Assembly: GCA_944358385.1 (NCBI GenBank)
Contig: CALVQW010000002.1
Span: forward strand, 1 to 64,000
Reading direction: 5' to 3'
DNA length: 64,000 bases
Origin: an uncultured Clostridia bacterium
Lineage (GTDB): Bacteria; Bacillota; Clostridia; Christensenellales; CAG-917
Both the position numbers and the translations under genes were made by a program. The notes below the pieces were generated by a model that had not been told where the DNA came from, searched no databases, and saw nothing but the letters and a program-made list of their open reading frames with translations. Positions 1 to 64,000 of this stretch are shown piece after piece. Numbering within the stretch: position 1 is the first letter of the stretch; each line of letters starts with the position of its first letter.

Positions 1-1250
1 ATATTGTCGTGACGAGCAATCAGGATTTCTATGACAAAGCGTATCCGTGGATAGGCAGACAGACGGGCGATTTCGATCAGTTCGGCATGACGGAACATAA
101 CGAAGAGATCCACTACGCATTGGGACAGAATGCGGGAGACGGTGGCGGCGGAATGATGATCGCCAAATGGGGTTGGAATTTGGGTTCGGGTTATCTTCAT
201 GTTCCCGCTCCTGCACTCTATTACCTGTTCAAGGTAGACGACATCGAGGAATACGATCCGTATGCGGACATCGTGTCCATAGGCGGCGTGGAGAGCAATG
301 CGCTGTACGAGTACATACGAAACTACAACAAGACCTTTGACAACGGCACGCTGCCCATCAAAGACGGCACGATCAGCGCAGACTTGTTCGCGGACGACAT
401 TGATGACTACCGCAAGATGGATACCGAGTTCGGCAAGATACAGCAAGGCTATTCGTATTACGACTTCGACGCCGATGTGGACTTGCAGAAGCTGACAAGC
501 TGGCAGGAAACCGATCCGTCCTTTTGGGATAATTGGGTGAATTGGGGCTTGTGGGACACGATATTCGGCGGCATTCCCGAAGAGGAAAGCAAGACGGTTT
601 CGCCCATCTGCATTGTACAGGAAAGCGATCTGGACGGCAGCGACAACGAAGTCGCGGACAGGCTCCTCATCAATGCCAACGATGTGCAGGCACTCCGTGA
701 TTATTTCAAGGACGCCACAACGGTCAGCGGCAAGGATGACGAGAAGAAGCAGGTCGTGCTGTTCCGTTTCGCTACCACGGACTACTATTCCGCAGCGGTG
801 GACATCATGGAGCTTCGCACGATAATACCCGACAAACACATAAGCGGACAGGCGTATCGTGCTTGGGAGAGCGTGTTCTTCGATTTCGACATTATCCAGC
901 TCACCTTCAACCGGGACGGCGTATATACGGTCATCCCCGTGGTGTCCAGCCCTATGGATATCGTCAACGCGATAACTCCGCCCGTGCAGATGCCGGACGA
1001 GATCCCTTGGTGGCAGATCTTGCTTGCGGTGCTTCTGATCATCGTTTTACTCATCATTCTGTTGCCTGTGCTACCGTATATCCTCAAATTCCTGTTCTGG
1101 CTCATCTGTCTGCCGTTCAGGGCGATAGCGGCTCTGTTCAAGGGGATAGACAACCGACGAAAGCGGAAAACGGAAGCGAAGGCGCAGAAAGAACCTGCCG
1201 TAAAGCAGACGCAAAAACCGCCCGATGATGTGGACGGATTGGAGGTGTAA
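1..1250 (+). CDS. Partial large membrane-anchored protein, pIII/adsorption-protein-like
   Basis: The reading frame is open at the left edge, so the N-terminus lies outside the window; a GTG at 9 is in frame but need not be the start. The visible part (about 415 residues) is acidic and rich in aromatic residues, asparagine and glycine, then has a long hydrophobic stretch (about bases 1002-1120) and a short Lys/Arg/Pro tail. This is the layout of a secreted or surface protein held by a C-terminal membrane anchor, as in inovirus minor coat protein pIII. The call rests on topology and on its neighbours (small membrane peptide, P-loop membrane protein, rolling-circle Rep), not on recognised homology. 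The SD of the next gene lies inside its last codons, so the two are translationally coupled. Confidence 0.5.
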   Translation, partial: IVVTSNQDFYDKAYPWIGRQTGDFDQFGMTEHNEEIHYALGQNAGDGGGGMMIAKWGWNLGSGYLHVPAPALYYLFKVDDIEEYDPYADIVSIGGVESNALYEYIRNYNKTFDNGTLPIKDGTISADLFADDIDDYRKMDTEFGKIQQGYSYYDFDADVDLQKLTSWQETDPSFWDNWVNWGLWDTIFGGIPEEESKTVSPICIVQESDLDGSDNEVADRLLINANDVQALRDYFKDATTVSGKDDEKKQVVLFRFATTDYYSAAVDIMELRTIIPDKHISGQAYRAWESVFFDFDIIQLTFNRDGVYTVIPVVSSPMDIVNAITPPVQMPDEIPWWQILLAVLLIIVLLIILLPVLPYILKFLFWLICLPFRAIAALFKGIDNRRKRKTEAKAQKEPAVKQTQKPPDDVDGLEV

Positions 1251-1403
1251 ATGAAAACGGTCAGGAGAATATTGGCTGTTGCCCTCTTGGTCGTAACGGT
1301 ATTGGTCGTCGGCTACTTGGTTTATACCGGTAGCCGAACGGCTTCCGTTGAAGAGAGCACGGCGATCATGGAGGTGGTCTATGAACAGGCGCAGAACATT
1401 TAA
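1251..1403 (+). CDS. 50-residue single-pass membrane peptide
   Basis: The ATG follows directly on the stop of the preceding gene, with GGAGG at 1241-1245 as SD. The product has a basic start (MKTVRR), one strongly hydrophobic helix at about residues 7-26 and a short polar tail. Its end overlaps the start of the next gene by 23 bases. Size, topology and position between a pIII-like gene and a P-loop membrane protein match small virion cap proteins such as pVI or pVII/pIX of filamentous phages. That assignment is inference from synteny; no family is recognised. Confidence 0.55.
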   Translation: MKTVRRILAVALLVVTVLVVGYLVYTGSRTASVEESTAIMEVVYEQAQNI

Positions 1404-3510
1404 TATCTGTCTTACCGTTGTTATAACGGCGGCGTTTATCCTGCTCGGCGCGTTTGTGTTCGGAGACTCTTACCTGCGCTTCGGCGAAACTGCCAAAGAC
1501 TTCGGATTGTCCGTCGGGTACTATTTCTGCACGCTGTTCGGCTTGGATCATGACATCGTGCCGTCCGTCACGGAGTATTCCTCCGTAATGGATTGGGACA
1601 TCCTGCTCCCGTCGGACTTCGAGGGCTTCACTTCGCAGGCAAAAAGTTTCTTCTCATTGCTTGTGGATGGGGAGAATTTCTTGGGCTATTGGGCGAAGGT
1701 CGGAGATGTTATGCTCGTGCTGCTGAAAGTCGTGGCTATCATTCTTCCGTGCCTGCTTATCTTGGGGCTGGTCATCTGGCGGCTGTATAAAAGCGGCAAC
1801 ACCAAGCACAACAGGGACACCGTACCTCTCCGGGTATTTAAGATGCTGTCGAGGTGGTTCTATCAGCCGCTGAAACGAGCTGTATTGTCGTATCGGGACT
1901 TTCTCACGGAGCATCGCGCGGTATGGATCCTTTGGGCGGTGATGTGGGCGTTCCACCTGAACGCGGCAAGCATCGTCACGGGCTTTCTTGCGTACTACTT
2001 CTATTTCGTGTTGAGCTTCGATGTCGCCAACCTCTATGTGCAGGTATGCAAATTGTTCATCGACTTGCAGGTCATCTTCCGGTACTTTCCATGGTGGTGC
2101 ATCGCGTTCGTCTGCTGGCTGCTGTTCGACCATTGGCGGAAGAGCATTGCGCAGAACAGGCTGCGGCACTTCGAGGCGAGGAATTGCGGCTTCATAAACG
2201 AGCTGCCTATCGTGTCTATGGCGTGCGGAAGCATGGGCAAGAAAAAGACGACGCTCATCACGGACATGGTGCTGTCGCAAGAGGTGATGTTCCGTCAGAA
2301 GGCATTGGAGATCCTGCAACAGAACGACATGAAATTCCCCTACTTCCCGTGGATCGCTTTTGAAGACGAACTGCGGCGTTGTATGGAGCATGGGACGGTC
2401 TATAATCTCGCCACGGTCAAGACTTGGGTGGCATTGAAGCGGTCAAGGTTCATTCGGCACAGAAACGCGCAAACGCAGCTTTACGGATACGATTACGCGC
2501 GTTACGGCACCACTTTTGACGATTCGCTCAAAATAAGCCGATTGTTCGAGGTGCTGGAAACCTACGCGCAGGCGTACTTCATTTATGTCTTGGAAAGCAG
2601 CCTCATTGTGGCGAACTATTCCGTCCGCACGGACAATCTGATGGCAGACAACGGCAACTTCCCGATGTGGCTCACGGACTTCTTCCCGAAGCGCAGACGA
2701 CCTCAAAGCAGGCACGCTCATATCCTCGATTTCGATGTCTTACGCCTCGGCAGAAAGGTCTTGGAAAACAACCCGAAGGCAGGCAGTTTTGAGTTCGGCG
2801 TCGTGGGGATCACGGAGATAGGAAAGGAGCGTGGCAACAATCTGGAACTTCGGGAGATCAAGAAAGGCGCGGACGATACCAACCAAAAGAACGACCTGTT
2901 CAATTCTTGGCTGAAAATGTGCCGGCACTCTGCGACTGTGGACAACTTCCCGTTCATCAAGGTGTTTACGGACGAGCAAAGACCGGAGTCTTGGGGTGCG
3001 GACGCGCGCGATCTTGCGGACATCATCAACATCGCTTCATGCGGGGATATGCGCCTTGCATTGCCGCTCTACACCATTGAAGAAATACTCTCCGAATGGG
3101 CGTTTAACCGCTTCATGCGCCTCTACGAGGACTTCCGCTTCCGCCGCGGCGATAACACGCTTCTGGTGCATATCCTCAAAAGCGTTGTCGCATGGCTGTG
3201 GCGGAGAAACCTGCGTATCTACAATCGCTTCGGCTACTCGATACTCAAAATAGAAAAAGAGCGTGGCACGATGGACGGCAAGACGGAGAATAAGAAGTAT
3301 TACCTGATGAACGCGAAGATCTACGCGCAACGGTTCAGCACGGACTGTTTCTCTGACTATTTCAACGATATGGCGCGGCGCAGTTATACAGGGCTTGCGG
3401 ACTACTTGGAATACGCTACGGAAAAGGCTTCGGTTGAGGAACTCAAAATGCAGAACAGTTATTTCATCAACTCGCTGTACAGGGACGCGGACGGCGACAG
3501 TTCTGCGTGA
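1381..3510 (+). CDS. Multi-spanning P-loop protein, Zot/pI-like assembly ATPase candidate
   Basis: 709 residues. The start at 1381 is chosen because GGAGGTGG lies just upstream; a TTG at 1348 would only add a short extension. Hydrophobic segments at about residues 8-27, 108-134, 181-212 and 234-249 precede a large soluble domain. That domain opens with GSMGKKKTT (283-291), a P-loop-like motif in which the last conserved Gly is Lys. Later come a Walker-B-like stretch around GITEIG (476-481) and RH...FTDEQRPESW...R (515-543), reminiscent of the RH and TQ segments of Zot/FtsK-class ATPases. Canonical Zot has an N-terminal ATPase and one helix; here the membrane helices come first, as in FtsK. 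Likely role: membrane ATPase for assembly or export of the element's DNA. Alternative: an FtsK/HerA-type mobilisation protein. Confidence 0.5.
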   Translation: MNRRRTFNICLTVVITAAFILLGAFVFGDSYLRFGETAKDFGLSVGYYFCTLFGLDHDIVPSVTEYSSVMDWDILLPSDFEGFTSQAKSFFSLLVDGENFLGYWAKVGDVMLVLLKVVAIILPCLLILGLVIWRLYKSGNTKHNRDTVPLRVFKMLSRWFYQPLKRAVLSYRDFLTEHRAVWILWAVMWAFHLNAASIVTGFLAYYFYFVLSFDVANLYVQVCKLFIDLQVIFRYFPWWCIAFVCWLLFDHWRKSIAQNRLRHFEARNCGFINELPIVSMACGSMGKKKTTLITDMVLSQEVMFRQKALEILQQNDMKFPYFPWIAFEDELRRCMEHGTVYNLATVKTWVALKRSRFIRHRNAQTQLYGYDYARYGTTFDDSLKISRLFEVLETYAQAYFIYVLESSLIVANYSVRTDNLMADNGNFPMWLTDFFPKRRRPQSRHAHILDFDVLRLGRKVLENNPKAGSFEFGVVGITEIGKERGNNLELREIKKGADDTNQKNDLFNSWLKMCRHSATVDNFPFIKVFTDEQRPESWGADARDLADIINIASCGDMRLALPLYTIEEILSEWAFNRFMRLYEDFRFRRGDNTLLVHILKSVVAWLWRRNLRIYNRFGYSILKIEKERGTMDGKTENKKYYLMNAKIYAQRFSTDCFSDYFNDMARRSYTGLADYLEYATEKASVEELKMQNSYFINSLYRDADGDSSA

Positions 3511-3550
3511 TTTAGGGCTGTCCGCTTCCTTTACGGCAAAAGGAGGCAAT

Positions 3551-4588
3551 ATGTCTTATGGCGAATGCAAAGTGTATTTTGACGGCAGTCACTACATAGC
3601 GATACCGCACACGACAAGGCCGTCAAGACGGCGTTTCCGTCCGCCGGAAGAAGAGATAGAGGTGACGGAGCAGGAAGAGCCGCAGACCACGGAACAGGAA
3701 GAAACTATAAACGCAGAAGAAAGCGCACCGTCCATTGATGACGATGTGTCTTCTTTGCCTGCAACGAACGAAACGCAACTGAAACCGACCGTTGAACAGA
3801 AACCGAAAACGCGGACGATGACGCGGAAGGAACTGTTTGAAGAGCTGTATCAAAAGCACCTGAACAAGCCACGGAGAATGAAGATCGAGGCTATCACGAA
3901 AGAAATGCTGCCGTATTTTAAGACGGAAGAATTGTCAAGAAATTATGTCATCGAAAATATAGAACGCAAGATGCGCAATCTGATTGCGCGGCGTATCCGG
4001 CTGACACGGAAAGCGAATTTGCAGGAGTTCAATTATTTTGTAACGCTCACCTATGACGGAAAGTTGCACTCGGAACAAAGTTTCAAGAAGAAGCTGAAAA
4101 CCTGTTTACGGCATTTTGTCGAACGACGAGGCTGGAAATATATAGGCGTATGGGAACGTTCTCCGGAGAAGTTGAGATTGCATTTTCATGGGGTATTTTA
4201 TATCCCTGACGGAACGATGCCGGGCATGCTGCTGGACATAAACGATTATAACTTCAATACGCACAACAGGCAGATAACGCATCAGAATACATACTTCAAC
4301 GAGCGTTTCGGGCGTTCGGACTTCGAGAAAATAGATGATGTCGGCAAAATGGGCGACGCACTGGCTTACATCATGAAGTACATAGAAAAGAGCGGAGAAA
4401 GGATTGTTTACTCCAAAGGTTTGCCGCAGTATTTTATTTCGGACATTATGGACGAGGACATCATTTGTCATCTGGGAGACGAACAGGAGAAACTGTTGCT
4501 CGCGGATGATTTCGGGTGTTGGGACGAAGGGTGCTTTGTCGGCATCGTCTGCAAAGCCGTGATCGCACAGCTCCGCAAATGCAACTGA
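3551..4588 (+). CDS. HUH-family rolling-circle replication initiator (Rep)
   Basis: 345 residues, start at 3551 with SD AAGGAGG. An acidic, low-complexity N-terminus (about 30-85) precedes the endonuclease domain. All three rolling-circle motifs can be read: motif 1 FVTLTY (163-168), motif 2 HFH (211-213, the HUH metal site) and motif 3 YIMKY (273-277) with candidate nicking Tyr273 (Tyr277 possible) and Lys276. Such proteins nick one strand at the double-strand origin and start unidirectional replication, in plasmids as in filamentous phages (gpII). It is the last plus-strand gene of the cassette, and a nested perfect inverted repeat lies 136 bases downstream. Rolling-circle Rep is confident; phage or plasmid origin is not decided. 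Confidence 0.85.
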   Translation: MSYGECKVYFDGSHYIAIPHTTRPSRRRFRPPEEEIEVTEQEEPQTTEQEETINAEESAPSIDDDVSSLPATNETQLKPTVEQKPKTRTMTRKELFEELYQKHLNKPRRMKIEAITKEMLPYFKTEELSRNYVIENIERKMRNLIARRIRLTRKANLQEFNYFVTLTYDGKLHSEQSFKKKLKTCLRHFVERRGWKYIGVWERSPEKLRLHFHGVFYIPDGTMPGMLLDINDYNFNTHNRQITHQNTYFNERFGRSDFEKIDDVGKMGDALAYIMKYIEKSGERIVYSKGLPQYFISDIMDEDIICHLGDEQEKLLLADDFGCWDEGCFVGIVCKAVIAQLRKCN

Positions 4589-4723
4589 AAACGAAGAACT
4601 CATAATACGGCGTTCAAAACGGAAACGACAGTCACGGGAACAACGCGGCAATCGCAAAGCGGTTCAGCGGCGATGCCGCGTCCGGACTGTTCCGCTTTTC
4701 CGTAGTTGAGGTCGGGTTAAAGG

Positions 4724-4788
4724 GATTTGCGTGTGCTTGTCCGCGGCGCGCAGCGCCGCGCTTGTATCAAGACAAGCACACGCAAATC
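4724..4788. repeat. Perfect nested cruciform, candidate rolling-circle origin or packaging signal
   Basis: An 18-bp arm at 4724-4741 (GATTTGCGTGTGCTTGTC) is perfectly inverted at 4771-4788. Inside it a second perfect 8-bp hairpin (CGCGGCGC, loop GCA, 4742-4760) leaves a single-stranded stretch CTTGTATCAA at 4761-4770. It follows rep directly and no gene covers it. Rolling-circle origins and inovirus packaging signals are hairpins of this kind. Which role, if either, is inference. Confidence 0.65.
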
Positions 4789-4859
4789 TCCCACTACCGT
4801 ATGCAAAGGGTATGTAAAGGTCATCTGAAAGGATATTGCCTCTTCCCTGTTACGACATG

Positions 4860-5366
4860 CTAATGATTAGCGGAAAGGTTTATGATTTCCTTCTGTTGTC
4901 TGATAGCGTATTCGTATGCGACTTTCGTTCCGCTTTTAGGCTGATCACGGGTGATGCGTCCTCTTGTGGCAGGCTTGAGGGGCGGCTTGTAGTTTTCATC
5001 GTAATAGAAAATACAGAGATCTGCTTTGTCGATCATATGGTAATTGCGTTCGACATAAGCAGCTTTGCCTGCATCGACTACATTCTCCGGGATATAAGTG
5101 GCGTCGTAAGATCCGAGCAGATAGTCCTCGTAGTCTTTGCTGATGTAAGGATATTCGGCTCGGACATATACTCGTCTTATTTGAGGGCGCTCTTTTTGGA
5201 GTTCGGTCACGACTTCAAGACACAGCGAATTGAAATCGCTCCTGCTGCCAAACAAAAAGGTATCAGCATTTCTGTCGTCGATAAGGGATAGGAGCAGTTC
5301 TTTCAGTTGTTTGCGGAAGCTGTTGTCAAGTTGCAGCTTGCGATGTCCGATAAAGCTAACTATCAT
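4860..5366 (-). CDS. SLOG-superfamily protein of an XRE/SLOG pair
   Basis: 168 residues from the ATG at 5366, preceded by GGAGAAACCT. In-frame ATGs at 5384 and 5411 lack an SD, and the paralogue at 42.9 kb also begins MxVSFIGHR. The GHR motif near the start, FLFGSRSDFNSLC in the first third and RVYVRAEYP after it suggest a Rossmann-like SLOG (Smf/DprA/LOG) nucleotide-binding fold. SLOG proteins bind or process nucleotides or nucleotide-derived ligands, and several act in anti-phage defence; the ligand here is unknown. The XRE gene at 5496 is transcribed divergently. No helper domain or signal peptide is present. Confidence 0.6.
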   Translation of the reverse strand: MIVSFIGHRKLQLDNSFRKQLKELLLSLIDDRNADTFLFGSRSDFNSLCLEVVTELQKERPQIRRVYVRAEYPYISKDYEDYLLGSYDATYIPENVVDAGKAAYVERNYHMIDKADLCIFYYDENYKPPLKPATRGRITRDQPKSGTKVAYEYAIRQQKEIINLSANH

Positions 5367-5495
5367 AGGTTTCTCCGACGACATAATATCAAAAATTTGA
5401 CTAAATAGCAAATCTGCGATGTATAGCAGTAAAAGAAAAAGCGAAAAATTTATACTGCCATTAGATAAGTAACTTATTTTAACAGAGGTGGCAGT

Positions 5496-5735
5496 ATGCT
5501 TTTAGAGGACGCGGTTGCGTTACGCATTGAACAGTTGTGCATAGAGCGGAATATGACTAAATACGAATTGTCCGAGCGGAGTGGTGTTCCGCAGACGACA
5601 CTTTCTTCCATCAAGAAGAAGAGAAGCACTTCGGTCAAGTTGAAAACTTTGTACGCGATCTGCGAAGGCTTTGACATGAGCTTTGAAGAGTTCTTCGCCT
5701 GTCCGTTGTTTGACCGAAACACTTTGCATGATTGA
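5496..5735 (+). CDS. XRE-family HTH regulator, divergent to the SLOG gene
   Basis: 79 residues, ATG at 5496 with SD GAGGTGG. A Cro/C1-type helix-turn-helix covers about residues 8-62 (MTKYELSERSGVPQTTLSSI). The gene diverges from the SLOG gene with about 130 AT-rich bases between them, so it probably controls that gene and itself. The same gene pair in the same divergent arrangement recurs at 42497-43364. The SLOG gene and the PcfJ operon point away on the other strand. Confidence 0.8.
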   Translation: MLLEDAVALRIEQLCIERNMTKYELSERSGVPQTTLSSIKKKRSTSVKLKTLYAICEGFDMSFEEFFACPLFDRNTLHD

Positions 5736-5783
5736 AGCAGCATAAAAATAGCCCATTACGAGTAATCGCAACGGGCTATGACT

Positions 5784-6068
5784 TTATAAAATCGTATAAC
5801 TCTTCCCTTCTACCGTTATGCGGTTGTCCTTGATGTCGGGTTGACCGCTCTTACAGGCACGAAGGATGATGTGAACGGTGTCCCGTTCGGCTTTCGGCAT
5901 ATCGCCTTCATCGAACTTTTCCTCATTTCCTACTTCTATTATCTTGAAACCTTTTTGGATTAGGTAGGCAGAGAACTGCCACAGCTTTTCAAAGTAGCCG
6001 TTGCTGTCGAAGATAGCCGAAAGGTCTTGTTCGGGGTGGTATGCTGTAATTCTGAAGTAGTTAGACAT
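5784..6068 (-). CDS. Small conserved-looking hypothetical protein, last gene of the PcfJ/PcfK operon
   Basis: 94 residues, start MSNYFRITAY at 6068 with a GGAG SD upstream; longer in-frame versions read through the preceding pcfJ-like gene and are rejected. No domain is recognised. It is soluble, mixed alpha/beta in appearance and lies 20 bases after the pcfJ-like stop, so it is probably co-transcribed as the promoter-distal gene of the minus-strand operon. Confidence 0.6.
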   Translation of the reverse strand: MSNYFRITAYHPEQDLSAIFDSNGYFEKLWQFSAYLIQKGFKIIEVGNEEKFDEGDMPKAERDTVHIILRACKSGQPDIKDNRITVEGKSYTIL

Positions 6069-6088
6069 AGTGTATTCTCCTTTGCGGT

Positions 6089-7408
6089 TTATGCCGCGAT
6101 CTGTTTGATGGTTCTGTTGGCGTAAGGCAGCCAGATTTTGTTGACATAGTGCAGAATATCCTCGCTCGGTTTGTGGTCGTGTTCGCCGTAACATTGCAGG
6201 ACTTTGTGGCTGCGTGGCGAGTATTCGAGCGTCACGAGCGGAATATCCGGGCTGTCCTTTGCTCGGACGAAGAAGATGAGCGATTCTTCGCGGACAAAAC
6301 GCTGGTCGTAGTTCATCCGTCCCACGCAATGATGCAACGCCTCTCCCTCACGGATAAGGTCAGCAGGACTTCTTGCGATGACGCAGATAAACGCGCTCCG
6401 TTTCGCGTGTTGCAGGGACAGGTATTTCTTCGCAACAGCGGCGAATTGCGCGTACAATTCTTTGCGCTTTTCCGCGTCTTCCATAGCCTTTTTCGCGGCG
6501 TATTGGTCTATGCGGATATCGTGCCAGCGTTTGAAGTCGTGAGGGAAACGATTCTTCTCTTCGGACATATCCAAGCCGAGGTTTTGGCAGGCTTTCAGAT
6601 AGTCGAGATAGGTATGCGGATTGGTGCGTTTCTCCGCGACGTAATCAAAGAGCCGTTCAAGTTCTTTGCCCTTGAACAGCTCCTTTAACGGTTCGAGCGC
6701 GCTGTCGTGGATCAGCCGAAGTTTCGCTTCTTTATAGTGCTGAAGCTGTTCGATCGGCTTCTTGGTCTTATACGCTCGGACGATGACATCTATGTAGTAG
6801 TGCCTGTCCTGAAGCGTCGCTCTGTTTGCGATAAGCCACTTGCAGAAGGCTTTGTCCGTTCCGCAGCGTTTGAGTATCGTCTTGCTCAACGCGATCCGTG
6901 AAAAGCCGAGCTTCATCAGCATTTCGAGCTGCGGATACTGTCGGTAGAGCCGTAAATACTTGAAAATATTGCAGCCCTGATACATTTTATACGCGGAATA
7001 TCTGAACTCCGGCAAGCGGTCTATGAAGTGCGGATTTACGATCTCCGCAAAGGGATCATAGTATTTGTCATACGCCCAGCACCAGCCGCGTTCGTACCAT
7101 TGCCTGTACTTCTGCAAGCCTTCTTCGTACCAGCCGAAGCGAAATCCCATGCCGGCGCAATAGCAATACTCCATGTCCTTCACGAAGCACTTATCCGAAT
7201 CCAGACCGTGAATGGCGACCTGTTTGCAATACCACTTTTTGTAACGGTGTTTTACGGCGACGGTGACTTTCACAAGCTCGTTTTTCCAAGTGGTCAGGTA
7301 GGCGTAACAGCGCACATGACCATCAGGGCTTGGATAGTATTTGCCGTCAAGTTTCCGTATCCTTTTCAGTATGTTTTTCGGGATAGGTCTGATGTCTTTT
7401 TCCGTCAT
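6089..7408 (-). CDS. PcfJ-like protein
   Basis: 439 residues, start MTEKDIRP at 7408 with GAGGTG eight bases upstream. The C-terminal third has the features I associate with PcfJ-like proteins: LIREGEALHHCVGRMNYD, then LVTLEYSPRSHKVLQCYG. PcfJ-type genes are common in conjugative plasmids, integrative elements and phages of Gram-positive bacteria, usually beside PcfK; their biochemical role is not established. Here it follows the PcfK-like gene by five bases. The N-terminal two thirds are rich in Lys, Tyr and Trp, suggesting a nucleic-acid contact surface, but no catalytic motif is evident. Confidence 0.75.
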   Translation of the reverse strand: MTEKDIRPIPKNILKRIRKLDGKYYPSPDGHVRCYAYLTTWKNELVKVTVAVKHRYKKWYCKQVAIHGLDSDKCFVKDMEYCYCAGMGFRFGWYEEGLQKYRQWYERGWCWAYDKYYDPFAEIVNPHFIDRLPEFRYSAYKMYQGCNIFKYLRLYRQYPQLEMLMKLGFSRIALSKTILKRCGTDKAFCKWLIANRATLQDRHYYIDVIVRAYKTKKPIEQLQHYKEAKLRLIHDSALEPLKELFKGKELERLFDYVAEKRTNPHTYLDYLKACQNLGLDMSEEKNRFPHDFKRWHDIRIDQYAAKKAMEDAEKRKELYAQFAAVAKKYLSLQHAKRSAFICVIARSPADLIREGEALHHCVGRMNYDQRFVREESLIFFVRAKDSPDIPLVTLEYSPRSHKVLQCYGEHDHKPSEDILHYVNKIWLPYANRTIKQIAA

Positions 7409-7413
7409 AGTTT

Positions 7414-8418
7414 TCACCTCAAAGTAAGTTTGTCGCCGAACATTTCGTCCAGCTTGCAAAGCGCGTCTTTATCGAAGGCGGAAGTATCAATGTCATCGTC
7501 AAGGTCTTTCGGCTCCTCGATGTCGCCGTCAAACTCGCGCATTTCTTCTTCGGAGAGTATCTCGCCCGTTTCAAGGTCAACGTCCTGTGTGGAAGGAAGT
7601 TTGTGTATTTCGTCATCATTTTCCATGACAACGAGCGTATGCCCGTTGCTCAAGATTTTGCCGAAGTACATCTCCGCAGTGTGATACGGAAAACCGACCA
7701 TCGGCACGCGGCTTTCAAGTCCGCAATCTCTGCCCGTAAGAGTAAGGGGCAATTCATTTGCAAGCACTTCTGCATTCTTGCCGAACACTTCATAAAAGTC
7801 GCCCAAGCGCATGGCGATAATTGCTTGCGGATACCTGTCCTGCACCTCCAGATACTTCCGATACACGGGAGAGGTAGAGGGCTTTTGCTGTTTAGCCTTT
7901 TCTTCCTCGGCGATTTCCGCCATGATCTCCTGTATCTCTTCATCAGACGGCATAGCGTCTTCGTCGTCTTCGGGCTTTTCTTCTTCGGGCTTGCCTTCGA
8001 GGTCTTCGCCCATAAGGTCGAACATGGACATCTGCGGCTTGGGCTGCGGTTTGGGTTGTGCTTTCACCGTCGGCGCCTTTGCTGCCGGTTTGGGCTGTTT
8101 TTTGTATTCGGAGCCGTCCTCGTTAAAGAGCGTGCCTTCAATGCTGTCCTCTTCGAAATAGTGGACAGCCCAGCCGAACACGACATCGTCCTCGACCATA
8201 GCGTATCTCGCGCCCTTTTCGGCTTGCTTTCTTGCTTCTTCGGTCGCAAAGGACATAAAGCCCTCCAGCGTTTTGCGGTTCAACAGGATCTTGCCGTCTT
8301 TCTTGATGAGGACGCCGTTGTTGATTTTCCCTGCAAGGCTGTCCGAAGCGTTTTCTTCGAGATAGGCTTTGATACGCTGTTGTTCTTTGGTTTTTGCTTC
8401 CAAATTCAGTTGTTTCAT
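7414..8418 (-). CDS. PcfK/AcrIIA9-like domain fused to a MutS-I-type domain
   Basis: 334 residues; SD GGAGATGAATT before the ATG at 8418. Residues about 1-105 resemble PcfK-like proteins (ARYAMVEDDVVFGWAVHYFEED), the family that includes the Cas9 inhibitor AcrIIA9. A Pro/Lys/Gln and then acidic linker (about 106-180) leads to a MutS domain-I-like segment: MRLGDFYEVFGKNA (203-216), with the Phe-X-Glu triad F208-Y209-E210 that MutS uses to contact mismatches, then VPMVGFPYHTAEMY. The MutS ATPase and clamp domains are absent. Role is unknown; anti-CRISPR activity is only a possibility from family membership, and DNA-structure recognition is suggested by MutS-I. The gene overlaps the preceding one by four bases. 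Confidence 0.7.
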   Translation of the reverse strand: MKQLNLEAKTKEQQRIKAYLEENASDSLAGKINNGVLIKKDGKILLNRKTLEGFMSFATEEARKQAEKGARYAMVEDDVVFGWAVHYFEEDSIEGTLFNEDGSEYKKQPKPAAKAPTVKAQPKPQPKPQMSMFDLMGEDLEGKPEEEKPEDDEDAMPSDEEIQEIMAEIAEEEKAKQQKPSTSPVYRKYLEVQDRYPQAIIAMRLGDFYEVFGKNAEVLANELPLTLTGRDCGLESRVPMVGFPYHTAEMYFGKILSNGHTLVVMENDDEIHKLPSTQDVDLETGEILSEEEMREFDGDIEEPKDLDDDIDTSAFDKDALCKLDEMFGDKLTLR

Positions 8419-8678
8419 AATTCATCTCCTTGTTCAAACGATTCGAAGGCAAGCAGCAGTCCGAACGCTATGCCGCGTTTGTAAGTCATAAGCATGGCTG
8501 CGTCTTGACTTTCGGATGAAAGTTCGAGAAATTCCTCAAAGAGGGCGTTGCTCTCTTCCGAGAGGGTAGCCTTTAATTTGTCATACACGGCGAACTCTTC
8601 TTTGCGGTCTTTAACGGGGACTTTGATGTCTTTGCCGCATATATTGCCGTGGTAGAGATCCCAGATTACGGATTTCAT
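8415..8678 (-). CDS. Small DUF6809-like protein
   Basis: 87 residues, start MKSVIWDLYHGNI at 8678 with SD AAGGAGGCTCG. The pattern (an LYHGNI start, a helical middle with TLSEESNALFEEFLEL, then YKRGIAFGLLLAFE) recalls the small all-helical DUF6809-type proteins of clostridial mobile elements. Function is unknown. The stop overlaps the ATG of the PcfK/MutS-I gene (four bases), so translation is coupled. Confidence 0.55.
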   Translation of the reverse strand: MKSVIWDLYHGNICGKDIKVPVKDRKEEFAVYDKLKATLSEESNALFEEFLELSSESQDAAMLMTYKRGIAFGLLLAFESFEQGDEL

Positions 8679-8689
8679 TTCGAGCCTCC

Positions 8690-9064
8690 TTAAAAGGGTA
8701 AGTCTTCAAGCAGTTCGGCTGCTTTGCTATCGAGATTGTCAAGCGTCGTATAGTGGTTAAAGCCTCCTCGGTAGTCCTGTTCGTCTTTTGCCGTTCGGAT
8801 GAGGATATGGCTGTACCACTCGTTCGTGAAGTACCTGACATCCGAAATGGATATGTATACGCACTTGTTTTCCGCGCTCTTTATAAAGGCGGAAAAGCAG
8901 TAATGATTTCTTCCGACATTGACGAGCTGCCAATGATTTTCGCGGCATACAGCTTTCAGATAGTTGATGTACTTTGTCTGAAAGGACTTATAGTCATCGC
9001 CGGTGTAACTCCCGGAAGAGAATTCATATCCGAGATACTTTTTGAGTTCTGCGATTTTAGCCAT
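8690..9064 (-). CDS. Hypothetical protein of the accessory operon
   Basis: 124 residues, start MAKIAELKKYLGYEFSSGSY at 9064. No family recognised. It looks soluble and mixed alpha/beta, with many Tyr and Asn and a terminal LEDLPF. Its first eight bases overlap the end of the upstream gene, and a GGAGG-type SD for the next gene follows its stop, so it belongs to the same minus-strand operon. Confidence 0.6.
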   Translation of the reverse strand: MAKIAELKKYLGYEFSSGSYTGDDYKSFQTKYINYLKAVCRENHWQLVNVGRNHYCFSAFIKSAENKCVYISISDVRYFTNEWYSHILIRTAKDEQDYRGGFNHYTTLDNLDSKAAELLEDLPF

Positions 9065-9308
9065 TGTTCGTTTCCTCCAAGTATGTTTTGTATTGTGTGC
9101 AGCTTTCGAGCAGCTGCATGACTTCGGGCATCATCTGTTCCTTTGTCTTTCCTATACAGGAGAGGATGAGCAGGTTTGTATTCGCGCCGAAAAGTCGCCT
9201 GAAAGCGTAATCGAGGACAAGTGTTATGTCCTTGTCCTCGTGTCCGCTCGTTCTGTTGATGGCGAATATCGCCGTCAGGATGGCTTGTACTTCGTCTGTG
9301 TGTTTCAT
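9057..9308 (-). CDS. Small hypothetical helical protein
   Basis: 83 residues from the ATG at 9308 (MKHTDEVQAILTAIFAIN), preceded by GAGGTGAGT as SD. An in-frame extension upstream has the composition of a shadow and overlaps the neighbouring gene. Predicted mostly helical. No domain recognised. It overlaps the next operon gene by eight bases. Confidence 0.55.
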   Translation of the reverse strand: MKHTDEVQAILTAIFAINRTSGHEDKDITLVLDYAFRRLFGANTNLLILSCIGKTKEQMMPEVMQLLESCTQYKTYLEETNNG

Positions 9309-9315
9309 ACTCACC

Positions 9316-9729
9316 TCACGCGATCCTTCTGATACCGCCGCCGAAACTCTGCACGGTAACGCTGCCGAACTCACTGCACCAGTCGTCGTCCTTGTTCCAG
9401 ACATAGGCGAAAGCCGTATGACGGTTGCCTTCGGTGTACACGAGCGTATCCCATTCTTCGGGATAGTCGGTTACGATAAGGAAGTCGTAAAGTTCTCCGA
9501 ATTCCGTATATTCGTGCGTAACGGCGTAAACTCTGCACTTGTGCTTTTCCTCGATTGCTTTCATCTTTTCATGAAGTTCAGGCTCTTGGTCGATCCAGAA
9601 ACCGCCGAAGCCTTCAAAGAAGCAGACTTTGTCGCTTTCGCGGAAGCCTTTTATGTACGGTTTGTAGATGTCCATTTTCTTCATTATTTCGATTGCCTTT
9701 TCTTTCTTTGCGATGTTCTTGTCTGCCAT
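9316..9729 (-). CDS. Hypothetical protein, acidic and aromatic-rich
   Basis: 137 residues from the ATG at 9729 (MADKNIAKKEKAIEIMKKMD), SD GAGGA about nine bases upstream. A helical lysine-rich start precedes a core with CFFEGFGGFWIDQEPEL and YAVTHEYTEFGELYDFL. I do not recognise a family. Position within the tight operon argues for a real gene. Confidence 0.6.
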   Translation of the reverse strand: MADKNIAKKEKAIEIMKKMDIYKPYIKGFRESDKVCFFEGFGGFWIDQEPELHEKMKAIEEKHKCRVYAVTHEYTEFGELYDFLIVTDYPEEWDTLVYTEGNRHTAFAYVWNKDDDWCSEFGSVTVQSFGGGIRRIA

Positions 9730-9742
9730 TTTCGTATCCTCC

Positions 9743-10156
9743 TCAAATGCAATTTTGTAAAGTTTCGAAGTTGTAGCCGATGTTCCGGAGCGTCTCTTCG
9801 AAGCCGAACCACGCCAGCAGGTTCTGATTGAAGTCATCCTGTGCGAGCGGATCTTCTTTGTCCCACTTGTCTCCGAAGAGTTCGGAAGGAGCGTAAAGCC
9901 CCGTTTCGTTCATGATGTTGTAAAGCATCTCGTTGATCTCTTGGCGGTATTGCTTGTAAAATCGCACCGTGTCGTAGTAGTAAATGAGTTCGCTTACTAC
10001 ACCCGAACAACAACCGTTATGGAGCACATCCGTGAAGATGTACCTTTTGTCGTTGTAGTCGCCCCAGCGTCCTATGACATAGTTGCAGACGCGCTTTGTG
10101 AGAGGACTATCCGAATTGCGCTTGATTTCTTTGACATTGGAAAGAGTGAGTTTCAT
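9743..10156 (-). CDS. Hypothetical protein of the accessory operon
   Basis: 137 residues from the ATG at 10156 (MKLTLSNVKEIKRNSDSPL), with a strong SD AAGGAGGACACAAA. Tyr- and Asp-rich, with CCSGVVSELIYYYDTVRFY in the middle and an acidic C-terminal half. No family recognised. The start overlaps the TGA of the 50-residue Cys-rich gene upstream (ATGA), a sign of coupled translation. Confidence 0.6.
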   Translation of the reverse strand: MKLTLSNVKEIKRNSDSPLTKRVCNYVIGRWGDYNDKRYIFTDVLHNGCCSGVVSELIYYYDTVRFYKQYRQEINEMLYNIMNETGLYAPSELFGDKWDKEDPLAQDDFNQNLLAWFGFEETLRNIGYNFETLQNCI

Positions 10157-10305
10157 TTTGTGTCCTCCTTGTGATCCGGATTGTTTTCGCATTCCGTTAT
10201 GTCGCAGGAATAGCAGATGCCGTCACACCTTTTTGCTATGTCGCAATAGTCATAGTGCCTGCACTTGGAACAAAGAAGTTTGCTGTGTTTTTCGCAGTTT
10301 TTCAT
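10153..10305 (-). CDS. 50-residue cysteine-rich protein
   Basis: ATG at 10305 overlaps the TAA of the upstream gene, and its own TGA overlaps the ATG of the next one. The product starts MKNCEKHSKLLCSKCRHYDY and carries eight Cys in 50 residues, spaced as CxxC-type pairs with nearby His, which suggests one or two zinc sites. No longer domain is present. The exact stop-start overlaps on both sides make chance unlikely. Confidence 0.6.
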   Translation of the reverse strand: MKNCEKHSKLLCSKCRHYDYCDIAKRCDGICYSCDITECENNPDHKEDTK

Positions 10306-10568
10306 TATGCCGCCTCCTCGAAATCGTCCGGGTAGATGCGGGTGTACATCGCGCCGTACTCAAAGTAAAGCCTGCCGTTCTTGTCTGTCATGAGGTCGTA
10401 AGTGATAACGCTTATCTTGCCTCTGTCCGTCACGGCGACTTGGACTTCGCCTTTTTCAAGGTCGATGCCTACGAGGTTGAAGGTGATGTATTCCTCACCG
10501 TCAAACCATTCAAATTCCGAGAGATAATACTTTCGGAATTCCGAGAACTTGGAAACATCTGTTTTCAT
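10305..10568 (-). CDS. Hypothetical protein, first gene of the ten-gene minus-strand operon
   Basis: 87 residues, ATG at 10568 with SD GGAGGTAACTCT. Acidic, with EFEWFDGEEYITFNLVGIDL suggesting a small beta-rich fold. No family recognised. It is promoter-proximal in the operon running to 5784. Upstream, at about 10645-10663, TTGAC and GTCAA half-sites nine bases apart could be an operator or promoter element. Confidence 0.6.
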   Translation of the reverse strand: MKTDVSKFSEFRKYYLSEFEWFDGEEYITFNLVGIDLEKGEVQVAVTDRGKISVITYDLMTDKNGRLYFEYGAMYTRIYPDDFEEAA

Positions 10569-10892
10569 AGAGTTACCTCCAAATTTTATTTTGCCTTTCG
10601 GCGGAGGCGGAGTAGCACCGATTGAGTAGAGGTCCGTTCATTGCGTTTTGACCTCACGGAAGTCAATGACAAACGAAAAAATATTGCGTTCCTGTCCGAT
10701 TGTTTCAGGGCAAAAGAAAAAGCCGAGAAGGAAATCCTTCCCGGCTTCACCGTTATGATTTATTCGATTTTTCAGCGATAATTTTTCGCATTGACTTCCG
10801 CGAAAGCTGTGCTACGCTGAGCCTCCCGAAACGGCAAAATTTGGGGTACTCATTTGCGTTTTGCAACAATACCGAAGTAGTCAACAGAAAAG
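10569..10892. other. Intergenic segment at the accessory-region edge
   Basis: Holds the upstream region of the ten-gene operon and an imperfect hairpin at 10721-10746 (one mismatch) followed on the minus strand by a T-rich run, which looks like a minus-strand terminator. Between 10757 and 10890 the minus strand has an open stretch of about 44 codons ending MRKIIAEKSNKS with no convincing start or SD; it may be the tail of a lost gene. CATTGACTTCC (about 10788) is inverted relative to GGAAGTCAATG (about 10656). Confidence 0.4.
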
Positions 10893-10927
10893 AATAATAC
10901 GAACTCGTTTTCAGAGTTCGTATTATT
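10893..10927 (-). terminator. Terminator of the tRNA-Ser gene
   Basis: A perfect 14-bp inverted repeat (AATAATACGAACTC, loop of 7) lies six bases after the tRNA 3' end and is followed on the minus strand by CTTTTCTG. The arm sequence GTTCGTATTATT recurs in repeats at 24608-24888 and near 35158, so the hairpin may derive from a dispersed repeat. Confidence 0.6.
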
Positions 10928-10933
10928 CCCTAA

Positions 10934-11022
10934 TGGCGGAAGCGGCGAGATTCGAACTCGCGGACGGTTGCCCGTCACCGCATTTCGAGTGCGGCTCGTT
11001 ATGACCACTTCGATACGCTTCC
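10934..11022 (-). tRNA. tRNA-Ser (anticodon CGA)
   Basis: Acceptor GGAAGCG pairs with CGCTTCC, followed by discriminator G and an encoded CCA. The anticodon stem CCGCA/TGCGG presents CTCGAAA (anticodon CGA); a long variable arm (GACGGGCAACCGTC region) marks a class II serine tRNA; the T arm reads GCGAGTTCGAATCTCGC. Length is 89 including CCA. The 3' end faces the accessory region, the usual orientation for an element integrated at a tRNA, though no second attachment copy is seen in the window. Confidence 0.93.
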
Positions 11023-11224
11023 AATCCGCGAGTTATTTTACAATAATGCGCGCGGTTTTGCAAGTGTTTGAGCGTTGCTGGGCGTTCGGAGCGGAAAGTT
11101 TGAGGCGGGCGGGCGTTCAGGAGAGAGGTGAAGCGGCGCATCGGGACGGGAAGTGCGCGGCGAGGCGGGATCCCTTTCTCCGGCGCGGAAATAACATTAT
11201 ATCGGCGGATCATTATTTTCCCGC

Positions 11225-11253
11225 TTGAAAAAAAGCGTAAAACAAGTTATTAT
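11225..11253 (+). promoter_or_regulatory. Sigma-A-type promoter of the mannosidase gene
   Basis: TTGAAA at 11225-11230 and TATTAT at 11248-11253 with a 17-base spacer, about 50 bases before the ATG at 11305. Confidence 0.55.
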
Positions 11254-11304
11254 TTGTAGGATAACAGAGTTTTTGCGCGCACGCCCGCGGCGCGCGGAGG
11301 TTTT

Positions 11305-13854
11305 ATGACGGATCTTAACGGCAGATGGATACTCAAAGACGTGTCCGACAACATGGAATATGCGGCGGACGTCCCTTCCTGCAACTACCTCGATCTCATG
11401 GCTAACGGCGCGATAGCCGATCCCTTCAAAGGCACCAACGAGAAGGATCTCCTTTGGGTAGCGGAGAGGGATTGGAGCTGGTTCCGCCACTTCGACGTCA
11501 GCGAGGAGGATCTCAAAGCGGACAGGGCGGTGCTGGTGTGCGAGAGGCTGGACACCCTTGCCACGGTGCTGGTCAACCGCGAGGCGGTGGCGTATGCGGA
11601 CAACTGCCACATCGCGCACGAGTTCGACATAAAGAAATTTCTGCGTCCGGGGCGCAATCAGATCGAGATCATCATCTCATCACCCGTCAAGTACATCACG
11701 GAGCAACGCAAGCTCTACCGCACTCCCGCCAACCCCAACGGCATAGACGGCATCGACCGCATAAGAAAGCCGCAATGCCATTTCGGATGGGATTGGGGTC
11801 CCGTGCTTCCTCCGAGCGGCATCTCCGGCAACATCTACATCGACTACCGCAGCGATGCGGAGATCACCGAGATCGCGGTCTTGCAGGAGCATGACGGCGG
11901 CGCGGTGTCCCTGCGCGCGGATGTGACCTCTGCGCGGCTGGACGACAGGGCGGAGATCACGGCGAAAGCGGTGCTGCGCGCCCCCGACGGCACGGAGTGG
12001 ACGGCGGAGAGAGTGTATGCGGACAAGCTCACATTCTGTTTCACGGTGGAACACCCGGAGCTTTGGTGGCCCAACGGTATGACGGAGCGGAAAACCCAGC
12101 CCCTCTACACGCTGGAAGTGTGGCTCGAAAGCGGGAAGGGCAGAGTGAGCGAACAGCGCAGGACGATAGGTCTGCGCACGGTGGAGCTGGACAGGAGCGC
12201 GGACGAGTATGGCAGCAACTTCGCTTTCGTGGTCAACGGCAAACGCGTGTTCTGCAAGGGCGCGAACCTCATCCCCTTCGACAGCTTTGACACCCGCACG
12301 GACGAGAAAAAGCTGGAATATTACGTGCGCGCCGCAGCGGAGAGCAACTTCAACATGCTGCGCGTGTGGGGCGGCGGCTACTACGCCTCCGACACTTTGC
12401 TGGAACTTTGCGACCGCTACGGCATCATGATCTGGCAGGACTTCATGTTCGCGTGCATGACCTATCCTTTCTATGAGCCGAACTTCCTCGCCAATGTGCA
12501 GAAAGAGGTGTTTTTCAACGTAAAACGTATGCGTGAACACCCGTGTCTTGCAATATGGAGCGGCAACAACGAGATAGAGGCGATGAGCAATCTATGGGTG
12601 GGATTCCCGCGGTCCATGCGCTGGAACGAGCAGTTTTTCTATCACATCCTGCCCGAATGGGTGGCTCTCCTCGACCGTGCGACGCCATATATCCCCGGCA
12701 CGCCCTGCGGCACTTCGCAGTGCAAGGACGTGCAGAGCGACGGCATAGGCGACACCCACCTTTGGGCGGTGTGGCACGGCTTGCAGCCCTTGGAATATTA
12801 CCGTCGCCGTCCCACCCGTTTTTGCAGCGAGTTCGGCTTCGAGTCTCTTCCCGACGAGAAGACTTTGCGCTATTACGCCGAAAACCCGGAGGATTACAGG
12901 CTGGATTCCCCCGTGTTCAACGCGCATCAGAAGTGCGCGAGCGGCAATAAGAAGATGGTGTATTACATAGCCTCCCGCTTCGATCTCCCCAAGGAGTTCA
13001 ACGACTACGTCTACCTTTCGCAGGTGTGCCAGAGCGAGTGCGTGCGGGATGCAACGGAATTTTGGCGGCGCACCCCCTCCCGTTGCAACGGCTCTCTCTT
13101 CTGGCAGTTCAACGACTGCTGGCCCGTGTGTTCGTGGGCGGGGATGGACTACTTCGGCAACTACAAATGCCTGCAATACCGCGCAAAGCACTTCTTCGCC
13201 CCCCTCGCCGTCCAGACCGTGGCGGACAAGAAGGGGCTTTCGGTCACCGTCATCAACGACAGGGCGGAGACGTTCCAAGGCACGGTCTCGGTGGGTGTGC
13301 AGACTTTTGCGGGCGAGAGGGTGTATGCGGGCGAGTTCCCCGTGCGGGCGGAAAGCGGCGCGGTCATAGAGGTGTGCAAGCTCTCCGCGGATGAGCTTGG
13401 CGGCGCGAAAGCGTTGCGCTCCTGCTACGCCGCCGCGACTCTTCGTGACGGAGAGGGCGGGGAGATAGAGCGCAGCACCACGCTCTTCATGCGTGAGAAC
13501 AAGCTGCGCCTGCCCGATGCGAACGTGACCGCAAAGGTGGTCTCCGTCGCGGACGGGAAGGCGACGGTGGAGGTGCGCTCGGACGCCTACGCGCGCTTCG
13601 TGCGCCTGTACACGGACGCGACCACATCCCCCTTCTCGGACAATTTCTTCGACCTTCTCCCCGGCGAGACGAGGAGGGTGGAGATCGCTCTCGACGGCAC
13701 GGATGCGGAGAGCTTCGCCGCGTCGCTCAAAGTGCGGCATCTCGCGCAGGTGAAGAAGGGGGAGAGCAGGTTAGTGCAAAATCTCAAACGCCTGGGCATC
13801 TTCCTCATCCCCATCAATTTCGGCTCGTATATCTACTATCGCTTCCTCATCTGA
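11305..13854 (+). CDS. Beta-mannosidase, glycoside hydrolase family 2
   Basis: 849 residues, ATG at 11305 with SD GGAGG. No signal peptide, so probably cytosolic, cleaving beta-mannosides imported as oligosaccharides. Family 2 landmarks: the sugar-binding jelly-roll N-terminus, then CHFGWDWGPVLPPSGI (about 156-171), a beta-mannosidase hallmark; the acid/base Glu423 in SGNNE; and the nucleophile Glu509 in CSEFGFE. Length fits beta-mannosidases (800-900) better than beta-galactosidases. It stands alone with its own promoter and terminator; no mannan transporter is adjacent. Confidence 0.9.
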   Translation: MTDLNGRWILKDVSDNMEYAADVPSCNYLDLMANGAIADPFKGTNEKDLLWVAERDWSWFRHFDVSEEDLKADRAVLVCERLDTLATVLVNREAVAYADNCHIAHEFDIKKFLRPGRNQIEIIISSPVKYITEQRKLYRTPANPNGIDGIDRIRKPQCHFGWDWGPVLPPSGISGNIYIDYRSDAEITEIAVLQEHDGGAVSLRADVTSARLDDRAEITAKAVLRAPDGTEWTAERVYADKLTFCFTVEHPELWWPNGMTERKTQPLYTLEVWLESGKGRVSEQRRTIGLRTVELDRSADEYGSNFAFVVNGKRVFCKGANLIPFDSFDTRTDEKKLEYYVRAAAESNFNMLRVWGGGYYASDTLLELCDRYGIMIWQDFMFACMTYPFYEPNFLANVQKEVFFNVKRMREHPCLAIWSGNNEIEAMSNLWVGFPRSMRWNEQFFYHILPEWVALLDRATPYIPGTPCGTSQCKDVQSDGIGDTHLWAVWHGLQPLEYYRRRPTRFCSEFGFESLPDEKTLRYYAENPEDYRLDSPVFNAHQKCASGNKKMVYYIASRFDLPKEFNDYVYLSQVCQSECVRDATEFWRRTPSRCNGSLFWQFNDCWPVCSWAGMDYFGNYKCLQYRAKHFFAPLAVQTVADKKGLSVTVINDRAETFQGTVSVGVQTFAGERVYAGEFPVRAESGAVIEVCKLSADELGGAKALRSCYAAATLRDGEGGEIERSTTLFMRENKLRLPDANVTAKVVSVADGKATVEVRSDAYARFVRLYTDATTSPFSDNFFDLLPGETRRVEIALDGTDAESFAASLKVRHLAQVKKGESRLVQNLKRLGIFLIPINFGSYIYYRFLI

Positions 13855-13910
13855 CGGGATGCAGAACGGTGTTTATAGCACCCCGTCCGCTATAAGAACT
13901 AAACGCATGG

Positions 13911-13935
13911 GCGCGCCTTCGGGCGCGCTTTTTGC
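13911..13935 (+). terminator. Rho-independent terminator of the mannosidase gene
   Basis: GCGCGCC-TTC-GGGCGCGC followed by TTTTT, about 57 bases after the stop. Confidence 0.75.
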
Positions 13936-14177
13936 GCGGAAAAAATCCCCGTTCACAAAACCCGAAACCGCGCACATTGGCGGCACAGCGGATGACATCT
14001 TGCCGCATTCGATGTGCGGTGATTTCTGCACATTCCCGGCTTTAACGGAAAATACAGGCATATAAAGTGCATAATTCGGCAAAAATTCACCGTGCCGATG
14101 TGATGTCAGAATGTCGAAGGCGACGGGCGCGGCATCATTCGGTTTGTGCGTTCGGACACAAAAACACGCCGCCGCAC
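13936..14177. other. Intergenic spacer without visible genes
   Basis: No ORF with an SD, no RNA motif and no repeat family recognised between the mannosidase terminator and the copper promoter. Confidence 0.4.
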
Positions 14178-14232
14178 TTGACAAAATCGAGAGAGAGTGT
14201 ACAATGATATACACCACACCCCCGTGGGGTGT
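14178..14232 (+). promoter_or_regulatory. Copper-responsive promoter with CsoR operator
   Basis: TTGACA (14178-14183) and TACAAT (14200-14205) with a 16-base spacer. Just downstream is a perfect 7-3-7 inverted repeat ACACCCC-CGT-GGGGTGT (14216-14232), matching the GC-rich dyads bound by CsoR repressors. A repressor there would block the start of copA transcription; the csoR gene lies at the end of the same cluster. Confidence 0.8.
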
Positions 14233-14243
14233 CAGAGGTATAT

Positions 14244-16889
14244 ATGACCAAGACCAAATTCATTGTTACGGGTATGACCTGTTCGGCGTGTTCCGCCCAC
14301 GTCGAGAAGGCGGTGAGGGGGCTGGACGGTGTGACCAAGGTCTCCGTCAATCTGCTCACCAACTCGATGACGGCGGAGTATGACGAGGGCAGGCTCTCCT
14401 CCGAGGACATCGTCCGCGCCGTCGTGAGCGCGGGATACGGTGCCGCGCCCGAAAGCGCGGCGGAGGAGTCTCCCGTGCGCGGCGGCAAAGATGACGCGCG
14501 TGCGAAGGAAAGGGCGCGTGCCACCAAGGAAATGCGCACGCGGCTCATCGTCTCGCTCGTCTTTATGGTGGTGCTGATGTACGTGGGCATGGGGCATATG
14601 TTCGGCGCGCCGTTGCCCTCCTTCCTCACGGGGACGAAGAACGCGGTGTCATATGCCTTTTTGCAGATACTGCTCTGTGTCCCCATCATCTACGTCAACC
14701 GCTCCTATTACATCAACGGTTTCAAGAGGCTCTTCCGCCTCTCTCCCAACATGGATTCCCTGATAGCGGTGGGATCCGCCGCATCGCTCATATACGGCAT
14801 CTTTGCGATATTCCGCATGAGTTACGGGCTGGGTGCGGGAGACACCGCGCTTGTGGAACGCTATCTTCACGACCTCTACTTCGAGTCCGCGGGCATGATC
14901 CTCGCACTCGTCACGGTGGGAAAATATCTGGAATCTCTCTCCAAACGCCGCACGGGGGACGCGCTCGACAAGCTGCGCGCGCTCGTGCCCAAGGGCGCGA
15001 TCGTGCTGCGCGACGGAGAGGAGAGGGAAGTGGACAGCGAGACGCTCGTTGCGGGCGACGTCATCGTCGTAAAGGCGGGCATGTCCGTCCCCGCGGACGC
15101 ATTGGTCACCGAGGGACACGCTTTCGTGGATGAGAGCGCGATCAGCGGGGAGAGCGTCCCCGTGGAAAAGGTCCCCGGCGAGAAGCTCATCGGCGGCACG
15201 GTGAACAGGATGGGGTATGTGCAAGCTCGCGTCACCGCCGTCGGAGGGGAGAGCGTGCTGAGCAAGATCATCAAGCTGGTGGAGGACGCGGGCGCGGACA
15301 AAGCTCCCATAGCCAAGATCGCGGACAGGATCTCCGGCGTGTTCGTCCCCGTGGTCATGAGCATCGCGCTGGTCACGCTGATAGGCTGGCTTGCGGGCGG
15401 CTATCCCTTCGAACACGCTCTCACCTGCGCCATTTCCGTCCTTGTCATTTCCTGCCCCTGCGCGCTGGGGCTTGCCACTCCCGTCGCCATAATGGTGGGT
15501 ACGGGCAAAGGCGCGGAGAGCGGGGTGCTGTTCAAGAGCGGCGAAGCTCTTGAGAGTTTGCATGACGTGAAATTCGCCGTGTTCGACAAGACGGGTACGG
15601 TGACGGAGGGCGCGCCGGAGGTGAGCGAGGTCACATTCCCGTCCGCGGATACGCTCGCCGTGGTCGCCGGGATAGAGAGCAAGAGCGAGCATCCCCTCGC
15701 GGATGCGGTCGTTGCCTATGCGAAGGAGAGGGGAGTGACGCCCGCGGATGCGGAGGATTTCCGCACCCTGCCCGGCAAAGGAGTGACGGCGAAGGTGAAC
15801 GGAGTGCGTTACGCCGTCGGCAATGCCGCTCTCATGGCGGAGGAAGGCGTGGCGGAGGAGAGCTATGCGGCGGAACTCGAACGTGTGTCCGACGAGGGCA
15901 AGACTCCGTTGCTCGTTGCGGGTGACGGTGTCTATCTCGGACTTGTTGCCACCGCCGACCGCATCAAACCGCACGCGCGTCAGGCGGTGGAGGAGCTGAA
16001 AAAGCTTGGGGTGCGCGCCGTCATGCTCACGGGCGATAACGAGCGCACTGCCAAGGCGATCGCGGCGCAGGCGGGCATAGAGGAAGTGTTTGCGGGAGTG
16101 CTGCCCGGCGACAAAGAGGCTAAGATAGCCGAGCTGAAAAAGCAGGGCAAAGTCGCCATGGTCGGGGACGGCATCAACGACGCACCCGCACTCACCCGCG
16201 CGGACGTGGGCATAGCCATAGGCAGCGGCAGCGACATCGCCGTGGAGAGCGCGGATGTGGTGCTGATAAAGGACGATCCCTTGGACGTGGTCACTGCGGT
16301 GCGCCTGTCGAGGAACACCATGCGCAACATCAAGGAGAACCTCTTTTGGGCACTCTTTTACAACGCGTTGTGCATCCCCGTGGCGGCGGGAGTGCTCTAT
16401 CTCCCTCTGGATGTCAGGCTCAACCCGATGATAGGTGCGGCGGCAATGAGCGTGTCCAGCATCTTCGTGGTGCTTAATGCGTTGCGGCTGAGGTTCTTCA
16501 AGCCCACGAGAGCGCAGGACGCGTGCGCGGACGGGGCGTGCGCATTGAAAGGCGCGGGGAACGGGACAGCCGCATCCGACGCGCACGCGGAGGCGTCGCA
16601 GTCCTCCGCAGACAGCCCCACAGACGGGGACAAACCGACGAAAACTACACTTCAAAGGAGTGAAACAAATATGAAAACCTACGTTTTGAGCATTGAAGGC
16701 ATGATGTGCAGCCATTGCACGGGCAGAGTGGAGAAGGCGTTGAGAGCTGTCGCGGGAGTGGCGGAGGTCACTGTGTCGCTCGATGACAAAAACGCCGTCG
16801 TGCGCGCGGAGGAAGGGGTGAGCGCGGAGGCTTTGAAGGCAGCCGTCGAGGCGCAGGACTATCCCGTCACCGCCGTCATCGAGAAGTAA
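14244..16889 (+). CDS. copA: Copper-exporting P1B-type ATPase with an extra C-terminal HMA domain
   Basis: 881 residues from the ATG at 14244 (SD AGAGG); a GTG at 14229 falls in the operator and is rejected. Order: N-terminal heavy-metal domain with GMTCSAC; membrane helices; ion-site CPC (404-406) as in Cu+ pumps; phosphorylation Asp448 in DKTGT; SEHPL; GDGINDAPAL; then a Ser/Ala/Asp-rich linker (about 760-805); and a second heavy-metal domain with GMMCSHC. The C-terminal domain is unusual, since bacterial CopA proteins normally carry such domains only at the N-terminus. An SD and ATG inside the gene could release it as a free chaperone. csoR follows by 23 bases. Confidence 0.93.
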   Translation: MTKTKFIVTGMTCSACSAHVEKAVRGLDGVTKVSVNLLTNSMTAEYDEGRLSSEDIVRAVVSAGYGAAPESAAEESPVRGGKDDARAKERARATKEMRTRLIVSLVFMVVLMYVGMGHMFGAPLPSFLTGTKNAVSYAFLQILLCVPIIYVNRSYYINGFKRLFRLSPNMDSLIAVGSAASLIYGIFAIFRMSYGLGAGDTALVERYLHDLYFESAGMILALVTVGKYLESLSKRRTGDALDKLRALVPKGAIVLRDGEEREVDSETLVAGDVIVVKAGMSVPADALVTEGHAFVDESAISGESVPVEKVPGEKLIGGTVNRMGYVQARVTAVGGESVLSKIIKLVEDAGADKAPIAKIADRISGVFVPVVMSIALVTLIGWLAGGYPFEHALTCAISVLVISCPCALGLATPVAIMVGTGKGAESGVLFKSGEALESLHDVKFAVFDKTGTVTEGAPEVSEVTFPSADTLAVVAGIESKSEHPLADAVVAYAKERGVTPADAEDFRTLPGKGVTAKVNGVRYAVGNAALMAEEGVAEESYAAELERVSDEGKTPLLVAGDGVYLGLVATADRIKPHARQAVEELKKLGVRAVMLTGDNERTAKAIAAQAGIEEVFAGVLPGDKEAKIAELKKQGKVAMVGDGINDAPALTRADVGIAIGSGSDIAVESADVVLIKDDPLDVVTAVRLSRNTMRNIKENLFWALFYNALCIPVAAGVLYLPLDVRLNPMIGAAAMSVSSIFVVLNALRLRFFKPTRAQDACADGACALKGAGNGTAASDAHAEASQSSADSPTDGDKPTKTTLQRSETNMKTYVLSIEGMMCSHCTGRVEKALRAVAGVAEVTVSLDDKNAVVRAEEGVSAEALKAAVEAQDYPVTAVIEK
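16671..16889 (+). CDS. copZ: Internal in-frame copper chaperone (CopZ-like), possible separate translation start
   Basis: Codon 810 of copA is an ATG preceded by AAAGGAG (16654-16660) ten bases upstream. Translation from it gives 72 residues, MKTYVLSIEGMMCSHCTGRV onward, the full length and sequence type of a free CopZ chaperone with its CxxC copper site. The stretch before it reads like an intergenic gap that has lost its stop. Both a fused and a free product are possible; which is made is not shown by sequence. Confidence 0.5.
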   Translation: MKTYVLSIEGMMCSHCTGRVEKALRAVAGVAEVTVSLDDKNAVVRAEEGVSAEALKAAVEAQDYPVTAVIEK

Positions 16890-16912
16890 CACGCAAAGTA
16901 AGGAGAGAGAAT

Positions 16913-17176
16913 ATGCAAAGAGATGACGCCAAACTCATCCGCCTCTTAAAGACCGCGGGCGGACAGATCGAAGGCATAGTGAGAATGATAGAGGAGAAGA
17001 AGTATTGCATCGACATCAGCAATCAGATCATGGCGGCGCAAGCCATCCTCTCCCGCGTCAACAAGGAAGTCCTCAACGCGCACCTGCACTCCTGTGTGAT
17101 CTCATCCATAGAGAGCGGGGATGCGGAGGAGAAGGTGGACGAGATAGCCGCCGTCCTCGACAAGTTGATAAAATAA
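16913..17176 (+). CDS. csoR: Copper-sensing transcriptional repressor
   Basis: 87 residues, SD AAGGAGAGAGA before the ATG. An all-helical CsoR/RcnR-family protein. The copper ligands Cys32, His57 and Cys61 have the CsoR spacing (Cys-x24-His-x3-Cys). Apo-CsoR binds GC-rich dyads such as the one at 14216-14232 and lets go on binding Cu(I), so the copA-copZ-csoR unit should be self-regulated. Terminated by the hairpin right after the stop. Confidence 0.93.
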   Translation: MQRDDAKLIRLLKTAGGQIEGIVRMIEEKKYCIDISNQIMAAQAILSRVNKEVLNAHLHSCVISSIESGDAEEKVDEIAAVLDKLIK

Positions 17177-17204
17177 AGGACGGGCGTTCGCGCCCGTCCT
17201 TTAT
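17175..17204. terminator. Bidirectional terminator between csoR and a convergent gene
   Basis: GGACGGGCG-TTCG-CGCCCGTCC flanked by AAA and TTTA. It starts at the csoR stop and also serves the minus-strand gene ending at 17227. Confidence 0.75.
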
Positions 17205-17226
17205 CATGAGTCGGTTTTTTCGCGGA

Positions 17227-17814
17227 TCACTTTCTCGCCACGCCTATGATCGCGCCGAGTCCGCCTGCCATAGTGCCGATGCAGGTGAGATACGCGCCGA
17301 TGCCGAGTGCCCGTCCGAGTTCCACATAGCCGATGACGGGTATGTTGCAGCTGAAGAAGGCGTGATCGCAGTAGATCGCCGTCATTGCGGTCAGCACCGC
17401 TCCCGCGATGAGAGTCACGATGCCGACAATGCCGACGAAAAAGCGCATCAGACCGAAGTTGAGCACCATTTTCAGCAGATAGAGCAGAGCGAGCGCGCAC
17501 ACCGCTATGACGGCGATGTAGCCGAATACCACCATCACCGTGCGCACCGCAGAGGGATCGTCGGTGTCGAAGGAGATCTCGATGTTCTCGATGTTCTCAC
17601 CGTCTTTCCCCAACACGGATTCGCTGTATTCGCCGAAAGGCTGGGACATGTTGATGTATTTTTCCAGCGTTTCCGTGTTTACGATCGCGGTATCCACATT
17701 ATAGAATGTCCACTCGTCGATGGCGAGTCCCGTTATGGATATGGCGCACATTGCCAGTACGACCAATCCCATCACTATGCCGAGCATGCCGGCTTTCTGT
17801 TTGATCTTTGCCAT
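17227..17814 (-). CDS. Four-helix membrane protein, paralogue of the divergent gene at 18091
   Basis: 195 residues, SD GGAGGATCAGC before the ATG at 17814. One hydrophobic helix at about 8-32, an extracytoplasmic acidic loop (about 33-90), then three more helices and a short basic end. The start (MAKIKQKAGMLGIVMGLVVL) and the segment AVCALALLYLLKMVLNFGLMRF parallel the divergent neighbour, so the two arose by duplication. No family or function recognised. It converges on csoR. Confidence 0.7.
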   Translation of the reverse strand: MAKIKQKAGMLGIVMGLVVLAMCAISITGLAIDEWTFYNVDTAIVNTETLEKYINMSQPFGEYSESVLGKDGENIENIEISFDTDDPSAVRTVMVVFGYIAVIAVCALALLYLLKMVLNFGLMRFFVGIVGIVTLIAGAVLTAMTAIYCDHAFFSCNIPVIGYVELGRALGIGAYLTCIGTMAGGLGAIIGVARK

Positions 17815-18090
17815 GCTGATCCTCCTTACCCCTACATAACCCGAAAAGGATCGCCTTTCGGCTCATCCTTACATTCAGCATACCACCCCGCGCGCGCTCT
17901 GTCAACAGACGCCGGCGTGCGCGCCGCGTACAATGCCTCCCGATGTGTGCGGAAAACCTCTTTCCCGCCCCGCCGCATTCGTTTACCGTCCGCCGCCGTG
18001 CAAGATGTGTATTGACATCGGGGAGAGGAGTTGATAAAATATTCGTATAGTACCGAGGGGAAGCTCGGGAAAATCAAAAGGAGAATTGTT

Positions 18091-18663
18091 ATGGCAAAAG
18101 CAAAGAAAAAGATCGGCATAATCGATTTTGTCGTGCTGGGCGTGCTTGTCGTCTGCCTGGTGCTCGCGATCGTTGGCTTGACCATCGATCAGTGGACGAC
18201 CACCGAAGAGGTTTTCGGTAAAACAAGAGATGTTTCGTTTGGCGATTACAGCGAAATTGTCGTCGAGAAGAATGAGGTGAAAGGCGACACAAACGATGCT
18301 CTCGGCGATGATATTATGGGCGGTTTGGATGACATTCTCGGAGACAGCGAGCTCGCTCAGGATGCCAAAGCCAAAGAAGCCAAGCTGGATGCGATGGTCG
18401 CATTCGGCTACATCACCGTCATTCTCGTTGCGGTCACCCTCGCGCTGTATGTGCTGAAGATGTTCCTCAAAGCAGGGTTCTTCCGCTTCCTCGTGTTGGT
18501 CGCGGGTGCGCTCACCCTCATCTCCGGTGTGCTCGCCATCGCAATGACCGCCGCATATTGCGGTGAAGTGCTCTTGGTCGGCGCTGGTGCGGCACTTCTC
18601 GCCGTGGGCGGCATCCTCGGCGGTTTGGCGGGGGGTGCGTCGTTCTTCCTCTCCAAAAAATAA
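18091..18663 (+). CDS. Four-helix membrane protein, paralogue of the gene at 17227
   Basis: 190 residues from the ATG at 18091 with SD AAAAGGAG; the in-frame codons upstream cover promoter-like DNA. Layout matches the divergent paralogue: MAKAKKKIGIIDFVVLGVLV, one helix, an acidic loop with LGDDIMGGLDDILGDSE, then three helices ending FFLSKK. The loop sequences differ strongly while the helices are similar. Function unknown. Confidence 0.7.
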   Translation: MAKAKKKIGIIDFVVLGVLVVCLVLAIVGLTIDQWTTTEEVFGKTRDVSFGDYSEIVVEKNEVKGDTNDALGDDIMGGLDDILGDSELAQDAKAKEAKLDAMVAFGYITVILVAVTLALYVLKMFLKAGFFRFLVLVAGALTLISGVLAIAMTAAYCGEVLLVGAGAALLAVGGILGGLAGGASFFLSKK

Positions 18664-18666
18664 TTA

Positions 18667-18792
18667 CCTGAGGGCACTATTCGGCGAATAACATCGTCAA
18701 AGCCCCCGTCGTGGATGCTCACGTACGTCTGTGTACGCTCCGCCTCCCGACGGGGGCTTTTCCTTGTTTTTCATCCGAATATTGCCCTCAGG
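18667..18792. repeat. Long nested hairpin repeat
   Basis: Outer arms (CCTGAGGGCACTATTCGG and its near complement ending at 18792), an inner GCCCCCGTCG/CGACGGGGGC stem and an apex with CACGTACG...GTACG. It belongs to the family also seen at 24117, 24345, 54832 and 55631 and starts three bases after the stop of the preceding gene. It may act as a terminator. Confidence 0.6.
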
Positions 18793-18827
18793 CGAGCTGA
18801 TCGTACTATTTGGCGAATAACTGCGAC

Positions 18828-18855
18828 AAAACCCCCGTCACGCGACGGGGGTTTT
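18828..18855. terminator. Strong bidirectional hairpin
   Basis: AAAACCCCCGTC-ACGC-GACGGGGGTTTT, a perfect 12-bp stem with terminal A and T runs. TTTGGCGAATAA just upstream is shared with the long hairpin family. Confidence 0.65.
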
Positions 18856-19520
18856 GCTGTGTTTGGGGATTCTTGCTCGGAGTACACGTCGTACTCAAAT
18901 ACGCACACTCAGAGTTCGCGTCGTTCTCAAAGAGTGTAAAACAGGCTGACGTCCACTGACATGGGAGTTATTGTCCCCCTCCTCACTATACCCCACAAAA
19001 TCACCCTTGGTGATATTTGCGGGGACCCCGGCTACGGGACTCCTCCCCCACTCGGAATAAAGTTCGCTCCTCCCAAAATGCGGGACTAACTTTTGAACTT
19101 TACCAAAAATTTTGGTAATCGCACTCACATAACCAAGCGGATGCCGGTATTGAGTGAGCGTCGCTCGTGGGGCGAGGAGGGCGACTCGACGCGCACGGGA
19201 GGCGTCCCTATTTAGGTGTTCATCTAGCTTGCGAGGTCGCAGATTCGCGCCGCGACTTTCAAGCGCGGGCGCAAGACGCCCGCGGTGAAAGTTTGGCTTT
19301 GCGGCGCGTAGTTCCGTCTCCGAAAAAGAGACGCCGTACTCAACGCCCGCTCGGAGTGTACGTCAAATCTCTTCGGATAAGTGACGTTAGAACGTCTCCG
19401 AAAAAGAGTGTGCGGCGTACTCAAAGACGTTTCGAATAAGTGTACGTTACTAGTGTACCCCGCCCACCCACCCCATAAGCGAACATCTCTACATCGACAT
19501 GAGTTGCGCTCTTGCCATAT

Positions 19521-19679
19521 TTTGTCAAGGAACTGCGCCGAAAAAATTTGCTTGCGGGGGAATTATTCCCCCACACCCCCAAGTTGTTGCGAGCCGTAAA
19601 AGACAAGCAGCCGCGCGTGAAGTAAAACAATAGTCAGCCGCCCGCTCAGGGCTGCAAAATTTTTCGCGCCCTTGACAAC
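19521..19679. repeat. MITE-like element with inverted ends, copy 1
   Basis: The left end TTTGTCAAGGAACTGCGCCG continues to 19555; the right end (19654-19679) is its inverted relative, GCAAAATTTTTCGCGCCCTT and on. A second copy with a much shorter centre lies at 55186-55254. No coding capacity. Confidence 0.55.
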
Positions 19680-19705
19680 GACAAAAAGTTAAAATTAAAA
19701 AAACT

Positions 19706-19730
19706 GCGGACGGCACTTCTTGCCGTCCGC
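19706..19730 (-). terminator. Terminator of the fhs gene
   Basis: GCGGACGGCA-CTTCT-TGCCGTCCGC; on the minus strand it is followed by AGTTTTTTTAAT. It lies about 84 bases after the fhs stop. Confidence 0.75.
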
Positions 19731-19813
19731 CTTAATTACAAAATGATTCTCCCTTTGCACTTGCGCGTTTTGCCGCCTCTTTTGTTAATACTAGCTCTTT
19801 TGTACGCCCTCGT

Positions 19814-21472
19814 TTACATCAAGCCGTCGATCTCGCCGGTGTCGGTGTCGATGGTGATGCGGTCGGTGTTGGGGGAGGCACCGAGCCCGGGCATGAGGAG
19901 CATATTGCCGCCGATGACGACGATGAACTCCGCGCCCGCGCGGGGGATGACGTCGCGGACGAGGAAGTCGAACCCTTCCGGCGCGCCGAGAGCCTTCTCG
20001 TCGCAGGAGAAGGAGTATTGCGTCTTTGCGATGCAGACGGGGTAGCGGGCGTATTCGGGATTGGACTTGATCTTTTGAAGGTGCGCGAGGGCTTCCTCCG
20101 ACCAGCTCACGCTGCTCGCGCCGTAGATGCCCTTTGCGACGGCGGCTATTTTCTCCTCCACGGGAGCGTCGTCGGGATAGGCAAAAGTGAGGGCGGGAGA
20201 GGGGAGCGCGCACAGCTCGACGACTTTGCGCGCCAAAGCTTCCGCGCCCTTGCCGCCCTGTGCGAACCCTTCCGTGACGACGGCGTCCGCGCCGCATTCG
20301 CGGCAGAGCGCGGCGAGCGCGTCAAGCTCCGCATCCGTGTCGGCGGTGAAACGGTTGATCGCCACAACAACACGTTGAGAGAAACGTTTCAGGTTGTTTA
20401 AGTGCCGTTTTACGTTGTCAAAGCCCTTTCGGAGTGCGGCGACGTTTTCTTTGGAAGCCTCCGCTTTCGGCACTCCGCCGTTGAATTTGAGGGAGCGTGC
20501 GGTGACCACCAACACCACGCAGGAGGGGGTGAGGCCTGCCTTTCTGCACTTGATGTCAAGGAATTTTTCGCCGCCGAGTTCCGCGCCGAAGCCTGCCTCC
20601 GTCACGACATAATCGGCGTGCTGCATTGCGGCGCGGGTGGCGATGACGCTGTTGCATCCGTGCGCTATGTTGGCAAAAGGCCCGCCGTGTACGAAGGCGG
20701 GAGTGCCTTCGAGAGTTTGCACGAGATTTGGGCGCAGGGCGTCGCGGAGAAGCACGGTCATGGACTCTTCCGCCCTGAGGTCGCGGGCGCGGATCTCCTC
20801 TCCGTCCTCGCCGTAACCTATGACTATGTTGCCCAGACGGCGTTTGAGGTCGCCAAGAGAGGACGCGAGGCACAGCACCGCCATGATCTCGCTCGCCGCC
20901 GTGATGACGAAGCCGTCCTCGCGGGGGACGCCGTTGACGGAGCCGCCCAGCCCCACCCGCACCACGCGCAGGGCGCGGTCGTTGAGGTCGAGACACCTGC
21001 GCCAGATGACTTCCTTTATGCCGAGGGTGTTGCCGAACTTGATGTGGTTGTCGATGAGGGCGGAAAGCAGGTTGTTGGCGGACGTGACGGCGTGGAAGTC
21101 GCCCGTGAAGTGCAGGTTGATGTCCTCCATGGGGATGACCTGCGCATATCCGCCGCCGCATGCGCCGCCCTTGATGCCGAACACGGGACCGAGAGAAGGT
21201 TCGCGCAGAGCGAGGCACACATTTTCGCCCAGCCTGCGCATCCCGTCCGCAAGCCCTATGCTGACGGTGGTCTTGCCCTCTCCGAGAGGGGTGGGGTTCA
21301 TCGCCGTGACGAGGATGAGTTTCGCCTCGGAGTCCTTCCCGGAGGGGAGGGGGACTTTCGCCTTGAACTTTCCGTAAGGTTCGATCTCGTCCGCGGCGTA
21401 TCCCAGACGCGCAGCGATCTCCGTTACGGGCAGGGGGTGCGAGTTTCTTGCGATTTCGATGTCTGACAGCAT
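19814..21472 (-). CDS. fhs: Formate-tetrahydrofolate ligase
   Basis: 552 residues from the ATG at 21472 (SD GGAGAAAACC). It makes 10-formyl-tetrahydrofolate from formate, ATP and tetrahydrofolate, feeding purine synthesis and the methyl branch of one-carbon metabolism. Visible landmarks: the ATP-binding PLGEGKTTVSIGL, REPSLGPVFGIKGGACGGG, and EAGFGAELGGEKFLDIKCR. Length matches the family (about 555). A candidate minus-strand -10 (TATAAT) sits at 21506-21511. No other folate genes are adjacent. Confidence 0.95.
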   Translation of the reverse strand: MLSDIEIARNSHPLPVTEIAARLGYAADEIEPYGKFKAKVPLPSGKDSEAKLILVTAMNPTPLGEGKTTVSIGLADGMRRLGENVCLALREPSLGPVFGIKGGACGGGYAQVIPMEDINLHFTGDFHAVTSANNLLSALIDNHIKFGNTLGIKEVIWRRCLDLNDRALRVVRVGLGGSVNGVPREDGFVITAASEIMAVLCLASSLGDLKRRLGNIVIGYGEDGEEIRARDLRAEESMTVLLRDALRPNLVQTLEGTPAFVHGGPFANIAHGCNSVIATRAAMQHADYVVTEAGFGAELGGEKFLDIKCRKAGLTPSCVVLVVTARSLKFNGGVPKAEASKENVAALRKGFDNVKRHLNNLKRFSQRVVVAINRFTADTDAELDALAALCRECGADAVVTEGFAQGGKGAEALARKVVELCALPSPALTFAYPDDAPVEEKIAAVAKGIYGASSVSWSEEALAHLQKIKSNPEYARYPVCIAKTQYSFSCDEKALGAPEGFDFLVRDVIPRAGAEFIVVIGGNMLLMPGLGASPNTDRITIDTDTGEIDGLM

Positions 21473-21561
21473 GGTTTTCTCCTGTGCGCCTTCCGGCAAA
21501 GACAATTATAATACACATGTTACGTTTTTTCTACCGTTTCGGAAGTTTGTGTCAAAAATTA

Positions 21562-21590
21562 TTGCGCGATGTCGGGTTTTATAATATAAT
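21562..21590 (+). promoter_or_regulatory. Promoter of the membrane protein at 21635
   Basis: TTGCGC (21562-21567) and TATAAT (21585-21590), 17-base spacer, 45 bases before the ATG. Confidence 0.5.
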
Positions 21591-21634
21591 ATCGCTATGT
21601 TGACGCCGCGCTGCGGCGGATCCAGGGGGGAACG

Positions 21635-22348
21635 ATGAAGCGGCAGCTGAAAAAGAACGAAAAGGTGCAGGCAGGATTGCTCTCGCTCGCGTGCGTGATA
21701 ATTGTTCTGGGGATACTTTTCCTCGTGAACGCCATGCAGGAGGATCCGGCAAACGGATTCTTCCCCGCGTTTTGCGAGATAGACAACCTCATCGGCAAGT
21801 ATATCATAGTCATCCTCACCATGGCGTGCGGCATAATGCTGTTCTCCAACGTCGGCATCACCTTTGAGGACAAAAAGCTCCGCAACGGACTGACCATCGG
21901 CATCACGGTGTTTTCCACCATCCTCACCGTCCCGCTCGTCTATGTCTTCATCGCCATCTTCCCGTATGCGGCGGATCCCGTCCCCTTTGAGGAACTCAAT
22001 GCCCTGGACGCCATCATGCGCATGGACAGGATCTATGAGGGTTTCGTGGACTGGTTCGGCAACGGCGGTTTGATGTGGGCTGTCTATACGGTCATGCTGG
22101 TGCTCTCCCTCGTGTTCATCACCTTCCCGCTGCTCACGGGCATCCTCGCGGTGAAGAACGAGCAGACGCTCGGTTTCAAGAAGGAAGGTTTCCCCTTCGG
22201 AGTCATCACCCTTCCCGTGGTGGCGAAACAGCGCGCGGCAGCAGCGGCGTGCGAAAACGGAGAAGATGTGTCCGCGGAAGAGAATGCGGAAGCGGCTCCC
22301 GCAGAGGACGCGGCACTCGCCGCGGCGGAAGAGGAAGCAGCCGGATAA
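21635..22348 (+). CDS. Four-helix membrane protein with acidic Ala/Glu tail
   Basis: 237 residues; the ATG at 21635 is preceded by GGGGGGAACG. Hydrophobic helices at about 13-33, 54-74, 85-110 and 148-170, then a cytoplasmic stretch and a low-complexity Ala/Glu tail of about 40 residues. No family recognised. It diverges from fhs and ends in its own terminator. The tail may be a disordered contact region. Confidence 0.65.
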   Translation: MKRQLKKNEKVQAGLLSLACVIIVLGILFLVNAMQEDPANGFFPAFCEIDNLIGKYIIVILTMACGIMLFSNVGITFEDKKLRNGLTIGITVFSTILTVPLVYVFIAIFPYAADPVPFEELNALDAIMRMDRIYEGFVDWFGNGGLMWAVYTVMLVLSLVFITFPLLTGILAVKNEQTLGFKKEGFPFGVITLPVVAKQRAAAAACENGEDVSAEENAEAAPAEDAALAAAEEEAAG

Positions 22349-22395
22349 AAGGCTTCCCGCAACGGAGCGGGAAAGGTAAAGGCAAAGACGTTCGG

Positions 22396-22426
22396 ACGTG
22401 CGGCGCTGATGTGCCGCACGTTTTTT
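22396..22426 (+). terminator. Rho-independent terminator
   Basis: ACGTGCGGC-GCTGATGT-GCCGCACGT followed by TTTTTT. Confidence 0.8.
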
Positions 22427-24116
<1,690 letters not shown>

Positions 24117-24118
<2 letters not shown>

Positions 24119-24240
24119 AACCGCGCTATTTGGCGAATTGCTTTGTCAGCCCCCATATTCAGACCTCTTACGTACGCCAAGTACGCGGCGAGTCCTGAAT
24201 ATGGGGGCTTTCGCGCACTTCATCCAAATATCGCGGTTTT
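24117..24240. repeat. Long nested hairpin repeat at the gdhA stop
   Basis: Outer arms AAAACCGCGCTATTTGG / CCAAATATCGCGGTTTT, inner stem AGCCCCCATATTCAG/CTGAATATGGGGGCT, apex with TTACGTACGCCAAGTACG. The left arm begins in the gdhA stop codon, so it may serve as the terminator. Same family as 18667, 24345, 54832 and 55631. Confidence 0.65.
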
Positions 24241-24563
24241 TTACACACGATAATCAATAAAACCGGGGGTCTCCGCGTAAAATCCGCAGGATTTTTCGTG
24301 GGGTATAAACCGGGGTCCCCGCCGAAAGAACTTTCGGTGGGGTAGATTGGCGAATTGCTTTGTCAGCCCCCATATTCAGACCTCTTACGTACGCCAAGTA
24401 CGCGGCGAGTCCTGAATATGGGGGCTTTCGCGCACTTCATCCAAATATCGCGGTTTTTTACACACGATAATCAATAAAACCGGGGTCCCCGCGTAAAATC
24501 CGCAGGATTATTCGTGGGGTATAAACCGGGGTCCCCGCCGAAAGCATTTTCGGTGGAGCCCTT
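24129..24563. repeat. Tandem duplication of about 217 bases
   Basis: The segment from TTTGGCGAATTGCTTTGTCA through CCGCCGAAAG..TTTCGGTGG is present twice, offset by 217 bases, with a few differences (a deleted G, GGATTTTT/GGATTATT, AGAACTTT/AGCATTTT). Each unit carries one nested hairpin (second copy 24345-24460) and a GGGGTCCCCGCCGAAAG hairpin. No genes. Confidence 0.75.
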
Positions 24564-24607
24564 ACTCCGTCCCCCAGTGGGGGTACAAGGAGTACCCCCA
24601 CACCCCG

Positions 24608-24888
24608 ATGCCAGCCCGGAATAATACGAACCAGCCTCAGAGCAATTCTTTTCGGCGCTTTTGCACAGCCGAAACTTGACAATATGTAAACTATTGCCTG
24701 CGTTCCGCCCGTGCAACATCATCCGAAAATCTCTTGCTCTGAGGTGCGAGCAGTTCCGCGCCAGCCGATTTTTGGCTGAGCAAGGAAGTCGGCGCCGCTA
24801 ATACCCACCCGTATTGGCAAGGCGAATGACGCGGTTCAGGCGGAAATCGGCGGCGCTGAACCCGGTTCGTATTATTCCGGGCTGGCAT
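24608..24888. repeat. MITE-like element with perfect 25-bp inverted ends, enclosing structured copy B
   Basis: ATGCCAGCCCGGAATAATAC and five further bases at 24608-24632 are perfectly inverted at 24864-24888. The 281-base unit has no coding capacity. Part of the end (TTCGTATTATTCCGG) recurs near 35158, and GTTCGTATTATT recurs in the tRNA-Ser terminator. Confidence 0.65.
24635..24744 (+). ncRNA. Structured element, copy B
   Basis: Outer stem CCTCAGAGCAA (24635-24645) pairs perfectly with TTGCTCTGAGG (24734-24744). Joining strand TTCTTTTCGG; inner stem begins TTGCAC and ends GTGCAA; apical loop 24676-24702 with CAATATGTAAACTATTGCC; then ATCCGAAAATCTC. It lies within the TIR element rather than upstream of a plus-strand gene, which suggests the unit can move. 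Confidence 0.55.
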
Positions 24889-25019
24889 AGGGCGACGTAT
24901 TTTACAGAGATATTTGATGTTCACTCCGAAGGGAAGGAGGGGGTAACAACATTCCCCGCGGGACGTGAAGTTTATCTCGCCGAAGTTACATCTCACCCGG
25001 TAAGGGACGGAATTATATT

Positions 25020-25047
25020 AAAAACGCGGCATTATGCCGCGTTTTTA
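25020..25047. terminator. Terminator downstream of dapB
   Basis: AAAAACGCGGC-ATTAT-GCCGCGTTTTT, symmetrical; on the minus strand it follows the dapB stop by about 22 bases. Confidence 0.8.
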
Positions 25048-25068
25048 CGTGTTAAAGTTGTGTTTTTG

Positions 25069-26265
25069 TCATTTGATGCCGTAATATTTCTTGACCGCCT
25101 CTTCCGCTGCGGGAAGGGACTTTGCGTCTATGCAGCAGGAGATCTGCGTCTCGGAGGTGGTGATGGCGTACACTTCCGCACCCGCGCTGCGCAGGACGGA
25201 GAGTACGTCTGCGGCAACGCCGCTCTTGTGCTGCATGCCCGCTCCTTCCGCGGTGATCTTGGCTGCTCCCTTCAACGTCCCGCCTGCCGTACCTTCGGGG
25301 ATGAGGCTTTCCGTCTTGCCGAGGTCGTCCTCGCCCAGCGTGAAGGACACCGCGACGGTGCCGTCCGCATTGAAGTGGTGGCTGATCATGTCCAGATTGA
25401 CGTCGTTGCGTTTGATGTCCGTGAGCAGCGCGAGGAAGGCGTCGAAGGAGATGCGGGGCAGGGTGACGAGAGCCACGTCCATCTCGGCGGAGACGGAGGT
25501 GACGGCGTAGTTCTGCGCTATGATGGAGGTCATGTCATACAGCCCAGACTGCTTGTCAGTGAGGAACTTCGCGGCTCTCAGCGCGCCTCTGACAAAAACT
25601 TCCTTGTTCTCGGACTCGTGCATGAGGGTGATCACCTCGCCCGTGCCGAGGAACATTATCTCGTGCTTGCCGACGACGGTGCCGCCGCGCACGGCATGTA
25701 TGCCTATCTCGCCGCGCTCCCTGCGGTGTTTCGCCTCGTGCCTGCCGTAGGTGTAGGTGAGGGAATTGTCGCGGACGGAATTGATCTCGTTCGCAAGAGT
25801 GAGCGCGGTGCCGCTGGGGGAATCCAGCTTGCGGTTGTGGTGCGTCTCCACTATCTCGATGTCATAGTCTTCTCCCAGGAACTTCGCCGCTTCTTTGGCG
25901 AGGTTGGCAAGCAGATTGACGCCGAGGGACATGTTGCTCGCGCGGAAAACGGGGAGGCTCTCCGCGACATTTTGCACCTTCTCCTCTTGTTCGGGAGTAT
26001 AGCCCGTGGTGGCGAGGACTAAGCCGCAGCCCGTCCTTTGCGCGTAGGCGATGATGTCGTCGAGGGCGGCGGGAGAGGAGAAGTCTATGACCACGTCCGC
26101 GCCGTCGGGAGCTTGCTCAAAGCTCCTGAAAACGGGGTAGGGAAGATCATCCGCGCCGTTTACGTCCACGCCGAACACCGCCTCGAACTCCGTCGAGCCG
26201 ATGAGAGACTTATACATTGTGCGTCCGATGCGGCCCGCCGCGCCGGAGATGGCTATCCTGATCAT
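25069..26265 (-). CDS. dapB: 4-Hydroxy-tetrahydrodipicolinate reductase with C-terminal ACT-like region
   Basis: 398 residues against the usual 250-270. The N-terminal part is a full DapB: nucleotide-binding GAAGRIG (8-14), the catalytic and substrate loop ETHHNRKLDSPSGTA (about 160-174) and a usual DapB end near residue 250. The remaining 145 residues (SAEMDVALVTL onward, then KSGVAADVLSVLRSAGAEVY and TTSETQISCCIDA) resemble the paired ACT repeats of aspartokinase, which bind lysine or threonine. The fusion suggests feedback control of DapB by an amino acid, an inference. Last gene of asd-dapA-dapB, three bases after dapA. Confidence 0.88.
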   Translation of the reverse strand: MIRIAISGAAGRIGRTMYKSLIGSTEFEAVFGVDVNGADDLPYPVFRSFEQAPDGADVVIDFSSPAALDDIIAYAQRTGCGLVLATTGYTPEQEEKVQNVAESLPVFRASNMSLGVNLLANLAKEAAKFLGEDYDIEIVETHHNRKLDSPSGTALTLANEINSVRDNSLTYTYGRHEAKHRRERGEIGIHAVRGGTVVGKHEIMFLGTGEVITLMHESENKEVFVRGALRAAKFLTDKQSGLYDMTSIIAQNYAVTSVSAEMDVALVTLPRISFDAFLALLTDIKRNDVNLDMISHHFNADGTVAVSFTLGEDDLGKTESLIPEGTAGGTLKGAAKITAEGAGMQHKSGVAADVLSVLRSAGAEVYAITTSETQISCCIDAKSLPAAEEAVKKYYGIK

Positions 26266-26268
26266 AAC

Positions 26269-27138
26269 TCAAACAAAAGCCGGCAACAGCTTTTCAAGCT
26301 TTGCCGCGTTTTCCGACGTCATCTCGGTGAGGGGCAGACGGAGGATGCCGTTGCAAAGTCCGCGAAGCTGCATCGCCTTTTTGACGGGGATGGGGTTGAC
26401 CTCGGAGAAGAGCGCGCGCACGAAGGGGAGCATGTCAAGCTGCATCTTCGCCGCTTTTTTGAGGTCGCCCGCAAGGAATGCCGAGGTCATCTCGGAAGTG
26501 AAGCGGGGAGCGGCGTTGCTCGCCACGCTGATGACGCCCATGCCGCCCATCGCCATGACGGGGACGGTGATGCCGTCGTCGCCGCTGTACACCACCGCTT
26601 TGCCTTGGGTGAGGCGGATGACTTCCTCGATCTGCTCCATATTCCCGCTCGCCTCCTTGATGGCGGCGATGTTGGGATGTTCCGCAAGCGCGGCGAAAGT
26701 GGCGGGGAGGAGGTTGACTCCCGTGCGTCCCGGCACATTGTAGCAGATGATGGGGGTATGCACCGCGTCCGCGACGGCGGTGAAGTGGGCAATAAGCCCC
26801 TGTTGCGTCGCCTTGTTGTAGTAGGGGGTGACGAGCAGGAGCGCGTCCGCGCCGAGGCTTTCGGCGGTGAGGGACATCTCCACGGCGGCGGCAGTGGAAT
26901 TCGCACCCGTACCTACGATGACGGGGAGTTTGCCTTTGAGTTTTTTCACGGCGAACTCGATGACGGCTTTCTTTTCGGCTGCCGTCATGGTGGCGGGTTC
27001 CCCCGTAGTGCCGAGGACGACCACCGCGTCGACGCCGCCCGCGAGCTGGTCGTCGAGAATGCGGTCAAAGCTTTCGAAATCCACTCCGTCACGCGTGAAA
27101 GGCGTGATCAGAGCCGTGGCTGTTCCCTTGAAAATCAT
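26269..27138 (-). CDS. dapA: 4-Hydroxy-tetrahydrodipicolinate synthase
   Basis: 289 residues. Condenses pyruvate with aspartate semialdehyde in lysine and diaminopimelate synthesis. An aldolase-type TIM barrel with the catalytic set at standard positions: Thr44/Thr45 in GTTGE, Tyr133 in CYNVPGRTG and Schiff-base Lys161 in AAIKEASGN. Placed one base after the asd stop and three before dapB, so the three genes form an operon that starts at 28150. Confidence 0.96.
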   Translation of the reverse strand: MIFKGTATALITPFTRDGVDFESFDRILDDQLAGGVDAVVVLGTTGEPATMTAAEKKAVIEFAVKKLKGKLPVIVGTGANSTAAAVEMSLTAESLGADALLLVTPYYNKATQQGLIAHFTAVADAVHTPIICYNVPGRTGVNLLPATFAALAEHPNIAAIKEASGNMEQIEEVIRLTQGKAVVYSGDDGITVPVMAMGGMGVISVASNAAPRFTSEMTSAFLAGDLKKAAKMQLDMLPFVRALFSEVNPIPVKKAMQLRGLCNGILRLPLTEMTSENAAKLEKLLPAFV

Positions 27139-27139
27139 G

Positions 27140-28150
27140 TTATGCCTCCAAAGCGTTGTTGATGAGAAGCTGGACTATCTGAACGGCATTGGTAGCCGCG
27201 CCCTTGCGGATGTTGTCCGCCACGCACCAGATGTTGACGCCGCTATCCACGCTCTCGTCTATGCGCACTCTGCCCACGAACACTTCGTCGTGATCCTCGG
27301 CGAGGATGGGCATGGGGTAGACGTTGTTTTTGACGTCATCCATCAGCACCAGACCGGGGAAGTGGGAGAGGCAGTCGAACACCTCTTCCTTGGTGCAGGG
27401 CTTCTTGAACTCGACGTTGATGGACTCGCTGTGTCCGTGGTAGACGGGGACGCGCACCGTGGTGGCGGTGATCCTGAGATCTTGGTCGTGCAATATCTTC
27501 TTGGTCTCCTCGATCATCTTCCATTCCTCTTTGGTGTAGCCGTTGTCGAGGAACACGTCGATGTGGGGGAGCATATTGAATGCGATGGGGTAGGGGAACT
27601 TCTTGGGAGCCTCGCCCGCGATGCCGTTTTTGAGATCGTTGTATCCCGCAACACCCGCTCCGGAGACCGCCTGATAGGTGGAGTAGACTATGCGCTTGAT
27701 GCCGAAGGTGTCATAGAGGGGTTTGAGCGCGACCACCGCCTGTATGGTGGAGCAGTTGGGGTTGGCGATGATGCCCTTGTTCCACTTCACGTCCTCGGGG
27801 TTGACCTCGGGGACGACGAGGGGGACGTCATCGTACATACGCCACTGGCTGCTGTTGTCCACGACGACGGCACCCGCCTCCACGAATACGGGAGCGAATT
27901 TCGCGGAAGTGCCCGCGCCCGCCGAGAAGAGGGCGAAATCCACCTTGCCCTTCAATGCCATGACGTTCTCTTCCGTCAGTTCGATGACGGTGTGGGGCTT
28001 GCCCATGAAGTCTATCTGCTTGCCCGCGCTTCTTGCGGACGCGAAGAGATAGTAGTTGTCCACGGGGAGCTGTCTTTCGGTCAGCACTTCGAGGAACTTG
28101 TTGCCGACCATGCCCGTCGCACCGACGACGGCGATGTTGAACTTTTTCAT
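27140..28150 (-). CDS. asd: Aspartate-semialdehyde dehydrogenase
   Basis: 336 residues, SD AGGAGGTAAT. Reduces aspartyl phosphate to aspartate semialdehyde with NADPH. NADP-binding VVGATGMVG (8-16), catalytic Cys133 in NPNCSTIQ and the base His240 in RVPVYHGHSES. First gene of asd-dapA-dapB, with a clear promoter upstream. Aspartokinase (60922) and homoserine dehydrogenase (36526) lie elsewhere in the window. Confidence 0.96.
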   Translation of the reverse strand: MKKFNIAVVGATGMVGNKFLEVLTERQLPVDNYYLFASARSAGKQIDFMGKPHTVIELTEENVMALKGKVDFALFSAGAGTSAKFAPVFVEAGAVVVDNSSQWRMYDDVPLVVPEVNPEDVKWNKGIIANPNCSTIQAVVALKPLYDTFGIKRIVYSTYQAVSGAGVAGYNDLKNGIAGEAPKKFPYPIAFNMLPHIDVFLDNGYTKEEWKMIEETKKILHDQDLRITATTVRVPVYHGHSESINVEFKKPCTKEEVFDCLSHFPGLVLMDDVKNNVYPMPILAEDHDEVFVGRVRIDESVDSGVNIWCVADNIRKGAATNAVQIVQLLINNALEA

Positions 28151-28196
28151 ATTACCTCCTGTAACCCCTTATCCCTTAGTTCTATTGTTAAGGAAA

Positions 28197-28225
28197 AGTA
28201 TATGTTTAAGGCGGCGGATTGTCAA
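28197..28225 (-). promoter_or_regulatory. Promoter of the asd-dapA-dapB operon
   Basis: On the minus strand TTGACA (28220-28225) and TATACT (28197-28202) with a 17-base spacer, about 47 bases before the asd ATG. No riboswitch-like leader is apparent. Confidence 0.8.
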
Positions 28226-28316
28226 TAGAAAAAAGGGATATACCGCTCCATTTTGTCCGCCGCGGGCGGCGGGAGGGCGGAAAAACCTCAATTCTTTCCC
28301 AATTCATTCTATTGAT

Positions 28317-28345
28317 TTGATATTTGTTTTGTGTTAGTGTACAAT
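28317..28345 (+). promoter_or_regulatory. Promoter of the membrane protein/TPR operon
   Basis: TTGATA (28317-28322) and TACAAT (28340-28345), 17-base spacer, 27 bases before the ATG at 28372. Confidence 0.7.
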
Positions 28346-28371
28346 ATACGCAGTTTAACAAAGGAGCTGTT

Positions 28372-29526
28372 ATGGCAAATCAGAACCAAGCGGCGGCAAA
28401 GCCCGCCAAAGAGCCGCGCTTCCTGCTCGGCAAATACTTCGTCGACGCGGATGTCGTCGTCGAACCGGAGGAACCCGCCAAAGTCGTCGTCGCAGGTATG
28501 ACCGAGGCGAGGATAAAGAAGGAATACCCCGAAGGTTATTTCAAGAAAGCGGGTGCGGTCGTCCGCGCCAACTTCTCTCTGCTCATAAAAGGCTCGCTGT
28601 GGTTTGCTCCCGCAGCCCTCGTGTTCATGCTCGTGTTCCTCGTCGCCGCTCCCTTCTTCGAGAGCTACGTCATGGGGGACGGCTACAACTTCATGCAGGG
28701 CATAGGCGTGGGGCTTCACTCCGGCGGGGACAACATAGCCCTCTCCGTCGCCACTCTTTATTGGGATGTCTATCAACCTCTCCTCATGATGCTGGCGGGC
28801 GCGGGCATCATCGCCGCTCCCTTCATTGCGGGCTTGTTCTATTCGGCGAAACGCGCCTATTATCAGGACTTTTACAAGCGCACCACCCGCACCTTCTTCA
28901 TGGGGTTTGCGAAGTATTGGTGGAAGTATCTCATCACCGCGACGGTGGGCATCCTCATCGCGCTGGCGATGGGCACCGCGCTCATCCATCAGCTCACCTG
29001 CGAGCAGCTCGGCACGGCGAATGCGGGCAGTGTGGCGGCGGTGGTGATCGCCTTCATCGTGGGCGCGCCTCTGCTCACCGTGCCCATGACCATGATGTCC
29101 CTCTTTGCCACCTACGGGATGTCTTTCAAGGACACTTTCAAGGACGCCATAGTTCTCATCGCCAACAATCCTTTCACGACGATCATCTGCGGCGTGCTTT
29201 CCGCGGCACCTTTGCTGTTGCTTATGATCAACAACATCTTCGCCATCATCATCTGTCTTGCGATGCTCGTGGTGGGGTTCATCTATTGGGCGCAGTGCTG
29301 GACGGCGTTTGCCGACCGCGGCATGACCAAGTGCAAGGCTCTCAAAGCCTATACGGACAAGAAAAAGCTCATAGAGCTGCGCGACCGCAGGGGCGGCGGC
29401 AGCGGGAACGGCGCGGCGAAGGCTGGTGTGACCTACGGCGAAGGCAAGAAGGGCGGCAAGAAGAACAACGCCAAACAGCCTCCCAAACCCTACGTCAACC
29501 CCAAAAAGAAAAAGAAGAAAAAATAG
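28372..29526 (+). CDS. Membrane protein with polylysine C-terminus
   Basis: 384 residues from the ATG at 28372 (SD AAAGGAG). A soluble N-terminus of about 70 residues, then about five or six hydrophobic segments between residues 75 and 320, then a Gly/Lys-rich tail ending in a run of lysines. The general layout (LFYSAKRAYYQDFYKRT, MTMMSLFATYGMSFKDTFKDA) recalls the YesL/DUF624-type membrane proteins, but the match is not firm. The basic tail could bind acidic lipid or nucleic acid. Transcribed with the TPR and HEAT-like genes that follow. Confidence 0.6.
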   Translation: MANQNQAAAKPAKEPRFLLGKYFVDADVVVEPEEPAKVVVAGMTEARIKKEYPEGYFKKAGAVVRANFSLLIKGSLWFAPAALVFMLVFLVAAPFFESYVMGDGYNFMQGIGVGLHSGGDNIALSVATLYWDVYQPLLMMLAGAGIIAAPFIAGLFYSAKRAYYQDFYKRTTRTFFMGFAKYWWKYLITATVGILIALAMGTALIHQLTCEQLGTANAGSVAAVVIAFIVGAPLLTVPMTMMSLFATYGMSFKDTFKDAIVLIANNPFTTIICGVLSAAPLLLLMINNIFAIIICLAMLVVGFIYWAQCWTAFADRGMTKCKALKAYTDKKKLIELRDRRGGGSGNGAAKAGVTYGEGKKGGKKNNAKQPPKPYVNPKKKKKKK

Positions 29527-29532
29527 TCGCAA

Positions 29533-31215
29533 ATGGCAAAGATCATAGATTTTAAGCTGGGGGCTGCGGACTATGAGGAACTCGGTTCCCGCGCGCTTGC
29601 CGAGGGCAATGCGGAAAAGGCGATCGGCTATTTCAAGACCGCCTGCGGGATAAAAGGAGACTGCGCCTCCTATACGGCACTCGGCTGCGCCTATGCCGAC
29701 ATCCACGCCGTTGACGTGTCCAATGCGGTACTTTACATCGCCATGTCCAAAGCGCGTTTCGAGGACGAGGAGACTCCCGCCCTCTGGCAGCTCTGCTCCA
29801 ACGCGCTGGAACAGGGGGACGCGGAGGCGGCGGCTTATTATCTGAGATATCTCGGCGAGGACGACAGCGCGGTGATGGCTGCCGCCGAGGAGGAGCGTGC
29901 GCCCAAGTTCCGCGTCGCAAAAAAGGCGGATGCGGAGTATTGCGAAGCCCAGCTCTATCATGCCAATCAGGCTCTTTCCGAAAACGATCTGGACAGCGCG
30001 ATGCGGTGTGTGGAAGCGTTGGAGAACGCTCCCGAGCCTTATCGCGGTACGGCGCAGCGCATCAAGACGCTCTGTCTTTTTGCCAAGGGCGATTTCGACA
30101 GAGTGGTCGCGCTTGCGGAGCAGATGGTGAAGGAGGATCCTTCCCTCGACAACAAGGCGACTCTCGCCACCGCATACAGCATGCAGGAACGTGACGAGGA
30201 GACGGACGCGCTTCTAGATGAGATCATGGCGACGGAGAAACTTCCCGTCGAGGTCGCCATCAAAGTCATGCCCATGCTCATCGCGCGCATAAGGGACGAG
30301 GACGTCCTGCGCGCCGCGGATGTCGTGAGCGGCAGCACGCGTTTCAAACAGTTCAGCGAGATGTACCGCGGCGAAGCGTTGTGGAATCTGGGCAGACGCA
30401 AGGAAGCCGCCCGTGTCATGGGTACGCTCAACAACATCTACGGTCACTATTCCCCCGCGGGGTACTATCTCAAACTTTTCGCAGAAGAACCGAACAGAGT
30501 CCCTTACGGTCACGAATGGCCGCGCGCCGCGACGCTGGATTACGTCAACAAGGTGCGCGATGTCTGCATCACGCGGGATTGGCGCAAGATCAGGGACGCC
30601 CTCACCTATGACGCGGAGTTCAACGAAGCGGTGAGGTGGGTGCTTTACAACGCGCCCGACACCGTGGCGTGTCCCACGTTGCTCAGCCTCGCGGAGGCGG
30701 GATCGCTGCAGGTGGAAAAGATCTTTCGTGAAAGGCTCATAGGTCTGGATCTCACCTTCGACCAAATGGCGATCATTTTGGAGCATTTCACGCACGTCAT
30801 GTCCCTCGCACCTTTCAACGTCGTCACGCAAAACAGGTTCAAGCCCGTGGAACTCGTGTTGCCCGTCTCCTACGGCGATCTCCCAAAGCATATGCACAGT
30901 GCGGTGTTCCGCGCCTTGTGCGACATCATATATACGGACGAGGATCCCATCACCTATCTCGAAAGGCTCGCCGAAGTGGTGGACTCTCTCACGGAAAAGA
31001 GACCTTCCGGGGAGTATCATCTTGCGGGCAAGCGCGGGCGCAGGATCGCGCTGTTGCGCAACGAGGAGGCGATCATAGCCGTGTTGCTCGCGCGCGTCTA
31101 CATCGACGATCCCGATCCCGACGAGGACGCGATGGCGCGCTACGACATCTCCGAAAAGACTTATTATAAGTATAAAAAAGTGTTCTTCGGGGAGGAGGAC
31201 GAGGATGAAGACTAA
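29533..31215 (+). CDS. Tetratricopeptide-type repeat protein
   Basis: 560 residues, starting six bases after the preceding stop with no clear SD, so probably translated by coupling. The first 330 residues show helical-pair repeats with Ala/Gly packing positions typical of TPRs (YEELGSRALAEGNAEKAIGY, ALGCAYADIHAVDVSNAVLY, IKTLCLFAKGDFDRVVALAE). The last 200 residues are a distinct helical domain. No catalytic motif. It overlaps the next gene by 11 bases, suggesting a three-gene unit whose products may form a complex. Confidence 0.65.
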   Translation: MAKIIDFKLGAADYEELGSRALAEGNAEKAIGYFKTACGIKGDCASYTALGCAYADIHAVDVSNAVLYIAMSKARFEDEETPALWQLCSNALEQGDAEAAAYYLRYLGEDDSAVMAAAEEERAPKFRVAKKADAEYCEAQLYHANQALSENDLDSAMRCVEALENAPEPYRGTAQRIKTLCLFAKGDFDRVVALAEQMVKEDPSLDNKATLATAYSMQERDEETDALLDEIMATEKLPVEVAIKVMPMLIARIRDEDVLRAADVVSGSTRFKQFSEMYRGEALWNLGRRKEAARVMGTLNNIYGHYSPAGYYLKLFAEEPNRVPYGHEWPRAATLDYVNKVRDVCITRDWRKIRDALTYDAEFNEAVRWVLYNAPDTVACPTLLSLAEAGSLQVEKIFRERLIGLDLTFDQMAIILEHFTHVMSLAPFNVVTQNRFKPVELVLPVSYGDLPKHMHSAVFRALCDIIYTDEDPITYLERLAEVVDSLTEKRPSGEYHLAGKRGRRIALLRNEEAIIAVLLARVYIDDPDPDEDAMARYDISEKTYYKYKKVFFGEEDEDED

Positions 31216-31804
31216 AAAGGAAATGCGGGAAATGCTCGCCTTGCTCATCGACGAGAGCAGGACGGACGCCGAAAGGCTGGACGCTTACGAGTATCTTATG
31301 GAGGACTGCGACGACATCGTGGACGAGATGTTGGAGAAGTTCTACACCACTGAGGGCGAGACCAACAGGATGCTCATCGAGTTGCTTGCGGGCTACAAGG
31401 GCAACCCCGCGATATATATGGGGCTGGTGAGCTGCCTTTACAGGGGAGAGGACGCCGCGCTCTTTGCGCATCTGCTGGGCAGCTACGGCGACGAGAGAGC
31501 CATCGACGTGCTCAAAAGCTATGCGGCGGAATATGAGCTGGATTACAACGAGTTCATAGAGTTCCGCAACGCGATAGAGGAGTTGGGCGGGGAGTTCGAC
31601 TACGACCGCGATTTTTCGGAAGATCCCTACTACATCCTTCTCAAAGGGCAGAACGAGCAGGATGACAGCCGCCGTTCCCCCTTCGAGGAATTTTTCCGCA
31701 CCGGTGCGCCCGCATACATCGACGAGGACGAGGATGAGGACGAGTGCGGGTGCGGTCATCATCACGACGATGACGACTGCGGGTGCGGTCACCACCACGA
31801 CTGA
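31205..31804 (+). CDS. Helical-repeat protein with a Cys/His/Asp metal-binding tail
   Basis: 199 residues, SD GAGGAGGACGAGG inside the end of the preceding gene. The body (about 1-150) is alpha-helical and HEAT-like (LLAGYKGNPAIYMGLVSCLY, LLGSYGDERAIDVLKSY). The tail is a run of Asp/Glu followed by two repeats of CGCGHHHD separated by aspartates. Such a cluster should bind Zn, Ni or Cu. The last 164 bases are overlapped by a convergent gene. Confidence 0.65.
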   Translation: MKTKKEMREMLALLIDESRTDAERLDAYEYLMEDCDDIVDEMLEKFYTTEGETNRMLIELLAGYKGNPAIYMGLVSCLYRGEDAALFAHLLGSYGDERAIDVLKSYAAEYELDYNEFIEFRNAIEELGGEFDYDRDFSEDPYYILLKGQNEQDDSRRSPFEEFFRTGAPAYIDEDEDEDECGCGHHHDDDDCGCGHHHD

Positions 31805-32792
31805 AAGCACATCTCAACACCTTGAAGGCGGTCACCGCCGTCATAACGACGCCGCACGCTCCCACGAAGGGGTAGAGTGCGGCGACTATATTTTCAAAGC
31901 CGAAAAAGCTCACGGGATAGAGCGCGGCAAGGCAGCAGAACACTGCCGCGGCGCGGTGTGAGGGAGAGGAGAGAAAGGCTGCGGCACGGCGAAAGAGACC
32001 GCGGCGGCGGGACGGGGATGCGGCGGCGCGGAGGGCGGACACGCTCTCGTCCGTGAGGATGCTGAGGGAGGAGACCAGGGTGGTGAACACCGCGATGACC
32101 ACCAGCACTCCTGCCGCGGCTTTCAGTCCCACGCTCTCCGCAACAGCCAAAACGGGCATTGATGAGTGTGTTTCGTCACTTAAAACTATGTTTTGGAGCA
32201 TAAACAGCACTCCGCCGAGGAAGAGCGCGCTCATTGCACAGGTGAAGAAGATCTCCTTCGCGGAGAGCTTTTTCCCTTCTTTGGAGATGATCATGCCGCC
32301 GATGAGGACGTCGAGTCCCGCGTAGTGGACGGGCTTTAAGAGGGAGAACGTCCCGCCGAATGCGGGCGCGCCGCCCTTGACGTACACGGCGACGAGCAGC
32401 AGGAGCAGGAGAGGGATGAGCAGGGCGTTTGCCAGCTTCATTTTTTCCGTGCCCAGGACGACCAACACCCCCGCCGCCACCGCCGCGAGCGCGCCTAGTC
32501 CCGCCACTCCCGTGAGGTCGTCGAGGGCGAGTTCGCATCCCGCCAGCATCGCCGCCACGGAGGAGAGCGCGGCTATGAACACTCCCGTCCGCACCACCGT
32601 CCCGGAGGGCATGAGGTCGTGTTTCCCCGCATAGAGAAAGAGGGCTTCGGGCAGAGCCATGAAAAAGGCGGCGAGCGCGACTCCCGCGGGCGCGGTGTCT
32701 CCGAAAAAGAGGGCGATCTCCTTCCCCGACGCGAACCCCGCGCCGATCACCGTGCCTATGTAAAGAAAACACACTTTTGCCGCCCGCCACAT
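31641..32792 (-). CDS. YkvI-like transporter-fold membrane protein
   Basis: 383 residues. The start MWRAAKVCFLYIGTVIGAGFASGKEI is typical of the YkvI group of LeuT/APC-like membrane proteins; about ten hydrophobic helices run to residue 330. Substrate unknown. Beyond about residue 330 the sequence is Arg/His-rich and lies antisense to the tail of the convergent gene (31641-31804), so it may be non-native: either the stop was lost by a frameshift near 31800 or the overlap is real. The ATG at 32792 has only a weak SD. Confidence 0.65.
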   Translation of the reverse strand: MWRAAKVCFLYIGTVIGAGFASGKEIALFFGDTAPAGVALAAFFMALPEALFLYAGKHDLMPSGTVVRTGVFIAALSSVAAMLAGCELALDDLTGVAGLGALAAVAAGVLVVLGTEKMKLANALLIPLLLLLLVAVYVKGGAPAFGGTFSLLKPVHYAGLDVLIGGMIISKEGKKLSAKEIFFTCAMSALFLGGVLFMLQNIVLSDETHSSMPVLAVAESVGLKAAAGVLVVIAVFTTLVSSLSILTDESVSALRAAASPSRRRGLFRRAAAFLSSPSHRAAAVFCCLAALYPVSFFGFENIVAALYPFVGACGVVMTAVTAFKVLRCAFSRGGDRTRSRHRRDDDRTRTRPHPRPRRCMRAHRCGKIPRRGNGGCHPARSAL

Positions 32793-32968
32793 GCTAAAAC
32801 TTTATGTCCGCGCGGCGGGTGATATGCCGCATCGCCCGCCCCGCGCGCACGCTCGTAGGATGTCAAGGTACACAACTTGTTTAAATTAACATTACAAAAT
32901 TATTAAAATATGGTAAAATATGGTTAAATTAAAGTCACTTTATTTAATTGTGGTAAGATAATCACAAT
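32793..32968. promoter_or_regulatory. AT-rich upstream region of the small XRE gene
   Basis: The stretch 32870-32960 is far more AT-rich than its surroundings and holds a direct repeat AAAATATGGT (twice, around 32905 and 32915) and an imperfect dyad TTGTGGTAAGATAATCACAA just before the ATG. TAAGAT there could be a -10, giving a very short leader; no SD is visible. Confidence 0.4.
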
Positions 32969-33178
32969 ATGAACAACAAGTTTGCGGAACGTCTGTCGGA
33001 GTTCCTTCGTGAGGAAAAGATCTCGCAGCGGCAGTTTGCCGCCACCATCGGCGTCACCGCTGCCTGCGTCTCCTATTGGCGCAGCGGCAAGAAGCAGCCT
33101 ACGGCGGAAAACCTGTATCTCATCGCAAAGGCGTTCAACCTTTCGGTGGATTTCCTGCTGGGTGTGCGCGACTATTGA
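32969..33178 (+). CDS. Small XRE-family HTH regulator
   Basis: 69 residues, essentially one Cro/C1-type helix-turn-helix (ISQRQFAATIGVTAACVSYW) with the usual following helices (KKQPTAENLYLIAKAFNLSV). It has no SD, and a possible -10 lies about 15 bases before the ATG. It stands alone between the YkvI-like gene (opposite strand) and glyS; the dyad in its promoter suggests autoregulation. Target genes unknown. Confidence 0.8.
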   Translation: MNNKFAERLSEFLREEKISQRQFAATIGVTAACVSYWRSGKKQPTAENLYLIAKAFNLSVDFLLGVRDY

Positions 33179-33593
33179 TCGCCGCATTGTCGTCACGGGG
33201 GAGTAACGACACCCATTGAGAAAAGCGGCTCTTTGAGCCAATCGCCGCGCCGCGGTTGACACCGCGCGAGTTTTCTATTATTATTCCAATCGTATCGTAA
33301 GAGTTCGCGTCCGGTTTGCGGCGGATCTTTTCCGCCCGTCGTCGTCAAACGCCTTGCCAATATGTAAACTATTGCCTGCGGCGTTTTCCTAGCCGGGACA
33401 AAAAATCTCTCGCCGCAAACGCGAACGCTCCCTCTTCCGCTACGATTGCCACAAAAAAAGAACCGGAGCGGATCTTTTCCGTCCCGACGTCGTCAAACGC
33501 CTTGCCCGCACAAACATCTCTCATCGTGTGCCTCACCGAGCCGCCCTCCGGCGGGATAAAATAAACTAAAATCACTTCAAAAGAAGGTAAGAT
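33179..33593. other. Upstream region of glyS with structured element copy C
   Basis: No gene. Contains structured element C and, at about 33466-33510, a degenerate second module (GCGGATCTTTTCCGTCC, GTCGTCAAACGCCTTGCC) that lacks the conserved loop. No T-box features (no specifier stem, no GGTGG antiterminator bulge) are visible despite the downstream tRNA synthetase gene. Confidence 0.5.
33303..33426 (+). ncRNA. Structured element, copy C
   Basis: Outer stem in two parts, GTTCGCG/CGCGAAC and TTTGCGGCG/CGCCGCAAA; joining strand GATCTTTTCCG; inner stem AAACGCC/GGCGTTT; apical loop at 33354-33380 with CAATATGTAAACTATTGCC; then ACAAAAAATCTCT. The loop-to-tail distance (about 18 bases) equals copies A and B. 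The element lies about 170 bases before glyS. Confidence 0.55.
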
Positions 33594-34979
33594 ATGGCAA
33601 AACTCACTATGGACAAACTTGTCGCTCTTTGCAAGAACCGCGGGTTCATCTTCCCCGGCAGCGAGATCTACGGCGGACTCGCCAACACTTGGGATTACGG
33701 TCCTCTCGGCGTCGCGCTCAAAAACAACGTCAAGGCGGCGTGGTGGAAGAAGTTTGTCACCGAAAGCCCCTACAACGTGGGCGTGGACTGCGCCATACTG
33801 ATGAATCCCACCGTGTGGCAGGCGTCGGGACACATCGGCGGCTTCTCCGATCCGCTCATGGACTGCAAGTCCTGCAAGACGCGCCACCGTGCGGACAACC
33901 TCATCGAGGACTATATGGCGAAGAAGGGCATCGAGGGCGGCGTCGCCGGCTGGACGGACGCTCAGATGGAGGATTTCATCAAGGAAAAGGGCATCGTCTG
34001 TCCCGTGTGCGGCAAGTCCGACTTCACTCCCATCCGCAAGTTCAACCTGATGTTCAAGACCTTCCAGGGCGTCACCGAGGACAGTGCCAGCACGATATAT
34101 CTGCGTCCCGAGACGGCGCAGGGCATCTTTGTCAACTTCAAGAACGTGCAGCGCACCACCAGAAAACGCGTGCCTTTCGGCATAGGGCAGATCGGCAAAT
34201 CCTTCCGCAACGAGATCACGCCCGGCAACTTCATCTTCCGCGTGCGCGAGTTCGAGCAGATGGAGCTGGAGTTCTTCTGCAAGCCCGGCACCGACCTCGA
34301 ATGGTTCGCCTATTGGCGCAAATTCTGCCATGAGTGGCTGCTCGGTCTCGGCTTCGACGACGAGAAACTCCGTCTGCGCGACCACAGCGCGGAGGAGCTG
34401 TGCTTCTACTCCAAAGCCACCACGGACTTCGAGTTCCTCTTCCCCTTCGGCTGGGGAGAGCTGTGGGGCGTCGCCGACCGCACGGACTATGACCTCACTC
34501 AGCACATCAACACTTCGGGCAAGGATCTTTCCTACACCGATCCCGTCACCAACGAGAAATACGTGCCCTATGTCATCGAGCCGTCCCTCGGCGTGGAGCG
34601 CATGGTGCTGGCACTTCTCTGCAACGCCTACGACGAGGAGGAAGTGGGGGAGGGCGACACCCGCGTGGTGTTGCGTTTCCACCCCTTCATCGCGCCCGTC
34701 AAAGTGGCGGTGCTGCCCCTCCAGAAACAGCTCGCCGACAAGGCACAGGAGATCTATGCCGAGCTTTCCAAACACTTCGTGTGCGACTACGACGCGACGG
34801 GTTCCATCGGCAAACGCTACCGCCGCCAGGACGAGATAGGCACGCCTTACTGCGTGACGGTGGACTTCGACACCTTGGAGGACGGCGCGGTGACGGTGCG
34901 CGAGCGCGACAGCATGGCGCAGGTGCGCATCCCCGTCGAGAACCTCCGCGCCTATTTTGCGGAAGAATTCGAGTACTGA
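33594..34979 (+). CDS. glyS: Glycine-tRNA ligase (single-chain, dimeric type)
   Basis: 461 residues, SD AGAAGGT before the ATG. Class II synthetase charging tRNA-Gly. Motif 1 region after [15 protein letters not shown]; zinc-ribbon-like pairs CKSCKTRH and CPVCGKSD; motif 2 [26 protein letters not shown] (visible across 34177-34260); motif 3 [14 protein letters not shown]-terminal anticodon-binding domain begins near VAVLPLQKQ. The length and layout are those of the alpha2 (GlyQS) enzyme, not the two-gene alpha/beta type. Monocistronic with terminator. Confidence 0.96.
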
Positions 34980-35000
34980 GCATCATCAACGTACACTCGC

Positions 35001-35031
35001 AGCCGCCTTTCCTCGGAAGGGCGGCTTTTTC
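35001..35031 (+). terminator. Terminator of glyS
   Basis: AGCCGCCTTTCC-TC-GGAAGGGCGGCT followed by TTTTC. Confidence 0.8.
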
Positions 35032-35333
35032 GTGCCGCCCGACGCAACGGAGCAAAAACACGGCTTCAGAACCATGAAAAGCGGATGCGGAGCGGGGCGT
35101 CAAGGATGTCGGCGTCACCGAAGCGGAAGTCCCTGACAGCATCCGTGCCATGCCGGTTCGTATTATTCCGGTCCGGCATGGCATGAATGCCCGCAAATGA
35201 CCTAAAACGGTGTTTATCACACCGAATGTGACGGAAAAGGACGCGTTTGCGTCCTTTCCCCTTTGTCATGCGGGGCGCGTCCGCGCCCCGTCCCGCGGAC
35301 GGATCCGCGGCGTTTTCCGCATTTTGCGGAAGA
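35032..35333. other. Intergenic hairpins between glyS and the Cys-rich gene
   Basis: CATGCCGG...CCGGCATG around 35150-35182 encloses TTCGTATTATTCCGG, shared with the 24.6-kb TIR ends. A perfect hairpin AAAGGACGC-GTTT-GCGTCCTTT lies at about 35236-35258, and GGGGCGCG-TCC-GCGCCCC at about 35273-35292. One or both should terminate the minus-strand gene ending at 35334. No ORF is supported. Confidence 0.5.
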
Positions 35334-35507
35334 TCATTTGCAGCAGTTGTTGCCGCACAGGTTGCCGCCGCAGCAGCACAGGATGAGAAGGAGAGGCAGG
35401 ATGTCGCAGACACATCCCATCCCGTTTCCGTTGCAGCAGGAGAGCAGGAGCAGCAAGAGAATGATGTTGTCGCACCCGCATCCGCCGTTGCCGAAAAAGC
35501 CGTTCAT
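35334..35507 (-). CDS. Small high-cysteine, leucine-rich protein
   Basis: 57 residues with 14 Cys, strong SD AAAGGAGGTACATATC. The pattern alternates Cys/Gly clusters with leucine runs (CGCDNIILLLLLLSCC, CDILPLLLILCCCGG). Short proteins like this occur in many Clostridia and are sometimes named after chorion high-cysteine proteins; their function is unknown. The hydrophobic runs may insert in the membrane, with Cys clusters binding metal. Confidence 0.7.
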   Translation of the reverse strand: MNGFFGNGGCGCDNIILLLLLLSCCNGNGMGCVCDILPLLLILCCCGGNLCGNNCCK

Positions 35508-35635
35508 GATATGTACCTCCTTTTGGACTGGGATCGCTCCCAACTTACCATACGCATTCCGCCCGCACTTTGACACAGCCGCACCCGCCTTCGTCGGGGT
35601 TCGGTGACGCAAAAGCGCGCATTTCGGCGTTTCAC

Positions 35636-35664
35636 TTGAAAATGAGAAAGTTATTTGATACAAT
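35636..35664 (+). promoter_or_regulatory. Promoter of the coaX-hom-malQ operon
   Basis: TTGAAA (35636-35641) and TACAAT (35659-35664), 17-base spacer, 50 bases before the coaX ATG. Confidence 0.75.
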
Positions 35665-35714
35665 AATTTCAACTATACGCGTTTGCGCGCTCGCTCGCGG
35701 GCGCAGGAGGGAAT

Positions 35715-36494
35715 ATGCTGCTTGCGATGGACATCGGCAACACCAATGTCAAGATCGGGATATTCAAGGGCGATGAGCTGGCGTACACGTGGAGAGTGTC
35801 CACCGTGGCGTCCCATACGGCGGACGAGTACGGCATGGTCATCTATGATCTGCTGCGTCAGGGCGGACACACCTTCGACGACGTGGACGGGGCGGTGATG
35901 TCCTCCGTCGCGCCCTCTCTCAATTACACCATCGAGCACATGTGTTCCTACTATACGGGCAAGCGTCCTCTCGTGGTGGATCACCGCACCGAGACGGGCA
36001 TCACGCTGTGTTATGACAATCCCTCCGAACTCGGCGCGGACAGGATGGTGGGGGCGGCAGCGGCCTACCGTTTTTACGGCGGTCCTGTCATCGAAGTGGA
36101 TTTCGGCTCGGCGACCACTTTCAACCTCGTGACGGCGGAAGGGAAGTTCATCGGCGGCGCGATCGCTCCCGGCGTCAAGACCGCGACGGAATCGCTGGTG
36201 CATACGGCGGCTAAGCTCCCGCGCGTGGAACTTTCCACCCCCGAAAGCGTGGTGGGGACGTCCACAAGGAGCTGTATGCAGGCGGGCATCATCTACGGCT
36301 ATGCGGGGCTGGTGAAATATCTTGTGGGCAAATACCGCGCGCTGCCCGAAATGAAGGGGGCGAAAGTGGTGGCGACGGGCGGACTCAGCGAACTCATCGC
36401 GGGAGTGGAACCCGAGCTTATCGACATCACCGACCGCGCGCTCGCGCTCAAAGGGTTGAAGTACATCTACGACCTCGACCGCGCAAAAAAGTAA
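35715..36494 (+). CDS. coaX: Type III pantothenate kinase
   Basis: 259 residues, SD GCAGGAGG. Phosphorylates pantothenate in the first step of coenzyme A synthesis. ASKHA-fold landmarks: the phosphate-binding DIGNTNVKIG (6-15), the GADRMVGAAAAY segment and EVDFGSATTFN with the second phosphate loop. Length fits CoaX (about 255-260). First gene of a co-directional unit that also makes the phosphopantetheinyl transferase and acyl carrier protein, both of which use the CoA-derived arm. Confidence 0.95.
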   Translation: MLLAMDIGNTNVKIGIFKGDELAYTWRVSTVASHTADEYGMVIYDLLRQGGHTFDDVDGAVMSSVAPSLNYTIEHMCSYYTGKRPLVVDHRTETGITLCYDNPSELGADRMVGAAAAYRFYGGPVIEVDFGSATTFNLVTAEGKFIGGAIAPGVKTATESLVHTAAKLPRVELSTPESVVGTSTRSCMQAGIIYGYAGLVKYLVGKYRALPEMKGAKVVATGGLSELIAGVEPELIDITDRALALKGLKYIYDLDRAKK

Positions 36495-36525
36495 ATCGGC
36501 GGACATCCGCTTATCAGGAGAATAT

Positions 36526-37803
36526 ATGAAAAAGATCGGAGTAGCCCTGCTCGGACTGGGCGTTGTGGGCGGAGGGACCTATCGCATCCTCACCTCACAA
36601 AGAGAGTACATCAAAAGCAATGACGGCATCGACATCGAGATCAAGTGCGTGCTGGAAAAAAACCTCGACCGTTGTCGGGAACTCGGCGTGGATCTCTCCA
36701 TAGTGTCCACGGACATCGAGAGAGTGGTGAACGATCCGGAGATCTCCGTCGTCGCGGAGTTTTTCGGCGGCATAGAGCCTGCAAAGACCTTCCTCATCAA
36801 GGCGTTGGAAGCGGGCAAGAGCATCGTCACCGCCAACAAGGAGATGTTCTCCAAAAATTGGCCTGAGCTGGAAGCGGCTGCCGAACGCGGCGGCGGCGGA
36901 CTGTATTTCGAGGCGAGCTGCGCGGGCGGCATCCCCATCATCCGCACTCTCACGGAGGGTATGCAGGCAAACCGCGTCACTTCCTTGAAGGGCATCGTCA
37001 ACGGCACCACCAACTACATCCTCTCCCGCATGAGCGACGAGGGGGTGGACTACACCTCCTGCCTCAAAGACGCGCAGGCACTCGGATACGCGGAGGCGGA
37101 TCCCACCGCGGACGTCGAGGGCTTCGACGCCATGTACAAGAACAGCATTCTCTCCTCCCTCGCCTACAAAAAGCGCGTGCCCGTGGACAGGATCTACCGC
37201 GAAGGCATCTCCGGCATCGCCGTCGAGGACATCAACTACGGCAAGGAGCTGGGCTACACCCTGAAACTCCTCGCCATATCCAAGGACCGTGACGGGAAGA
37301 TAGAGGCGAGAGTGCATCCCGCATTCCTGCCCTCCGGGCATCCTCTCTCCTCGGTGAGCGGCTCCTTCAACGCCGTTTACGTCCACGGCGACAGCGTGGA
37401 CGACATCATGCTTTACGGCAGGGGCGCGGGCGCGCTCCCCACGGGCAGCGCGATCGTCAGCGACATCGTGTTCGCGGCGGGCAGAGAGGCGCACCGCAGG
37501 TTCCCCTGGGAGCTGGAAACAGAGGTGAAGGACGAGGATTTCGCCACGGATTTCTCCTCCCGCTACTACGTCCGTCTCACCGTCTCGGACGAGGAGGGGA
37601 CGCTGAGCAAGATCACGGGAGTGTTCGGACGCTGCGGCATCTCTCTCGCCACCGTGGTGCAGAAGGAAGCGACCTCCCGCGAAGTGGCGGTCATCTTCGT
37701 CACGCATGAGACTAAGGAGAGCGTGATGAAAAAGGCTCTTTCCAAGATAGAACAACTTTCGGGCGTGGAGAACATTGCCGCGCTCATAAGGGTGGAAGAA
37801 TGA
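36526..37803 (+). CDS. hom: Homoserine dehydrogenase
   Basis: 425 residues, SD CAGGAGAATAT. Reduces aspartate semialdehyde to homoserine for threonine and methionine. N-terminal nucleotide-binding GLGVVGGGTYRIL, the central substrate domain with GIVNGTTNYILSRM and GYAEADPTADVEGFDA, and a C-terminal ACT domain (about 345-425, YVRLTVSDEEGTLSKITGVF) for feedback by threonine. Overlaps malQ by four bases (ATGA). Confidence 0.96.
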   Translation: MKKIGVALLGLGVVGGGTYRILTSQREYIKSNDGIDIEIKCVLEKNLDRCRELGVDLSIVSTDIERVVNDPEISVVAEFFGGIEPAKTFLIKALEAGKSIVTANKEMFSKNWPELEAAAERGGGGLYFEASCAGGIPIIRTLTEGMQANRVTSLKGIVNGTTNYILSRMSDEGVDYTSCLKDAQALGYAEADPTADVEGFDAMYKNSILSSLAYKKRVPVDRIYREGISGIAVEDINYGKELGYTLKLLAISKDRDGKIEARVHPAFLPSGHPLSSVSGSFNAVYVHGDSVDDIMLYGRGAGALPTGSAIVSDIVFAAGREAHRRFPWELETEVKDEDFATDFSSRYYVRLTVSDEEGTLSKITGVFGRCGISLATVVQKEATSREVAVIFVTHETKESVMKKALSKIEQLSGVENIAALIRVEE

Positions 37804-39329
37804 TAGCTCCCAAATTCAAACGTTCCGCGGGCGTGCTGATGCCCGTGAGTTCTCTCCCCAGCCCCTACGGGATAGGGTGCTTCTCCCGCGATGCGGAGAA
37901 CTTCGCCGAGATGGCGAAGGACATGGGATTTTCCTGGTGGCAGGTGCTGCCCATCACCATACTCGGTGCGGGCAACTCGCCTTACTCCGGCTATTCCACG
38001 CACGCGGGCAATTTCCTCTACATCAACCCCATGCTGTTGAAGGCGGAAGGGCTGCTCAGTGACGAGGAAGTGGAAGCCGCAAAATACCGCGGTCAGCCCT
38101 ACAAGGTGGACTACGCTTTTGCCAGAGAGAACATAACACGGGTTTTACACATCGCTTTCGAGCGTCTGACACCCGAGATCAGGGAAAAGATCGCGGCGTT
38201 TGAAGAGGAGGAGGGCTATTGGCTCCACGACTACGCTCTCTTTATGGCACTTGCCGACCGCTACGGCGGCGATTGGACCAAGTGGGAGAGGGGGCTTGCT
38301 TTCAGGCAGGAGAGCGCGCTCGCCGCGGCGAGGAAGGAATTCGCCCGCGAGATCGACTACTACATCTTTGAGCAGTACGAGTTTTACAGGGAATGGTTTT
38401 TCTTGAAAGATCGCGTCAACGCGCGCGGCGTGCGCATAATAGGAGACCTGCCTTTCTATGTCGCCACCGAGAGCGTGGACGTGTGGACGAATGCCTCCGA
38501 GTTCCTGCTCGACAAGGACGGTCACCCCAAAGCCGTCGCAGGCGTCCCGCCCGACGCGTTCGCCGCGCAGGGGCAGATCTGGGGCAACTGCCTTTACGAC
38601 TTCGCCGCCATGAAAAAGACGGGGTACAGGTGGTGGAGAAAGCGCATCTCCCATTGCCTCAAAATGTATGACGCGCTGAGGCTGGACCACTTCCGCGCCT
38701 TCTACAATTTCTTCGCCATCCCCGCCGAGGACAAGGACACCGCCGTCAACGGACGCTGGAAGTACGGTCCCGGGCAGGAGCTTATCGACCTCATGCTCGC
38801 AGACAACCCCGACGCGCTGTTCATCGCGGAGGATCTCGGTCTCATCGATCCCGCCTGCCGCAAGTTCATCGACGGGACGGGCATCCCCACCATGAGGGTG
38901 TTCCAATTCGCCTTCGACGGCACGCAAAGCGTGCATCTTCCCTATTTCTACGACAAGACCAACGTCGCCTATTCCGGCACGCACGACAACAATACGCTCC
39001 TCGGCTGGCTGTATGAGATGAACCCGGATGCGAGGGATTTCGCCCTCAAATATTGCGGATTCTCGGGCGCGGGCTGGGGGAGCGGCGGTCCGCAATGCGC
39101 CTCCACGAAAGCCATATTGCGCACCATAGCCGCATCGTCCGCGGTGCTTGCCGTCTTCCCCGTGCAGGATATGCTGGGCTACGGCGCGGACACCCGCGTC
39201 AATGTGCCGGGCGTGGCGGAAGGGAATTGGGAGTTCCGCCTCGCATACGAGCTTATGCTCACGGTGGACCGCGACTTCTTCCTGGACATCAACAACACCT
39301 ACGGCAGGCTTGGCGGAGGCAGGGAATGA
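37800..39329 (+). CDS. malQ: 4-Alpha-glucanotransferase (amylomaltase)
   Basis: 509 residues, GH77. Transfers maltosyl and longer alpha-1,4-glucan units between chains in maltodextrin and glycogen metabolism. Catalytic set: nucleophile Asp296 in LRLDHFR, acid/base Glu344 in IAEDLG, stabiliser Asp396 in SGTHDNNT. The ATG sits in the hom stop (ATGA) and its own stop overlaps the next start the same way. Linking a glucan enzyme to homoserine dehydrogenase is odd and suggests operon convenience, not a shared pathway. Confidence 0.95.
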   Translation: MIAPKFKRSAGVLMPVSSLPSPYGIGCFSRDAENFAEMAKDMGFSWWQVLPITILGAGNSPYSGYSTHAGNFLYINPMLLKAEGLLSDEEVEAAKYRGQPYKVDYAFARENITRVLHIAFERLTPEIREKIAAFEEEEGYWLHDYALFMALADRYGGDWTKWERGLAFRQESALAAARKEFAREIDYYIFEQYEFYREWFFLKDRVNARGVRIIGDLPFYVATESVDVWTNASEFLLDKDGHPKAVAGVPPDAFAAQGQIWGNCLYDFAAMKKTGYRWWRKRISHCLKMYDALRLDHFRAFYNFFAIPAEDKDTAVNGRWKYGPGQELIDLMLADNPDALFIAEDLGLIDPACRKFIDGTGIPTMRVFQFAFDGTQSVHLPYFYDKTNVAYSGTHDNNTLLGWLYEMNPDARDFALKYCGFSGAGWGSGGPQCASTKAILRTIAASSAVLAVFPVQDMLGYGADTRVNVPGVAEGNWEFRLAYELMLTVDRDFFLDINNTYGRLGGGRE

Positions 39330-39835
39330 TCCTTTTCTTTGCGGACGGGGAGTGCGACAGCGACGCCTTCATCCGCCACTGCTACGCGCACTTTGCGGAC
39401 ATCCTCAACGCCGCGGGAGCGCATCTGCCGCGCGAGATCGGCATAGTGCGTGAGGAGGGGAAAAAGCCGCGCTTTGACAGAGAGGACGTGCATTTCTCAC
39501 TCTCCCACTCCCACGGTGTCATCATGCTGGGCATCGCGCTGACGGAGATAGGCGTGGACATCGAGAAGATCCGCCCCGTCAATTTCGAGAAGTTCGACTT
39601 CATCAAGGCGGAGGACGAGCGGGACTTTTTCAGGAAATGGACGGAGAGGGAAAGCTGGCTCAAATACACGGGCGCGGGCTTGAAGGAGCTGAGACGCCCC
39701 ATCCCGGAAGGCACGCACTTCGAGCATTTCGAGGCGTTCGAAGGCTACGATGCGTGTGTGTGCGCCGAGCCGCAGAATGTCAGAGCCTTCCTCATCGACC
39801 TTGACGGAGTGGAAGGAAGGGAAGGCAGAAAATGA
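39326..39835 (+). CDS. 4'-Phosphopantetheinyl transferase, Sfp-like
   Basis: 169 residues, start ATGA overlapping malQ. It would move the phosphopantetheine arm from CoA to the carrier-protein serine. Family motifs: HFSLSHSHG (56-64), GVDIE (76-80, Mg2+ ligands Asp78 and Glu80) and KWTERESWLKYTGAGL (104-119, with Trp105, Glu109, Lys113). Shorter than Bacillus Sfp (224), so a compact form. The acyl carrier protein gene follows by 70 bases and is the obvious partner. Confidence 0.85.
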   Translation: MILFFADGECDSDAFIRHCYAHFADILNAAGAHLPREIGIVREEGKKPRFDREDVHFSLSHSHGVIMLGIALTEIGVDIEKIRPVNFEKFDFIKAEDERDFFRKWTERESWLKYTGAGLKELRRPIPEGTHFEHFEAFEGYDACVCAEPQNVRAFLIDLDGVEGREGRK

Positions 39836-39905
39836 ACAAAAACGGGAGTTTATCGCCACGAAATGTGAGGATAAACCCCGCGAAATAAAAATAAGCGAGG
39901 ACATT

Positions 39906-40145
39906 ATGAACAAGGACATTTACGAGCAACTCAAAGCCATCGCCGTCAACGACATAGGCATCGATGAGGACAAGATCAAGCCCGAGAGCGACATCATCAA
40001 GGAGCTGGGGCTGGACAGCCTGGACATCGTGGACATGCTGATGAAGGTGGAGGAGACCTTCGGCGTCACCATCGACGACAGCGATGTGGCGGAGATGAAG
40101 ACCGTCGCCGACGTCGTCAGTTTCATCGAAAACGCCAAGGCGTGA
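39906..40145 (+). CDS. acpP: Acyl carrier protein
   Basis: 79 residues. A four-helix carrier with the phosphopantetheine attachment Ser38 in LGLDSLD, acidic throughout and with VDMLMKVEETFGVTI after it. SD GCGAGG is modest. Located just after the Sfp-like transferase that likely modifies it, and ends in a terminator. No fatty acid synthase genes are adjacent in this window. Confidence 0.93.
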   Translation: MNKDIYEQLKAIAVNDIGIDEDKIKPESDIIKELGLDSLDIVDMLMKVEETFGVTIDDSDVAEMKTVADVVSFIENAKA

Positions 40146-40158
40146 GTGAAAAACCGTG

Positions 40159-40190
40159 CGCCCTCCCGACGTTGCGGGAGGGCGTTTCTT
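40159..40190 (+). terminator. Terminator after acpP
   Basis: CGCCCTCCCG-ACGTTG-CGGGAGGGCG followed by TTTCTTG. Confidence 0.75.
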
Positions 40191-40262
40191 GTCCGTGTCG
40201 GACTCGGCGCGAGTCGGTTCTTTACGTCATAGCGCGAAATTTCCCCTCCGTCGGCATTTATG

Positions 40263-40288
40263 TTGACTTTTCGAGGGGGGGGTATAAT
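40263..40288 (+). promoter_or_regulatory. Promoter with a G8 tract in its spacer
   Basis: TTGACT (40263-40268) and TATAAT (40283-40288) flank a 14-base spacer that ends in eight consecutive G residues. The spacing is short of the optimum by about three bases; gain of G residues by slippage would restore it. It drives the ABC gene at 40314. Confidence 0.5.
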
Positions 40289-40313
40289 TGCACCGTCAAG
40301 GAAAGGCGGTATC

Positions 40314-41243
40314 ATGCAGGATATGATCACTGTCGAACATCTGGTCAAAAATTACGGCGAAGTTCACGCCGTCAAGGACATCTCCTTCAATGTGGAAAAA
40401 GGGGAGCTTTTTGCCTTCCTCGGACTGAACGGCGCGGGCAAGTCCACCACCATCAACATCCTCTCCACCGTTCTTCCCAAGACTTCGGGCAAGGTGACGG
40501 TGGACGGGCTGGACATTGACCGCGAAAAGGATGCCATCAAACGGCGCATCGGCATAGTGTTCCAAGGTTCGGTGTTGGATGACAGGCTGACCGTCGGCGA
40601 CAACCTCACCGTGCGCGCGTCTTTTTACGGTCTCAGAGGTAAAGCGTTGAAGGCACGTGTCGCCGAAGTCACGGAGCTTTTCGGGCTGGGGGACATCCTT
40701 TCCCGTCCTTACGGCAAACTTTCCGGCGGGCAGCGCAGGCGTGCCGATGTCGCGCGCGGGCTTATACACCGTCCTTCCATCCTTTTCCTCGACGAGCCGA
40801 CGACGGGGCTTGATCCTCAGACGCGGCGGCGGGTGTGGGATGTGCTGCACTCTCTCAGGAAGGAGACGGGCATGACTCTCTTTCTCACCACGCACTATAT
40901 GGAGGAGGCGGCGGACGCGGACACCGTGGTCATCATGGATGACGGCGTCATCGTTGCCCGCGGCACTCCGCACGAACTCAAAACTCTTTACTCCGGTGAC
41001 TATGTGAAGCTCTATCGTCCGCGCGGGGCGGAGACGGATGCCTTGCTCGGGCGCATAGGCGCGGAGTTCGACTATGAAGGGGAGTGCTACCGCATCCGCA
41101 CGGAAGGCACTGCCGCGGCAAGGGATCTCATCCTCGCGCACCCGGAGCTGGCGGAGGATTTTGAAGTGGTGAAGGGCAATATGGACGATGTCTTTCTGCG
41201 CGTGACGGGCAAGAAACTTTCGGGGGAACACAACTATGAGTGA
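40314..41243 (+). CDS. ABC transporter ATP-binding protein (ABC-2/DrrA type)
   Basis: 309 residues from the ATG at 40314 (SD AAAGGCGG); upstream in-frame codons lie in the promoter. Walker A GLNGAGKST, Q-loop VFQG, signature KLSGGQRRRADVARGL, Walker B ILFLDEPTTGLD and H-loop THYMEEA. After about residue 220 it has the extra C-terminal domain of DrrA/NodI-type exporters. Overlaps the permease start by eight bases. Likely exports a drug, lipid or peptide; substrate unknown. Confidence 0.9.
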   Translation: MQDMITVEHLVKNYGEVHAVKDISFNVEKGELFAFLGLNGAGKSTTINILSTVLPKTSGKVTVDGLDIDREKDAIKRRIGIVFQGSVLDDRLTVGDNLTVRASFYGLRGKALKARVAEVTELFGLGDILSRPYGKLSGGQRRRADVARGLIHRPSILFLDEPTTGLDPQTRRRVWDVLHSLRKETGMTLFLTTHYMEEAADADTVVIMDDGVIVARGTPHELKTLYSGDYVKLYRPRGAETDALLGRIGAEFDYEGECYRIRTEGTAAARDLILAHPELAEDFEVVKGNMDDVFLRVTGKKLSGEHNYE

Positions 41244-42207
41244 TACTCTCGTCAGACGCTCCGACGACTTTTTCGCGTTTTTGCAGCTGGTCAAACGGCA
41301 TTGCAAGGTGTTTTTGAAGGACCGCATGGCGGTGTTCTTCTCTCTGCTCGCGCCCATCATAGTGTTTCTGCTCTACGTTCTCTTTCTCGGAGACTTGCAG
41401 GAGGATACGGTGATGAGCTTCTTCCCCGAGGGCGTCGCCGTTCCCGAAGGTGCGGTGAGTGCCTTTGTGGACAGCTGGATGGTGTCCGGGGTGCTGGGAA
41501 CGGCGTGCTTTACGGTGTCGTTCAGTGCCAACACCATCATGGTGCAGGACAAGTGCAGAGGGCAGATCCGCGACTGCCTCGTCTCTCCCGTGAAAAGGAC
41601 GACGGTGACTCTTGCCTATTTTGCGTTCAATTTCATTGTGACGGTGGCGGTGGTGACATTTGTCACCTTGCTTTGCTTTGTCTATCTCGCGGCAACGGGC
41701 GGTTTCCGTATGTCGGCGGGGGACGCATTCGCAACGCTCGGCAACGTGGCGTTCTCCGCGCTCTCGTCCACCCTCTTTTCCGTGTTTGTCTGCTCATTTT
41801 TCCGTACGGAAGGCGCGCTCAGCGGGTTCATCGGCATAGTCAGTGCCGCGATAGGTTTCCTCATCGGCGCATATATGCCCCTTTCCGCGTTCCCGGACGG
41901 CGTGGAATATCTCGCCGCCCTCCTTCCCGGCACGCACTCGGCGGGGCTGTTCCGCAACTTTCTGATGTCGGGCGCGCTTGCAGACCTCACGGCAGGGTTG
42001 CCGCAGGCGGTGTATGACGGGTTGCTTGACGCCTTCTCGATGCGCCTGGATTTCTTCGGCAAAGCGGCGGATACGGATGTGATGGCATTGTATGTCGCAG
42101 GCAGCATAGTACTCCTCGCCGCGCTCAACCTCATCGTCGGGACGAGATTCCTGAACCTCGCCTCATCCGGCGGTACGAAAAAACTTTTCGGGAAAAAGAA
42201 GTCTTAG
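41236..42207 (+). CDS. ABC-2 type transporter permease
   Basis: 323 residues. A cytoplasmic N-terminus, helix at about 33-53, extracytoplasmic loop (to about 85) and five further helices; QIRDCLVSPVKRTTV after the second helix is typical of ABC-2 permeases. It should form the membrane half with the overlapping ATPase gene. Ends with a basic tail (TKKLFGKKKS). Followed after about 140 bases by a terminator hairpin. Confidence 0.9.
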   Translation: MSDTLVRRSDDFFAFLQLVKRHCKVFLKDRMAVFFSLLAPIIVFLLYVLFLGDLQEDTVMSFFPEGVAVPEGAVSAFVDSWMVSGVLGTACFTVSFSANTIMVQDKCRGQIRDCLVSPVKRTTVTLAYFAFNFIVTVAVVTFVTLLCFVYLAATGGFRMSAGDAFATLGNVAFSALSSTLFSVFVCSFFRTEGALSGFIGIVSAAIGFLIGAYMPLSAFPDGVEYLAALLPGTHSAGLFRNFLMSGALADLTAGLPQAVYDGLLDAFSMRLDFFGKAADTDVMALYVAGSIVLLAALNLIVGTRFLNLASSGGTKKLFGKKKS

Positions 42208-42308
42208 CATATCCGAGGGGCTTTCCCCTTGACCTATTTGTCGCCAAGCGTTCATCTCGGCTTAGCCTGCGGTGAAATGATCGCGGCAGGGGCGCAGCCC
42301 TGCCATCT

Positions 42309-42396
42309 TGCGGGGATGACATCCCCGCACTCCAAACTTTCATATAATATTGCGCCGAAGTGAGCGGCATTATCCGCGCACTTCGGCGCACTTTTA
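42309..42396 (+). terminator. Two hairpins after the ABC-2 operon
   Basis: TGCGGGGAT-GAC-ATCCCCGCA at 42309-42329, then TGCGCCGAAGTG/CACTTCGGCGCA at 42351-42390 followed by CTTTTAT. The second is a likely terminator. The rest of 42208-42496 is gene-free and has GGGGTGTGGGGGTATA-type low-complexity DNA shared with other intergenic gaps. Confidence 0.6.
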
Positions 42397-42496
42397 TGAT
42401 AAAAAGTATAGGGGTGTGGGGGTATACCCAATGAGGAGCGCAAAGGTGTGACACCCTCGCAAGGGGGTGTTATAATACCCCCCCCACAAAAGAGCA

Positions 42497-42742
42497 TTAT
42501 TTTTCTGTTTCGAGTTCGTCGGAAGTGAAGAGCGGGTGATCGAGAAACTCGGCGGCGGTCATCCCGAAGCCTGCGGCGATCATCATAACGGTGTTGAGTT
42601 CTATGCCCTTGTTGCGCCCGCTCATTATGCCGTTCATCGTCCCGTGCTGAATGTGTGAAAACTGTTCCAGACGATACTGCGTCATGCCGCGCTCGGCAAG
42701 CAATCCCGCAATACGCTTCGCAACCGCTTGGCAAACCGTCAT
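42497..42742 (-). CDS. XRE-family HTH regulator, divergent to the second SLOG gene
   Basis: 81 residues; the ATG at 42742 has GGAGGTGCGGT upstream. Helix-turn-helix MTQYRLEQFSHIQHGTMNGI with the C-terminal LDHPLF resembling CPLF of the regulator at 5496, so the two regulators are related. The intergenic region holds two 17-base direct repeats, its probable operators. Confidence 0.8.
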   Translation of the reverse strand: MTVCQAVAKRIAGLLAERGMTQYRLEQFSHIQHGTMNGIMSGRNKGIELNTVMMIAAGFGMTAAEFLDHPLFTSDELETEK

Positions 42743-42800
42743 ACCGCACCTCCGTCCGTTTTCAAATAAAGTGTAGCAACATGGGACGTTAAAAATACGG

Positions 42801-42869
42801 AGTTATAACGCCGTATGCTTTACCTTTACTGTTTTTTCGGATAAAATTAAGAAGTTATAACGCCGCATG
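42801..42869. promoter_or_regulatory. Paired 17-bp direct repeats, candidate XRE operators
   Basis: AGTTATAACGCCGTATG at 42801-42817 and AGTTATAACGCCGCATG at 42853-42869 differ at one base and are 52 bases apart (about five helical turns). Each contains the palindrome GTTATAAC. The second covers the first possible ATG of the SLOG gene, so a bound repressor would block its expression. Confidence 0.6.
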
Positions 42870-42878
42870 GAGCAAATG

Positions 42879-43364
42879 ATGGTTGTCTCGTTCATTGGGC
42901 ATAGAGATATAGAAGATAAGGACGGGGTGTATAGAAAGATCATCGCAATTATGCGCGAATTGATAACGTGTCGAGTAGCTAATGTATTTCTTTTCGGTAG
43001 CAGAAGCGATTTTGATTCTTTGTGTGTGAAAGCGGCAAAAGAATTGAAGGCAGAGTTTCCGCACGTTGAGCGTATTTATGTCCGTGCCGAATATCCCGTC
43101 ATCAGCGACAGTTATTTGGAATATCGCCTTGAGGACTGTGACAATACGTTTTTCCCTCCGAGCCTTCAACGCGCAGGTAAGGCTGTTTATATAGAGCGGA
43201 ATAGACTCATGATAGATAACGCAGATGTTTGTGTGTTTTATTGTAATACAAATGCCGAGGCGAAAGCCGTATCCGGTACTCGGGTGGCATATCGGTACGC
43301 CATTTCCAAACACAAGCTAGTGATAAACTTGTTTGAGGATTGTTCAAAGGATCCCACCCCTTGA
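42879..43364 (+). CDS. SLOG-superfamily protein, second XRE/SLOG pair
   Basis: 161 residues from the ATG at 42879, chosen because GGAG lies six bases upstream; ATGs at 42867 and 42876 are alternatives, the first lying inside an operator repeat. Clear paralogue of the protein at 4860: MVVSFIGHR, VFLFGSRSDFDSLCVKAAKE, ERIYVRAEYPVISDSY, then IERNRLMIDNADVCVFY. Rossmann-like SLOG fold with presumed nucleotide or nucleotide-derived ligand. It lies among housekeeping genes with no other mobile gene nearby. Confidence 0.6.
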   Translation: MVVSFIGHRDIEDKDGVYRKIIAIMRELITCRVANVFLFGSRSDFDSLCVKAAKELKAEFPHVERIYVRAEYPVISDSYLEYRLEDCDNTFFPPSLQRAGKAVYIERNRLMIDNADVCVFYCNTNAEAKAVSGTRVAYRYAISKHKLVINLFEDCSKDPTP

Positions 43365-43474
43365 TTTCAAATTTTTAGCGGCTCCGAATCCGTCTCCGAA
43401 AAAGTGTACGTCGTACTCAACGCTCGCTCAAAGTGTGCGTTAATACACCTGAAACAGGAACGTGTTGAAACCAA

Positions 43475-43545
43475 TGGGGACGGGGTAAATCGGAGTCCCC
43501 GCCGAAAGTATTTTCGGTGGGGTTAAGAGCCGTCCCCATTTGTTT
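43475..43545. repeat. Hairpin with GGGGACGG arms
   Basis: AATGGGGACGG pairs with CCGTCCCCATT; inside is CCCCGCCGAAAG-TATT-TTTCGGTGGGG. The GGGGACGG arms resemble the palindrome at 55379. The rest of 43365-43634 is gene-free and has further CTCGCTCAAAGTGTGCGT-type repeats. Confidence 0.5.
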
Positions 43546-43634
43546 CGGAGCTATACGCGACCTTAATGATTTTGGTATAACACAACGGTTCGGGGGTGTG
43601 GGGGTATAATACCCCCACGAGGGGAGATATCCCG

Positions 43635-44687
43635 TTAAATGCGGGCGATGATCGCGTCGGTCATTTTGGTCGTGCCGAGGGTGCCGCCGATGTCGGGGGT
43701 GCCGAGACCTGCGTCGAGGGCGGCTTCCACGGCGTGTTCAACGGCGGCGGCTTCCTTGTCGAGGTCGAAGGAGAGGCGGAGCATCATCGCGGCGGAGAGT
43801 ATGGTGCCGACGGGGTTTGCCCTGTCCAGCCCCGCAAGCGAGGGGGCGGAGCCGTGGATGGCTTCGTACATCCCGACGGCGGTCGCGCCGAGGGAGGCGG
43901 AAGGCATGACGCCTATGCTGCCCACGATTGCGGCGGTGAGGTCGGAGAGGATGTCGCCGAAGAGGTTGGATGTGAGGATGACATCGAATTGCGATGGCGC
44001 GAGCGCGAGCTGCATCGCCGCATTGTCCACATACATCATATCAAGGCGCACAGAAGGGTAGTCCTCGTTGAGGTCGCTGACCACCTTGCGCCACAGCCGC
44101 GAGGAAGTGAGGACGTTGGCTTTGTCCACCAGACACACTTTGCGGCTGCGCTTTTCCGCGAGTTCGTAGGCTATGCGCGCCACGCGTTCTATCTCAAGCT
44201 CGGCGTAACATTCGGTGTCGAAAGCCTCTCTGCCCAGCGCGCCCGTGCGGAAGCCGCGCTCTCCGAAATAGATGCCGCCCGTGAGTTCGCGCACGGTGAC
44301 AAGGTCGATGCCGCGCTCCACGATCTCCGCTTTGAGGGATGACGCGCCTTTGAGCGCGGGGAAGAGCTTTGCGGGGCGCAGGTTGGCGTAAAGCCCCAGC
44401 TCCTTGCGCATACCGAGGAGTGCCGCCTCCGGACGGACGGGAGCGGAGTCCCATTTCTCGCCGCCCACCGCGCCGAGCAGCACCGCATCCGCGGCGTGCG
44501 CCGCACTTACGGTCTCTGCGGGCAGGGGATGTCCCGCGGCGTCTATCGCCGCGCCGCCGATCAGGGCTTCGGAGAAGATGAACTCATGCCCGAAGCGTTC
44601 CGCAACGCGTTCAAGCACCCGCCGCGCGGAATGCACGATCTCCGGACCGATGCCGTCTCCGGGAAGGAGAAGAATGTTAGCCTTCAT
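43635..44687 (-). CDS. leuB: 3-Isopropylmalate dehydrogenase
   Basis: 350 residues. Oxidatively decarboxylates 3-isopropylmalate in leucine synthesis, and by analogy 3-methylmalate in the citramalate route to isoleucine. Isocitrate dehydrogenase-like fold with LLPGDGIGPEI at the start, RELTGGIYFGERG, NLFGDILSDL and EAIHGSAPSLAG. Last gene of the branched-chain operon, overlapping leuD by 11 bases. Confidence 0.96.
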   Translation of the reverse strand: MKANILLLPGDGIGPEIVHSARRVLERVAERFGHEFIFSEALIGGAAIDAAGHPLPAETVSAAHAADAVLLGAVGGEKWDSAPVRPEAALLGMRKELGLYANLRPAKLFPALKGASSLKAEIVERGIDLVTVRELTGGIYFGERGFRTGALGREAFDTECYAELEIERVARIAYELAEKRSRKVCLVDKANVLTSSRLWRKVVSDLNEDYPSVRLDMMYVDNAAMQLALAPSQFDVILTSNLFGDILSDLTAAIVGSIGVMPSASLGATAVGMYEAIHGSAPSLAGLDRANPVGTILSAAMMLRLSFDLDKEAAAVEHAVEAALDAGLGTPDIGGTLGTTKMTDAIIARI

Positions 44688-45153
44688 GTTTCACCGCCTC
44701 CATAAGCCCGCCGCATTTGAGGATGTTTTTCACATGCTCGTCCATGGGCGGAAGAGGGTAGGATCTGCCCGTGGTCACATCCTTCAAAATGTCATTTTCG
44801 ATGGTTAAAACATCGTTTTCGTTTATCTCATCCGCCATTTGCGCGCTTTCGATGAGGTAGAGACCGATGTTGACTGCATTGCGGAAGAAGATGCGCGCGA
44901 AGCTCTTTGCGATGACCGCGGCGACACCCGACGCTTTGAGAGCGAGGGGAGCGTGTTCGCGGCTGGAACCGCTGCCGAAGTTGTATCCGCCCACCACGAA
45001 ATCACCGGGCTGCACCCTTTTTGCGAACTCCGCGTCGATGTCCTCCATGGCGTGAGAACGGAGATTTTCCGCACTGGCGTCGTTGAGGTATCTTGCGGGG
45101 ATGATGACGTCGGTGTTGACGTTGTCGCCGTACTTGAAAACTTTGCCGCTCAT
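44677..45153 (-). CDS. leuD: 3-Isopropylmalate dehydratase, small subunit
   Basis: 158 residues from the ATG at 45153 (SD GGAGGTGTGAT). The swivelling domain of the aconitase family, with [14 protein letters not shown] at the start and the substrate loop [12 protein letters not shown]. Works with LeuC. It begins one base after the leuC stop and overlaps leuB. Confidence 0.95.
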
Positions 45154-45154
45154 A

Positions 45155-46417
45155 TCACACCTCCGGGCAGGCAAGTTCGCCCTTTATCGCGCTTTCCGCA
45201 GCGACGTAGGGGGAGGCGAGATAGACCTCGCTGGATGCCGCGCCCATGCGTCCCACGAAGTTGCGGTTGGTGGTGGCGACTGCGCGTTCGCCCCCTGCAA
45301 GGATGCCCATATATCCGCCCAGGCAGGGACCGCACGTCGGGGTGGACACCGCCGCCCCGCTGTCAATGAATATCTCGGTCAACCCCTCTTGCAGGCATTG
45401 CCTGTACACTTCCTGCGTTGCGGGGATGACGATGCACCTCACGCCGTCCGCCACCTTGCGTCCCTTCATCACGCTTGCCGCCGCGCGCATGTCCGAGATG
45501 CGCCCGTTGGTGCAGCTGCCGATGACCACCTGGTCGATCTTCAAGCCTTCGGGGACGTCTTTGCCGAACGTCCGCACGTTGGAGGGAAGGTGGGGGAATG
45601 CGACGGTGGGGCGCAGGGAACTAAGGTAGAGAGTGACCGTACGCTCATACACCGCGTCCTCGTCCGCGGTGACGACATCTTCGGCGTCCGGTTTCACGCC
45701 GCGGGAGAGGAGATAGCTTTCACTCACGTCGTCGAGGGGGAAGAAGGCATTTTTCGCGCCGCATTCCACCGCCATATTCGCTATGGTCAGCCTGTCGTCC
45801 GCGGTGAGGGAGGCGATGTCGCCGAAAAATTCCAGCGACTTGTAAGTCGCGCCGTCCACGCCCAGCATGCCTATGATGGTGAGGACGACGTCCTTGCCCG
45901 TGACGAAGCGGGGGAGAGTGCCACTAAGCACTACTTTGATCGCGGAAGGAACTCTGAACCACAGCCTGCCCGTGAGCATTGCCGCCGCCATATCCGTCGA
46001 TCCCACACCCGTGGACACGCATCCGAGCGCGCCGTAGGTGCAGGTGTGGCTGTCCGCGCCTATGACGAGGGATGCGGGGCGGATGAGACCGAGTTCCGGA
46101 AGGAGAGCGTGTTCCACTCCCGAACAGCCGACGTCATAGAAGTGTTTTATGCCCTGTTCGCGTGCAAAATCGCGGACGATCTTGCACTGTTCGGCGGATT
46201 TGATGTCCTTTGCGGGCACGAAATGGTCGAGGACGAGGACGACTTTATCGGGGCATTTCACCCTGTCGCCCGCCTTTTTCATCTCTGCTATAGCCACGGG
46301 AGAGGTGATGTCGTTGCCGAGGATGAGATCGACGTCGGCGGTGATCAGCTCTCCCGCCGCGACGCTCTCCCTGCCCGTGTGTTTTGCGAAGATCTTTTGA
46401 GTTGCGGTCATTTTCAT
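45155..46417 (-). CDS. leuC: 3-Isopropylmalate dehydratase, large subunit
   Basis: 420 residues, the short bacterial/archaeal-type LeuC. Iron-sulfur ligands in GSCTNG and TPTCGPCLGG (three cysteines), plus the substrate residues around GADSHTCTYGALG. Forms the [4Fe-4S] isomerase with LeuD for 2-isopropylmalate; together with CimA in the same operon the pair should also isomerise citramalate. Confidence 0.95.
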   Translation of the reverse strand: MKMTATQKIFAKHTGRESVAAGELITADVDLILGNDITSPVAIAEMKKAGDRVKCPDKVVLVLDHFVPAKDIKSAEQCKIVRDFAREQGIKHFYDVGCSGVEHALLPELGLIRPASLVIGADSHTCTYGALGCVSTGVGSTDMAAAMLTGRLWFRVPSAIKVVLSGTLPRFVTGKDVVLTIIGMLGVDGATYKSLEFFGDIASLTADDRLTIANMAVECGAKNAFFPLDDVSESYLLSRGVKPDAEDVVTADEDAVYERTVTLYLSSLRPTVAFPHLPSNVRTFGKDVPEGLKIDQVVIGSCTNGRISDMRAAASVMKGRKVADGVRCIVIPATQEVYRQCLQEGLTEIFIDSGAAVSTPTCGPCLGGYMGILAGGERAVATTNRNFVGRMGAASSEVYLASPYVAAESAIKGELACPEV

Positions 46418-46424
46418 ATGCGCC

Positions 46425-47969
46425 TCATACGATGCGTCCTCTGCCCGTCAGCTTATATTCAAAGCTGTCGGTGAGGGCGTCCCAGCTCGCCTCGATGATG
46501 TCCGTCGAGACGCCCACCGTCGTCCAGGTGTCCTTCCTGTCCGTAGACGTGATGAGCACGCGGACGATCGCTCCCGTCGCGGCGGAGGAGTCCACCACGC
46601 GCACTTTGTAGTCTATGAGGGCGACCTTGCTTATGCTCGGAAAGTGCTTTACGAGGGCGGCGCGGAGAGCCTTGTCCAACGCGTTGACGGGGCCGTTGCC
46701 CGTCTCGGTGACGGAGGTGACCTCCCCGCCCACGCGGATGGCGACTTCCGCGGTGTTCACGCCGTCGGGTTTGACGGCTTTGATGCAATAATGTTCAAGC
46801 TCGAAGGAAGGTTCAAAGGAATTCATCACCCTTTCGGCGAGCAGCACGAAACTGCCGTCCGCGCCCTCGAACTGATAGCCTTTGAGTTCCATGAGCTTGA
46901 CCATGTCCAGGATCTCTTTGGTCTTGGGGTTGGTCTTGTCAAGGGTGGGGAAGAGGTGTTCCAGCTTTTTCGCCACCGCGCTCCTTCCCGCCACTTCGCT
47001 GAGGAGTATGCTGTCGCGGTTGCCCACCGCCGCGGGATCGACGTGTTCGAAGGTGCGGGGATCTTTGATGACCGCATCCGAGTGCATCCCCGCCTTGTGC
47101 GCGAAAGCCGCAGCCCCCACATAGGGCATGGCGGGATCGAGGTTGAGGTTGCTGATCTCCGCCACGGCGTGCGCGGTGCGGGTGAGGGCGGGAAGTTCCA
47201 CCGTATGTTCGCAGTCCCCGTGCAGCATTAGGTCGGCGATGATGGTGGAGAGATTGGCATTGCCGCACCTCTCTCCGAAGCCGAGGAAAGTGCCTTGCAC
47301 GTGCGTCGCGCCCGCGCGCACTCCCGCGAGCGATGATGCGACGGCAGTCCCCGTGTCGTTGTGGAAATGCACGCCCACTTTTGCGCTGCCGCCGAATTTT
47401 TCCGTCACGGCTTTCGTGAGAGCGTAGGCGCGTTCCGGGGAGACTCCGCCGTTGGTGTCGCAGAGGACGACGGTGTCCGCGCCCTCGCTTATGGCGGTTT
47501 CGAGACAGCGCATGGAGTAGGAAACGTCCTCCTCCGCGCCGTCGTAGAAGTGTTCCGCATCAAAGATGACACGGCGTCCGTGGCTTGCCAGGAAACGCAC
47601 GCTGTCGCCTATCATCCTGAGGTTCTCCTCCGGGGAGACGGCGAGCACCTCTTTCACCTGCGAGACACCCGCTTTGCCGAATATGCAGAGGGTGCGCGCG
47701 CCGGAATCCAGAAGTTTTCTCAACCCCTCGTCCTTTTCCGCGGGCATCCCTTTGCGGCAGGTGGAGCCGAAGGCGACCGCCTTTTCCGCCTTGCATTCCG
47801 CAAAAAACTCCGCATCTTTGGGGTTGGACGCGGGATCCCCGCCCTCGATGAGGTCGATGCCTATCAAGGAGAGCAGGGCAAAGATCTGCTTTTTGTCCGA
47901 GACGGAGTAGCTGATGCCTGCGGCTTGCGCGCCGTCGCGCAGAGTGGTGTCGTAAAATTCTATCCTCAT
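46425..47969 (-). CDS. cimA: (R)-Citramalate synthase
   Basis: 514 residues. Condenses pyruvate and acetyl-CoA to citramalate, the threonine-independent route to 2-oxobutyrate and isoleucine. DRE-TIM metallolyase with DTTLRDGAQAAGISYS (LeuA has GEQSPG there), GVHFHNDTGTAVASSLAG and HKAGMHSDAVIKDP; a C-terminal regulatory domain follows residue 390. The GAQAAG/SYSV signature and length distinguish it from LeuA next door. It lies between leuA and leuC. Confidence 0.92.
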   Translation of the reverse strand: MRIEFYDTTLRDGAQAAGISYSVSDKKQIFALLSLIGIDLIEGGDPASNPKDAEFFAECKAEKAVAFGSTCRKGMPAEKDEGLRKLLDSGARTLCIFGKAGVSQVKEVLAVSPEENLRMIGDSVRFLASHGRRVIFDAEHFYDGAEEDVSYSMRCLETAISEGADTVVLCDTNGGVSPERAYALTKAVTEKFGGSAKVGVHFHNDTGTAVASSLAGVRAGATHVQGTFLGFGERCGNANLSTIIADLMLHGDCEHTVELPALTRTAHAVAEISNLNLDPAMPYVGAAAFAHKAGMHSDAVIKDPRTFEHVDPAAVGNRDSILLSEVAGRSAVAKKLEHLFPTLDKTNPKTKEILDMVKLMELKGYQFEGADGSFVLLAERVMNSFEPSFELEHYCIKAVKPDGVNTAEVAIRVGGEVTSVTETGNGPVNALDKALRAALVKHFPSISKVALIDYKVRVVDSSAATGAIVRVLITSTDRKDTWTTVGVSTDIIEASWDALTDSFEYKLTGRGRIV

Positions 47970-47970
47970 A

Positions 47971-49497
47971 TCACTCCTCTTGCAGCAGCTTGTTGGTGGC
48001 GTTGATGTAGGCGATGAGGGAAGCCTCCAAAACGTCGGTGGAGATGCCTTTGCCCGTCATGATTTTGCCGTCCTCGGGGGAGGCGAGCTTTACGGTCGCT
48101 TCACCGAGAGCGTCCTTGCCTTCCGAGACGGAGTGCACCTGATAGTCCACCAGCTTGAAGTTCTGCCCCGTGAGGGAATTGATGGCTTTGAAGCCCGCAT
48201 CCACAGGGCCGTCTCCCGTCATCCTGTCCGTATGCACCTTGCCGTCCGCTTCCAGCGAAACGATGGCAGAGGCGGAGTCCTTATAGGCGGTCACCTCATA
48301 GTCTTTGAGGGCGTAGATGCGTTTGACTTTGCGGCGGTAAAGCCCTGAGAGGAGCGCGTCGATATCCTCGCGCGTGACCTCTTTTTTGCGGTCGGCGAGT
48401 TCCTTATATCTGGGGAAGTAGGCGGCTATCTGTTCCTTGGTGAGGATATAGCCCATCTCGTCGAGAAGTTCCTGAAACGCATGTTTACCGCTGTGTTTGC
48501 CGAGGAAAAGTGCGTTTTCGGGCACTCCGATGTCCTTCGGACTCATGATCTCGTAGGTGGCTTTGTTGGCGAGGACGCCGTGCTGGTGTATGCCGGACTC
48601 GTGCTGGAAAGCGTTTTTGCCCACCACCGCTTTGTTGGGAGGGAGCTTGATGCCCACGATGCCGCTCACCAGCCTGCTCACGCGGTAGATGAGCTGCGTC
48701 TCCACATCCGTATAAAGACCGAGCGTCTCGCCGCGGGTGCGGACGGTCATCACCACTTCTTCGAGAGCGGCGTTGCCCGCGCGTTCGCCTATGCCGTTGA
48801 CGGTGCACTCTATCTGCGTTGCCCCCGCCTCCGCCGCCGCGACGGAATTCGCCGTCGCCATGCCGAGGTCGTTGTGGCAATGCACGGAGATGTCCGCGCG
48901 GTCTATGCCCGGGACGTTGGCGCGGATGTACGTTATCATCGCTTTCATCTCGTCCGGGGTGGCGTAGCCCACGGTGTCGGGGAAATTGAGCGTGGTCGCC
49001 CCCGCGTCAAGTGCGGTGCGCGCGGCTTTTGCCAGGAACTCGTGGGGAGTGCGGCTCGCGTCCTCGAAGGAGAACTCCACGTCCGCGGCAAGGGAGCGGG
49101 CGTACTCCGTGTGGGAGCGGATCATTTCTATCGCCGTCTTCTCGTCTATGCGCAGCTTATATTCGAGGTGTATGGGAGAGGTGGCGAGGAAGATGTGGAT
49201 GCGCGGATGCGCCGCGTCCTTCACCGCCTCCCAGCCCCTGTCTATGTCCTCTTTCCTGCAACGGCAGAGGGCGGCGACGGTGGCGCGCTTCACGACGGCG
49301 GCGATCTCCTTCACCGCCTTGAACTCGCCCTCGCTCGCGGCAGGGAACCCCGCCTCAATGACGTCCACACCGAGGGCTTCCAAAGCCTCGGCGACGTCGA
49401 GTTTCTCGTTGATGTGCATGCTGCACCCCGGCGACTGCTCGCCGTCGCGCAGGGTGGTGTCGAATATCTTTATCTTTCGCTTCGCGTTTTCGCTCAT
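47971..49497 (-). CDS. leuA: 2-Isopropylmalate synthase
   Basis: 508 residues from the ATG at 49497 ([20 protein letters not shown]). The frame is open upstream to an ATG at 49611, but that would add 38 Lys/Asn-rich residues coded by a short tandem repeat, so I prefer the internal start; its SD is weak (GGAAAG). Condenses acetyl-CoA with 2-oxoisovalerate. [26 protein letters not shown] and HESGIHQHG mark the catalytic domain; the C-terminal domain (about 390-508) carries leucine feedback. Confidence 0.94.
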
Positions 49498-49500
49498 ATG

Positions 49501-49605
49501 GTTCGTCTTTCCGTTCTTCCCGTTTGCTTTCCGTTTTTTTATGTTGCTTTCCGTTGTTCCCGTTCGTTTTGGGTTGCTTTCCGTTCGCTTTTCGTTCGCT
49601 TGCGG
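49501..49605. repeat. Degenerate 10/20-base tandem repeat in the leuA leader
   Basis: CTTTCCGT recurs at 49507, 49527, 49547 and 49577 with GTTCG/CCCGTT spacers, giving a periodicity of ten bases over about 100 bases. On the leuA strand it reads ACGGAAAGCAAC-like units. It lies just upstream of the preferred leuA start and could be read either as a leader or as a lysine-rich N-terminal extension. The remainder of 49498-49744 holds no gene. Confidence 0.55.
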
Positions 49606-49744
49606 TGTCATCCGCCGCAGTCCGCGCGGCGTGTTTCGCTCCTTTCCGCTCCCTTCCGCGGAATTATACCGTCTGCGAATGATGACAAAATCCGGAGTTT
49701 ATTGTCGGATCTTGTCATATAAAGCGGGTTTTGTGCGGTTTTTG

Positions 49745-50266
49745 TCAGTCCTCCGACTTCTTGCTTCCTGCCAGACTGCCCGCGCCGCGTTCCAGAGCCG
49801 CGCCGCCCGTGCGCGCCATTTCAAGTATGCCGTATTCGCCCAGGATGCGCACGAAGTTGTCCACTTTGTCCGTGGAGCCTGTGAGTTCCAGCATCATGCT
49901 TTCGGCGGTGACGTCGATGGCTTTCGCGCCGAAGAGGGCGATGAGGTCCGCGATCTCGCTGCGCTTTGCGCCGCCCGCCGCCACCTTGATGAGCAGCAGT
50001 TCCCTTGTCGCCACCTTGACGGGATCGAAGTCCATCACCTTCACCACGTCCTCCTGTTTTTCCAGCTGCGCGACGATCTGTTTCACCGTGGCGGGGGTGG
50101 CGTTGACGGTGATGGTCATTCTGGACCAACTGTCGTCCTCCGTCGCGCACACGGTCAAGCCGTCGATGTTGTATCCGCGGCGGGAGAAAAGTCCCGCAAT
50201 GCGGGAGAGCACGCCGGGCTGGTTGTTGACGAGAATGGAGATGATCTGTCTTGTCGAGTTGTCCAT
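49745..50266 (-). CDS. ilvN: Acetolactate synthase, small regulatory subunit
   Basis: 173 residues from the ATG at 50266 (SD TAAGGAG overlapping the ilvB stop). N-terminal ACT domain ISILVNNQPGVLSRIAGLFS with RRGYNIDGLTV, then the ALS small-subunit C-terminal domain (TRELLLIKVAA). It gives valine feedback on IlvB, whose gene ends eight bases upstream. Confidence 0.95.
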   Translation of the reverse strand: MDNSTRQIISILVNNQPGVLSRIAGLFSRRGYNIDGLTVCATEDDSWSRMTITVNATPATVKQIVAQLEKQEDVVKVMDFDPVKVATRELLLIKVAAGGAKRSEIADLIALFGAKAIDVTAESMMLELTGSTDKVDNFVRILGEYGILEMARTGGAALERGAGSLAGSKKSED

Positions 50267-50274
50267 AACGCTCC

Positions 50275-51843
50275 TTATATCCCCGTATTGATGGGGAGCT
50301 TGAAATCTATGACGACGGGCAGAGGGCCGTCGAGGGCGTTTTTCACTGCCTCGTCCACGTCCTCTTCCTCCGTGACTGTGACGCCTCTCGCGCCCATGGA
50401 ACGGGCGAGTGCGGCGTAGTCCACGTTGAGGTAGAGCGCGTTCACGCCCGATCCTTTCACTTTTCGCGCGGTCTGCAATTTTCTTATCATCCCCAGCGCG
50501 TTGTTGTTCATGACGGCGACCACGAGGGGGACATGGTGTTTGACTGCGGTGGTCAGCTCGTTCATATTCATGTTGAAGGAGCCGTCCCCCGTCACGACGA
50601 GGCAGGTGTCTCCGCTCGCAAAATGCGCGCCTATCGCCGCCCCCATGCCGAAGCCCATCGCTCCCAGCCCTCCGCTGGTGAGGAAACGGCGGGGAGTGCG
50701 GATGATCGCATTGTGCGCCGCCCACTCCTGATGCATCCCCACATCCGTGGTGACGGTGACGTCGCCAAGCTCGCGGGTGAGCGCGCGGATGATGCGCGTG
50801 CCTCGGTTTTCCTCCGCCATGTCGGGGAGAGAAGTGTAGTCCCACTCCGCCTCCTCCTTCTCCGCGACGAGGGGGAGGAGAGCGTCGAGAGCGAGAGCCG
50901 CGTCTCCCACCACCGAGAGTGCGGCGAGGATGTTTTTGTCTATCTCCGCTCTGTCGGAGTCGAATTGCAGGAGAGGGATGCGCTTTTTTCTCAGCACGCC
51001 GAACGCGCCGTATCTGCTGTTGAAGCGCGCGCCCACCGTGACGAAGAGGTCGCATTCCGCAATGGCGGCTGCGGCTTTGGCGTTGGTGTCAGACAGCACG
51101 CCCAGAAAATGCGGGTAGTCGGGCGGGCAGCACCCTATGCCCATATACGTGGTGACGACGGGAGCTTTGATGAGTCCCGCAAGCTTCATGAGAGAGGTCT
51201 CCGCTCCCGCGGCAGCCGCTCCGCCGCCCGCGTAGATGACGGGCTTTTTAGCCGCGGCAATGAGTGCGGCTGCGCGTTCGATGTCCGTCTCGGAAGGGGA
51301 GAGGGGGAGAGGACGCTCCTGCTCCGCAGGCTCATATTCCGCCGCGCAGTCCAGGATGTCCGAGGGTATGTCGATGAGCACGGGACCTTTCCTGCCGCTT
51401 TCCGCAAGGGCGAAAGCCCTCCTCACCGCGGGCGCGATCTCCGACGCGCTCTTCACGATGATGCCGTACTTGGTCACGGGCATGGACACGTCAAAGATGT
51501 CCACTTCCTGAAAGCTGTCGTGCCCCAGCTGCGCGAGAGGGACGTTGCCCGTGACGGCAACGAGAGGGATGCTGTCCATATATGCGTCCGCAAGCCCCGT
51601 CACCAGGTTGGTGGCACCGGGGCCGGATGTCGCCAGCACCACGCCCGCGCGTCCGCTCCGCCTCGCATAACCCTCGGCGGCGAAACACGCTCCCTGTTCG
51701 TGCGCGGTGAGGACATGGCGTATGGACGAGAGCGCGAGCGCGTCATAGACGGAAAGGATGCTCGCCCCCGGATAGCCGAAGATGTTGCGCACGCCCTGTT
51801 CCTCAAGGGCGGCGACAAGGATGTTTGCACCGCTCAGCAGCAT
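50275..51843 (-). CDS. ilvB: Acetolactate synthase, large catalytic subunit
   Basis: 522 residues, SD CGGGAGACC. ThDP enzyme making acetolactate and acetohydroxybutyrate. N-terminal FGYPGASILSVYDAL and AHEQGACFAAEGYAR (catalytic Glu), and the ThDP/Mg motif GDGSFNMNMNELTT near the end. Slightly shorter than the usual 550-570. First gene of the operon; ilvC and ilvD are not in the window. Confidence 0.94.
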   Translation of the reverse strand: MLLSGANILVAALEEQGVRNIFGYPGASILSVYDALALSSIRHVLTAHEQGACFAAEGYARRSGRAGVVLATSGPGATNLVTGLADAYMDSIPLVAVTGNVPLAQLGHDSFQEVDIFDVSMPVTKYGIIVKSASEIAPAVRRAFALAESGRKGPVLIDIPSDILDCAAEYEPAEQERPLPLSPSETDIERAAALIAAAKKPVIYAGGGAAAAGAETSLMKLAGLIKAPVVTTYMGIGCCPPDYPHFLGVLSDTNAKAAAAIAECDLFVTVGARFNSRYGAFGVLRKKRIPLLQFDSDRAEIDKNILAALSVVGDAALALDALLPLVAEKEEAEWDYTSLPDMAEENRGTRIIRALTRELGDVTVTTDVGMHQEWAAHNAIIRTPRRFLTSGGLGAMGFGMGAAIGAHFASGDTCLVVTGDGSFNMNMNELTTAVKHHVPLVVAVMNNNALGMIRKLQTARKVKGSGVNALYLNVDYAALARSMGARGVTVTEEEDVDEAVKNALDGPLPVVIDFKLPINTGI

Positions 51844-51892
51844 AGGTCTCCCGCGTGCGTCACGCGCACGCTTTAACTCCTCGATTTAATGA

Positions 51893-51905
51893 TGATATAC
51901 TATCA
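51893..51905. promoter_or_regulatory. Palindrome in the ilvB promoter region
   Basis: TGATA-TAC-TATCA, a 5-3-5 dyad in an AT-rich stretch about 50 bases before the ilvB ATG. A candidate operator for the branched-chain operon; no T-box elements are visible in the leader. Confidence 0.4.
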
Positions 51906-51975
51906 CTTAATTTTATAACACGCGCGCCCGCCCGTCAAGAAAAACCCGCATTTTGCGCCCGTCCGCGGCGCATAT

Positions 51976-52089
51976 TTGCATAAAAACAAATGATTTTTGC
52001 ATAATATGCGCCACATTTTGCAAAAAAGCGCGCATAATGCGAAAATTTATGCAAAATCGTTTGCGTTTTATAAAACGGGGTGGTAGTAT
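51976..52089 (+). promoter_or_regulatory. Promoter of the amino-acid ABC operon with repeated TTGCATAA sites
   Basis: TTGCGT (52061-52066) and TAGTAT (52084-52089) with a 17-base spacer. Upstream are TTGCATAA at 51976 and 51997 (21 bases apart), GCGCATAATGCG near 52030 and the inverted TTATGCAA at 52047. Repeated half-sites on one helix face suggest a regulator such as an ArgR-type protein; the assignment is speculative. Confidence 0.5.
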
Positions 52090-52123
52090 GTGTGCATATC
52101 AAGATCCAATATGGAGGCAATGT

Positions 52124-52972
52124 ATGAAGAAATTTGGCAAAATAATGGTGATCGTGCTTGCACTCGCCACTCTCGTCGGCGCCTGCTTCGCCTTCGCCGC
52201 GTGCAATGATAACAGCGTCAAGATCGGAGCGCAGCAGGGCACAACGGGCCTGTTCTATTTGCAGGGCAATGCCGATATGAATTTCAGCGGCTATTCCAAC
52301 ATTTCCGCGAAGTCTTATGACAGCATAGGACAGGCGGTGCAAGATATGATCAACGGCAACATTTCTTACGTTGTCGGTGATGTCGAGGTCGCAAAAGCGG
52401 CGGCGGCAGACGTCGGCGGTGCGCACATCATCGACATCCCGCTCAGCACCGAGCAGTATGCGATCGGCGTTGACAAAGCACAGCCCGAATTGCTTGCCGA
52501 CATCAACGAAGTGCTTGCGGAAATGAAGGCGGACGGTTCTCTTGCGGAGATCATCGCAAATTACGACAACGAGGACTATGAACCTGTCGGTGTGCCCGCA
52601 GGTGTGCAGGACAGCAGCAAGAATCAGCTCGTTCTCGCAACCAATGCGGAATTCGCGCCGTTTGAGTCCAAGCAGGGCGAACTCTTTGTCGGCATCGACA
52701 TCGAGATAGCGAAGCGCATTGCGGACGAGCTTGGCATGGAACTCGTCATCAAAGACATGGAGTTTGACTCCGTTGTGACTTCCGTCGGCAAGAACGGCAT
52801 TGACATCGCGCTCGCCGGTCTCACCGTCACCGAGTCCCGCAAGGTTTCCGTGACTTTCTCCGACTCCTATTATGACGGATCTTATCAGGTCATCATAGTG
52901 AAGGACGGCGACACGACCTTTGACGGCTGCACCACGAAAGAGGACGTCGAGAACATCTTGAAGTCCCTGTAA
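52124..52972 (+). CDS. Amino-acid ABC transporter binding lipoprotein, apparently circularly permuted
   Basis: 282 residues from the ATG at 52124 (SD TGGAGG). Lipoprotein signal with Cys21 or Cys27 as anchor. The mature part starts with what is normally the C-terminal half of a polar-amino-acid binding protein: KIGAQQGTTG (33-42), AVQDMINGNISYVVGD (71-86) and the last helices LLADINEVLAEMKADGSLAE (123-142). After a linker (about 150-167) comes the normal N-terminal half: LVLATNAEFAPFE (169-181), VGIDIEIAKRIADELGMEL (189-207), GIDIALAGLTVTESRK (225-240, ligand Arg239), ending DVENILKSL, which usually runs straight into the QGTTG half. The reading frame is intact and followed by permease and ATPase genes. 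Confidence 0.88.
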   Translation: MKKFGKIMVIVLALATLVGACFAFAACNDNSVKIGAQQGTTGLFYLQGNADMNFSGYSNISAKSYDSIGQAVQDMINGNISYVVGDVEVAKAAAADVGGAHIIDIPLSTEQYAIGVDKAQPELLADINEVLAEMKADGSLAEIIANYDNEDYEPVGVPAGVQDSSKNQLVLATNAEFAPFESKQGELFVGIDIEIAKRIADELGMELVIKDMEFDSVVTSVGKNGIDIALAGLTVTESRKVSVTFSDSYYDGSYQVIIVKDGDTTFDGCTTKEDVENILKSL

Positions 52973-52983
52973 AAGGATGAGTT

Positions 52984-53697
52984 ATGGCCGATAAATGGCA
53001 ATTATTCGTTGAACAATTCGTAACATATGGAGGCTATCGAACAGTACTCGATGGCCTCTATGCTACGATAATAATCGCGGTCGGGGGACTTCTCATCGGC
53101 ATAGTCATCGGTATGCTGATAGCAATGACGAAAGTCGTCCCTAAATATTCTGCTTTTGTGAAAACATTGAGCAGGATTTCCGACGTTTATGTGGGCTTTT
53201 TCCGCGGCACTCCTATGGTGGTTCAGCTTTTGCTGGTTTACTATGTGCTGTTGCCCGCAATGGGAGTGCGCATCGACAGTGCGGTCGTAGTCGCCGTCAT
53301 AGTGTTCGGTCTCAACAGTGGCGCGTATGTTTCAGAGATAATGCGTAGCGGTATCAATTCCGTCGATCAGGGACAGCTTGAGGCGGGCAGAGCACTTGGA
53401 CTCAGCTATCCGACGGCGATGCTCCGCATAGTTATCCCGCAGGCGATCAAGAACATCATCCCCACGCTGGGCAACGAATTTATCGTATTGGTGAAGGAGA
53501 CTTCCGTCACAAGTTTCATTACGGTCGTCGATCTGACCAAGGCGTTCCGCGGTATTGCGAGTGCAAACTATGAGTACATAATCCCGTATCTCATGCTTGC
53601 GGCGTTCTATCTCGTCATCGTCATCATCATCACCATTCTCATTAGATTTATCGAAAGGAGGTTTGCCAAGAGTGACAGAAGAGTTGCTTCAAAATGA
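52984..53697 (+). CDS. Amino-acid ABC transporter permease (HisM/GlnP type)
   Basis: 237 residues, SD AAAAGGATGAG. About five helices; [17 protein letters not shown] and the EAA loop [22 protein letters not shown] are standard for polar-amino-acid importers. Starts 11 bases after the binding-protein gene; the ATPase gene overlaps its end by 26 bases. The single permease gene suggests a homodimeric channel. Confidence 0.93.
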
Positions 53698-54835
53698 TAG
53701 TGTGCAAGAAGAGTCCCTTTTGACCTCCGACGGCGGCGATACGCAGGCGGCGGATGTCGGCAAGCCCATCATCGAGGTGGTGAACCTCACCAAGAAGTTC
53801 GGCGATCTGCTCGTGTTGGACGACATCTCCGAGAGCGTCAGAGTGGGGGAGAAGGTGGTGGTCATCGGACCTTCCGGCGGCGGCAAGTCCACCTTCCTCA
53901 GGTGTCTGAATTGCCTTGAAGATCCCACTTCCGGGCAGATATTCTTTGAGGGCGTCGACCTTGCCGACCTCAAGGTGGACATCAACGAGCATCGCAGAAA
54001 GATGGGCATGGTGTTCCAGCAGTTCAACCTGTTCAACAACCTCACCGTCAAGAAGAACATCACCCTCGCGCCCGTCAAGATCGGCATTGCGGACCTCAGG
54101 AAAGCCAAGCGTCACAACGCCTTCACGCCCCTTTACAACAAGCTCTTTGACAAGTTCGGCGCAAAGTACAACGAGCATATCGCAAAGAAGCGCGAAATGC
54201 TCCAAACGAAGGTTGAACAGCTCAGAACGGAGCTTGAACCCGTTGTTGAGGCGTGGGAGCAGACCAAGGCCGTCGAGGAAGTGGCGGGCAAGAGCGTCGT
54301 TTCTTACGATCCCGAACTCACCAAAAAGAAGCTTGCCATAGCCAACAAACTCGAACAGACGGAGCGCGCTCTCGCGCACGCCGTCCCCGCGGAGAGGAGA
54401 GAGTTTATCCCCCTTCCCGCCGACAGTGCCAAGGCGGTGCGCGAGGCAGCGGAGGAGAACGCCATGCGCCTTCTCAGACGCATAGGGCTTGAGGACAAGG
54501 CGGATGTCTATCCGTCCACCCTGTCCGGCGGGCAGAAACAGCGCGTCGCCATCGTCCGCGCCCTTGCCATGAACCCCAAAGTCATGCTCTTTGACGAGCC
54601 TACTTCCGCTCTCGATCCCGAGATGGTCGGCGAAGTGCTCGACCTCATCAAACAGGTCGCCGACGAGGGCATGACCATGGTCATCGTCACGCACGAGATG
54701 GGTTTCGCCCGCGAAGTCGGCACCCGCATCCTCTTCATGGCGGAAGGCAAAGTACTCGAGCAAGCGCCCCCCGAGGAGTTTTTCGGGAATCCGCAGCATC
54801 CCAGGCTGCGCGAGTTCCTCGCAAAAGTGTTGTAA
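53672..54835 (+). CDS. Amino-acid ABC transporter ATPase with a long helical insert
   Basis: 387 residues against about 245 for GlnQ/ArtP. The GTG at 53672 is preferred (AAGGAGG upstream); the frame is open further up but overlaps the permease. Walker [10 protein letters not shown] (66-74), Q-loop FQQFNLF (115-121), [15 protein letters not shown] (284-298), Walker [13 protein letters not shown] (304-315), His341. Between TLAPVKIG and [18 protein letters not shown], where relatives have about ten residues, lie about 120 residues (138-258) that are Lys/Glu-rich and look helical or coiled. The first 30 residues are an acidic extension. Confidence 0.92.
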
Positions 54836-54960
54836 AACCGCGCTATTTGGCGCACAACTTTGTCAGCACCCCTTTTTCGGCTCGTTACGTACGCCTAAGT
54901 ACGCGCCTCACCGAAAAAAGGGGTGCTTTCGCGTTCTGCATCCAAATATCGCGGTTTTAC
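54832..54960. repeat. Long nested hairpin repeat at the ATPase stop
   Basis: Outer arms GTAAAACCGCGCTATTTGG / CCAAATATCGCGGTTTTAC, inner stem GCACCCCTTTTTTCGG-like (CACCCCTTTTTCGG / CCGAAAAAAGGGGTG), apex TTACGTACGCCTAAGTACG. The left arm includes the stop codon. Same family as 18667, 24117 and 55631, with a different inner stem. Confidence 0.65.
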
Positions 54961-55185
54961 TCGTCGCTATTCATGGGGCAGGGCGACCTCAGGCAACGCT
55001 TGCTCGGAGTTTGCGTCGTGCTCAAATACGCCCGCTCAAAATTTACTTCGTACTCAACGCTTTGATTAAGTGTGCGGCACAAGCGTACCCCGCCCACCCG
55101 ACCTTTGCGAGGGTGGCACACCCTCGCGCTTTTGTGGGGGCATTATACCCCCGCTTCTCCCATGCTATTGTTGTTCTCACCATAT

Positions 55186-55254
55186 TTTGTCAAGGAATTG
55201 CGCCGAAAAATTTTGCTTGCAACACAGGCAAAAATTTTCGCGCCCTTGACAACG
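55186..55254. repeat. MITE-like element with inverted ends, copy 2
   Basis: Left TTTGTCAAGGAATTGCGCCG (to 55220) and right GCAAAAATTTTCGCGCCCTT (55228-55254) are the same ends as at 19521-19679, but only about seven bases separate them here, so this is a minimal hairpin form. CATAT precedes both copies. Confidence 0.55.
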
Positions 55255-55378
55255 CTGTTTCGTTATGATCAAAACACGCGCGGAGCGGTTTCCCGCTCCG
55301 CGCCTTAATTGCTATATGACTTGCCGAACTCAGTTAGGCGGACTTTTTCCCCTCCGAGGTCTCGGCAGGACACCGCTA

Positions 55379-55448
55379 TTTAACAATTGGGGACGGGGCA
55401 AAATTGTTAAAAAAATTTAACATTTTTGCCCCGTCCCCAATTGTTAAA
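55379..55448. repeat. Perfect palindrome with GGGGACGGGGC arms
   Basis: TAACAATTGGGGACGGGGCA plus three bases pairs perfectly with its complement ending near 55447; the centre is itself TTGTTAAA...TTTAACA. GGGGAC-type palindromes of this kind are known as REP-like substrates of Y1 (RAYT) transposases; no such transposase gene is in the window. Confidence 0.6.
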
Positions 55449-55630
55449 TTTGGCTTTGAGAAAGCAGGTCGCTCACACATATGCTAATTCGCTGACGGCG
55501 TCATTCGGATGCAGAACGCGAAAACACCCTTGCCAATAAAACGATGGCGGAAGCCATCGCCACGCGGCGCGTAATTTCGTCTTCGAAATAGCAACGTCGT
55601 GTTCAAAGATACCCGTTCAAATTGGTCGTT

Positions 55631-55759
55631 GTCTGACGCGCTCATTTAGATGAGATGCGCGAAAAAGCCCCTTCCACAAAAGGGAGCGTACTAAGTCGTA
55701 CGTGACCGCATTGCGGAAGGGGCTTTGACAAAGCAGGTCGCTAAATGAGCGCGTCAGAC
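55631..55759. repeat. Long nested hairpin repeat at the SPFH gene end
   Basis: GTCTGACGCGCTCATTTA (55631-55648) is perfectly inverted at 55742-55759, which covers the stop of the minus-strand SPFH gene. Inner stem AAAGCCCCTTCC/GGAAGGGGCTTT; apex with GTACTAAGTCGTACGTGA, the inverted version of the family apex. Confidence 0.65.
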
Positions 55760-56692
55760 TGTGCCGCTGTTGACTATGGGTTGAGTGTCTTTATTAGCAC
55801 ACAACACCACCATCAGGTTGGAGACCATTTGCGCTTTGCGGTCGTCGTCGAGGGAGACGAGTCCCGTTTCGCCGAGTTTGGCGAGGGCGAGTTCCACCAT
55901 GCCGACCGCGCCTTCCACAATGGTGGTGCGGGCGTCCACTATGGCTTTTGCCTGCTGGCGTTGGAGCATTGCGGCGGCGATCTCCTGCGCGTAGGCAAGG
56001 TGAGCGATGCGCGCTTCGACGACCTCTATGCCCGCGATCTCGACGCGCTGTTGAAGGTCCAGGCAAAGGGTAGCGGCGATCTCCTGCGCGCTGCCGCGGA
56101 GGGACTTTTCGTCGTCCTCGGTGACGTCGTAGGGATATTGCCTTGCGATGTTTCTTATCGCGGCGTCGCTCTGTATTGCAATGAAGTTGACGTAGTTGTC
56201 CACATTGAACACCGCTTTTGCGGCGTCGCGGATGCGCCATATGACGACGACGCCTATCTCGATGGGGTTGCCGTCGGCGTCGTTGACCTTCTGTTTCTCG
56301 TTGTTGAGCGTCATGGCTTTGAGGGAGACGTGCTTTCTGCGCGGTCCCATCGCGGCTGCGGCGGGGTTGAACTTGCGGCAGAAGGGGCTGTACCAATAGT
56401 AGCCTTCCTCCCTGATCGTCCCCTTATATTTGCCGAAGAGGGTGAGCACCACCGCCTCGTTGGGGGCGATGACGCAGTAGCCGTACAGCAGGAAGAGCCA
56501 GACGGGGATGAGCAGGAACCCGATGACGAACACGGGGGTGATGTCGAACACTCCGCCCGTTGCGATCATGACCACGGAACCCGCTATGAGCAACAGATTG
56601 AGAGCGAGCATGATATAGCCGCTCATGGGTTTCAAGAGTTTCTCGGTATAGCCGACGCCTTTGACCTCGGCGGGAACGGTGTTATTGTCCAT
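55754..56692 (-). CDS. SPFH/band-7 membrane protein
   Basis: 312 residues from the ATG at 56692 (SD CAGGAGGTAATT). Two hydrophobic helices (about 23-45 and 50-70), then an SPFH domain ([63 protein letters not shown]) and a coiled region rich in Ala/Glu ([20 protein letters not shown]). Such proteins form membrane-associated rings or scaffolds that organise lipids and proteases. No NfeD or protease partner is adjacent. Confidence 0.88.
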
Positions 56693-56861
56693 AATTACCT
56701 CCTGTTCCGATTTTAGCAAGGGGAGGTGCGGTTGTCAATGCCGTATCCGCGCGGCGGCGGGCGGAAAAATTTGCGGCGGGCGGGAAATTGTTTGTATTTT
56801 AAGCTGCTTTACATAATACGCTCTTAATGTTATTATTAAAAATAAACAAAAAGGGAAAGCA

Positions 56862-57848
56862 GTGAAATATACCGCGCTCAAAGCTCATCTCGACGCGGCT
56901 AAGGTGGGTGCAGCCCCCTTCGCTCCGTGTTACATAGTGTACGGCGACGACGCCTGGCTCAGGCAGTCCGCCGTGTCCATGTTCCGCGCTCTTGTGGAAC
57001 AGGAGTACGCGAGCTTCAATTTCTCTCTCATCCCCGCATCCGGCGGCGCGGGAGAGGCGGTGTTCACTCTCAACACCTTCCCCGTCTTTGACGAGCGCAG
57101 GGTGGTGGTGGTCCGCGACGTGAGCGAGAAACTCCCCGCGGCGGACATCGCGGCGTATGAGAGCTATCTCGGATCGCCCGCGGCGGAATCCGTGCTGGTG
57201 TTCGAGTGCGAGAGCGGCGGCGAGAAGTCCCTGCCTTTCAAGTCGGCGGAGAGGGTGGATTGCAACCGTCTCGCCGAGGCGGAGATCTCCCTCATAGTGA
57301 AAGGGATGCTGGATGCAGAGCCGAGACGTACCATGCGTCCCGACGCGCTGCACGAGTTGGTGACCAGGACGCTCGCGGATATGTCCCGCATCTCCTGCGA
57401 GGTGGCGAAGCTCAAAGCGTATTGCGACTCCGAGATCACCCGCGAGGACGTCGCCGTCATGACTTCGGCGGAGCCGGACCTCAGGATATTCCAACTTTCG
57501 GACGCGATGGGCGCGAAGGATCACGACCGCGCGCTCAGGGTGCTCACCGCGCTTCTCGACGACGGTCTGCGTCCCATGACGGTGATCAACATGCTGTACG
57601 GCTACTATCGCCGCATGCTGCACGTCGAGCTGCACAAGGACGAGCCGCCGGAGAAGGTGGCGGCACTCCTCGGCGTCAAGCCGGGCGCGCTCTATCACGT
57701 GAAAAAAGCGTCCTCGTCCTATACGCAGGTCAAATTGAAGAAGTGTGTGGACTATCTCCACTCGCTGCAATGCGCCGTCCTCACGGGCAGACGGACGGAG
57801 GAGAGCGCGATGCACGATGCGGTGCTCACGCTCATGAGCCAGGTGTGA
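56862..57848 (+). CDS. holA: DNA polymerase III, delta subunit
   Basis: 328 residues, GTG start at 56862 with weak SD AAAGGG. Delta opens the beta clamp within the clamp loader. Recognised by the fold order: YIVYGDDAWLRQSAVSMFRA (AAA-like but without a P-loop), VVVVRDVSEKLP, then RIFQLSDAMGAKDHDRALRVL and the C-terminal collar helices. Length fits HolA. First of a plus-strand run holA, membrane protein, cdaA, DUF1015, aspartokinase. Confidence 0.88.
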   Translation: MKYTALKAHLDAAKVGAAPFAPCYIVYGDDAWLRQSAVSMFRALVEQEYASFNFSLIPASGGAGEAVFTLNTFPVFDERRVVVVRDVSEKLPAADIAAYESYLGSPAAESVLVFECESGGEKSLPFKSAERVDCNRLAEAEISLIVKGMLDAEPRRTMRPDALHELVTRTLADMSRISCEVAKLKAYCDSEITREDVAVMTSAEPDLRIFQLSDAMGAKDHDRALRVLTALLDDGLRPMTVINMLYGYYRRMLHVELHKDEPPEKVAALLGVKPGALYHVKKASSSYTQVKLKKCVDYLHSLQCAVLTGRRTEESAMHDAVLTLMSQV

Positions 57849-57849
57849 T

Positions 57850-58758
57850 ATGCAAGTCAATGTGAAGATAAAGAGTTTCAAACCCATCATCCCCGACAAG
57901 TGGAGCGGTCTCATTTGGGTGACGATGTTCATCGCGGGCATCATCCGCAACATCGTGCCTTTCGTGAGCGGTTTTGCGGGACTCACCGAACCTGCCGACA
58001 TCACCTTGCAGGTCATCTATAGCTTGCTGGAATACGGCGCGCTGCCCATGGTGGTGTGCTATGTGTTCTCCCTCGTCCTGTTCACCATGTCGGCGAGAAG
58101 GAGAGCGGTGTCCCTCAGACGCAACGACTTTGTCTATCTGTGCATGCTCTTCACGTCGGCGGCGTATCTCCTTATGGGCATCATAGAGTGCTTCTCCTTC
58201 CTCGACGAAGGAGTGTACGCCTACACCTCGCAGCTCCTCAACATGACGGTGCTGACGGGTGCGTACTGCGCGATGTTCTTCGCGGTGCTTGCGCCGCGCA
58301 TGGACCCGCGCCAAAAATACTACAACTTCACGTCATGGGCGTCGCTCTACCTCGGTTTGCAGGGCTTGCGCACCGTGCTTACGTCGGCGGGATGTCTGAT
58401 ATTGAAGTACGGCGCGAACATAAACCCGGAATTTGCCGAGTTTTTGGAGACCTACGGATATAGCGCGCTCGCGGGTGAGGGATATGCCATAGCAGCCATC
58501 ATCGCGCTCTGCCTGCTCGCGGCGTGGAGCGTGGCGGCGGGAGTGGTCACTTACCTGCTGCAAAAGAAGGCGAAAAGCTATGTGCCTCCCGCGCCCCGCG
58601 TGTCGCCTTTCACCCCTCCGCAGCAGCCTGCCTCTCCCTTTGACGAGTTCAACGGCGGAAGCGGCGGCGGCAATGCGGGCAGCGTTGACGGCAGCGTCGG
58701 CGGAGGCTCCGGGCAGAGCGGAGACGGCGGGAAAGTCTTTGACGAGTTCGATCTGTGA
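57850..58758 (+). CDS. Six-helix membrane protein with Gly/Ser tail
   Basis: 302 residues, one base after holA. About six hydrophobic segments between residues 20 and 240, then a Pro-rich stretch and a disordered Gly/Ser tail in which a short motif occurs twice (PFDEFNG at about 264 and VFDEFDL at the end). No family recognised. Its place before cdaA suggests a link to envelope homeostasis, but that is only context. Confidence 0.65.
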   Translation: MQVNVKIKSFKPIIPDKWSGLIWVTMFIAGIIRNIVPFVSGFAGLTEPADITLQVIYSLLEYGALPMVVCYVFSLVLFTMSARRRAVSLRRNDFVYLCMLFTSAAYLLMGIIECFSFLDEGVYAYTSQLLNMTVLTGAYCAMFFAVLAPRMDPRQKYYNFTSWASLYLGLQGLRTVLTSAGCLILKYGANINPEFAEFLETYGYSALAGEGYAIAAIIALCLLAAWSVAAGVVTYLLQKKAKSYVPPAPRVSPFTPPQQPASPFDEFNGGSGGGNAGSVDGSVGGGSGQSGDGGKVFDEFDL

Positions 58759-58802
58759 TCGGTGTCGGATCGACGGGAAATTTGAAGGAAGGAGGAGGAA
58801 GT

Positions 58803-59663
58803 ATGTACGATTTTGCGGGCTATGCCAAAAATCTTGACTACTACGCCATAATCGACGGCGTGGTGCTTGTCGCCGCGCTCGCGCTGCTCGTCATGCTCTT
58901 TGCGTACAGGCGCAACATCCGCGTCATGATCGTGGTGCTCTCCGTCGCGGTGCTGGAAGTGCTGGTGATGGTGCTGTCCTCTATGAGCGACCACGAGATA
59001 CTCACCGTGTCACGGTATATTCTCCATTACTCAATGATCGCGCTCATAGTGATGTGCTGCGTCGTCTATCAGAGCGACCTCAAAGCCATATTCCAGCGCA
59101 TCACCAATCCGCGCGGGCTGACCGCCTTCAACGACGGGCTTAACAGCGATGACGAGCTGAGGGAGACCACGGCGGAGATACTCAGTGCGTGCCAGGATAT
59201 GGCGAAACAGGACGTCGGTGCGATCATCATCATCGACAGCAACAACAGCATCAACGATACGGTGCTGAGTTCCGGGACCATGCTCAATGCCGAGCTTACT
59301 GCCGCGCTGTTGGAGAGCATCTTCAACACCAAAGCCCCCCTCCACGACGGGGCGGTCATCGTGCGCGGCAACAAGGTGGTGGCGGCGGGCTGTTTCCTCC
59401 CCCTCACCCAGCGCAATATCAACAAGGAGATGGGCACGCGTCACCGTGCGGCGATCGGCATCACGGAGGATACGGACGTCCTTTCCATAGTCGTCAGCGA
59501 GGAGACGGGCATCATCTCCGTCGTCAAACGCGGCGAGATCAAACGCTATATGACCATGGACAAATTGAAGGACGAGATCGAGGAAGCCTTCGGCATCTCG
59601 CCTAACGCCATCGCCAAAAGACAGGCGAAAGAGGATAAAAAACATCACGGGAGAATGCAATGA
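58803..59663 (+). CDS. cdaA: Diadenylate cyclase, CdaA-type
   Basis: 286 residues from the ATG at 58803 (SD AAGGAGGAGG). Makes c-di-AMP from two ATP. Three N-terminal membrane helices, then the DAC domain with the two signatures APLHDGAVIVRG (DGA) and GTRHRAAIGI (RHR) and ITEDTDVLSIVVSEETG. CdaA is the usual Bacillota housekeeping enzyme and is normally followed by cdaR and glmM; here DUF1015 and aspartokinase follow, so the context is unusual. Overlaps the next gene (ATGA). Confidence 0.92.
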   Translation: MYDFAGYAKNLDYYAIIDGVVLVAALALLVMLFAYRRNIRVMIVVLSVAVLEVLVMVLSSMSDHEILTVSRYILHYSMIALIVMCCVVYQSDLKAIFQRITNPRGLTAFNDGLNSDDELRETTAEILSACQDMAKQDVGAIIIIDSNNSINDTVLSSGTMLNAELTAALLESIFNTKAPLHDGAVIVRGNKVVAAGCFLPLTQRNINKEMGTRHRAAIGITEDTDVLSIVVSEETGIISVVKRGEIKRYMTMDKLKDEIEEAFGISPNAIAKRQAKEDKKHHGRMQ

Positions 59664-60880
59664 AAACGGTAAAGCCTTTCGACATACTGCTGCCCGAGGT
59701 CGAGCAGCCCGAAAAATTCGCGGTGGTTTCCTGCGATCAGTTCACTTCCCAGAGGGACTATTGGGACAAACTCGCGCGCGAGGTGGGAGACGCTCCCAGC
59801 GCGCTCAAGCTCATCTTCCCCGAGGTCTACCTTGAGGACGGCGACGCCGAGAAGAGGATAGAGGACATCAATAAGACCATGCTGGACTATCTGGCGGGCG
59901 GAGTGTTCCGCACCCTCAAAGACAGCTTCGTCCTCGTCAAGAGGGAGACCGCCTACGGCAACACCCGCCTCGGCATCATCGCTCCCGTGGACTTGGAGGA
60001 ATATTCCTACGTCCATCCCACGGAGGCGACCATCCGCGCGACGGAGGGCGTCGTTGCCAACCGCATCCCCCCGCGTCTCGCCATAAGGGAGAACGCGTCG
60101 GTGGAGCTGCCGCACGTCATACTCCTCATCGACGACCGCGATAAGAACGTCATCGAGCCGTACTACAAAAAGAGGAACGAGCTGGAAAAACTCTATGACT
60201 TCGACCTCAACATGAACGGCGGTCATTTGACGGGATGGAGACTTGACGCGCACGAAGTGATCGCTAAACTCGAAGATCATGCAAATAAGGTGAGAGGGCT
60301 TTACGGTATGGAGACGGATTTCGTCTTTGCCGTCGGCGACGGCAATCACTCCCTCGCCACCGCACAGGCGCATTGGAAAAAGGTGCGAAAGACACTTTCC
60401 GCAGAGGAGAGGGAGAACCACCCCGCGCGTTACGCGCTCGTGGAGATCGAGAACCTGCACTGCGACGGGATAGTGTTCGAACCCATCCACCGCTTCGTGT
60501 TCGGAGTGGACGACGCCGATTTCGTGCTGTATATGTCCACCGTCCTGAAGGGGGAGAGTAGGCTCAAACTCTTCACCACCAACATGGAGTACACAATAGC
60601 GGTCAACGCCAACAGCACGGAGGCGATCGCCGAGGTGCAGGACGCCATAGACGCGTACATTTCGGCGCATCCCGGCGCGAGCGTGGACTACATACACGGG
60701 CTTGAGAACCTGCACGCCGTTGCGGACACTTCCGACGGCGTGGCGGTGCAGATGCCCTGCATAGAAAAGACGGAACTCTTCGGCTACGTCGCCGAGCACG
60801 GCAACCTTTGCAGAAAGGCGTTCTCCATGGGCGAGGCGGAGGAAAAACGCTACTATTTCGAGGCTAAGAAGATCAGATAA
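59660..60880 (+). CDS. DUF1015 family protein
   Basis: 406 residues, start overlapping the cdaA stop. Recognised by the family landmarks PEVEQPEKFAVVSCDQFTSQ, VVANRIPPRLAIRENASVEL and especially VGDGNHSLATAQAHW. DUF1015 is related to ParB-fold/SerK-like nucleotide-using proteins; the reaction is uncertain. Followed after 41 bases by the aspartokinase gene, which may hint at amino-acid metabolism. Confidence 0.85.
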   Translation: MKTVKPFDILLPEVEQPEKFAVVSCDQFTSQRDYWDKLAREVGDAPSALKLIFPEVYLEDGDAEKRIEDINKTMLDYLAGGVFRTLKDSFVLVKRETAYGNTRLGIIAPVDLEEYSYVHPTEATIRATEGVVANRIPPRLAIRENASVELPHVILLIDDRDKNVIEPYYKKRNELEKLYDFDLNMNGGHLTGWRLDAHEVIAKLEDHANKVRGLYGMETDFVFAVGDGNHSLATAQAHWKKVRKTLSAEERENHPARYALVEIENLHCDGIVFEPIHRFVFGVDDADFVLYMSTVLKGESRLKLFTTNMEYTIAVNANSTEAIAEVQDAIDAYISAHPGASVDYIHGLENLHAVADTSDGVAVQMPCIEKTELFGYVAEHGNLCRKAFSMGEAEEKRYYFEAKKIR

Positions 60881-60921
60881 CACCACAAGAAAAGGATACA
60901 TATTTTACAACAGAGGGTACT

Positions 60922-62229
60922 ATGAAAGTTTGCAAATTCGGCGGCACATCAATGGCAAACAGCACCACCGTCTCACAGGTGGCGGACATCGTCTCGTCCG
61001 ACGCGAGCCGCGCTTACGTCGTGGTCTCCGCGCCCGGCAAACGCGATCCCGCGGACGTCAAAGTCACGGACGCGCTCTATGCGTGCGCGCGTGAGAAAAA
61101 CGAGAAGGGCAACTGCGACGAGACTTTTGCCGTCATCAGAAAGAGATTTACGGACATCGAGAGCGAGCTTGGGATCGACGTCGGCATGGCTGCCGCGCTC
61201 GACGACATCAAAGAGAAGATAGAGCAGGGCGCGGGCGTGGATTACATCGCCTCCCGCGGCGAATACCTCAGTGCCAAGGTGCTTGCGGCAAAACTCGGAG
61301 TGGAGTTCGTGGACACGCAGGACCTCATCAAGTTCGGCACGAAAGGGGAGCTTTTGCTCGACATCTCCCTCGATCTTCTGCGCGCAAGGCTCGCGGACAT
61401 CCCGCGCGCGGTGTTGCCCGGCTTCTACGGCTCGGACAAGGACGGCGTGGTCAAGACGTTCAGCAGAGGCGGCTCGGACATCACGGGCGCGATCGTCGCG
61501 CGTGCGGTGGGCGCGGAAGTCTACGAGAATTGGACGGATGTGGACGGCTTCCTCACTGCCGATCCCCGCATCATCGACCACCCCGCCATCATCGATTGTC
61601 TGAGCTATAAGGAGCTGAGGGAACTTGCGTATATGGGCGCGGAGGTGCTGCACCCCGAGTCCATCTTCCCCGTGCGCAGCGCGGGCATCCCCATCAACAT
61701 CCGCAACACCTTCAACCCTTCCGCAAAAGGCACCATGATCGTCCCCGACGGCAAACAGCGCGTCACGGGCAGAGTGGTCACGGGCATCGCGGGCAGAAAG
61801 GGTTTCACCATCATCAACATCGAGAAGGATATGATGAACAGCGAGATCGGCTTCTGCCGCAAGGCGTTGAGCGTGCTGGAATGCGAGGGCGTTTCCTTCG
61901 AGCATATGCCCTCCGGCATTGACACCCTCTCCCTCGTCATACGTGACGAGTGCCTCGGCGGCAATGCGCAAAGGCTGGTCGGCAAGCTCCGCGACGCGCT
62001 CGGCGCGGACAGCATCGACATCCACAGCGGTCTCTCTCTCATCGCTACCGTCGGTCACAACATGGCGTCCCGCCAAGGCACCGCGGCGACCATCTTCACC
62101 GCTCTCGCCGACAGCCACATCAATGTCCGCATGATCGACCAAGGCTCCTCGGAGATGAACATAATCGTGGGTGTTGACACCTTTGATTATGAGAAGGCGA
62201 TAGCAGCGATCTATTATGCATTCTGCTGA
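60922..62229 (+). CDS. lysC: Aspartate kinase
   Basis: 435 residues; SD AGAGGGTACT. Phosphorylates aspartate, the committed step to lysine, threonine and methionine. Substrate motif KFGGTSMANS (5-14), FSRGGSDITGAI and NWTDVDGFLTADPRI in the kinase domain, then two ACT repeats (FTIINIEKDMMNSEIG and ATVGHNMASRQGTAATIFTA). A monofunctional, roughly 435-residue form. Confidence 0.95.
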   Translation: MKVCKFGGTSMANSTTVSQVADIVSSDASRAYVVVSAPGKRDPADVKVTDALYACAREKNEKGNCDETFAVIRKRFTDIESELGIDVGMAAALDDIKEKIEQGAGVDYIASRGEYLSAKVLAAKLGVEFVDTQDLIKFGTKGELLLDISLDLLRARLADIPRAVLPGFYGSDKDGVVKTFSRGGSDITGAIVARAVGAEVYENWTDVDGFLTADPRIIDHPAIIDCLSYKELRELAYMGAEVLHPESIFPVRSAGIPINIRNTFNPSAKGTMIVPDGKQRVTGRVVTGIAGRKGFTIINIEKDMMNSEIGFCRKALSVLECEGVSFEHMPSGIDTLSLVIRDECLGGNAQRLVGKLRDALGADSIDIHSGLSLIATVGHNMASRQGTAATIFTALADSHINVRMIDQGSSEMNIIVGVDTFDYEKAIAAIYYAFC

Positions 62230-63031
62230 CGGCGTCATTTAGCGCAGAACTTTGTCAGCACCCCTGTCTTTTGGCAGGGGTTTTCGTTTTAAAACATACT
62301 GCTGACAAGCTGTACGTCTCGCGGGGGAGTGAGAATACCCCCTCCTTCCCTTCGGGCTTTCCTCCCCCGTGCCGATTAGAGTCCACTCCTCGCATCTTGC
62401 GGGACTAACGATACATCTCTACAAGGTTTTATTTCTCGCACTCACATAACTAAGCGGATAACTGCACTCACTGAATACCCGGCACGGGCGGAGGAATTCG
62501 GCACTCGGGCACAAGTTCTACCCCTATTTAGTTGTACGTTAGCCCTCGGCACTCAGATAGTCGCCGCCCTGCGGCTCCGAATCCGTCTCCGAAAGAGTGC
62601 GCGTAAGTTTAGCTCCGAACGAGTATCCGTCGTGTTCATACAACATTTCCTCGGAGTTTCTAGCAAACAAAACAATTTTTATATCCCAAACAGCACGGGA
62701 GCGCATTTTGCCCCCACCCTCGCAGAAACCTTAAAAAATTTGAGTGTGTCTTGAAAAAGGCGGACGGGAATGAGTACTATTATGTTTCGTACGCGGAAGA
62801 AGGTGCCGTCCCGGAGAAGACCATAAACGGTTTGTCCGTGAGGGAGAGGCAGTAAAAGGTAGACTCCCTTAACGCCGAAAGCCCCGTTGCGTTTGCGCAA
62901 GGTGTGCGCCGAAAGGCGCGAGGGGCTGCACAAGGTGTTTATCACCGAAAAATGAGCTTAAACAAAGAAAACGGAAACGTCAAATGGCGTTTCCGTTTTT
63001 TGATGTGCTTTTTGCTGCCGGACAGCGGGGA
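62230..63031. other. Intergenic region with repeats and a possible gene remnant
   Basis: A short hairpin follows lysC (CCCCTGTCTTTTGGCAGGGG, 62264-62283). Bases 62396-62470 share TGCGGGACTAAC...CGCACTCACATAAC with 19078-19137, and 62577-62640 carries CTCCGAAAGAGTGCGCGT-type repeats. On the plus strand 62736-62855 is open and protein-like (ADGNEYYYVSYAEEGAV, then stop) but has no start or SD, so it may be the tail of a decayed gene. Terminator at 62977-63001. Confidence 0.4.
62977..63001. terminator. Terminator of the acyl-CoA synthetase gene
   Basis: AACGGAAACG-TCAAATG-GCGTTTCCGTT with A and T runs on both sides; on the minus strand it follows the stop at 63032. Confidence 0.75.
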
Positions 63032-64000
63032 CTATTTGTTGTCCTTTTCCCTTATCTCCACGCGGCGGATCTTGCCGGAGATGGTCTTGGGCATCTCGGT
63101 CACGAACTCGATGATGCGGGGATACTTGTAAGGAGCGGTGGCACGTTTGACGTGGTTTTGCAGCTCCTTTTTGAGTTCCTCGGAAGGCTCGTAGCCTTTG
63201 GCGAGGACGATGGTGGCTTTGACCACCGTGCCGCGGATGGGATCGGGCGCGCCCGTGATCGCGCATTCCAGCACGGAGGGATGTTCCATGAGTGCGGACT
63301 CCACCTCGAACGGCCCTATGCGGTAGCCGCTGGACTTGATGATGTCATCCTTTCTGCCCACAAACCAATACAGCCCGTTCTCATCCTTTTTGGCGAGGTC
63401 GCCGGTGTGGTAATACTTGCCGCCGCGCGCGGCTTGGGTGCGGGCGGGATCGCCGCGGTAGCTTGCCACCAGACCGTACTGATGGGGACGGAGGCGCACC
63501 GCGATCTCGCCTTCCGCGCCCGTGGGGACGGGGTTCTCCTCGTCGTCGATGAGGTCGATGTCATAGAGGGGGCAGGGCTTGCCGGAGCAGCCGCTGACGG
63601 GATCCATAAAGTAGAAAGTGCCGAGGATGACGCAGGATTCCGTCTGACCGAACCCTTCGTATATCCTGTGTCCCGTGGCTTCGTAGAACTGCTTGTAGAC
63701 CTCTGCGTTCAACGCCTCGCCCGCCGTGGTGCAGTGCGTGACGGAGGAGAAGTCGTAGTGCGAGAGATCCTCTTTCACGAGAAAGCGGTAGATGGTGGGA
63801 GGCACGCAGAATGTGGTGATCTTGTATTTGGAGATGAGGGGGAGAAGGTCGGTGGGGGTGAACCTGCCGTGATAGTCATAGGCAAACACCGCGCTCCCCG
63901 CGATCCATTGTCCGTAGATCTTGCCCCAGCTGCACTTTGCCCAGCCAGTCTCCGCCGAAGTGAAGTGCAGACCGTCGTCCACCACTTTCTGCCAAAAGCA
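63032..64000 (-). CDS. Acyl-CoA synthetase (AMP-forming), partial
   Basis: The reading frame runs off the right edge, so the N-terminal part is missing; about 322 residues are visible. It activates a carboxylic acid to acyl-AMP and then acyl-CoA. Adenylate-forming enzyme motifs: [26 protein letters not shown] (A5), [20 protein letters not shown] (A7), [20 protein letters not shown] (A8) and the C-terminal catalytic Lys in [10 protein letters not shown] (A10). Closest in style to medium-chain/acetyl-type enzymes; the substrate cannot be told from this portion. Confidence 0.92.

Follow-up and report, generated by a model that had tools for sequence, protein, structure and literature searches.

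A circularly permuted amino-acid binding lipoprotein from a lineage of repeatedly rotated binding proteins in Clostridia

A 64,000-nucleotide stretch of DNA from an uncultured Clostridia bacterium, hereafter the window, contains an open reading frame in which the halves of an amino-acid binding lipoprotein appear to be swapped. This raises the question whether the frame encodes a natural circular permutant and, if so, how its segment order arose. The original prediction, made from the sequence, had described an intact lipoprotein gene with a Shine-Dalgarno sequence at the head of an importer operon. The open frame, the lipobox FAAC27 and the upstream GGAGG agree with this, and the gene order substrate-binding protein (SBP), permease, ATPase was found. 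We name three segments by window residue: C (165-282) is the canonical N-terminal half, A (31-97) runs from KIGxQQGTTG up to the helix preceding the second hinge, and B (98-152) comprises the canonical C-terminal strands and helices. The features are:

52113-52117, plus strand: ribosome-binding site GGAGG, read in the sequence six bases 5' of the ATG at 52124
52124-52972, plus strand: SBP open reading frame, 282 aa, ATG start, TAA stop
52124-52201, plus strand: lipoprotein signal peptide, residues 1-26, with lipobox FAAC27, by sequence reading
52202-52204, plus strand: codon of the lipidated Cys27, aligned with the lipobox Cys of homologues
52214-52414, plus strand: segment A, KIGAQQGTTG...DVEVAKAAAADV, the canonical middle of the protein, from alignments
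52415-52579, plus strand: segment B, HIIDIPLSTEQYAIGV...IIANY, the canonical C-terminus, from alignments
52562-52621, plus strand: new linker from the old C-terminus to the old N-terminus, YDNEDYEPVGVPAGVQDSSK, by alignment with the linker found in BCA-order relatives
52622-52969, plus strand: segment C, QLVLATNAEFAPFE...VENILKSL, the canonical N-terminal half, from PF00497 and alignments
52984-53697, plus strand: permease of the polar amino-acid type (BPD_transp_1 / HEQRo_perm_3TM), from profile matches
53672-54835, plus strand: GlnQ-like ATPase, from profile matches, with an extra ~114 aa between Q-loop and signature

Pfam and NCBIfam matches thus place the SBP at the head of an operon with a polar amino-acid permease and a GlnQ-like ATPase, and its lipobox lies five residues ahead of the first strand. 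The extra ATPase stretch (roughly 54110-54452) is probably helical, and both family-3 importer ATPases of the genome have one, the second being encoded at L223 5918-6916. It also accompanies canonical SBPs and appears shorter or absent in some relatives (G168), and is therefore not tied to the permutation. Past the operon, at about 55379-55447, lies a long near-perfect inverted repeat (TTAACAATTGGGGACGGGGCAAAA ... TTTTGCCCCGTCCCCAATTGTTAA), possibly the remnant of a small mobile element.

Profile and structure-sequence alignments give the window SBP the order A-B-C, against C-A-B in canonical family-3 proteins; unrotated, it does not follow the canonical N-to-C order. In a Pfam search, PF00497 positions 1-95 matched residues 169-264 (100 bits, cut-off 26.4), so that the canonical N-terminus begins at residue 169, where it had been predicted. 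The predicted QGTTG is present at residues 38-42 of the translation, and the new ends lie at the expected boundary between the ILK(x)L helix and KIGxQQGTTG, the protein ending in ENILKSL and the new start being KIGAQQGTTG. GlnH/TIGR01096 models match twice in swapped order, with residues ~165-265 corresponding to the canonical N-half and 33-150 to the canonical C-half, and the solved structures AncQR, GlnPQ and TmArgBP likewise match in two swapped stretches (whole-protein E-values of ~1e-28). For AncQR the two stretches separately reach i-Evalues of 7e-18 and 6e-8, which excludes a chance match. When the canonical N-half was moved to the front by hand, the double match became a single stretch covering TIGR01096 24-249 of 250 and PF00497 1-129 of 132, a full-length family match. 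Halves swapped relative to a homologue and a single alignment once rotated are what marks a natural permutant. A collinear alignment to ordinary SBP_bac_3 proteins was looked for, and none exists. The frame is confirmed as a circularly permuted family-3 (SBP_bac_3) amino-acid binding lipoprotein, and all predicted coordinates that we examined agree with the sequence.

Many permuted relatives were found in samples of the order and class, and the idea that the window SBP is a lone oddity is rejected. Three other species have the entire window order end to end, two of them genomes of the window's genus (98 and 96% identity) and the third from another genus (55%), and the junction recurs in these independent assemblies. 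The loci first collected contained 63 permuted ORFs of BCA and 10 of ABC order, several of the latter being copies of one gene, together with 21 canonical CAB ORFs and 10 further ORFs with C then B only; BCA is the commonest permuted form met. The wider samples were of 297 genomes from the order and 391 from the class. Judged by the order of match segments, with the architecture verified directly at the fetched loci, about 26 genomes of the class sample are BCA-type, about 22 ABC-type and about 9 of a further B-C-type, which puts permuted family-3 proteins in at least ~15% of it. The single-contig genomes G495, G523 and G642 are among the carriers. Permuted family-3 SBPs are widespread in Clostridia, with several break points.

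To locate these break points, all frames of 204 loci were scanned with a profile of 225 positions in canonical order. The chain ends of permuted proteins fell into five clusters: h16-20, h93-98, h105-107 (the window type), h123-137 (the other SBP of the window's genome, with its orthologues) and h173-176 (BCA). The known family-3 topology places four of the five within lobe 2 or at its hinges, and in those four the lobe interrupted in the canonical chain is continuous. The cluster at h16-20 holds one protein of the 204 loci, L170 (G148, contig C99), which breaks after the first strand and ends in QLVVLTNVPFSPFEYLA, a rotation found once. Some h93-98 proteins and the BCA protein L171 extend in frame into a permease; permuted SBPs of this kind occur at L091, L107, L108, L171, L180-L182 and L189, with L107 and L108 from Coriobacteriales.

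The junctions bear on how the rotations are related. The B-C linker of BCA proteins, YFGDGTPxxVxSAxxDxSKDQLVVATNA, aligns with that of window-type proteins, YDNEDYEPVGVPAGVQDSSKNQLVLATNA, and the fusion of old C- and N-terminus was therefore probably shared and not invented separately. In L170 a BCA-like A-end abuts the start of B (AIVKNINKLN-GNALKLIDVPLT), which would fit an earlier tandem BCA stage. At L081 (2338-4120) a BCA gene is followed head to tail by an ABC gene, plausibly a tandem intermediate and a snapshot of how a rotation originates. The canonical-order proteins L166 and L167 carry a C-terminal tail, INSFFDGTADYTYTNP, that matches the linker of their BCA sisters, which suggests, short of proof, that they reverted to the canonical order.

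Rotation has changed repeatedly in family-3 SBPs of Clostridia. The 12 proteins of the window clade group with the BCA protein L123 (support 99 in a quick tree and 100/98 in a careful one) within a mostly BCA region, and the canonical L019, L165, L166 and L167 and Helicobacter proteins fall among or beside permuted ones. A minimum of eight rotation changes is required on the careful tree, a count that presupposes correct rotation, as the trees were built on rotated alignments. The principal rival holds that permutation happened once, long ago, that the nested canonical members are tree errors and that there were only one or two rotation changes. Short deep branches and many unresolved forks in the careful tree leave it some room, and under the AU test a clade of the 12 window-type proteins that leaves out L123 is not rejected (p=0.16). 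However, the same test rejects a single clade of all permuted proteins (p=7e-5) and of all proteins with the window break point (p=0.006), the break points differ in kind, and the L166/L167 tail is hard to square with it. We regard a single ancient permutation as unlikely.

A second rival, less probable still, is that halves of different SBPs recombined independently, with no true rotation. Segments are short and recombination is evident at the syntenic locus described below, but trees of segment C only and of A+B only show the same mixing of rotations and place the key rows alike, and the entire chain rotates into one full-length family match. Shuffling of segments is not favoured.

In the window's genus the arrangement leuA-ilvN-ilvB, SBP-permease-ATPase, holA is syntenic, with contig ends hiding parts of it in some genomes. 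The SBP at this one locus is of ABC order in G000 (the window), G006 and G009, of BCA order in G001, G004 and G005, and canonical in G002, G007 and G008. Its signal peptide is 65-100% conserved across the congeneric loci; the mature part is not. DNA identity between the window and G002 is 89% in ilvB, 93% in the intergenic region, 92% in the signal and 92-94% in the ATPase, and collapses from ~52190-52215 (lipobox) to ~53762 (start of the ATPase fold), a dissimilar stretch that spans the mature SBP and the permease. This delimits one further feature:

52190-53762, plus strand: putative exchangeable cassette of mature SBP, permease and ATPase leader, with a sharp identity drop against G002 at both edges

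As the flanks are ~90-93% identical and the mature SBP and permease wholly different, the simplest reading is that SBP-permease cassettes were exchanged by recombination within conserved flanks. A second importer (C12) presents a similar picture: its SBP is permuted, with the break inside lobe 2, in G000, G002, G005 and G009, and canonical in G006 behind a conserved signal peptide, which is identical in G000 and G006. In the window's own genome this SBP (L223 4305-5234, contig C12) is the only other PF00497 match, and no canonical family-3 SBP was found among the PF00497 matches of that genome.

AlphaFold2, given an alignment of the locus proteins, folds the mature window protein confidently (pLDDT 95.1, pTM 0.89) and a BCA relative similarly (pLDDT 94.4, pTM 0.85). 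Foldseek assigns type II binding folds with probability 1.00 and a TM of only ~0.5, the program aligning in sequence order; under that alignment no full-length structural match was among the PDB hits listed, and no solved permuted family-3 structure was among the matches listed for the window and BCA queries. R75 and D157 of GlnH, presumably the Arg and Asp holding the carboxylate and amine of the amino acid (both roles, and the GlnH sequence used, being taken from general knowledge), align with R and D of the window SBP. Its probable role is to capture an amino acid, with lobe 2 as the anchored lobe. The contrary view, that the permuted protein is expressed as a decaying or non-binding remnant with no working binding protein, is very improbable given the intact frame, lipobox, ribosome-binding site, operon position, ligand residues and confident predicted fold; moreover, in G006 and G009 the mature SBP stands at 93-94% DNA identity, against only 80-84% for ilvB.

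The weakest rival is an artefact of assembly or binning, in which a collapsed tandem pair of ordinary SBP genes mimics swapped halves: tandem SBP genes do exist (L081) and the close relatives with known titles are draft metagenome assemblies, yet a join of this kind is refuted, and given next to no probability, by an identical junction in G000, G006, G009, G017 and further species of other families, by the BCA order of dozens of species sampled in different studies, single-contig genomes included, and by open frames and a linker conserved at the protein level.

Natural permutation of binding proteins as a kind is already known, in type I and type II proteins. Circular permutation among the betaine-binding type II SBPs was reported by CPSARST (PMC2395249). 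In our sequence comparison, ProX 154-321 followed by 28-121 corresponds to OpuAC 14-155 followed by 164-255. The break between B. subtilis OpuAC and E. coli ProX is equivalent to that of the window SBP, immediately ahead of the (I)xGxxxGxG strand in lobe 2; family and ligand differ from those of the window SBP, and the OpuAC family is absent from its Pfam/NCBIfam matches. We found no report of close relatives, or of a single locus, with several OpuAC/ProX rotations. TpMglB-2 (Tp0684) of Treponema pallidum, a 'type Ic' SBP, is a natural circular permutant that is lipid-anchored and retains ligand binding, and its type of permutation also occurs in other Gram-positive bacteria (PMC4990184). Unlike the window SBP, it has a type I fold, a glucose ligand and a different break, with the last ~70-100 residues permuted. 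The closest known system is family 3 itself (PF00497; GlnH, HisJ, ArtJ, TmArgBP), which has all sequence segments, the ligand residues, the type of lipoprotein and the partner genes of the operon in common with the window SBP; the latter differs in its A-B-C order in place of C-A-B, its lobe-2 anchor and its additional linker. No description of a family-3 circular permutant was found in the open-access literature. Within that literature the case has no precedent in family 3; among type II SBPs, OpuAC and ProX came first. What is new here is the occurrence in this family, how many break points there are, that rotation changed repeatedly, and that one locus differs in rotation between genomes.

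In our judgement the window protein is very probably a permuted SBP of a polar amino-acid ABC importer, from a lineage that has rotated repeatedly and exchanged its cassettes. Within lobe 1, where both lie, the old C- and N-termini would have been joined through the ~20-residue linker, and new ends opened in lobe 2 directly ahead of the KIGxQQGTTG strand. We infer that the protein keeps the two-lobed flytrap fold with its ligand-binding Arg and Asp and delivers a polar amino acid to its own permease, the membrane tether running via lobe 2 instead of lobe 1. The most likely route to a rotation would be duplication head to tail, with fusion in frame and trimming in different registers, and SBP-permease cassettes of differing rotation may then swap downstream of the conserved promoter region and signal peptide. 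A bolder reading, which we offer tentatively and consider somewhat doubtful, makes rotation an evolving character: loci might cycle through rotations, canonical return included, as tandem copies recombine and SBP-permease cassettes are exchanged downstream of an unchanging promoter region and signal peptide, with selection acting on the change of anchor point or hinge connectivity itself.

Cases of natural circular permutation are mostly deduced from isolated pairs of distant proteins. With at least five break points, repeated changes and same-locus differences in congeners, its steps become observable and testable in this family. Profile searches on such genes find half-proteins or misread the order. 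The proteins are also natural permuted flytrap scaffolds for studies of hinge and anchor, and for sensors.
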